From the IMG/VR virus record IMGVR_UViG_3300045922_000411, positions 1-28,395 of that record: a stretch of DNA of 28,395 nt, one strand, 5' to 3'. Positions 1 through 28,395 of this stretch are shown here, piece after piece; within the stretch, counting starts at the first letter, position 1; every line of letters starts with the position of its first letter. A program made the translations under genes and the position numbers. The stretch is from a virus. Below the pieces are notes generated by a model. The model saw only the letters and a program-made list of their open reading frames with translations. It made no database searches and was not told the DNA's origin.

Positions 1-504
1 GACCTGGCCATCTGGGTTGGCCCTGGAAGCAGTGGCTCGTGCCGGTCGCTGTGGTGGCTGGGCCTGGCGCCGGGCGGGCTTGACCGCGGTTACGCGGGGG
101 CGCATTTCCCCGGTCGACTGCGTGGGGCGATTCTCGACCATGATGCGGGCCCGCAGGCCGACCCATTCCCGCGGGTCGACGTGGATGGTGCTCTCCATGT
201 CGAAGCCCAGGGCCTCCATGACCTCGAAGAGCCTCGACTTGTCGGACAGGAACCCGTCGGTCAGGAAGGCCTCGGGGAGGGCGATCCACTGGCGGATGCG
301 CGTGTCCGCTGGCAGGTCACCGCTTTCGATGGCCCAGTCCAGCCAGAAGGTGGTCCGGGTCTTGCCGGGATTGAAGGTGTCGGGCTGCTCCTGCGGCTCA
401 CCGACAGCGAAAACCTCTGCGTCGTACAGGTCGTCGGGGATGTCCGGGATTGGGGGCGCCGAAGAGCGCTCCGCGGTCCGTGCGATGGTGTCCCAGCTTG
501 TCAT
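1..504 (-). CDS. Early-region protein of unknown function, 3' end outside the window
   Basis: An open frame of 168 codons runs from an ATG at 504 to the window edge without a stop, so the gene is partial. A strong GGAGG Shine-Dalgarno lies about 9 bases before the ATG. The product begins MTSWDTIARTAERSS and has a compact, mixed alpha/beta-looking core (motifs FWLDWAIESG, WVGLRARIMVENRP, RPRVTAVKPA), followed by a Pro/Ala/Arg-rich tail. The way a core domain ends in a low-complexity tail resembles small phage replication or single-strand-binding accessory proteins, but no family is firmly recognised. It lies 41 bp downstream of a RecB/Cas4-like nuclease gene, so a role in DNA replication or recombination is inferred from context only. 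Confidence 0.8.
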   Translation of the reverse strand, partial: MTSWDTIARTAERSSAPPIPDIPDDLYDAEVFAVGEPQEQPDTFNPGKTRTTFWLDWAIESGDLPADTRIRQWIALPEAFLTDGFLSDKSRLFEVMEALGFDMESTIHVDPREWVGLRARIMVENRPTQSTGEMRPRVTAVKPARRQAQPPQRPARATASRANPDGQV

Positions 505-545
505 GGTGCTGACCTCCTGGCTGTTGACGGGAGCCACCCGTGATG

Positions 546-1361
546 TCACTCCTCAGGCTCGGAATCAGGGATGTGCGGCAGGCGATGCTCGACCATGCAC
601 GGCACCCAGGCCGGGCAGGCTTTCGGTGAGCACCACCAGCCGGTCGGGTTGGCGGGAAAAATGGCGGCATCGATGGCCCGCTCCACATCGCCGACCACCG
701 AGGCGTACCACCCGACGTGGCTCTCGTCCCGCCGGGTGCGAATGACCTCTTCGGCGCGCTTGCTGCCGGTGTCGATGAGGCGGGCAAACTCGAACTCCAC
801 GGGATAGCCGAGCGCGAAGGCGTACGCGGTGGGCTGCAGGTCGGTGTCGGCCGCGTCCTGCCCCATGCGCCTGGCGCCGGTCTTGATGTCGCCGACGACA
901 TCGTGGACGGTCACGTAGTCGATGAAGCCAACGAACTCCCGCCCGCTCGGCAGCTCACGGGAGACGCGGAGCTGGACGGCTGCCGGCTGGATGAGCGGCG
1001 CGTGGCAGTGCATGTGGATGCGGGTCAGCTCGATGGCCGAGTCGAGCGACCGGGCCTGGTTGCCCCCCTCCCAGTCCACCTCGTCACGCCCGCCGGCCTC
1101 GTCGACAGCGATGCGAAACGCATCCTCAGCAACCTCCAGCACCTCGCCGACCGGGAGGTCGTCGTGGGTCTCGATTTTCTGCGAGAGGTTGTGCGCTGCC
1201 GCCCGGTCCACGGCCGTCCCGCGGATGAGCGAGGCGTTCGTGCGGCGCGGGACGCCTTCCAGGTACAGGAAGGCCCACTGGCGCGGGCAGCGCAGGAACG
1301 TGGAGACGGACGAGTGGCTGAGGTGGTCGATGTCCTGGGGGCGCCGGGGGTATGCGGTCAT
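546..1361 (-). CDS. Cas4/RecB-like PD-(D/E)XK nuclease with probable Fe-S cluster
   Basis: A 271-residue protein with the order of motifs expected of RecB/Cas4-type exonucleases. The N-terminus has SSVSTFLRCPRQWAFLYLEG (first Cys at about 25, then the aromatic-rich segment); a His lies near 57; the nuclease core shows FVGFIDY (Asp 148) and VVGDIKTG (Asp 158, Lys 160); a QPTAY motif (Gln 176, Tyr 180) follows. Three C-terminal cysteines (about 244, 249, 255) together with Cys 25 match the four-cysteine Fe-S pattern of Cas4 and AddB. In such proteins the domain degrades or trims DNA ends. No Cas1 or Cas2 is nearby, so phage recombination or replication is the likely job. The ATG at 1361 has GGGAGA about 8 bases upstream. 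The fold call is confident; the cluster is inferred from the cysteines. Confidence 0.88.
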   Translation of the reverse strand: MTAYPRRPQDIDHLSHSSVSTFLRCPRQWAFLYLEGVPRRTNASLIRGTAVDRAAAHNLSQKIETHDDLPVGEVLEVAEDAFRIAVDEAGGRDEVDWEGGNQARSLDSAIELTRIHMHCHAPLIQPAAVQLRVSRELPSGREFVGFIDYVTVHDVVGDIKTGARRMGQDAADTDLQPTAYAFALGYPVEFEFARLIDTGSKRAEEVIRTRRDESHVGWYASVVGDVERAIDAAIFPANPTGWWCSPKACPAWVPCMVEHRLPHIPDSEPEE

Positions 1362-1363
1362 GG

Positions 1364-1573
1364 TCAGTTTCTCCCGAGCCAGCGACGCAGAGAGAACGCC
1401 GTCGTGCGCTCGACGTAGGGGACAACACGGTCGCCCCAGATGGTCCGCTCATCAGGCGAGGCGAGGCCGAAGGTCTGTTCGAACTTCTGGACGACGCGCG
1501 GGTAGTAGGACTCCCACGGTTCGTCCGTCACGACGAGGTACTGAATCGGGTGCTGGAACTCACCAGAGGTCAT
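1364..1573 (-). CDS. Small hypothetical protein, 69 aa
   Basis: A 69-residue protein starting MTSGEFQHPIQYLVVTDEPW, with a GGAG ribosome site about 6 bases before the ATG. Its start overlaps the end of the zinc-ribbon gene upstream by 14 bp, and its stop lies 2 bp before the ATG of the nuclease gene, so it belongs to the same transcription unit. It is aromatic-rich and has mixed charge; no motif or family is recognised. The tight packing and usable ribosome site are the main reasons to accept it as real. Confidence 0.7.
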   Translation of the reverse strand: MTSGEFQHPIQYLVVTDEPWESYYPRVVQKFEQTFGLASPDERTIWGDRVVPYVERTTAFSLRRWLGRN

Positions 1574-1769
1574 CGCTCAGCTCCGCGTACAGGCGTTTGC
1601 GCGGCCAGTGGGCCTTCGGCAGGCGCCACTTGCCAGGCTGAATCTCCTCGTCGTCCCAGCCCGCCCGGAACGTCCGCTCTACCCCGCAGGCGCGGCAGCG
1701 GCCGGAGACGTGACTGTTGCCCGTTGGGGTGTCGAGCACCCAGCGGTGGCGGCAAGTGGTCGTGGTCAT
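1560..1769 (-). CDS. Small zinc-ribbon-like protein
   Basis: A 69-residue protein with CRHRW near residues 6-10 and GRCRACGVERTF near 23-34, a Cys/His pair followed by a CxxC knuckle. This pattern is common in small phage proteins that bind one zinc. The remainder is basic and tryptophan-rich (GKWRLPKAHWPRKR), which would suit nucleic-acid binding. The ATG at 1769 overlaps the stop of the preceding gene in an ATGA, a sign of translational coupling, and has a GGGGGGA ribosome site. The zinc site is read from the sequence; the role is unknown. Confidence 0.75.
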   Translation of the reverse strand: MTTTTCRHRWVLDTPTGNSHVSGRCRACGVERTFRAGWDDEEIQPGKWRLPKAHWPRKRLYAELSDDLW

Positions 1770-2002
1770 CGGTCCCCCCGTTCGAGCTGGATGAGCGTGG
1801 CGGCCAGGTAGATGGCCAGGTCGAGGGCCTCGTCGAGCGCCTCGTAGACGAGGTCACGCTCGTCAGCGGAGAGGTCCCATGCGCCGTACTGGGCGTGCCC
1901 GAGGGCGAGGCGCTGCTCGATGAGCCGGTTGAGTCGTGTGGACTCAGCCGCGATGCGCCCGACGCGCCCGGCGATCAGGTGTGCGATGGCTGGCTCATCC
2001 AT
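1766..2002 (-). CDS. Small helical protein, MazG-like motif (tentative)
   Basis: The chosen ATG at 2002 has a strong GGAGG seven bases upstream. The open frame extends further upstream into the repeat array, but that extension is compositionally array sequence and is rejected. The 78-residue product (MDEPAIAHLIAGRV...) is almost wholly helical, with YGAWDLSADERDLVYEALDE and then ALDLAIYLAATLIQLE. The E...DE..D..Y spacing recalls MazG or phage dNTP pyrophosphohydrolase-like helices, but the protein is too short to assign that activity. It is the first gene downstream of the repeat array and couples by ATGA to the zinc-ribbon gene. Confidence 0.75.
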   Translation of the reverse strand: MDEPAIAHLIAGRVGRIAAESTRLNRLIEQRLALGHAQYGAWDLSADERDLVYEALDEALDLAIYLAATLIQLERGDR

Positions 2003-2029
2003 GGCGACCTCCGTGTGACCCGATGACGT

Positions 2030-3639
2030 GGGTGGACCTTCCGTAGCTGGTTGGGGCTCAATAATCTCGGGTTTTCCTTTGACTTCATGGCTTTGCCCCC
2101 TGTGCGCTGGCTCGATTTGGGTTGTCCTCTCACACCGTGGCTCTTCCGCGCGGGTAGCCCTGCGCCGGCAAGGCTTGCGCCGTGCCAAGACCTAAGGGTT
2201 GCCCTTTTCGACTTGGCTCCTGGACCGGTGCTCGGTGACGGTGGGTTGACCTGTACCGGCGAGGCTCTGCGTGCTGACGCCAAAGGCTCTGGGTAGACCG
2301 GGCAAGTTCTGGCTCCGCGCGCGTTGCTCCGCGGGCGTGGGTTGACCTGCCGCGAGTTGGCTCCGCGCGCGTGGCTTCTTCCCTTTGGGTCGACCTGAAA
2401 GGCACAGGCTCCGCGCGCGTTGCTCCACCGCAATGGGTTGACCTGCCGCACGGTGGCTGCGCGCGCGTTGCTCCCAGCGCTTGGGTTGGCCTGAGTTTCG
2501 GTGGCTCCGCGCGCGTTGCTGGTCCGTTCTGGGTTGACCTCGCGGCGAATGGCTCCACACAAACGCCCCTACGAACAAGGGTCTCCCTCATGACTGATGG
2601 CTCCGCGCGCGTTGCTCGCGGAAGATGGGTTGACCTGTACTGCCACGGCTCCCCCGCGCGTTGCTAAAGGGCCTTGTTTTGACCTGGCCTCGCGAGGCTC
2701 CGCAAGCTCCTTCGGGGCGGGTTGGCCTGGGGAACACAGGCTGGGCGAGCGGTGCCACTACTCCGCGGGTGGGCCTTTGCAGGCTCGGCTCGGGGGGTAT
2801 GACTGCAGGGCGATGGGTTGACCTCGACCTTGATGGCTCCGCGCGCGCTCCTCCTTGGTGGGTCGTCCTCGGTCTTGGTGGCTCCCCGCGCTTTGCTTCT
2901 TCGTGAAGGGTTGCCCTAATTCTCCCTGGCTCCGCGCGCGTTGCTCCGACACCCTGGGTTGACCTGAGGGTGACCGGCTCCGCGCGCGTTGCTTTTGGTA
3001 GAAGGGTTGACCTAAAGACCCCTGGCTCCGCGCGCGTTGCTCCACAATGATGGGTTGACCTCGCAACACATGGCTCCGCGCGCGCGACTGTCATTTTCTG
3101 GGTTGACCTTGGGCACCCTGGCTCTCCCCCATTCGCTGTCACTTGCGGGTTTGCACCCCTGCCTTCTGGCTGTCCCCCAGCCCACCGCGCGGAAGGGCAA
3201 CGGGTCATCCCCACTTTGGCGGCTCGCGTGGACGGTGCTTGGGGATGGCGGGTTGACCTCAGGTCACTTGGCTCCCCCCGCACGAGCTGCCGGGTTGTCC
3301 CCACACCTGGCGGCTGGAGTGATGCTGCGATCGCAGGGTGGCCCACAGGACGATGGCTCAGTCGCACGGGTTCGCCACGCTGCCACGGCTCGTTCCCAGC
3401 GCAGGACTCAGCGGGTTCCCCTTTCTCGCCCGGCTCGCTGGTGACGCCGGTAGCGTCGGGTTGGCCTGCTCGCTTGGGCTGGCCACCTCCACATCTTGGC
3501 TTTGCGCTTATCCTGTCGGGTGCCCCTTTGTGTGCTCGGCTCGACGCCGCCGAAGCAGGGTCGCCCTCCAGCGATCGGCTGGACCCGCAAGCGCTCGCTT
3601 CCCACACCGGGTCGACCCTGTTCCTCAGGCTGACGACGC
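2030..3639. repeat. Array of about 35 direct repeats with two conserved blocks and two variable decamers
   Basis: On the plus strand the core unit is 48 bp: block A GGCTCCGCGCGCGTTGCT (18), a variable decamer, block B GGGTTGACCT (10), a second variable decamer. Seven units carry block A exactly (starts 2311, 2407, 2503, 2599, 2928, 2976, 3024) and eleven carry block B exactly. Other 48-bp units start at 2215, 2263, 2359, 2455, 2551, 2739, 2787, 2880, 3072 and 3120. Edge units are decayed and range from 21 to 53 bp, including short forms of 33-34 bp (2055, 2139) that lack the 14 bp between GGCT and the first decamer. The decamers listed all differ. The array ends exactly at the stop of the IS110-like gene on one side and 28 bp before the ATG of the next gene on the other. 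This is the only stretch over 300 bp without an accepted gene. No hallmark of CRISPR, integron or diversity-generating retroelement is present. Confidence 0.93.
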
Positions 3640-4680
3640 TCATTGCAGGTCCTCGATGTCGATGGGCTCATGGCGGATGATGCGCAGGATGGGACCAAGC
3701 TCCAGCTCGGGGTACAGGTCGGGGACCGGGTGATTTTTCTCCTTCCACCCCTTTTCCATTGGCCAGTTGGGCGGCGCGATGTAGTCGTGATGACCAAGCT
3801 GCGAGATGGCGTACGGCTGCTCCCACGGCTCGTCCGACACGCTCTCCCACGACACCTGGGCGAAGTGACTGAGCAACAGCTTGACGGTCCACCGGCGGGC
3901 CCGCCGGTCGATGTGCATCGGCACGAGCATCGCGCGCTTCGGGTCAGGCGTGGCTGCGAGGATGGCCCGGTTGATGGCGCCGTTGGCGGCGATGGGCGAT
4001 CTGCCAAGCGCCATCAAACCAAGCAGCTTTTCGGGGTCGACGGCGCCGGAGAGGAAGGCCTGCGACCCTTGGCTCTTCGCGTGCGGGAGCCTTGTCAGCG
4101 CCTGCTCCGCGTAGTGGCCCTGGATGTTGAGGAGCCATTCGCGTGCCTTGCGCTGCTCGTAAAGCTGGCGGTACCACGCATTGCGCTGGCGCACCATCTG
4201 GTCGCCGGCGTAGTACGCCATCAAACGGAATTGCCGGTTGTACTTCGCGCGCCGCTCCGGCGTGAGCCCCGCGTACGCCCAGAGCGACTGGGGCCGCCGG
4301 CAGTACTGCGGGGCGGACAGCGCGCACAGGCCGGAGGCGATGACGGGCCCGATGCCGGTGATGGTCAGCGCCCAGCGGCCACGCTCCGACGAGCGGGCGT
4401 ACTGGCCCAGCACGCCGACCATGGCGTCTTCGAGCATTTCGAGGGCGCCCTCGAACGTGTCGAGCGTGAGGTTCGGCAGGTCCCGCTTGCGGAGGTCCTT
4501 GGCCTGGTTGCCCATGGCCACGCGGTGCTTCTGGAGCGCGAGGTAGCTGCTGACGAGGAACTTGGCCTCGGCTTCCGAGATGCGGTCACGGCGGGTGATG
4601 CGGCGCAGGTCGCGGAGTAGCGTCTGGCCTGGAGCGATTTCGACGTCGGTGATGTCTTTCAGCGTTGCGACTGCGGTCAT
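3640..4680 (-). CDS. IS110-family transposase-like protein, C-terminal (Transposase_20) domain only
   Basis: A 346-residue protein. A helical N-terminus (1-100) precedes a helix-hairpin-helix motif ITGIGPVIASGL (about 108-119) and WAYAGLTPERR (about 134-144), the signature order of the IS116/IS110/IS902 C-terminal domain. A later basic helix, HIDRRARRWTVKLLLSHF (about 257-274), matches the position of the family's K...ARKLL helix. The N-terminal DEDD (RuvC-like) nuclease domain of active IS110 transposases is absent, and no serine stands at the usual place after GLTP, where the sequence reads ERRAKYNRQF. No terminal repeats are seen. The ATG has a strong GGAGG and overlaps the preceding stop by ATGA, so it is a resident operon gene and not a fresh insertion. 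The repeat array begins right at its stop codon. DNA or RNA binding is likely; catalysis is doubtful. Confidence 0.85.
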   Translation of the reverse strand: MTAVATLKDITDVEIAPGQTLLRDLRRITRRDRISEAEAKFLVSSYLALQKHRVAMGNQAKDLRKRDLPNLTLDTFEGALEMLEDAMVGVLGQYARSSERGRWALTITGIGPVIASGLCALSAPQYCRRPQSLWAYAGLTPERRAKYNRQFRLMAYYAGDQMVRQRNAWYRQLYEQRKAREWLLNIQGHYAEQALTRLPHAKSQGSQAFLSGAVDPEKLLGLMALGRSPIAANGAINRAILAATPDPKRAMLVPMHIDRRARRWTVKLLLSHFAQVSWESVSDEPWEQPYAISQLGHHDYIAPPNWPMEKGWKEKNHPVPDLYPELELGPILRIIRHEPIDIEDLQ

Positions 4681-4961
4681 TCCTGTCCTCCGGGGGAGAG
4701 ATGGGGAGTGGACTTACGAGGAGCCGAGCGCTCCAAATCCTTCTTCTTCAGCTCGACGACGATGTCGCGCCTCTCGTAGGAGAAAAACTCCATCGCCTCA
4801 GCCAGCTCGCACGCGATCCAGGCGATGAAGTCCATCCAATCGCCCGGCAATGCACCCTCTTTCACTGAACGCCTGACATGAAAGTTGTTGCGCTCAATCG
4901 TTGCGGTGACCTCACGTCTGCCGTCGAGCCCGCTTTCCCGCATTTCAAGAAGGAATTTCAT
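4677..4961 (-). CDS. Hypothetical protein, 94 aa
   Basis: The product starts MKFLLEMRESGLDGRREVTA and continues with VTATIERNNFHV, DWMDFIAWIACELAEAMEFF and a charged tail. The ATG at 4961 has GGAG upstream and overlaps the stop of the small membrane protein gene by ATGA; its own stop overlaps the ATG of the IS110-like gene the same way. The longer open frame upstream has shadow composition and was not used. The layout suggests a short beta-rich N-terminus and an amphipathic helix. No family is recognised. Coupling to the IS110-like gene makes it a possible partner, by position only. Confidence 0.78.
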   Translation of the reverse strand: MKFLLEMRESGLDGRREVTATIERNNFHVRRSVKEGALPGDWMDFIAWIACELAEAMEFFSYERRDIVVELKKKDLERSAPRKSTPHLSPGGQE

Positions 4962-5077
4962 CTTTGGTCTCCAGTGCGCTCCCGCACGAGGTCGCGGATG
5001 ACGACGAATGCGCAGGCCAGCGCGCTGCCCACGAGCACGACCTGGACCACGATGGTGGCGAGTTCGAGGCCGCTCAC
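4958..5077 (-). CDS. Small single-pass membrane protein, 39 aa
   Basis: A GTG at 5077 overlaps the stop of the upstream gene as GTGA, and the stop at 4958 overlaps the next ATG as ATGA. The 39-residue product has a hydrophobic stretch ATIVVQVVLVGSALACAFVV (about 7-26) followed by a basic, charged tail (RDLVRERTGDQR), so an N-out, C-in single-span topology is expected. It is too short for routine gene calling; coupling at both ends and the clean transmembrane profile support it. Function unknown; small phage membrane proteins of this kind can act in exclusion or host takeover. Confidence 0.68.
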   Translation of the reverse strand: MSGLELATIVVQVVLVGSALACAFVVIRDLVRERTGDQR

Positions 5078-5415
5078 TGCCGATCCCCCGCTGCATCCCG
5101 CTGCATCGCGCGAATGGCAGACGCGACGACTGCCCGGAACTCTGCTTCCGTGTGGGCCGGGTGGAGACGCAGGGAACCGATCGCACGCCATCCCGGCGTC
5201 CACAGCTCCAGCGCAACCTCGCGAGCCGTTACCCGGAGCGCCGTGCCGACGGTGGCGGGCATCCCTGGCTCGGTGTCGCACACCTCGTCCACGAGCTGGT
5301 CGATGATGATGTTGGCGAGCGCGTGCACCGCCTTGTCGTCCGACGCGTCGACCTTGTGGTGCTGGATGACCTCGCGCAGGAACGCCGGCAGGCGGTCGAT
5401 GAGCGGCGCGCTCAC
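5074..5415 (-). CDS. Hypothetical protein, 113 aa
   Basis: A GTG at 5415 follows a GGAGG site by about 7 bases and overlaps the preceding stop as GTGA. The 113-residue product (SAPLIDRLPAFLREVIQHHK...) has a helical first half, with VHALANIIIDQLVDEVCD, and a second half containing VTAREVALELWTPGW. It looks like a soluble helical phage protein. No motif is recognised. An in-frame extension upstream is Arg/Gly-rich shadow and was rejected. Confidence 0.75.
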   Translation of the reverse strand: MSAPLIDRLPAFLREVIQHHKVDASDDKAVHALANIIIDQLVDEVCDTEPGMPATVGTALRVTAREVALELWTPGWRAIGSLRLHPAHTEAEFRAVVASAIRAMQRDAAGDRQ

Positions 5416-5684
5416 CCGGCCACCTCCTCGACCCCGCGCCAGACGTCGTCGATCTCGGCGTGGCGCGCGTTCTCCCATTTGTCGCGCTCGATGAGCTTGC
5501 TGACGATGCGCCGGGCGCCCACCACGTCACCGGTAGCCAGCAGCGCGTCGAGCGTGTCGAGCGCTGCCAGCTCCCACGTGTCTTGGCGGCTGAGTTCGTG
5601 GCGCAGGCTGATGGCCTGCACCCACGCCTCCTCCAGGAGGCCGCTGGCGGTCGGTGGACGACCACGGGTCCGACGTGCGATCAT
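5412..5684 (-). CDS. Hypothetical helical protein, 90 aa
   Basis: The ATG at 5684 is preceded by the leader CAAGGAGGACACAG, which recurs before two other genes of this region, and overlaps the upstream stop as ATGA. The product opens with a basic segment MIARRTRGRPPTASG, similar to an AT-hook-like GRP patch, followed by helices (LLEEAWVQAISLRHELS, LAALDTLDALLATGDVVGAR). The GRP motif hints at minor-groove DNA binding, but one motif is weak evidence. Family unknown. Confidence 0.75.
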   Translation of the reverse strand: MIARRTRGRPPTASGLLEEAWVQAISLRHELSRQDTWELAALDTLDALLATGDVVGARRIVSKLIERDKWENARHAEIDDVWRGVEEVAG

Positions 5685-5929
5685 GACTGTGTCCTCCTTG
5701 AGCCGGCGTCGGCGCCCAATGCCGGCGCCGGCGAATTTCCATCGACCACCCAGTCCACCCAATCCCTGCGGACGAGCACCCGCCGCCCCAGGCGCACGTG
5801 TGGCACCCGCGGGCCGCCCTCCCGCGGGCGCCGGGTCCAGTCGTACAGAGCGGCCGGCGAGATGCCGAGGATTTCCGCGGCCTCGCGGATGGAGATGAGC
5901 GCTGCGCGCGGGCTCGACGGAGCGGTCAT
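5681..5929 (-). CDS. Excisionase/MerR-type helix-turn-helix protein
   Basis: An 82-residue protein with a winged helix-turn-helix of the excisionase/MerR type: ISIREAAEILGISPAALYDW (about 12-31) as the HTH, then PHVRLGRRVLVRRDWVDWV as wing and closing helix. Such proteins act as phage excisionases or small repressors. The ATG at 5929 has GGAGG upstream and overlaps the stop of the XRE-family regulator by ATGA, so the two are co-expressed. No integrase is present in the window, so excisionase function cannot be tested here. Confidence 0.85.
   Translation of the reverse strand: MTAPSSPRAALISIREAAEILGISPAALYDWTRRPREGGPRVPHVRLGRRVLVRRDWVDWVVDGNSPAPALGADAGSRRTQS
5687..5700 (-). promoter_or_regulatory. 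Recurring start-associated leader, copy 1
   Basis: Minus-strand CAAGGAGGACACAG ends exactly 2 bases before the ATG at 5684. The same 14 bases recur at 6727-6740 and 7315-7328 with the same 2-base gap. It contains the Shine-Dalgarno GGAGG but is conserved well beyond it. Confidence 0.75.
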
Positions 5930-6156
5930 TTGCCCGCCTCCGCTGCAGCCATGACCTCATCGATCTGGCACCCGATGACCTCTGCCAGCCGCTGAGCCAG
6001 CTCAGGTGAGAGGCGTCGCTCGCCCCTGCCGATACGTGACAGATAGTTCCGACTTACCCCCACCTGGGCTGCCACGTAGTGAACAAGCAGCCCCTGACTG
6101 CGAATGAGTGATGCCAGCGGAGTCGCTGTACGTTGCCGTTCACGTTGATGTTGCAT
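5926..6156 (-). CDS. XRE (Cro/C1)-family transcriptional regulator
   Basis: A 76-residue protein whose body is one Cro/C1-type domain: LIRSQGLLVHYVAAQVGVSR, NYLSRIGRGERRLSPELAQR and LAEVIGCQIDEV give the five-helix order, with the recognition helix near VSRNYLSRIGRG. It is the first gene behind a good sigma-70-like promoter whose predicted start is only a few bases upstream of the ATG, so the mRNA is probably near-leaderless; no Shine-Dalgarno is visible. GCAAC/GTTGC half-sites and a 12-bp palindrome in the promoter region are candidate operators for autoregulation. Confidence 0.9.
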   Translation of the reverse strand: MQHQRERQRTATPLASLIRSQGLLVHYVAAQVGVSRNYLSRIGRGERRLSPELAQRLAEVIGCQIDEVMAAAEAGK

Positions 6157-6165
6157 GTCATCGCA

Positions 6166-6194
6166 ACCTTACAGAGCGTTGCTCGGCCTGTCAA
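6166..6194 (-). promoter_or_regulatory. Sigma-70-like promoter of the early operon
   Basis: On the minus strand TTGACA (6194-6189) and TAAGGT (6171-6166) are separated by exactly 17 bp. The predicted start point falls near 6159, about 3 bases before the ATG at 6156. The boxes are read from sequence; start point and activity are inferred. Confidence 0.7.
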
Positions 6195-6221
6195 CACTTT
6201 TTCACCCGAAGTGGCAAACCT

Positions 6222-6239
6222 GTTGCTTGCTGCAGCAAC
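6222..6239. promoter_or_regulatory. Candidate operator palindrome upstream of the XRE promoter
   Basis: TTGCTGCAGCAA (6227-6238) is a perfect 12-bp palindrome, flanked by a further GTTGC half-site at 6222. GCAAC or GTTGC half-sites recur between the promoter boxes and around the start codon. It is likely bound by the adjacent XRE-family regulator. Confidence 0.5.
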
Positions 6240-6251
6240 AACCACCACGTG

Positions 6252-6446
6252 TCACTCCTTCCTTCGTGGTCCACCAGGCTTTCCGGGTATCCGTGCCCGC
6301 AGCACCTGGAGGTCCGCCTCACTGAGCAACCGTCCACCACCGGCGACCGGCTGCCCTAGCCCGAGCTGATGGACGAGCTGGTGAACGCGTTGCTTGCTGA
6401 CGCCGAGGCGCCGCGCCGCCTCGGCCTGCGTCATCAGGTCAGTCAT
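6252..6446 (-). CDS. Small helix-turn-helix protein
   Basis: A 64-residue protein with an N-terminal HTH: MTQAEAARRLGVSKQRVHQL (about 5-24) followed by a strand-like segment GGGRLLSEADLQVLRARI. This is the HTH_17/MerR-like layout of small phage DNA-binding proteins. The ATG at 6446 overlaps the preceding stop by ATGA; an internal ATG four codons in is the alternative start. It lies just upstream of the XRE promoter region and may contribute to its control. Confidence 0.8.
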   Translation of the reverse strand: MTDLMTQAEAARRLGVSKQRVHQLVHQLGLGQPVAGGGRLLSEADLQVLRARIPGKPGGPRRKE

Positions 6447-6724
6447 TCGGTGAGGTCTCCGACCGGCTCTGCAACGGTGACCCAGTTAGCACCGGACTGG
6501 AGCCAGGCCTCACTGGTAAACTCCGGCTGTCCTTCGTAGACGGTAAACCCGCTGTAGTGCTCGTCATCGTAGACCCGGGCAACCCGCACCCGGAGGCTGC
6601 CGTCGGGCGCTTCGACCAGGACCGGCGTGAACTCGAAGCACTCCTGCACTACCTCCCGCAGCTCGTCTGCGGTCACCTCGACTCGCTCCCCCCAGTCCGG
6701 GTTCACCATCCAGTATGTCTGCAT
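6443..6724 (-). CDS. Hypothetical acidic protein, 93 aa
   Basis: The start chosen is the ATG at 6724 because it sits 2 bases after the recurring leader CAAGGAGGACACAG; an earlier ATG in frame lacks a site. The product (MQTYWMVNPDWGERVEVTAD...) is acidic, with an aromatic N-terminus and a beta-rich middle (VLVEAPDGSLRVRVARVYDD). No family is recognised. It follows the 6809-7312 gene after an 84-bp gap and is followed with ATGA coupling by the small HTH gene. Confidence 0.75.
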   Translation of the reverse strand: MQTYWMVNPDWGERVEVTADELREVVQECFEFTPVLVEAPDGSLRVRVARVYDDEHYSGFTVYEGQPEFTSEAWLQSGANWVTVAEPVGDLTE

Positions 6725-6726
6725 CT

Positions 6727-6740
6727 CTGTGTCCTCCTTG
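6727..6740 (-). promoter_or_regulatory. Recurring start-associated leader, copy 2
   Basis: CAAGGAGGACACAG on the minus strand, 2 bases before the ATG at 6724; identical to copies 1 and 3. It fixes the start of this gene. Confidence 0.75.
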
Positions 6741-6808
6741 GCCTGTCTCATCAGTGCCGGGCGGCCATCCCCGGCAGACTGGGCGATGAGCCCAGTTTCG
6801 ACAGTCGG

Positions 6809-7312
6809 CTAAAAACCCCTCGGCGGGTAGCCATCGACGATCTCCAGACCAACCGCGGCAGCGTGCCGGCCGACGATCTCATCGAGCTGCGGGACGATGC
6901 CGCTGGAGCGATTAGGACGGCGGTACAGCTTCCAGACATCACCTTCGACGCGGGAAATCATCATTGCCCCCGACGCCTTGTGGCTGCGGACCTTGCTCGG
7001 CTCAGTGCTACCGACAGGATGGGGGTCGATCTCGATGTAGCGATCGCGCAGGACCTGCTTGGCCTCGGTGAACCCCAACAGGTCGTTCGCGCGCTGCCAG
7101 GCGCCGGGGGTGTACTGCGTCATCTCGTCGAGCGTCCGCTGAATGTCCCACTCCCACGGGCGGACGACCGTCACGCCGTCGCGGCCATCGAAGCGGTCGG
7201 CCTTCGCGGCGTCGAGCTTCCAGCAGCGATAGTCGGCGTCCCACTTGCCGCCGGCAGCCTTGATCTCGTCCTTGATGGGGTAGGTGTTGCCGGTGATGTA
7301 TGCGGTGGTCAT
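6809..7312 (-). CDS. Phage protein with a YITGNTYPIKD..GGKWD module
   Basis: A 167-residue protein. The first 35 residues (TTAYITGNTYPIKDEIKAAG, then KWDADYRCWKL) form the short beta-alpha-beta module often found at the start of phage and plasmid DNA-metabolism proteins and described as a substrate- or DNA-binding add-on. The rest has RPWEWDIQRTLDEM and a C-terminal VEGDVWKLYRRPNRSSG segment. It is the first gene behind the promoter at 7342-7370, and the recurring leader CAAGGAGGACACAG lies 2 bases before the ATG. The family role is not established. Confidence 0.78.
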   Translation of the reverse strand: MTTAYITGNTYPIKDEIKAAGGKWDADYRCWKLDAAKADRFDGRDGVTVVRPWEWDIQRTLDEMTQYTPGAWQRANDLLGFTEAKQVLRDRYIEIDPHPVGSTEPSKVRSHKASGAMMISRVEGDVWKLYRRPNRSSGIVPQLDEIVGRHAAAVGLEIVDGYPPRGF

Positions 7313-7314
7313 TG

Positions 7315-7328
7315 CTGTGTCCTCCTTG
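7315..7328 (-). promoter_or_regulatory. Recurring start-associated leader, copy 3
   Basis: CAAGGAGGACACAG on the minus strand, 2 bases before the ATG at 7312. A partial second copy (GAGGACACAA) lies just upstream at about 7331-7340. Confidence 0.75.
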
Positions 7329-7341
7329 ACCTTGTGTCCTC

Positions 7342-7370
7342 AGTATGACGGAGTCTATGAACTCCGTCAA
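7342..7370 (-). promoter_or_regulatory. Early promoter with operator in the spacer
   Basis: On the minus strand TTGACG (7370-7365) and CATACT (7347-7342) are separated by 17 bp. The spacer and box edges form an inverted repeat, GACGGAGT and ACTCCGTC with a 6-bp loop (7347-7368). A repressor bound there would block polymerase, as in classic phage switches. It faces the 6809-7312 gene. Confidence 0.68.
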
Positions 7371-7393
7371 TACACAGAGGCCAAGAATCCCCC

Positions 7394-7408
7394 GAGTTTT
7401 GTAAACTC
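7394..7408. promoter_or_regulatory. Second operator-like palindrome
   Basis: GAGTTT-TGT-AAACTC is a perfect 6-bp inverted repeat about 25 bp upstream of the 7342-7370 promoter. It shares the GAGT...ACTC arms with the palindrome inside that promoter, so the two may be sites for one repressor. There is no U-tract, so it is not a convincing terminator. Confidence 0.5.
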
Positions 7409-7430
7409 TGTGTAAAATCCGAACCTCAGC

Positions 7431-7961
7431 TCACGGCCTGCACGACCACTGCGCCCACGCATCCCTGCCCAGCGCCAGATCGCGCTCCACCACTCTCAGG
7501 GCAACCCGTGCATTGACTACCGGGTCCATCCAGCGGTCCGGGTCCTCGCCCGCCCAGGCGAACCACCCCAGCCAGAGCTGCATCAGCCCGCGCGAGCTCC
7601 CACCATCGCCCAGCGCCCACGGCGACCACCGCGACTCGCACCACGCCACCGCCAATGCCTGCTCGCGCAGCTCCTCCGGCCACCCGGCGACTTCCAGGAC
7701 GGCCAGCATCTCGGCCCTGGTGAGCTGGCCGCCCTCCGCCGCGGTCCGCCGCGTCGCGGCCTCTGCCACCACGGCCGCCATCGACGTCGTCTCGCCCGGG
7801 TGCAGCCGGTCATCCAGCACCGGGGCAGGTGAGGTAACGTGTGCCGTCGGCGACGCGGTCACGACGGGCACAGGCGCCGACATCGTGGCCGCATCGCGCG
7901 CGCATCCACTGACCAGGCAGGCGAGGATGGGCAGTGTCCATGCCGCCCGCCTGCCCCTCAG
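7431..7961 (-). CDS. Lipoprotein lytic transglycosylase-like protein (probable CTG start)
   Basis: The conventional ATG (7883) sits after an in-frame segment that reads as a lipoprotein signal peptide: a basic start RGRR, a hydrophobic AAWTLPILACLVSG and a lipobox cysteine (VSG-C, Cys 20). No ATG, GTG or TTG opens that segment, but a CTG at 7961 overlaps the preceding stop as CTGA, like the ATGA/GTGA overlaps elsewhere, with GGGGGAG about 5 bases upstream. The enzyme domain has AVAWCESRWSPWALGDGG (Glu about 109 as catalytic acid) and SSRGLMQLWLGWF, the lysozyme/SLT layout. It would cleave murein while membrane-anchored. If CTG is not used, the protein is a 150-residue cytoplasmic form. Confidence 0.8.
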   Translation of the reverse strand: MRGRRAAWTLPILACLVSGCARDAATMSAPVPVVTASPTAHVTSPAPVLDDRLHPGETTSMAAVVAEAATRRTAAEGGQLTRAEMLAVLEVAGWPEELREQALAVAWCESRWSPWALGDGGSSRGLMQLWLGWFAWAGEDPDRWMDPVVNARVALRVVERDLALGRDAWAQWSCRP

Positions 7962-8224
7962 ACGCTCCCCCTGGACGATGGCTCACCCGGCGGACTCACC
8001 CCGGCGCGCCGCTGGGCCCGGACCTCGATGCCATACGCCGAGGCCACGACAGCAATGGCCGAGACCGCCCCTGTCGCCAGCCCGCGCACCGCCTGCTCGC
8101 CGATGGAGGTCCACCAGTCAGCATCCGTCAGTGCCCCCGCCGGCATGTCAGCCAGCGACGTGAGCGGGCCGATGAGACCGCTCAGCACAATCAGCATCAC
8201 CACCGTCAGCGGTGTGACCCTCAT
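7958..8224 (-). CDS. Holin-like membrane protein
   Basis: An 88-residue protein with two hydrophobic stretches, VTPLTVVMLIVLSGLIGPL (about 3-21) and VRGLATGAVSAIAVVASAYG (about 46-65), joined by a polar loop and ending in a charged tail. This is a two-span holin layout, and the gene sits between the amidase and transglycosylase genes. The ATG at 8224 has GGGGGTG upstream. Holin function is inferred from size, topology and place; the adjacent 8262-8615 protein is a rival candidate. Confidence 0.68.
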   Translation of the reverse strand: MRVTPLTVVMLIVLSGLIGPLTSLADMPAGALTDADWWTSIGEQAVRGLATGAVSAIAVVASAYGIEVRAQRRAGVSPPGEPSSRGSV

Positions 8225-8261
8225 GCATCACCCCCAACTGCCCCCGCCGGCTGGCGGGGGC

Positions 8262-8615
8262 TTACTCTTTTCCCAGCCCGCCCCCGTTCTCGATCTTGTG
8301 CAGCGTGCGGGTCTGGTCGCGTTGCAACCGCAGCAGCTCGTCCTGCTGCTGGACCAGCTTCTCGACCCGGTCAGCGAGGGTGTCGAAATGCTGGGCCATC
8401 TGGTCGAGTCGCTCAGTCAGCGTCTGCGTCGACTGCAACAACATCTGGATGAGCGTGTTGGCGGAGCTGAAGAGCGTCTGCGCGTCGCTCGTCCTCACAC
8501 TCCCGGCCTCGCGCCGTCGTTGCACCCAGGCCGTCAGCCCGGCGCCGATGATGCCACCTGTCGCCGCAATCACGGCCGCCATGGCTGAGATGGCCGCGAT
8601 AGTCGAGTCGTCCAC
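8262..8615 (-). CDS. Membrane-anchored coiled-coil protein in the lysis cassette
   Basis: A GTG at 8615 lies one base after the amidase stop, with GGGGTGAG upstream. The 117-residue product has an N-terminal transmembrane span (IAAISAMAAVIAATGGIIGA, about 6-25), a basic patch WVQRRRE, and a long heptad-rich helix (LTERLDQMAQHFDTLADRVE then KLVQQQDELLRLQRDQTRTL). It could be a holin of the one-span class, an XhlA-like helper or a spanin-like component. Its place next to the endolysin supports a lysis role; the exact role is open. Confidence 0.72.
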   Translation of the reverse strand: MDDSTIAAISAMAAVIAATGGIIGAGLTAWVQRRREAGSVRTSDAQTLFSSANTLIQMLLQSTQTLTERLDQMAQHFDTLADRVEKLVQQQDELLRLQRDQTRTLHKIENGGGLGKE

Positions 8616-8616
8616 C

Positions 8617-9345
8617 TCACCCCACCTTCCCCGGCCACGTCGGCCGGCCGCTCGCGTCGTGGGTGTGTCTCGCCAGGGCCGCCTGCGTCTCGGCCAGCCC
8701 CTGCAGCACGATGGTGTCCTGCGCCGTGAGCTGGCGCGCCTTGGCCAGCGCTTGGTCTACTGTGGCAAAGTCCATGCCGCTCCGGTCGCCGAACAGGATG
8801 GTGGCGACCCGCAACAGCAATTCGCGCTCCTGGTCCGTCATCTCGTCCTCTCCCCCTGACTTGGCCCGCGCAACGATCGCGGGAATGACCTCGACCCCGC
8901 GCCCTGGGCACGAGGTCGCCCATGCCGGGTCGACCACCCAGTCGCGATGGCCCTTGACCGGGACCTCTCGCCCGATGCGCTGCCAGGCGTCGCGGACCGC
9001 CTCGGCAGCAGCGCCCTCCTCGAACGGCGACGGGACTCGGGCGGACAGGTCGCCGACGAAGGCGATGCCAACCAACTCATGGTTGCGATTGGCAACGTGC
9101 GCCCGCGCTCCCCAGCCGCAGCGGTAGACCCGCGCGGACGGGAAAACGGCGTAGTGGTAGCCGAACCCTTGCCATCCCTTCTGCACGTGGTACCGGTCGA
9201 TGGACCGGATGTGTGCCCGCTCCTCGGCCTCGGTTGCCCACGGCGAGATGGTTGTGACGGTGTGGTGGATAGCCAACCCGATGACCGTCCCCAGCGGCGC
9301 CCAGCCGTTGGGATTGGTCACCTCTCCCGTCGCGTCGATGATCAT
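8617..9345 (-). CDS. N-acetylmuramoyl-L-alanine amidase (endolysin)
   Basis: A 242-residue protein with an amidase_2/PGRP domain. Zinc ligands are visible as IHHT (His 27), KGHRDW (His 133) and SCPG (Cys 146); FGYHYAVFPS near 61-70 is the conserved aromatic core. The enzyme cuts the bond between MurNAc and L-alanine. The C-terminal part (165-242) is helical (TDQERELLLRVATILFGDRS) and lacks a recognised wall-binding repeat. No signal peptide is seen, so release depends on the holin. The ATG overlaps the stop of the 9342-9560 gene by ATGA. Confidence 0.93.
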   Translation of the reverse strand: MIIDATGEVTNPNGWAPLGTVIGLAIHHTVTTISPWATEAEERAHIRSIDRYHVQKGWQGFGYHYAVFPSARVYRCGWGARAHVANRNHELVGIAFVGDLSARVPSPFEEGAAAEAVRDAWQRIGREVPVKGHRDWVVDPAWATSCPGRGVEVIPAIVARAKSGGEDEMTDQERELLLRVATILFGDRSGMDFATVDQALAKARQLTAQDTIVLQGLAETQAALARHTHDASGRPTWPGKVG

Positions 9346-9560
9346 GCCATCACCCCCTCGGCGCGCAGCCTCTCGGCGATGCGCTGTTTGATGCGCTCCC
9401 GTATCTCCGGGTCGATGTCGAGTTCGATGGGCGTGATGACCACGTTGCCTCGGCCACTCTCGGCGATGGCGACCGCGAGCCGGAATGCCTCGTTGCGGTC
9501 ATCCACGTCGATGAGGTACCGGGCGCCGTTACGCTCCCACGTCACCGCCCACGACTCCAT
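9342..9560 (-). CDS. Small hypothetical protein, 72 aa
   Basis: The ATG at 9560 is preferred over a GTG one codon earlier because GGAGG is spaced better for it. The product (MESWAVTWERNGARYLIDVD...) has a beta-hairpin-like N-terminus and an amphipathic C-terminal helix (DPEIRERIKQRIAERLRAEG). It overlaps the preceding gene by 32 bp and the amidase by 4 bp. No family is recognised. A tail or lysis accessory role is positional inference. Confidence 0.7.
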   Translation of the reverse strand: MESWAVTWERNGARYLIDVDDRNEAFRLAVAIAESGRGNVVITPIELDIDPEIRERIKQRIAERLRAEGVMA

Positions 9561-9843
9561 CACTCACCTCCCCCTTGATGCCCTCGGCCAGCAGGCGCAG
9601 CGCGCGAAATGGCTCGGGCGTGACCGCGCGCAACTGCCGATACTGGTCGAGGTCGACCCCTGCGATGGGCACATCCCGGTCGAGCTCGTCGAGCACAGCC
9701 GAAATGGCCTCGTCCTCGGTTTTCCAGTCACCGACGGCCACCTCATCGAACCGCGAGCTGCCATCGGTGTAAGCGTTGAGCACCTCCACCACGGCCACCC
9801 AGCCCCCGGGGACACGTCGCATTTGCCTGATGACCCTGCTCAT
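9529..9843 (-). CDS. Hypothetical protein, 104 aa
   Basis: The ATG at 9843 overlaps the stop of the glycine-rich gene by ATGA. The product shows MRRVPGGWVAVVEVLNAYTD, VAVGDWKTEDEAISAVLDEL and a Gly/Val-rich end. The alternating strand-helix character suggests a small globular protein. No family is recognised. It lies between the tail-tip genes and the lysis cassette. Confidence 0.72.
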   Translation of the reverse strand: MSRVIRQMRRVPGGWVAVVEVLNAYTDGSSRFDEVAVGDWKTEDEAISAVLDELDRDVPIAGVDLDQYRQLRAVTPEPFRALRLLAEGIKGEVSDGVVGGDVGA

Positions 9844-11090
9844 GGATTCGCCCTCAGCACGAGCACGACGCCGTTGGCGCCATTGCCGCCGGCTGCGCCG
9901 TTAGAACCAGATGCGCCAGAGCCAGCCCCAATGCCGTAGGTACCTTTCCCGGACCCGCCAGATGCTCCTGCCCCGGCCGCCCCACCGGTCCCACCTGGGG
10001 CCGTGATGGTGCCCTGGTTGACAATATCGACAGCAAGGACACAGACGAGTCCGCCGCCACCACCTCCACCACCACCTCCACCACCACCTCCTCCTCCCCC
10101 GGCTGCGGCGTACTGGCTCGTGTTGTTGCCGCCCTCGCCGTTTCCGCCGTTCTGACCATTCTGGCCGTTCTGACCATTCTGCCCGGCGGCCCGGATGGTG
10201 CCCTGGTTATCGAGGATTTCGCAGCAGATGAGGAGCATGCCGCCACCGGCGCCGCCGTTACCACCGTTACCACCATTTCCGCCCGCGCCGGAAGAAACTC
10301 CGGTCAGGTCACTCCCGTCGAGTGCCCCGTTGGACCCGCTTCCGCCACCGCCGCCGCCACCACCACCAGCCCCGCCAGTGAAGCCGCGGAAATAGTCGAG
10401 AATGACGCCAAGGAGGTCGCGCTCGTGCGTGCTTGCGGGGGCGCTTTGGCCTGCCTGGCTAGCCCCTCCGCCCACTCCACCGCTGTAGTTCGTGTTGCCT
10501 TTGCCACCATTGCCACCACCAGCGCCCGTCCCGGAAGCAAGGGGCCCGTAGCCGCCCGCGTAGCTGCCATTGCCACCCCCTCCAGACCCCCCAGCACCGC
10601 CGGCTGCGGCGATACCAAGTCTCTGGCCCGTGTTCGCGCCATCTGCGCCCGGGTTTCCTGCCTGCCCGTTCGTGCCAACGCTCCCACTTCCCGGGGAGCC
10701 CGTTCGCCCGGCTGGCCCACTCCCCCCACCGCCCCCCGTCCCCCCGGGCGCCCCGCGCCCGTCGCAGTGGAGGACGGCGCCCGAGCCGATGCTGACCTTG
10801 CGGGCGAAGATGAAGCACGGTGACGCGCCCACGTCCACGGTCACGCCCGCAGCGATGTTCAGCTCGTCGTAGTACAGGACGCCGCGGGTGGGGCTGAGCG
10901 TGGTGTTGCTCGTGATGTTGGCGATGGTCGTGCTCCCGTTGTTGAACGGGAACCGGATACCCAGCTCGCCGAGCTGGTTGACGTCGAAGATTTTCTGGAT
11001 GGCAATGTCCGCCGTGGGATTGAAGACCACGTTGCCAAACGCGCCGTACCCCGGAGCCTGTGTCGCCCTGTCCCTCACACCCCTGACCAT
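9840..11090 (-). CDS. Glycine-rich tail-tip or fibre adhesin-like protein
   Basis: A 416-residue protein. Residues 1-110 form a beta-rich head (VRGVRDRATQAPGYGAFGNV, then strands with SIGSGAVLHCDG). From about 110 on it is dominated by Gly runs with Asn, Ala and Ser, including 17 consecutive glycines (10050-10100) and a GQN tandem. This resembles the polyglycine-II sandwich of phage S16 gp38-type adhesins and glycine-rich tail fibre domains, where loops at the tip bind the host. Two short hydrophobic strands (MLLICCEIL, LVCVLAVDIV) interrupt the runs. GGAGG lies before the ATG. Receptor binding is inferred from composition and place. Confidence 0.78.
   Translation of the reverse strand: MVRGVRDRATQAPGYGAFGNVVFNPTADIAIQKIFDVNQLGELGIRFPFNNGSTTIANITSNTTLSPTRGVLYYDELNIAAGVTVDVGASPCFIFARKVSIGSGAVLHCDGRGAPGGTGGGGGSGPAGRTGSPGSGSVGTNGQAGNPGADGANTGQRLGIAAAGGAGGSGGGGNGSYAGGYGPLASGTGAGGGNGGKGNTNYSGGVGGGASQAGQSAPASTHERDLLGVILDYFRGFTGGAGGGGGGGGGSGSNGALDGSDLTGVSSGAGGNGGNGGNGGAGGGMLLICCEILDNQGTIRAAGQNGQNGQNGQNGGNGEGGNNTSQYAAAGGGGGGGGGGGGGGGGGLVCVLAVDIVNQGTITAPGGTGGAAGAGASGGSGKGTYGIGAGSGASGSNGAAGGNGANGVVLVLRANP
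10050..10100 (-). repeat. Polyglycine-coding low-complexity tract
   Basis: Seventeen consecutive glycine codons, mostly alternating GGT and GGA. Such a tract is prone to slippage; all 51 bp are in frame, so length changes in steps of one codon would be tolerated. Confidence 0.85.
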
Positions 11091-11101
11091 GTGCTACCTC
11101 C

Positions 11102-12481
11102 TCACAGCGCCTGCGCGTAGAAGTCATCGAATCGCGTCGCGGTCGAACCCCGCGCGAACAGCCCGGCCCGGTCCATGGTCACGTGCTGGCTCACCGTCGT
11201 GTCGATGCGCAGCACCCGGTCGACCCACACCCGCACCCGCTCGCCCTGGCAGATCATCCGCACCTCCGCCGTCGCCGAGGGTGTCCACGCCGCCGTGGCC
11301 ACCGTTGTCTCCACACCGGCGGCAAACACCGCGAGGTGGACAAGTGAATCGCCCCGGTCCACGTAGGCGGCGATGAAGTTGCTGGTGTCCTGCAACCTCG
11401 CTACCACGCCCGCCTCGGCGGAGCCGGTCAGCGACGAGATGCGCGTCTCGACCACCACGTCGAACGGGGCAATACGCGGTGCCAGGCCGGTAATGGTGAT
11501 GGCCGCCGGGGCGCCCGTCGCCCGTGCCTCCTGGAAGTTCGGGGCCAGCCCGGAGATAGTGATGGCCCCGGGCATGCCAGCCGCGAGCATGGCGGCGAGC
11601 GATGGCGCAAGGCCGGCAAGTGAGACGGAAGCGGGGGAGCCGAAGGGGAGGGTGGGGGTTGGCCCGAACGCCACCCCCCGACCAATTCCAGTCGGCAGCG
11701 TCCCCGGGTCGGCGTACTTTGTGCCGAAACCGCTCGACCACGGGTAGACGTTGATGTAGGGGGAGTCGGCATGCCCGATGGCGATGGCGTCACCGGACGG
11801 ACTAAACGCCACACTGTAGCCAGCCACAGGCAGCGTCCCCGGGTTGGCGTACTTCGTGCCGAAACCGTTGTTCCACGGGTAGACACTGATGTACGGGGGG
11901 ACTTCATGCGCGACGGCGATGGCGTCACCAGACGGGCTAAACGCAACCCCAAAGCCATCCCCAGTCGGCAGCGTCCCAGGGTCGGCGTACTTCGTGCCGA
12001 AACCGCTCGACCACGGGTAGACGCTGATGCGGGGGGAGCTGGCATGCGCGACGGCGATGGCGTCACCAGACGGGCTAAACGCCACCCCAAAGCCATTCCC
12101 AGTCGGCAGCGTCCCCGGGTTGGCGTACTTCGTGCCAAAACCGCCAGACCACGGGTAGACGCTGATGCGGGGGGAGCTGGCATGCCCGACGGCGATGGCG
12201 TCACCAGACGGGCTAAACGCCACCCCAAAGCCATTCCCAGTCGGCAGCGTCCCCGGGTTGGCGTACTTCGTGCCGAAACCGTTGTTCCACGGGTAGACGC
12301 TGACGTAGGGGGAGCTGACATGCGAGACGGCGATGGCGTTACCTGATGGGCTAAAAGCCACGCCGCGGCCATCCCCAGTCGGCAGCGTCCCAGGGTCGGC
12401 GTACTTCGTGCCAAAACCGCCAGACCACGGGTAGACGCTGATGTAGGGGGAATTGCCGTGCGCGACGGCGATGGCGCCCAT
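11102..12481 (-). CDS. Beta-propeller protein with C-terminal lectin-like domain
   Basis: A 459-residue protein. Residues 4-273 are six repeats of 41-46 residues containing SPYISVYPW, GFGTKYADPGTLPTG and GVAFSPSGDAIAV, the WD40-like layout of a beta-propeller. A linker with three copies of an ITISGLAP-like motif follows (about 290-335). The C-terminus (about 340-459) with FDVVVETRISSL, VVARLQDTSNFIAAYVDRGD and VRVWVDRVLRIDT resembles concanavalin/LamG-type glycan-binding domains. The likely role is a tail-tip receptor-binding protein. Repeats are nearly identical at DNA level, which marks recent expansion. GAGGT lies about 6 bases before the ATG. Confidence 0.82.
   Translation of the reverse strand: MGAIAVAHGNSPYISVYPWSGGFGTKYADPGTLPTGDGRGVAFSPSGNAIAVSHVSSPYVSVYPWNNGFGTKYANPGTLPTGNGFGVAFSPSGDAIAVGHASSPRISVYPWSGGFGTKYANPGTLPTGNGFGVAFSPSGDAIAVAHASSPRISVYPWSSGFGTKYADPGTLPTGDGFGVAFSPSGDAIAVAHEVPPYISVYPWNNGFGTKYANPGTLPVAGYSVAFSPSGDAIAIGHADSPYINVYPWSSGFGTKYADPGTLPTGIGRGVAFGPTPTLPFGSPASVSLAGLAPSLAAMLAAGMPGAITISGLAPNFQEARATGAPAAITITGLAPRIAPFDVVVETRISSLTGSAEAGVVARLQDTSNFIAAYVDRGDSLVHLAVFAAGVETTVATAAWTPSATAEVRMICQGERVRVWVDRVLRIDTTVSQHVTMDRAGLFARGSTATRFDDFYAQAL
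11663..12472 (-). repeat. Six tandem 138-bp repeats inside the propeller gene
   Basis: Four units of 138 bp, one of 135 bp and one shorter terminal unit lie in frame. Long identical stretches recur, for example GTCGGCAGCGTCCC on the plus strand. Variation clusters at a few codons (the AHxxSP and WNNG/WSSG/WSGG positions). Confidence 0.88.
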
Positions 12482-12489
12482 CGCTTACC

Positions 12490-12864
12490 TCAGCCTTTCG
12501 GTGCCCCGCCGCCGCCGGGTGCACCACCGCCGGCCTGGGCGCCGCCGGCCGGCGTCACCCCGCCGCGTGCAGCCTCCTCCCGCGCCTTGATGCGCTCGTG
12601 GGCAGCCTTGAGACGGGTCACTGGCGGCAGCTCAGGCTTGAGCGCCTCGATGATCTGCGTGACCTCAGAGATGCGCTGGTCCGTCTCGTCGTGGAGCTGC
12701 TGGACGCGCTGGCGGAATTCCCCCCTTGCGCCGTTGGCCAGGATGCGGGCGAAGCGCTCCTTGTTGGCCTTGTGCATGAACAGGTCGCGTTCCTGCGCCA
12801 GCAAAGTGGCCGCCAGCATCTCGTCGCGCTCTTCCTGGGAAAGCAGCAGGAACTCGTCAGCCAT
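12490..12864 (-). CDS. Coiled-coil tail-associated protein
   Basis: A 124-residue protein beginning MADEFLLLSQEERDEMLAAT, with a long charged helix (about 8-100) and a Gly/Ala/Pro-rich tail GGAQAGGGAPGGGGAPKG. The ATG at 12864 has a strong GGAGG. It lies between two virion-protein genes and is most likely a small structural or chaperone-like tail protein; the family is not recognised. Confidence 0.75.
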   Translation of the reverse strand: MADEFLLLSQEERDEMLAATLLAQERDLFMHKANKERFARILANGARGEFRQRVQQLHDETDQRISEVTQIIEALKPELPPVTRLKAAHERIKAREEAARGGVTPAGGAQAGGGAPGGGGAPKG

Positions 12865-12875
12865 GGATAACCTCC

Positions 12876-13310
12876 TTAGCTCGTGGTGAACTGGATGATG
12901 CCGTTCGTGTTGAACTGCAGGATGAGACTGTTGCCGTTGCTGATGGTCACGTTCGCCGGTGTGTTGTCGAGCAGGCAGTAGGCCACCAGCGGCTTCCCCG
13001 TCGGCGTGTCGTCGTAGATGATGGCGTAGCGGAACGTGCAGTTGCCGCCACTCGCGGTGATGGTCACGTCGTCAGCGTCGAACGTGGTAGTCAGGCCCGA
13101 GCGGGTGACCGTGACGTTCGCCAGCGTCGGCCGCGTGTAGTTGCTCGCTTCGTTCGAGCTAACATCCGCGATGACCGAGTGCCCCGACTGGTTCGGCGTG
13201 TATGCGCTGGTGACGAGAATGATCTTGAAGGTGTGGCCGTCCAGGTCGAGGTTGGCCTTGGCCACTCCCTCGACGAACGCGCCATACACTTTCCACGGGT
13301 CTGCTGGCAT
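12876..13310 (-). CDS. Beta-rich virion protein
   Basis: A 144-residue protein with KVYGAFVEGVAKANLDLDGH then TFKIILVTSAYTPN and a series of strands (TVTRSGLTTTFDADDVTITA, FRYAIIYDDTPTGKPLVAY). It matches the look of small phage tail-fibre or head-decoration proteins in which residues 1-50 describe an N-terminal strand-helix and the rest a beta-sandwich. GGGGAG lies before the ATG. Placement after the tail hub favours a tail-tip protein. Confidence 0.75.
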   Translation of the reverse strand: MPADPWKVYGAFVEGVAKANLDLDGHTFKIILVTSAYTPNQSGHSVIADVSSNEASNYTRPTLANVTVTRSGLTTTFDADDVTITASGGNCTFRYAIIYDDTPTGKPLVAYCLLDNTPANVTISNGNSLILQFNTNGIIQFTTS

Positions 13311-13319
13311 CTCTCTCCC

Positions 13320-14912
13320 CTATGCCACCGCAACATGTGGCGTTTGTAGTGTCGTTGACGTTGGGGCCGCGGCGTTCGAGCTGATCGCGAAGCTCCCCGC
13401 GGTCCACGTGTCGCCGCTGAACGATGTGCCGAGCGCACCGTTCGCCCGGTCGAAGGTGTCAAACACAATCTTGTCCAAATTCCGGTAGACGTAGCTCGGC
13501 ACCAGCGCCACCTGGCAGTTGAAGCTCTTTCCCGCCCAGTTCGGTGGCACCTGGTAGGTCAGGCTCTCGATGTACCATGTGTCGTCCACCCCTGAGACCG
13601 GGTCGGCGTACTTGATGAGGTCACCCAGTTCGGCGGTGAGCAGTTTCGGGATGGCCGAGCCCGTCGGCTGGAAGACGAGGTGCAACGTCGGCCACGGGTA
13701 GCGGCCCACGCGCAGCTCCTGGTAGGCGTAGTCGCGCAGCTTCTGCCCCGTGTCCCCGGCGAACGGCACATCGAACCGCAGCTCGCGCCCTGCCGGCAGC
13801 CCGTCCTGCGACAGGATGAACGCCGCCTCAGGCCGGTCGGCGAAGAACTCCGTCGGCTGCCCGCGAATCTGGAACTTGGTGACGTAGATGGTCGCCGTGT
13901 AGGTGTTGCGCAGCCTGAGCCGGAACCTGCCACCGCCGAGGTCCGTCACCGTGACCTCCAGGTTCGAGGTCCGGTCGGTACCGCTGCCGTTCTGGGCACT
14001 GTTGGCCAGGTAGTCCACCACCGCAACGGGCTGCGTGAGCGCCACGTAGACCGAGTTGGCCTGGAACACCCGCTCGTAAATTTCCCCCGCCGCCAGTGCC
14101 ATCGAGGTCGCCGGCTTGGTGAACATATTCTGGGAGAAGGCGAAGATCGGCGTGTCCGCCTGCCCGTTGATGAACTTGGTCCCCCTGGCCGAGACCGACG
14201 TCACCAGCTCCAGCGGGTTGTGCTCGATCTCAATCGACACCGGCACCACACCGCCAGCCACTCCCCACGTGTCGTCCACCTGCCGTCTGACCCGCGACGC
14301 CCGCGACTCAAACCTCACCCGCCCCTGCGCGTCGCACCACAGCATGCCGCCCATCTCGCTGGCCGCGACCGCCATCAGGGCACTGAGCGGCTCCTCGCCA
14401 ACGGCGAAGTGCATCGGCAGGCTCTGCACACCGGCGTCAACATGGCGGGCGCCGACGTCGATGCCGATCGCATCGAGGACGGCGTTGATAGCCTGCCCGG
14501 TGGTCCTGGTCGTGCTTGCCGTGACGTTGACCGCAGGCGCCGACCGCATCACCTCAAGCAGGTCGTCACAGTCCACCCGGCACATTGGGACCTGCCCAGC
14601 CGCCCAGTTCACGCTCCACGTCATGGCATAGCCAGTCCAGATGGTGTAGTCGGTGCCCTGGTACGTTGCCGTCAGGCGGATGGGCACGCCGGGCTCAAGC
14701 AGCCCGTACAGCGGGGAAGACATGTTTTGTGGGGTGAACCTGCCGTCCTGGTTGTTCAGCGCGAGCGACATGCTCGACGTCCGCGGTTTTCCATCACGCC
14801 CGACGCCCCGGCTGATGGTCACCCCGTGCCCCGGCATGGTCACCCATGGCGTCAGGTCGGTCGACCACGTGCCGTCCCGGTCGAAGTCCGCCTCAACCCG
14901 CCACGTAATCAT
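13320..14912 (-). CDS. Tail hub / minor tail protein
   Basis: A 530-residue protein. The N-terminus (TWRVEADFDRDGTWSTDLTP then a SMSLALNNQDGRFTPQN motif) is typical of siphovirus tail-tip or baseplate hub proteins; the middle contains AINAVLDAIGIDVGAR and LSALMAVAASEMGGMLWCDA, then an RVRFESRA strand, as in Gp37/gp27-like hub folds. The C-terminus (KIVFDTFDRANGALGTSFSG) looks like the start of a carbohydrate-binding beta-sandwich. Its ATG overlaps the tape-measure stop by one base (TGATG). It likely joins the tail tube to the tip and receptor-binding proteins. Confidence 0.83.
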   Translation of the reverse strand: MITWRVEADFDRDGTWSTDLTPWVTMPGHGVTISRGVGRDGKPRTSSMSLALNNQDGRFTPQNMSSPLYGLLEPGVPIRLTATYQGTDYTIWTGYAMTWSVNWAAGQVPMCRVDCDDLLEVMRSAPAVNVTASTTRTTGQAINAVLDAIGIDVGARHVDAGVQSLPMHFAVGEEPLSALMAVAASEMGGMLWCDAQGRVRFESRASRVRRQVDDTWGVAGGVVPVSIEIEHNPLELVTSVSARGTKFINGQADTPIFAFSQNMFTKPATSMALAAGEIYERVFQANSVYVALTQPVAVVDYLANSAQNGSGTDRTSNLEVTVTDLGGGRFRLRLRNTYTATIYVTKFQIRGQPTEFFADRPEAAFILSQDGLPAGRELRFDVPFAGDTGQKLRDYAYQELRVGRYPWPTLHLVFQPTGSAIPKLLTAELGDLIKYADPVSGVDDTWYIESLTYQVPPNWAGKSFNCQVALVPSYVYRNLDKIVFDTFDRANGALGTSFSGDTWTAGSFAISSNAAAPTSTTLQTPHVAVA

Positions 14913-17900
14913 CAGTACGCCCTCGCCATCTCGCCGATGACCACGTCAGCGATGGTCCTGCCATCAATCTGCACCGTGACCTGCGGCGGCCCACCCCACC
15001 AGCCGGCGCCCTGCATGGCAGCGGCGCGTTGCTGCGGAGTCCCGATTGACCCGGCCAGCCACGGCTCCACCCATGCCTTGGCCACCGGATCCCAGACGAG
15101 GTCCTTCCCAAACGCCCCCTTCGGCGGGCCGCCATTCATCCGCCAGTCGTATTCGCCGGCGGGCGTCAGGCCTTCAGGCATGACCGGCCCGGCGCCAGGA
15201 GTTCCCCACCCACCGCTTGGCGCGGTCATGGCGGCGGCGATGTCGCGCGCGAGCTGGGCAGCCGCCAAGTTTGAGACGCCATTGCCCTGGTAGAACCCCA
15301 CCTGCAGCTCGTGCAGCCGCTGCCCGAGGGCCACGCGGAGGGCGTCATTCCCGACCGCGGCAATGGCCTTGCTGAGGTCGCCGAACATCGCCTCGATGTC
15401 CGCGTCGCTCATGACCTTGCCCTTGTCGAGGTTGGTCATGAGCTTGTCGGCGAGCTTGAGCATCTTCTCGCTGACCAGCGAACCCGTGCCCTTGTTGCTC
15501 CCGAGCGGGTCGAGTTGACCCTTGATCTGGTTAGCCACATCAATGATGGCCGCATTGGCCACCCCCAGCCCCTGCTCCAGCTCGACCTGCATGGTGTGGA
15601 TGGCCTGCTGGATACTCATGCGCAGGGTGTCGTCCATCACGGCGCCAGCAGCTCTGCTAAGCTGCTCGAAGATGGCCATGATGTCCTCTTTGGACAGCTC
15701 GACGCCTTTTTCGAGGTTTGCGGTGAGCTCCTTTGAAATGCGCGCCATCGCCGCCCGCATCTCGTCGATGATGCCGACCGCGATGCCCTGGCCGATCGGT
15801 TTGCCGACCTCGTCTCGCGCCACCTTGGAGGGCGAGGAGATTTGGAGGGCACGCTTGATGGCATCCATGATGCCTGACGCAGCCTGGCCAACCCGGGAGT
15901 AGACCGATGGTGAGTTCAGCCCCTGTGCAACGCCCTCACCAATGGCCTGCCCCACCGCCTGCCCGCGCCACTGGGCGGTTTGCTCACTGGCCAAGGCCGC
16001 ATCCAGGAGCGCCTCACCCGCCTCACGGGTCGGCTGCATCTGCGAGTAAATGCCGTCGGCGATGCCATCCCCGATCGCCGTGCCGCTGCGAATGGCGAGC
16101 TGATACCACTCCTCCGGCGCCAAGTCGTCCCGCAACAGATCAAGCAGCTCCCGGAACCGCTTGGCATCTCCATCGGTCAACGCCCGGTAGGCCTCGCCGA
16201 CACGCCGCAGGATGTCGATCTGCTCCTCTTGCGTGCGGCCGGTCTGCTGCATCGCCTCAAGAAGCCCGGCATACCCCTCCGCCCCCATGGCTTTGACCAG
16301 CCACTGCTGCATCCCCTTGATGGCCTCGGCGTTTGACTCGTAGCCCTTGCGCTGGGCCTCAATGGCCTCAATCTGCGCCTCAAGGGTGGCCATATAGGCC
16401 TTCTCGGCCGCGGTCAGTGAATCCTTGCGTACCTCAAGGTCCTCGTACTGTTCTTTCAAAACCGCGAGCTGGAAGCCAAGCGCCTGGTACTCAGGGTTGG
16501 ACTCAGCAAACCGCTCGGCCAGTTTTTTCAACGCAGAGTCCAAACGGTCGGCTCCGCCGGCCGCCTCGATGTATGCCGCGCCGAGGTCCTTGTACGTCGG
16601 AACCGCCTCGGAGACCGCTCTAGCTGTCGCCTCCTGCTCCCTTCGGTGCTCCTTGAGGGCCTTGATCTGCGCCTCTTCGGACTGCAGCCATTCGCGCTGC
16701 TTGAATTCCTTCTCCTTCATGATGGCGACGATGTTCGTCTCGGCGTCGAACACCTTCTGCAGCTCGGGCGGAAGTTCCCGGTACGCCTCAGCAAGGACAA
16801 GTGCGTCCGCCCCCTGCTGCTTCATCCACTTGGCTAGCTCGGCAATGCTTGCTTTGGCCGATTCCGCGTTAGAGGCGGCCTCTTGTATTGCAGCGTTCCG
16901 CTCCCAAAGCGGCTTGGTTTGGCCAGCGACGTCGTTGAATGCGGCCTGCGCCTGCGTAAACGCAGCGGTCTTTTCCCTCAGTAGCCCCATCACCACCGAA
17001 AGCTGGTCGGCTCCTTTGCCGGCTGCCTCAAGTCGTGCCTCAATCTCCTTCAGCGCCTCGGCGGCGCGCTTCTGGCCGGCTACGTCGCCAAACAGCCAGT
17101 CCATCAGCCCGTGGCCGCTCGTCTTTTGCAGCAGCAGGTCGAGGCCGAGTGCAAGCGCCCCAATGCCGGCGGTGACCCCAGTCAACCCCGCCGAGAGCGT
17201 CAGAGTGCCTGCCCGCATGGCCTTAAATGCGTCGACCAGTGCCATCGTCGCTTTCGTGGCCGGCCCGATGGCAATGGTCAGCGCCCCCATGCCGAGCGCG
17301 AGTGCCTGCGTCGAGGATGGCAGCCCGCTCAGGACGTTGACCACCTGCGTGGCGCCACCAGCCACGTCGGTCAGCGCGGGGACGACCATGCTCCCGATGC
17401 CGATGGCCATCGTCTCCAGCGAGCCCTTGAGCTCTTCAACCTGGCCTTTGAGGTTACCCATCCGCTGCCTGGCGACCTCGGAGGCGTCCGTGTCGCGCAT
17501 CTTGTTGGAGAGCGCCTCGAACTCCTCGCCCGTCATGCGCATCAAGCCAGCAGCCGTGCGGTAGGCGTCGTTGCCGAAGATGGTCTTGAGGGCCACGGTC
17601 TGCTGCTGCTCGCTGAGCCCGCCCAGCTTGTCGTGCAGCTCCTGCACGATCTCTTTCATCGGCCTGAGCTGGCCCTGCGCGTTGTAGAAGCTCAGGCCAA
17701 GCTCCTCCATCGTCGCCTTGGCCTTCTCACTGTTGCCAGACAGCGACGTAAGGAACACCTTGAAGCTCGTGCCGGCGTCAGCGCCGGAGGAGAAGTACTG
17801 CGCGGTCGCGGCGATTGCGGCCGAAAAGTCCTGGAAGCTGACGCCCGCCGCCGCCGCCACGCCACCACCCTGGGCGATGGCCAACCCGAGGTCCTCAACC

Positions 17901-18427
17901 CCGAACCGGGAAACGTTCGCCGCCCCGGCCAGCCGGTTGACCACGTCCGTGAGGTCGCTGGTGCGCAGCTCCCACACGCTCATCGCCGTAGAGGCGATGT
18001 TGGCCGCGGTCACCAGGTCCGTTCCGCCCGCCGCAGCAAGGTCCGCCGCCGCCCGCGCCGCCCCGCCCATGATGTCGCGCGTGGCGATGCCGTTGGCGGC
18101 AAGCACCTCCATGGCGCCGGCCGCCTGAGAGGCCGAGAACATGGTCTCGGCGCCGATTTTCTTGGCCTCGTTGATGAGGCCGGACATCTCCTGCTTGGTG
18201 GCGCCCGCAACCGCGCCAACCTGGTCCATGGCGTGCTCGAAGTCCATCGCCGTCTTGACGGCCATAGCGAAGCCGCCAACACCAGCCGCGCCCAGTCCAA
18301 GCAGCGCGGTCTTGGCCGCGTTGCTCGCTGAGAACAGGCCGCCCTTGATCTCCTCGCCAAGGTCGCGGATTTCCTGGCGGGCCCCGCCAGTGTCGGCCTT
18401 GACAACAACCCGGACCTCGTTAGCCAT
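14912..18427 (-). CDS. Tail tape measure protein
   Basis: A 1171-residue protein, the longest gene here. The N-terminus has the tape-measure core (AMKTAMDFEHAMDQVGAVAG-like region near 60-80, then GAMEVLAANGIATRDIMGGA). A hydrophobic segment lies near 395-430 (LTLSAGLTGVTAGIGALALG), followed by long coiled-coil helices rich in Ala, Glu and Lys. At least two related helical segments occur near the C-terminus (KMLKLADKLMTNLDKGK and LTANLEKGVELSKEDIMAIF share the NLxKG..S..DI..MF pattern). It sets tail length and enters the host envelope. The ATG at 18427 has GGGGGTGAT upstream; a TTG two codons earlier is less likely. It overlaps the chaperone T frame by 8 bp. Confidence 0.93.
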   Translation of the reverse strand: MANEVRVVVKADTGGARQEIRDLGEEIKGGLFSASNAAKTALLGLGAAGVGGFAMAVKTAMDFEHAMDQVGAVAGATKQEMSGLINEAKKIGAETMFSASQAAGAMEVLAANGIATRDIMGGAARAAADLAAAGGTDLVTAANIASTAMSVWELRTSDLTDVVNRLAGAANVSRFGVEDLGLAIAQGGGVAAAAGVSFQDFSAAIAATAQYFSSGADAGTSFKVFLTSLSGNSEKAKATMEELGLSFYNAQGQLRPMKEIVQELHDKLGGLSEQQQTVALKTIFGNDAYRTAAGLMRMTGEEFEALSNKMRDTDASEVARQRMGNLKGQVEELKGSLETMAIGIGSMVVPALTDVAGGATQVVNVLSGLPSSTQALALGMGALTIAIGPATKATMALVDAFKAMRAGTLTLSAGLTGVTAGIGALALGLDLLLQKTSGHGLMDWLFGDVAGQKRAAEALKEIEARLEAAGKGADQLSVVMGLLREKTAAFTQAQAAFNDVAGQTKPLWERNAAIQEAASNAESAKASIAELAKWMKQQGADALVLAEAYRELPPELQKVFDAETNIVAIMKEKEFKQREWLQSEEAQIKALKEHRREQEATARAVSEAVPTYKDLGAAYIEAAGGADRLDSALKKLAERFAESNPEYQALGFQLAVLKEQYEDLEVRKDSLTAAEKAYMATLEAQIEAIEAQRKGYESNAEAIKGMQQWLVKAMGAEGYAGLLEAMQQTGRTQEEQIDILRRVGEAYRALTDGDAKRFRELLDLLRDDLAPEEWYQLAIRSGTAIGDGIADGIYSQMQPTREAGEALLDAALASEQTAQWRGQAVGQAIGEGVAQGLNSPSVYSRVGQAASGIMDAIKRALQISSPSKVARDEVGKPIGQGIAVGIIDEMRAAMARISKELTANLEKGVELSKEDIMAIFEQLSRAAGAVMDDTLRMSIQQAIHTMQVELEQGLGVANAAIIDVANQIKGQLDPLGSNKGTGSLVSEKMLKLADKLMTNLDKGKVMSDADIEAMFGDLSKAIAAVGNDALRVALGQRLHELQVGFYQGNGVSNLAAAQLARDIAAAMTAPSGGWGTPGAGPVMPEGLTPAGEYDWRMNGGPPKGAFGKDLVWDPVAKAWVEPWLAGSIGTPQQRAAAMQGAGWWGGPPQVTVQIDGRTIADVVIGEMARAY

Positions 18428-18674
18428 TGCCAATCACCCCCGCTTCTTCCAGCAGCGCCACATGCCGCAACACCCACGCCGGCGCCTCGGCCGCCGTGTC
18501 AGGCGTCCACGCGGGATACAGCCGGCAGAGCCTGTGCAGCATCATGGCCTCCTCTAGCTCGGGAGGGATGACGATAGGGCGGCCAGTGTCGGGATGGGTT
18601 CCGCCCGGGGCGGCTCGCCAGAGGGCGAGCTCCCGGGCGAGGTGGGGTCCACCCCGCTCACCGCCTGCCGCCAC
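18420..18674 (-). CDS. Tail assembly chaperone, T-frame (frameshift extension)
   Basis: An open frame overlapping the end of the preceding gene by 121 bp, in the -1 frame relative to it. The sequence after the overlap (PPELEEAMMLHRLCRLYPAW, AEAPAWVLRHVALLEEAGV) has normal protein composition, and no ribosome site precedes the GTG at 18674. This is the gpG/gpGT arrangement of siphoviruses, in which a fraction of ribosomes shift to make a fusion that loads the tape measure with tail-tube subunits. No canonical slippery heptamer was found; GGACCCC at 18644-18650 is only a partial match. The shift is inferred from layout. Confidence 0.75.
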   Translation of the reverse strand: MAAGGERGGPHLARELALWRAAPGGTHPDTGRPIVIPPELEEAMMLHRLCRLYPAWTPDTAAEAPAWVLRHVALLEEAGVIGNG

Positions 18675-18973
18675 TGCGGGATGAGACGGATGCAGAGGTC
18701 AGCGGGGAGCATGGTGAGCATGGCCTCAGCCGTGCACTCCACGGGCTCCCCGCCAACCTCGGCATTCCATGATGGTTTGACGGCCTCGAACCACTCGCGG
18801 AAGAGCAGCTCGAATGCCTCACCGCCGTCATCGTCGGCGTTGGCCACCTCTGCCGCCCGCCGCTGGATGCGGAAGAGCGCGCGGATGGGCACCGTCGCCG
18901 AGCAGCGGATTTCGAGGCCCTTGTACGAGCCGTCAAATTCGAGCACCACCTCTCGCGGCAGCTCGAAGCCCAT
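18554..18973 (-). CDS. Tail assembly chaperone, G-frame
   Basis: A 139-residue protein (MGFELPREVVLEFDGSYKGL...) with a beta-rich N-terminus and helices (FELLFREWFEAVKPSWNAEV, MLTMLPADLCIRLIPQWRQA), then a Pro/Ser-rich end inside the overlap with the T frame. Position between tail tube and tape measure, size and overlap match the gpG role. GGAG lies about 9 bases before the ATG. Confidence 0.83.
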   Translation of the reverse strand: MGFELPREVVLEFDGSYKGLEIRCSATVPIRALFRIQRRAAEVANADDDGGEAFELLFREWFEAVKPSWNAEVGGEPVECTAEAMLTMLPADLCIRLIPQWRQAVSGVDPTSPGSSPSGEPPRAEPIPTLAALSSSLPS

Positions 18974-18976
18974 CGC

Positions 18977-19390
18977 TTAGCTCCAGGCCGGGACGGTGCC
19001 GTCGGCGAGCTGGCCGGGCGCCGACCAGGTCAGGCCGCCGCCAGCTTCGCGGCTCATCGAGTAGTCGGTGAAGAGCACTTCCGCCGCGATGGTCTGGCCG
19101 CTGTGGGTGATGGTGACCGTCCGACCGACCTGGTTGGTCGCCAGCGTCCGGTAGTTCTTGAGCACGGCATGGCTCATGTTCGCCGCGTCGTTGAAGATGC
19201 CATTGAGCGTAACGCTGAAATCGGCGAGCAGGTGGATGCGCTCACGGGCCGACTTGTCCACGCCCGTGACGTCCTGCACGTCGCTCGGCATCGCCCACTG
19301 CAGATTGGTGATGTCGTTCGAGATGTTGCGCTGGGTACCGGCCGAGTCGTCGACCTGCACCGACAGCCCAAGCCCGCTTTCCTTAGCCAT
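18977..19390 (-). CDS. Tail tube protein (copy 1)
   Basis: A 137-residue protein with SGLGLSVQVDDSAGTQRNIS, VDKSARERIHLLADFSVTLN and a C-terminal SMSREAGGGLTWSAPGQLAD. The order (N-terminal strand, long loop with VTGVDKSARERI, core beta-barrel, REAGGGL turn) fits siphovirus major tail tube proteins of the gpV/TP901 group. The ATG has GGGAGG upstream. It directly precedes the chaperones, the usual position for the major tube protein, and shares its core pattern with the protein at 19775-20512. Confidence 0.85.
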   Translation of the reverse strand: MAKESGLGLSVQVDDSAGTQRNISNDITNLQWAMPSDVQDVTGVDKSARERIHLLADFSVTLNGIFNDAANMSHAVLKNYRTLATNQVGRTVTITHSGQTIAAEVLFTDYSMSREAGGGLTWSAPGQLADGTVPAWS

Positions 19391-19772
19391 TGATTAGCCT
19401 CCCTGCACGGTATGCACCGTCGTTGAACTCGTCCCGCCAGCTCTCCCAGCGGGGGTGTCGAATGAGCCGGCCGCGCCTCTGCTGGAGGTACTCCGGCTCC
19501 CGCTCGACAGGCACGCGATGCTCGCGGAAGCACCGCTGACCGGCCTCGAAGACGTACGCCTCCAGACCGGCCGCATGCCCAACATCCTCGCCACGGGCAA
19601 CCCGGTAGCGCCGGCCCGACCGCTGCGCCGCCATCCGCAGCTCCGGGTAACGCGAATGACTCGGGTCCAGGAGCGTCACCCATCCCTGCAGGTAGTGCAC
19701 GCAGTCGACCTCCTCGCACGTGGCTTCGCGCCAGTGCGTCGGAACCGGCCGCCGGATGGCGAATATCTCCAC
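19383..19772 (-). CDS. Hypothetical tail-module protein, 129 aa
   Basis: A GTG at 19772 preceded by GAGGTG opens a 129-residue basic protein with EATCEEVDCVHYLQGWVTLL and FEAGQRCFREHRVPVEREPE. Two Cys five residues apart near the start and a Cys-His region later could form a metal site, but no established motif applies. It lies between two tail-tube-like genes and overlaps the second by 8 bp. Family not recognised. Confidence 0.78.
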   Translation of the reverse strand: MEIFAIRRPVPTHWREATCEEVDCVHYLQGWVTLLDPSHSRYPELRMAAQRSGRRYRVARGEDVGHAAGLEAYVFEAGQRCFREHRVPVEREPEYLQQRRGRLIRHPRWESWRDEFNDGAYRAGRLING

Positions 19773-19774
19773 CG

Positions 19775-20512
19775 CTACACCTCAAGCGGTTCGCGGGTGA
19801 AGACCACCACGAACTTGAGCTGCGAGAACGTCCCCGTCGTCCGCACCCGCAGGTAGCGCTCAACCGCCGCCGTCTTGGATGCCGACTTCGCCACGTAGGC
19901 CCCCGGCGCCGTGAGCGACCCGAACGATGCCAGCGTGGCCCACGGGTCGCCGCCGCCGTCGTCCTGAGATTCCTCGATGAGCACCGTGGGGTTGCCCGAC
20001 GTGAGGCTGATGACCTGAAGATAAGCCGCCCACCCGGTCGACGTTCCCGCACCATTGTCCACCGAGGCGCCGGAGGTAGCGTTCGCGTCCGTTCGGATGC
20101 CCGGCGTGAGCTGGGTGCACCAGTCCAGGCCGTTGCGCCCGCTCAAGCACTGGACGGTGAACGTCAAACCACCCGCAGCTTCACGGCTCCAGTCGAAGTT
20201 CACCTGTCGGGCGACCATCGCGGCCGCGTGGTTGCCAAGCCCCTGCCCGCGGAGGTAGGTGACGATGCGCTCCTCCGGCGTGCGCGGAGTTTTGAGTGCT
20301 GTGAATACGGCGCCCGGGTCATCGCGCCAAAAGCCGGTGAACGAGATTTCTCCATCCGCCAGGCCGTAGATGCGTTCGCGCCCGCCGGACGAGATGGCCG
20401 TCACGTCGATTGCCTCGGAGCTCAGCCCGACCTTGCTGATAGCTCCCACGTCACCGCTCGCGTCATACCCGGCGACAAACAGCCGGTCGCCGATGCCACT
20501 CTGCTTACTCAC
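19775..20512 (-). CDS. Tail tube-like protein (copy 2, extended)
   Basis: The GTG at 20512 (SKQSGIGDRLFVAGYDASGD) has GGGGGAGG upstream; longer in-frame starts lie within the previous gene. The 245-residue product has the tube fold elements IDVTAISSGGRERIYGLADG and FDWSREAAGGLTFTVQCLSG, mirroring the other tube protein (VDKSARERIHLLAD; REAGGGLTWS), followed by an extra C-terminal domain (about 135-245) that looks like a beta-sandwich ending VERYLRVRTTGTFSQLKFVV. It may be a decorated tube protein or a minor tube/initiator protein. Confidence 0.8.
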   Translation of the reverse strand: MSKQSGIGDRLFVAGYDASGDVGAISKVGLSSEAIDVTAISSGGRERIYGLADGEISFTGFWRDDPGAVFTALKTPRTPEERIVTYLRGQGLGNHAAAMVARQVNFDWSREAAGGLTFTVQCLSGRNGLDWCTQLTPGIRTDANATSGASVDNGAGTSTGWAAYLQVISLTSGNPTVLIEESQDDGGGDPWATLASFGSLTAPGAYVAKSASKTAAVERYLRVRTTGTFSQLKFVVVFTREPLEV

Positions 20513-20993
20513 TGATGGCCTCCCCCTCGTAGTCGTCGATGAGCACGTCGAACAGGAGCTGGTGATACAGCGGCGCCGGCTGCCCCCCAACCGCCACCCC
20601 GTCCGCCAGCGGGGCGATGACCCGCGATGCCGGGGTCATCGTCAGCCGTGTGACCAGCCCACCGAGCGTCGAGTCTGCCCGCAGCGCCGTCTTGACCGCC
20701 CGCAGGGTGTCGGCCATCTCCACGTCCAGCCGCTTCGTCTCGCTCTGCGCCGAACGGGCCACCCACGCGAGGACCACGCCGAAACGGTGCGTGGTCATGA
20801 TGTTGGCCAGCGTCTCCTCCTCGGAGTCCTCGCCGTCCCACCACACGGCCGCCAGCCGCGAGACGTCCGGCGCCTGGAGGCCGACACCCGTGACAACCAC
20901 GTCAAAACGCTTCCGCCCGTACGGCCCCGTCTGCGCCGCCACGGCGTCCAACTTGGCCTTCAGCGCGTCGATGACATCCTCGATGTCAATCAC
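20505..20993 (-). CDS. Tail terminator-like protein
   Basis: A GTG at 20993 overlaps the previous stop as GTGA, with GGAGG upstream. The 162-residue product (IDIEDVIDALKAKLDAVAAQ, VVVTGVGLQAPDVSRLAAVW, TTHRFGVVLAWVARSAQSET) has the helix-strand order of gpU/Gp37-type tail terminator or tail completion proteins. Its place between the gp10-like protein and the tube genes agrees. Confidence 0.78.
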   Translation of the reverse strand: MIDIEDVIDALKAKLDAVAAQTGPYGRKRFDVVVTGVGLQAPDVSRLAAVWWDGEDSEEETLANIMTTHRFGVVLAWVARSAQSETKRLDVEMADTLRAVKTALRADSTLGGLVTRLTMTPASRVIAPLADGVAVGGQPAPLYHQLLFDVLIDDYEGEAISE

Positions 20994-21493
20994 GACAGCG
21001 CCTCCACGATGGGCGGAGCGAAGATGCCCTGCGCCTTGACCTTGTTGAGCGCGTAGATGGTCCGGGCGTAGAAGTCACTCGTCCTGCGCAGCCGGCGCCC
21101 TTTGCGCTCACCGAACGCCAGCCATGACCTTGTCGGGCGGTTGTTATGGCTCTCCAACACGCTCCGGTGCCAGATGCGGCGCTGACGTACTTTGCCTTTC
21201 TTTGTCGTATATGTCTCCATCCCGCCGCGCCGCACCGAGATAACCCCACCCCACACGTCAGTCGGCGTGATGAACACGTACCCGGCAGTCCCTTGTTTTC
21301 GCCGCTGGATGACCCGGATGCTCGAAATCGTCCGCCCGGTCCTGACCAGCTTGTAATTCAGCATCGAATACTTCATCGTCTCGGCGCCAATTTCACCGAG
21401 CGCCAGCAGCCCCTGGGCAACGGCATCGTGCATCCGCTTGCCGGCGTCTGGCTGAAAGAGCGGACCGGACACGTCGACCTTGACCAGGCTCAT
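20990..21493 (-). CDS. HK97 gp10-like head-tail completion protein
   Basis: The ATG at 21493 overlaps the preceding stop as ATGA; the in-frame extension further upstream was rejected. The 167-residue basic product (MSLVKVDVSGPLFQPDAGKR, AVAQGLLALGEIGAETMKYS, LVRTGRTISSIRVIQRRKQG) fits the gp10-like pattern, in which an amphipathic helix precedes a R/K-rich RTGRT...S strand. It likely joins head and tail. Confidence 0.82.
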   Translation of the reverse strand: MSLVKVDVSGPLFQPDAGKRMHDAVAQGLLALGEIGAETMKYSMLNYKLVRTGRTISSIRVIQRRKQGTAGYVFITPTDVWGGVISVRRGGMETYTTKKGKVRQRRIWHRSVLESHNNRPTRSWLAFGERKGRRLRRTSDFYARTIYALNKVKAQGIFAPPIVEALS

Positions 21494-22347
21494 GCCACAC
21501 CCACCCGCCGATAGGTCACCAGCAGCGACCGGATCGCCGCCCACGCCGTGGACGACCGCGACTGGAATCCCGACACACCACTGCCGCCCACATCGGTCAT
21601 CACGACCGAGCCCTGGTACCCCGACAGCTCGTCCCAGCTCATCCGCCCAACCCACGCGAGCAGCGCCCGGGTCAGTACCGGGGGCGGCTCCACCACCGAC
21701 ACCGCCGCAGCCGTGTGGCTGACCGCGTTCGTGCCATTGATGCCGCGGATAACGGTGACCGTCGAGCCGCTAACCGCCTCAACCGCCATCCGCTCAGCGC
21801 CGACCAGGATGGTGTCGCCCGGCCAGATTTTGTCCGCCACCGACCCGCTCATGGTCAGCACAGTCGCGGAAGCGTTGGCGGTCAGGGTCACCCCCGTGGA
21901 AATCAGCCCATGCGGGATGCCCAGCGTCCCGGTCAGCCTGAGCGCCCGCGGCCACGTGGGGATAGCGCCAAGCGCGCCACCCGTCAGCAGCCGGATTTGC
22001 CAGTAGGGCTTGCCCGCGTCCGGCCCCTCGGTCGGCTCCATCACGTAGTCCGAGGCCGTCAGCGTGAGGTCGTACGTCCCGTCCGCGTCCGTGTCCGCCA
22101 CCAGCGAATCCACCGAGACCACCGGGACCGACAGGTAAGCCACCTTGCCCCATTCGTTCGCATGGCAGGCGCGCGTGAGCGAGATGTACGTCTCGCCCTG
22201 GCGCTCGTAGGCCGGGTATCCGACGTAGTTGTCGACCGCCCGGCTCATCTGCTCGGCGATGTCGAGCAGGCGCTCGTCCTCACCCGTGTGGTCCGAGCCC
22301 AGGTTCGCCGCGCGGCGGAGCTGCGGGAGCCGGGCGTAGAGATTCAT
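21490..22347 (-). CDS. Head-tail connector protein with inserted beta domain
   Basis: A 285-residue protein. The start (NLYARLPQLRRAANLGSDHT, ERLLDIAEQMSRAVDNYVGY) is the helical head of gp6/DUF-type connector proteins, and the end (LTRALLAWVGRMSWDELSGY) is a helix like theirs. Between them (about 145-225) lies an inserted beta domain (ITGVTLTANASATVLTMSG-type strands). Connectors form the 12-mer below the portal. The insertion makes the protein longer than usual. The ATG at 22347 overlaps the preceding stop by ATGA. Confidence 0.8.
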   Translation of the reverse strand: MNLYARLPQLRRAANLGSDHTGEDERLLDIAEQMSRAVDNYVGYPAYERQGETYISLTRACHANEWGKVAYLSVPVVSVDSLVADTDADGTYDLTLTASDYVMEPTEGPDAGKPYWQIRLLTGGALGAIPTWPRALRLTGTLGIPHGLISTGVTLTANASATVLTMSGSVADKIWPGDTILVGAERMAVEAVSGSTVTVIRGINGTNAVSHTAAAVSVVEPPPVLTRALLAWVGRMSWDELSGYQGSVVMTDVGGSGVSGFQSRSSTAWAAIRSLLVTYRRVGVA

Positions 22348-22553
22348 CGCCGGCGTTCCCTCGGCGCCGGCCGCGTCACGCTGCCATCAGCAACCTGTTC
22401 CTCACCACCTCCGCCAGCACCGACTGGCTCAAACGACCCCGGCGAATCACGCAGCAGGAACTCCGCGAACTCATCGGAGACACTGATAGTCTCACCTTTG
22501 CGATAGGCCAGCGGGCCGGCCTGGTAATCTGCCACCACTCGCAACTCAGCCAT
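22344..22553 (-). CDS. Small head-module protein, 69 aa
   Basis: GGAGGTG precedes the ATG at 22553. The product (MAELRVVADYQAGPLAYRKG, ETISVSDEFAEFLLRDSPGS) has the strand-turn pattern of small head-fibre or connector-associated proteins with a G/E-rich tail (GAGGGGEEQVADG). It couples by ATGA to the connector gene. Family tentative. Confidence 0.75.
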   Translation of the reverse strand: MAELRVVADYQAGPLAYRKGETISVSDEFAEFLLRDSPGSFEPVGAGGGGEEQVADGSVTRPAPRERRR

Positions 22554-22570
22554 CCGTCACCTCCAGAGCT

Positions 22571-22608
22571 GGTGGGAGGGGGGCTCTCCCCCAGACCCCC
22601 CTCCCACC
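22571..22608. terminator. Strong GC hairpin between the capsid gene and the next gene
   Basis: GGTGGGAGGGGGG (22571-22583) and its perfect complement (22596-22608) can form a 13-bp stem with a 12-base loop just after the major capsid stop. There is no U-tract, so it may act as an attenuator or a 3'-end stabiliser, giving excess capsid mRNA. Confidence 0.55.
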
Positions 22609-22615
22609 GGGTGGG

Positions 22616-24115
22616 TTAGTCAGACGTCACGTTGTACACGCCAGCCGCGACATCGGCGCCCCAGCGCTGGAAGCCCTGCCGCGTGTACAGCTCGATGAGG
22701 AACTGGTCGGTCCGCTGGACCCTGTCCATGAACATCTGCATGCTCCGGTACTCCCCACGGAGCCAGCCGCGCACGTTCACGACCGTGAGCTGGCCCAAGG
22801 TGTTGTTCGCCGGGGTGGCCGAGAGCTTCCCGTCCGCTTCAGTCTTGGCGGCATACGCCGGAGAGATGACCGGGATGCCGAAAATGGACCCGACCTGGCC
22901 GGTCAGGATGCTGGCCTGCGGCCCGAACTTGTCGACCGTCAAGAACTCCGGGAAGAGCATGAGTTTCGTCACGAGCCCCCGGTTGACCACGATCCGCAGG
23001 TTTTCTCTGTCGCTCGCCCAGTCGATGCTGTCGAGGGCATTGACCGAGTTGCCGAGGCCCGCCAGGCGGGCGATGGCGCTGGCGATGTTGGCCAGCGAGA
23101 TGCTGCCACCGGCGCCGTTCACAGCATTGCCGGCATCGTCCACCAGCCAGTAGTGGCGGATGCCGTCGAAAGCGAGGTAGTGCCTCGTCGCGGCCGGGGC
23201 TGCATCGTCAGAGTTGATGTTGCCCGTCCCGGCGTTCGTAAGGTCGCCGTTGTAGACGGCGCTGCCGAGATACAGCGCGTAGGCCTCGCCAAGCTTCTGT
23301 CGCAGGAGCTCGGCGAAACCGACAATCGAGTCCTCGCTGAGTTCAGCGCTCCAAATCTGCTGAATCGTGAACTTCTTGGCAGTCAGCGTCCGGCGCCCGC
23401 TGCCCGTCTTGCTCGTCGCGTACGGCGTCGCGTTGTCGTCCACCGACTCGCCAACGAGCAGCATCTCCGGCAGCGAGCCGTCGATGGGCACGTAGGTCGT
23501 CGGCGCCGTCATCGTGATGGACGGGATAGCCGCCAGCAGCGAATCCCGGTTCCGGGCCGCCTGCCAGAGGTCCTGGACGTACTGGGCGCCGACCAGCTCG
23601 GCACCAAACCCGGTCTCCTGCGTGTCCATCGCGCGGGTCCGCGGGGCGGTCATCGCATCATCCGAGACCGACTCCCGCACGACCTGCGGGGGTGGCATCA
23701 GCTCGAACATGTACGCGCGCCAGACCCGCTGGAGCTCCTCGCTCATCTGGATGTCGACCGGGCGCTCGCGCAGTCGGCGGGCCCCCTCGATGAGCTGCCC
23801 AACCAGCTCCAGGTTTGCCCGGATGCGCCGCTCGTTCTCCTCGCGGCCCTGGTCGTTTCGCCACCAGAACGCCTCGTGCGCCGTCCGAACGCGGTCCGTC
23901 GCCGCAGCCCGCACGCCCGGCAGCAGCGACGTATCGCGCTGCACTTCGCCCGCCGACTCATCCGCCGGCTTTTCCTCAGGCTTCCGCTCAGCCACTTCAC
24001 GCAGCGCCCCGATGTCGCCGCGCATCTCCCGAATCTCCCCGGCCAGGTCAGCCAGCCCGTCCCGCAGCGCGGCAGCGAGCTCGACCACCGGGTCGGCCAC
24101 CATCTGCTCCGTCAT
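22616..24115 (-). CDS. Major capsid protein, HK97 fold
   Basis: A 499-residue protein. The N-terminal third is the helical, charged delta/scaffold domain (VELAAALRDGLADLAGEIRE, then basic stretch VRAAATDRVRTAHEAFWWRN). The capsid core begins near ETGFGAELVGAQYVQDLWQA and continues with AIPSITMTAPTTYVPIDGSL, KFTIQQIWSAELSEDSIVGF and VNRGLVTKLMLFPEFLTVDK, the HK97 E-loop/P-domain order. The C-terminus ends LIELYTRQGFQRWGADVAAG. The prohead protease gene precedes it with ATGA overlap, so processing of the N-terminal domain is expected. GGAGGGGG lies before the ATG. Confidence 0.92.
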   Translation of the reverse strand: MTEQMVADPVVELAAALRDGLADLAGEIREMRGDIGALREVAERKPEEKPADESAGEVQRDTSLLPGVRAAATDRVRTAHEAFWWRNDQGREENERRIRANLELVGQLIEGARRLRERPVDIQMSEELQRVWRAYMFELMPPPQVVRESVSDDAMTAPRTRAMDTQETGFGAELVGAQYVQDLWQAARNRDSLLAAIPSITMTAPTTYVPIDGSLPEMLLVGESVDDNATPYATSKTGSGRRTLTAKKFTIQQIWSAELSEDSIVGFAELLRQKLGEAYALYLGSAVYNGDLTNAGTGNINSDDAAPAATRHYLAFDGIRHYWLVDDAGNAVNGAGGSISLANIASAIARLAGLGNSVNALDSIDWASDRENLRIVVNRGLVTKLMLFPEFLTVDKFGPQASILTGQVGSIFGIPVISPAYAAKTEADGKLSATPANNTLGQLTVVNVRGWLRGEYRSMQMFMDRVQRTDQFLIELYTRQGFQRWGADVAAGVYNVTSD

Positions 24116-24702
24116 CTCCCCCTCCTGGAAGTCATCTCCCGGATGGCGCCCGCGATGGCCAGCAGGCGGAGGGCGCCCTCATCCCCGCCTGCCGGCGCCG
24201 GTGCCAGCTCCCTCAGCTCCACCGGCGAACCGTCCGCTCGCGTGACCAGGGCCCCGGGGTCCGCAGGGACCGGGACGTACGAGACCTCCAGCAGCTCATG
24301 GCCGTCGACGAACACGAGGACGTCACGGGGCTTCCCGTCCGGTCCTTTCGCCTGTCGCCACTCAACTTTGCCGGGGATCCACCGCACACTGGTCGCGTTC
24401 ACGAAACCCCCGCGCACCAGCTCAAACACCTGCTGCGCCTGGGGGTGGTCGGCGAACTCGTGCTCCTGCATGAGCGCGCCGTCTTCCGCCCACGTCCTCA
24501 CCGTCCGCGCGATGGGCAGCGAGCGGTCGTCGTGCGCCCACAGGACCACGGGATTTCGCGCATACGCGTCCAGCCGCCAGCCGCCGACCTCGATGATTGC
24601 CCCGTCACGGGCAACCGCCGAGGTCGAGACGACCGCGGTGACACGCCGCGATTCCTCGTCGACCTGCCGGACGAACCCTGAAACCTGCAGTCTTTCGGCC
24701 AC
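24112..24702 (-). CDS. Prohead protease, HK97 family (S78-like)
   Basis: A 196-residue protein starting at GTG 24702, GGAGG upstream. Motifs of the HK97 prohead protease are in order: RDGAIIEVGGWRLDAYARNP, then VLWAHDDRSLP (His about 57), FVNATSVRWIP (Ser about 105) and LLEVSYVPVPADPGALV. It cleaves the delta domain of the capsid protein during maturation. The stop overlaps the capsid ATG. Confidence 0.92.
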   Translation of the reverse strand: MAERLQVSGFVRQVDEESRRVTAVVSTSAVARDGAIIEVGGWRLDAYARNPVVLWAHDDRSLPIARTVRTWAEDGALMQEHEFADHPQAQQVFELVRGGFVNATSVRWIPGKVEWRQAKGPDGKPRDVLVFVDGHELLEVSYVPVPADPGALVTRADGSPVELRELAPAPAGGDEGALRLLAIAGAIREMTSRRGR

Positions 24703-24754
24703 GCCGAGCCTCCGCGCTCTGAGGCCCGACGACCGCTCCCTCCTGAGAGCCGTC

Positions 24755-24771
24755 CCCCGCCGTTAGCGGGG
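24755..24771. other. Hairpin in the 124-bp gap upstream of the protease gene
   Basis: CCCCGC-CGTTA-GCGGGG can form a 6-bp stem. It lies between the small zinc-finger gene and the protease GTG, in a stretch otherwise without a feature. Without a U-tract it may control translation or mRNA stability. Confidence 0.35.
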
Positions 24772-24826
24772 TCTGAGCAATGGGCCGATTACCTGGTCCG
24801 CGATGGACCGCTTGCCCGAGTCGCTG

Positions 24827-24967
24827 TCATGATGCCGCCTCCGCTTCGCCCCCCGCAAAGGGCGCGCGGACGCTCACCTCCACACTGCAATCCCGGCATT
24901 TCACCCGCACTGAACCATGCCGAACTTCAGCGAGGAACCTCCCACACCGTGGGCACCTGACCGTCAT
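24827..24967 (-). CDS. Com-like small zinc-finger protein, 46 aa
   Basis: A 46-residue product beginning MTVRCPRCGRFLAEVRHGSV and continuing VKCRDCSVEV has two CxxC knuckles (Cys 5, 8, 24, 27). This matches phage Mu Com and related small zinc-finger proteins, which bind mRNA and control translation of a neighbouring gene. The ATG at 24967 lies 4 bases after the portal stop; only a weak G-rich ribosome site is seen. It is too short for standard gene calls. The family assignment rests on the double CxxC, size and head-module position. Confidence 0.72.
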   Translation of the reverse strand: MTVRCPRCGRFLAEVRHGSVRVKCRDCSVEVSVRAPFAGGEAEAAS

Positions 24968-24971
24968 GGGC

Positions 24972-26153
24972 TCAGACCCCCGTCGCCTGTGGCGCCTGGT
25001 CACGCAGCGGCTCCATGTCCTCCAGCTCGCGGATTTCGTCCACCGTGATGGCCCCCAGCTCCGCCAACCCCCGGTAGTACTCCACCCGCTGCGTGGAATT
25101 CCCCCTCAACAGCCCGCGGATGTCGAACTTTGCGTACTGCGGCCGGCTCAGAAGTTGGTCCGACAGCGCCTGCTCGAACCGGGTGATCCACGGCTGCAAC
25201 GTCACCTGCACGAACTGGATCATCCTGTCCTGGACGTTCGCGTAGGTCAGGCCAGCTCCCTCGCTAGACGCCGCGATCATCTCCGGCGGCACCAAAAACA
25301 TCCGCGCGATGTCGACCGTCTGGTAACGCCGCGTCTCCAGCGCCTGGAGGTCGTCGGGGTTGATGCTCACCGGCTGCCACTTCGCCTCGCTCGACAGCAC
25401 CAGCACCCGCGCCCGGTCCCCGTGGCGCTCCTCAAACCGCTGCGCGATCTCCTCCGCCATGTCCGCCGTGATGTCCGCCCCGATGCTCAGCACACCGCTC
25501 GGCGTCCCGCCGTTGCCGAGGATGCGGGCCGCTGACCGCTCCGCCACGTACGCCAGCCCGATGCCCTGCGACGCCATCGCAATCGGCGACAGCCCCTTCA
25601 CGCCATCAATGCCGAACCCCCGGACGTGGACGATGTTCCCGCCATCCGCCCAGCCGAGCTGCGGCTCGGTCCCGTCGATGAGGTACGTCAGCCGTCCCCG
25701 CCGGTCTCGTCCGCCCGGCTGAACCCGCGCCGGGTCAATCGGCCACAGCTCCGCCGGCCGCCGGCGCCCCTGTCCATCCACCGATTCGGCCACGTAGACG
25801 TAGGCGTTGCCCGTCAGCACCGCGTGGCCGATGACGGTCTCCCAGAACTCAACCCGAGTCACCTCGGGGTTCGGCCGCCCCCACAGGAACGCCGTGTCCG
25901 GCGTCCTCACCAGCTCCCGGCCACCCGTCGGCAGCCGCCGGTACACGTGCAGCGGCAGCGACGCGATGCTGCGCGAGATGATGTTCACGCAGGCGTAGAC
26001 CGCCGACACCCGCAGCGCCAGCTCGCGGTCGACCACCACCCCCGCATCCGACCGCAGCAGCCGGTCCAGCGGCAGCAGCGCAAGCCCACCCGGGCGATTG
26101 AGCTGCGCCGGGTACGCCCGCGCCAGCCCTCCTGCCAGTGCTCGCAGGATCAT
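24972..26153 (-). CDS. Portal protein, HK97 family
   Basis: A 393-residue protein. The order RVSAVYACVNIISRSIASLP, LHVYRRLPTGGRELV, VIGHAVLTGNAYVYVAESVD, ELWPIDPARVQPGGRDRRGR and IPPEMIAASSEGAGLTYANV-like regions is the HK97 portal signature; the long C-terminal helix (DRMIQFVQVTLQPWITRFEQ) is the stalk. The 12-mer it forms is the DNA gate of the capsid. The ATG at 26153 has GGAGG upstream and overlaps the preceding stop as TGATG; a GTG just before it is too close to the ribosome site. Confidence 0.93.
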   Translation of the reverse strand: MILRALAGGLARAYPAQLNRPGGLALLPLDRLLRSDAGVVVDRELALRVSAVYACVNIISRSIASLPLHVYRRLPTGGRELVRTPDTAFLWGRPNPEVTRVEFWETVIGHAVLTGNAYVYVAESVDGQGRRRPAELWPIDPARVQPGGRDRRGRLTYLIDGTEPQLGWADGGNIVHVRGFGIDGVKGLSPIAMASQGIGLAYVAERSAARILGNGGTPSGVLSIGADITADMAEEIAQRFEERHGDRARVLVLSSEAKWQPVSINPDDLQALETRRYQTVDIARMFLVPPEMIAASSEGAGLTYANVQDRMIQFVQVTLQPWITRFEQALSDQLLSRPQYAKFDIRGLLRGNSTQRVEYYRGLAELGAITVDEIRELEDMEPLRDQAPQATGV

Positions 26154-26317
26154 CACGACCTCCTCAACAGGTTGCCGTACACCGCGAGCACGACACCCGC
26201 GAATGCCAGCGCGATGGACTCATCATATCGCCAGATGGCCGCCGTCATGAGGCCGAACCCGGCCGGCTCCAGCAGCACCACCAGGCCCGTCGCGACACGC
26301 CTCAAACGCTTGCCCAT
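26153..26317 (-). CDS. Small membrane protein between terminase and portal, 54 aa
   Basis: The ATG at 26317 gives MGKRLRRVATGLVVLLEPAG, followed by two hydrophobic stretches (ATGLVVLLEPAGFGLMTAAI; IALAFAGVVLAVYGNLL) ending in basic residues, so two spans are expected. The terminase stop lies 16 bp inside the gene, and the portal overlaps by one base. A longer in-frame start (26356) lies within the terminase gene. Function unknown. Confidence 0.7.
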   Translation of the reverse strand: MGKRLRRVATGLVVLLEPAGFGLMTAAIWRYDESIALAFAGVVLAVYGNLLRRS

Positions 26318-27855
26318 GCCATCACCACCGGCCTGCGTTTGACGACCTTTGCCCACTGCAGGCCGTAACAGACGTTCACCATCGCCATCGCCACGTCCAT
26401 CGGCCTCCCGCGGGCCCGCTTCGCCAGGAAGTATCCACCGGTCCGGTCCTCCTTCATCCGCGCATTGAGCAGGTGGCGCCGCACCACCGGGTCACACCAG
26501 TGCAGCCGCCCCTCGACGATTAGCTGGTGGAGGAGCGCCGTGGCCCCGGTCCGCCGCTCCCCTTGGGCGTAAATGTGCTCACACAGCAGCCCCTCAGCAC
26601 TGAGGTCCTGCTCCAAAAGCTTGCTGTGCCACGGGTCGAAAACGTTCGACGCCACATCCAGCTCACGATTCCACCTCCGGATCTCCTGCGCCACCTCGTC
26701 CAGCGGGATCTCCCAGTCCGGGTCGGGCTTGCCGTCCGGCCTCATCGGCGCCGCCCAGTCCCTGGCCCGGACGAACAGGCACGCCGGCCCGCGGTGGCCA
26801 CAGGGGCGCTCATCATCATCCCGGTACTGGCCCACGACCACCGCCGTCGTGTCCCGCCGCTCCGAGAGGTCGATGCCCACGATCGACGGCGTCCGCGGGT
26901 CCAGCTCGAACTCGTCCAGGCGGCAGGCATCCACCTGTTTCGGCGTGACGAACGCCGCCTCCGAGAGGTCCACCCACTGGTTCAGGTACAGCCGCCGGAA
27001 GTAGGCCTCTGGATTTCTGACCAGCTCCCCCCGGTAGAACTCCTCGTCCATGATGTGGCCGAACGACGGGTTCGCCACCCTCCACGCCTCCGGGTCGTCC
27101 ACCTCGCAGTCAGCCGGCGCCTCCCACCAGCGGAAGAAAAACGTCGGGTCCTCCACCTCCCCGCTTTCGATGCGCTTCCCCAACTCGTAAAGCTGGTAAC
27201 ACCGGCTCCGCTCCAGGTCCGACCCCGCCGTCGTGATGGCGATGATGAGGCCATTCGGGCGAGCCCCCATTGACGTGGTCAGCGCCTGGTACAGCTCGTC
27301 CGCCTCCCCAGCACCCCAAACGTGCAGCTCGTCGAGGATGACCCCGGCCGGGTTGAGGCCGTGCTTCGTCGTGCCCTTCGAACTCAACCGCTGGATGAAC
27401 TGGTAAGGGTTGTTCGCCGCCATCAGTCGCGGGCTCGACTGCTGCCGCCCCTCCGGCACCTGTACCATCGCCGCCAGCGACTCCGACAACTCGCACATCC
27501 GCCGGCACTTCTCGAACACCGCGTCCGCCTGCTCCTCCGAAGCCGCCGCGCAGTAGACCGACGCGCTCGGGTCGCCCTGCCCGAACGCCATCCACAACGC
27601 CACCGCCGCCGCCAGCTCCGATTTGCCATTCTTCCGGCCAACGCCAATCAACGCGAACCGGTACCGGCGCCGCATCGTCTCCGGGTCGACCTCAAACAGC
27701 TCCAGCAGCAGCCGCTGCTGCCACGGCAGGAGTCGCATCGGCTCGCCCAGCCACACCGAGTCGACGAACACGCAGTGCTCCTCGACCCACCGGATGACCT
27801 CGTCGCCGACCGTCGCAAACTCCCGCCCCGTCCGCGGATCACGTACCCAGCGCAC
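26302..27855 (-). CDS. Terminase large subunit
   Basis: The ATPase domain has Walker A GRKNGKS (about 73-79) and Walker B VILDE (about 172-176); the nuclease domain has SIVGIDLSERRDT (Asp about 329), FDPWHSK (Asp about 407) and RPMDVAM (Asp about 487). These match HK97-type large terminases that package DNA and cut concatemers. A GTG at 27855 overlaps the small subunit by 17 bp; the frame extends to a GTG at 27927, but that extra segment is Arg/Ser-rich shadow of the small subunit. The true start is uncertain by 24 codons. Confidence 0.92.
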   Translation of the reverse strand: MRWVRDPRTGREFATVGDEVIRWVEEHCVFVDSVWLGEPMRLLPWQQRLLLELFEVDPETMRRRYRFALIGVGRKNGKSELAAAVALWMAFGQGDPSASVYCAAASEEQADAVFEKCRRMCELSESLAAMVQVPEGRQQSSPRLMAANNPYQFIQRLSSKGTTKHGLNPAGVILDELHVWGAGEADELYQALTTSMGARPNGLIIAITTAGSDLERSRCYQLYELGKRIESGEVEDPTFFFRWWEAPADCEVDDPEAWRVANPSFGHIMDEEFYRGELVRNPEAYFRRLYLNQWVDLSEAAFVTPKQVDACRLDEFELDPRTPSIVGIDLSERRDTTAVVVGQYRDDDERPCGHRGPACLFVRARDWAAPMRPDGKPDPDWEIPLDEVAQEIRRWNRELDVASNVFDPWHSKLLEQDLSAEGLLCEHIYAQGERRTGATALLHQLIVEGRLHWCDPVVRRHLLNARMKEDRTGGYFLAKRARGRPMDVAMAMVNVCYGLQWAKVVKRRPVVMAWASV

Positions 27856-28357
27856 CGAGGTCCAGGACCCCCTCCCCAGCCTCAACCTGCTCCGGCTGCC
27901 GCTCCTTCGCCCGCTCCGCGTTGCCACGCTCGGCCTCGTTGTACGTGACGTTCAGCCGGAACCTGGACTGCGGCGTCAACCCAAACCGCTCCTCGAACTT
28001 GGCGATGCGCTCACGCGTCTCCGCGTAAATCGCCCACAACGGGTGCCGCACCAGCGCCCCGCGCCCCTGGATGACCGGCTCCTTGCGCAGCTTCGCCAGC
28101 GTCGTTTCGAGGATGTCGATATCGGTCAGCCAGTTGAGGAGCGCCTCGCGGTCCGCGTCCGGGTCAATCGCCGCCGACACCCGCGACCGCCACAGCGCGT
28201 CCCACGCCTCCCGCGCCCTCCGCCTCGTCCTCGGAATCCCCTTGAGCGGAAACGGTGGCGCCACCCGCTCCGCCGGCACCACCACCTGCAGCCCCTTCAT
28301 CCGGCTCGGCCGTTTGAACAGCAACTGGCTCGGATGTTTCTGCCGCACATTGGCCAT
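27839..28357 (-). CDS. Terminase small subunit
   Basis: A 172-residue basic protein (MANVRQKHPSQLLFKRPSRM, ALWRSRVSAAIDPDADREAL, LTDIDILETTLAKLRKEPVI) with a central helical bundle typical of P27/HK97-like small terminase subunits, which recognise the packaging site. The ATG at 28357 has GGGGGAG upstream. It overlaps the large subunit start. The 38 bases to the window edge carry its leader only. Confidence 0.83.
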   Translation of the reverse strand: MANVRQKHPSQLLFKRPSRMKGLQVVVPAERVAPPFPLKGIPRTRRRAREAWDALWRSRVSAAIDPDADREALLNWLTDIDILETTLAKLRKEPVIQGRGALVRHPLWAIYAETRERIAKFEERFGLTPQSRFRLNVTYNEAERGNAERAKERQPEQVEAGEGVLDLGALGT

Positions 28358-28395
28358 TCACATCTCCCCCAATAGTGCACGTGCGCCAGGCGCCG

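What the first reader, a model, noticed from the sequence alone, without database searches (positions are those of the whole stretch)
2030..3639. Repeat array with two conserved blocks alternating with unique decamers
Seen: about 35 units on one strand; core unit 48 bp made of GGCTCCGCGCGCGTTGCT, a 10-base variable segment, GGGTTGACCT, and a second 10-base variable segment. Block centres are 24 bp apart, so conserved and variable parts alternate evenly. In sequential units the decamers read, for example, CCGACACCCT/GAGGGTGACC, TTTGGTAGAA/AAAGACCCCT and CCACAATGAT/CGCAACACAT, while the blocks are identical. Known: CRISPR arrays have one repeat and spacers near 30 bases; iterons and stoperators do not carry length-fixed unique inserts. 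Inference: the decamers may be guide-like (each unit offers two, as an IS110 bridge RNA offers two guide parts per loop), or the blocks may be a dense binding array. No described phage element known to me has this form.
Basis: partly seen in the sequence, partly recalled or inferred. Interest (0 to 1): 0.94.

Follow-up and report, generated by a model that had tools for sequence, protein, structure and literature searches.

The report
Phage TIGR-TasA guide RNA array
This is a viral array of paired 9-letter RNA guides next to the protein that should carry them to DNA (a TIGR-Tas system, a kind described in 2025), in an unusually long-repeat form, and a sibling phage shows that its core guides have been replaced wholesale.

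Summary
The array is real. That gene encodes a 346-aa protein matching the TIGR-Tas proteins TasR (PDB 9mty, E 3e-11) and TasH (21kl). Its AlphaFold model hits Tas complexes as all ten top PDB folds, then IS110 recombinases, and shows no nuclease domain: TasA. Six contigs with distant tas genes carry 36-nt dual-repeat arrays right after tas (AGCGAGCCA / AGACAACCC-like). The window repeats, AGGTCAACCC(A) (loop) and AGC-AACGCGCGCG-GAGCC(A) (edge), are those repeats with about 10 extra nt inside the edge, giving a 48-nt unit. The first base of each 'decamer' is usually A, so guides are 9 nt after a CCA-like box C, as in TIGR. So 'guide-like decamers' is essentially right; 'no described element has this form' is not (TIGR-Tas, Science 2025). 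In a sibling phage (tasA 98% identical, dS 0.30) core spacers are at chance identity while repeats and flanking units persist: wholesale guide turnover. No target was found in six phage genomes. Function (nuclease-free RNA-guided DNA binding) is inferred from characterised Tas proteins.

The parts
3640..4680 (-). tasA: 346-aa TIGR-associated protein, coiled coil plus Nop/Transposase_20-like RNA-binding domain, no nuclease domain
   Evidence: phmmer to TasR 9mty_A 3.1e-11 and TasH 21kl 1.2e-4; Pfam PF02371 E 0.0018, below its cut-off; phrog_4285 1.7e-20; AlphaFold model whose top ten PDB hits are Tas complexes; dN/dS about 0.07 against the sibling
2014..3631 (-). [quoted passage not shown]
   Evidence: same position in sibling L002; canonical 36-nt arrays after distant tas genes
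2795..3127 (-). core block 1: 7 units (AGCC at 3123, 3075, 3027, 2979, 2931, 2883, 2838), most with consensus edge and loop repeats; spacers fully different in the sibling
2315..2703 (-). core block 2: 8 units (AGCC at 2699 to 2362), most with consensus repeats; spacers fully different in the sibling
3128..3631 (-). tas-proximal irregular units, homologous unit for unit in the sibling; units at 3390 and 3358 are 100% identical
2704..2790 (-). two irregular units between the core blocks, conserved in the sibling (94% and 88%)
2014..2314 (-). distal irregular units; those at 2314, 2218 and 2175 are conserved in the sibling (93-97%)
1766..2002 (-). next gene of the same orientation (small protein MDEPAIAHLIAGRV...), GGAGG before its ATG; the array lies between it and tasA
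   Evidence: no terminator-like site found after the array

Best explanation
A phage-encoded TIGR-TasA system. Shown here: a solo Nop-domain Tas protein gene followed on the same strand by an array in which two different repeats, each starting AG(C/G) (box D) and ending (G/C)CC(A) (box C), alternate with two 9-nt spacers. Inferred from characterised relatives: the transcript is processed within edge repeats into one guide RNA per unit (about 48 nt, or 36 nt if the extra edge bases are trimmed); a TasA dimer binds it through the boxes of loop and edge; spacer A pairs with one DNA strand and spacer B with the other at one site. With no nuclease, TasA would bind, unwind and bend the target, most likely blocking transcription or replication of a competing element or a host gene (this last step about 0.4). 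Variant features: the edge repeat is expanded to about 18-19 nt (AGC-N10-GAGCC), and the consensus core guides have been replaced wholesale between sibling phages.
For: Protein: TasR and TasH are the best sequence relatives in the PDB and the best folds; the model is nearly all helical, with coiled-coil helices at 36-97 and no RuvC or HNH. Context: five viral contigs with distant Tas proteins (L005, L008, L009, L010, L011) and a Planctomycetota MAG contig (L012) carry 36-nt dual-repeat arrays directly downstream of tas, with edge AGCGAGCC(A) or GCGAGCCA and loop AGACAACCC, AGAAACCCA or TGAAACCCA; the window repeats align to these with a 10-nt insertion inside the edge. Box C: A at spacer position 1 is enriched in both arms in both sibling phages. 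Guide behaviour: tasA dS 0.30, dN 0.02, yet core spacers have 24-26% identity to the sibling's while flanking units keep up to 8-9 of 9. Definition of the family: PMC12045711.
Against: The edge repeat is longer than the published 8-12 nt and the unit is 48, not 36 nt. Many units are irregular and may be decayed. No terminator-like site was seen after the array. No target was found in the phage itself or five related records. No expression data. The structure model is of moderate confidence (mean pLDDT 68).
Confidence: 0.95

Rival explanations
1. Dense binding-site array (centromere-, iteron- or stoperator-like): the blocks bind a repressor or partition protein and the variable segments drift neutrally between sites.
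For: Blocks are conserved while spacers vary; phages carry such arrays; some tasA loci carry ParB-like genes (PMC12045711).
Against: Spacer length is held at 9-10 nt in both arms; the neighbouring protein is a Tas RNP protein and the same pairing recurs in distant phages; core spacers differ at chance level although synonymous sites of tasA are 75% identical, and conserved units lie in between, which neutral drift does not give.
Confidence: 0.02
2. Array of IS110-type bridge RNAs serving a transposase.
For: PF02371 and phrog_4285 name the neighbour a transposase; the IS110 recombinases ISCro4 and IS621 are the next folds after Tas.
Against: The IS110 N-terminal DEDD/RuvC domain is absent (model helical, N-terminus too short); Tas folds score far better than IS110 (1e-4 against 4e-2); IS110 uses one bridge RNA, not an array (PMC12045711). 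Insertion-sequence ends were not looked for.
Confidence: 0.01
3. A protein-coding repeat: ORF 2588-3643 (351 aa) overlaps the tasA stop by ATGA and runs through much of the array; 48 bp is 16 codons.
For: Open for 351 codons; that frame has only 2 stops in about 536 codons, and 1 in 449 in the sibling.
Against: pN/pS is 0.125/0.193 in that frame and about 0.14/0.15 in the others, against 0.02/0.25 for tasA; the repeat changes reading phase within the array in both phages; no family hit.
Confidence: 0.02

Closest known systems
TIGR-TasA dual-repeat systems (Faure et al. 2025, PMC12045711, e.g. FpTIGR)
   Same: Solo Nop-domain protein; array downstream; alternating edge and loop repeats with matching boxes D and C; two 9-nt spacers per unit; phage context.
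   Different: Edge repeat about 18-19 nt instead of 8-12; unit 48 instead of 36 nt; about 36 units instead of the usual 5-15, many irregular.
TIGR-TasA stem-loop arrays (same paper)
   Same: Longer sequence in place of the compact edge repeat, varying between units.
   Different: No more hairpin potential than shuffled edges (mean z +0.5 and +0.4), and the loop repeat is kept, so this is not the published stem-loop type.
TasH and TasR systems (PDB 21kl, 9w04, 9mty)
   Same: Homologous Nop/coiled-coil body and the same array logic.
   Different: No HNH or RuvC nuclease in the window protein.
IS110/IS621 bridge-RNA recombinases
   Same: Related RNA-binding domain and two-part guides.
   Different: No DEDD/RuvC recombinase domain; array of many guides rather than one bridge RNA.

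Membership tests
TIGR-Tas | Protein with a Nop domain related to Tas/IS110, adjacent to the array | tested here: met
TIGR-Tas | Two distinct alternating repeats per unit | tested here: met
TIGR-Tas | Spacers of 9 nt (exceptions up to 12) | tested here: met
   9 nt once the box-C A is assigned to the repeat
TIGR-Tas | Repeats of 8-12 nt (descriptive range given for dual-repeat arrays) | tested here: not met
   Loop 10-11 nt fits; edge 18-19 nt does not. A descriptive range rather than a defining property (stem-loop arrays in the same paper also depart from it), which is why this is filed as a variant.
TIGR-Tas | Boxes D and C matching between edge and loop repeats (both start alike and end alike) | tested here: met
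   AG(C/G)...(G/C)CC(A) in both repeats; comparable boxes in L005 and L008-L012
TIGR-Tas | Processing into unit-length tigRNA and tandem-spacer DNA targeting | not testable with these tools
   needs small-RNA sequencing and binding assays
[quoted passage not shown]
   No terminator-like site after the array; a gene of the same orientation follows.
TIGR-Tas, stem-loop array type | Palindromic hairpin-forming sequences in place of edge repeats | tested here: not met
IS110 transposon | N-terminal DEDD (RuvC-like) recombinase domain | tested here: not met
CRISPR | One repeat of about 25-36 nt with spacers of similar size | tested here: not met

The most novel reading that the evidence does not exclude
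TIGR arrays have an active, unit-by-unit guide-replacement process: in two sibling phages every consensus-core spacer pair has been exchanged while repeats, tasA and certain flanking guides persist; some spacers look changed in place (units 2266 and 3273 keep their idiosyncratic edge), and in a third phage (L010) loop-plus-spacer-B halves are reused with different A spacers. The expanded edge repeat would define a new guide-RNA subtype.
Probability: 0.4. Interest if true: 0.8.

Novelty: new variant of a known kind. Interest (0 to 1): 0.52.

Why it matters
How TIGR arrays arise, change and choose targets is stated as an open enigma in the defining paper (PMC12045711). This pair of sibling phages gives a natural comparison: guides turn over to chance identity within a time in which tasA synonymous sites diverge by 25%, as expected for guides under changing selection, while a subset of guides stays fixed. 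The long edge repeat also bears on tigRNA processing, since the edge is where the RNA is cut.

Tried and rejected
Self- and cross-targeting: every regular guide pair was scored in both orientations with gaps of 0-2 against the window, the sibling and four other tas phage records (G003 to 40 of 43 kb); no excess over shuffled A/B pairs, maximum 16 of 18. Targets in large collections were not searched: 18-nt exact matches are expected there by chance. Spacer A/B overlap or covariation: nothing beyond a marginal A~B value in the window, p 0.024. Edge hairpins: none. Coding array: rejected. No related DNA or protein in annotated phages or plasmids. Further arrays with the long edge were sought by two DNA patterns in viral contigs; only the sibling was found. 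Rfam: nothing in the array. Promoter scan: none.

Full report
What is there. The window is a virus record of 28,395 bases with tail, capsid and terminase genes of a tailed phage. Between a gene at 3640-4680 and a small gene at 1766-2002, both on the minus strand, lies a repeat array with 48-bp period. Read on the minus strand a regular unit is AGCC-N10-AGGTCAACCC-N10-AGCAACGCGCGCGG. The half-unit motif occurs 31 times in the array, mean 0.13 in Markov controls. Consensus units form two blocks; irregular units lie before, between and after them.

Gene 3640-4680 ends where the array begins. Its product matches, in the PDB, only TasR (9mty_A, 3.1e-11), TasH (21kl_A, 1.2e-4) and one insignificant entry. 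Pfam gives the IS110 Transposase_20 domain below cut-off, and PHROGs calls it a transposase. An AlphaFold model from eight relatives (mean pLDDT 68) is helical, with a coiled-coil pair and no nuclease fold; Foldseek ranks ten Tas chains first, then ISCro4 and IS621. The model is of moderate confidence; TM-scores (0.35-0.46 by query) are limited in part by a low-confidence insertion at 198-251. This is a TasA.

The array form is the family's. Relatives of this protein at roughly 21-36% identity were found in viral contigs. L005, L008, L009, L010 and L011 carry a 36-bp dual-repeat array immediately downstream, as does L012, in a Planctomycetota MAG. Their edges read AGCGAGCC(A) or GCGAGCCA and their loops AGACAACCC, AGAAACCCA or TGAAACCCA. 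The window loop AGGTCAACCC is one base longer than AGACAACCC; the window edge AGC-AACGCGCGCG-GAGCC is AGCGAGCC opened by ten bases. No array was seen beside L006 or L007. The published rule that edge and loop begin and end alike (box D, box C; PMC12045711) holds: both start AG and end CC. The next base is A in about 62% of units in both arms and about 60% in the sibling, against about 20% elsewhere in the spacers, so box C is CC(A) and the guide is 9 nt, the canonical length.

What is unusual. The edge is 18-19 nt against a stated 8-12, the unit 48 nt against 36, with about 36 units against the usual 5-15. It is not the published stem-loop type, because edges have no more hairpin potential than shuffled ones. 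I could read only the main text of the defining paper, so a long-edge example in its supplement cannot be excluded. Two pattern scans of viral contigs found this form only in the sibling.

Guide turnover. L002/G001 is a sibling phage, 88-93% identical over its long aligned stretches, with tasA dS 0.30 and dN 0.02. Core block 1 has 7 units here and 4 there, and block 2 has 8 here and 6 there (five of which fit the regular pattern used). Spacer identity over all core pairs is 2.3 and 2.1 of 9, against 2.5 for unrelated pairs, and the best joint pair is 9 of 18. Repeats in the same units are largely the same. Several irregular units are 93-100% identical. Neutral drift predicts about 75% identity, so the core guides were replaced or changed far faster. 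Units 2266 and 3273 keep their own edge variant but have one or both spacers changed, which suggests change in place; this rests on two units. Caveat: the downstream gene has pS 0.07, so recombination makes local divergence uneven, and the order of units within the core cannot be matched one to one.

Targets. No excess of paired matches was found in six phage records. The guides therefore probably do not target their own phage, and the real target, another element or the host, is unknown.

How it most likely works. Shown: gene, array, boxes, strand arrangement, turnover. Inferred by homology to TasA, TasR and TasH (PMC12045711): processing to single guides, dimeric TasA RNP, spacer A on one strand and spacer B on the other, DNA unwinding and bending without cutting. 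The effect, blocking a competitor's or the host's transcription or replication, is a suggestion (about 0.4); the identity as TIGR-TasA is near certain (0.95).

Noticed in passing
window 6737-6803 (-): Hammerhead type II ribozyme, 60.2 bits, well above the Rfam gathering score of 37.
   Followed up: no
window 11688-12476: 138-bp tandem repeat, 5.7 copies, inside ORF 11102-12481 (-), next to tail genes.
   Followed up: no
L010 4901-6030: TIGR array of about 32 units with an exact tandem unit duplication (5747/5783) and five pairs of units sharing all or most of loop plus spacer B but with unrelated spacer A: a hint of half-unit exchange.
   Followed up: partly
L012 4737-6190: Planctomycetota MAG contig (115 kb) with a clean TIGR-TasA array of about 17 units; the 3.9-Mb genome is held and could be tested for guide targets.
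   Followed up: partly
L008 2980-4230: Tas with an N-terminal stretch that looks HNH-like by eye (possible TasH), followed by a 36-nt array.
   Followed up: no
L006 and L007: Tas-like genes with no visible dual-repeat array in the flank held; may use stem-loop arrays or be orphans.
   Followed up: no
window 9552-14964: Stretch with no alignable counterpart in the otherwise about 90% identical sibling phage; tail genes probably exchanged.
   Followed up: no
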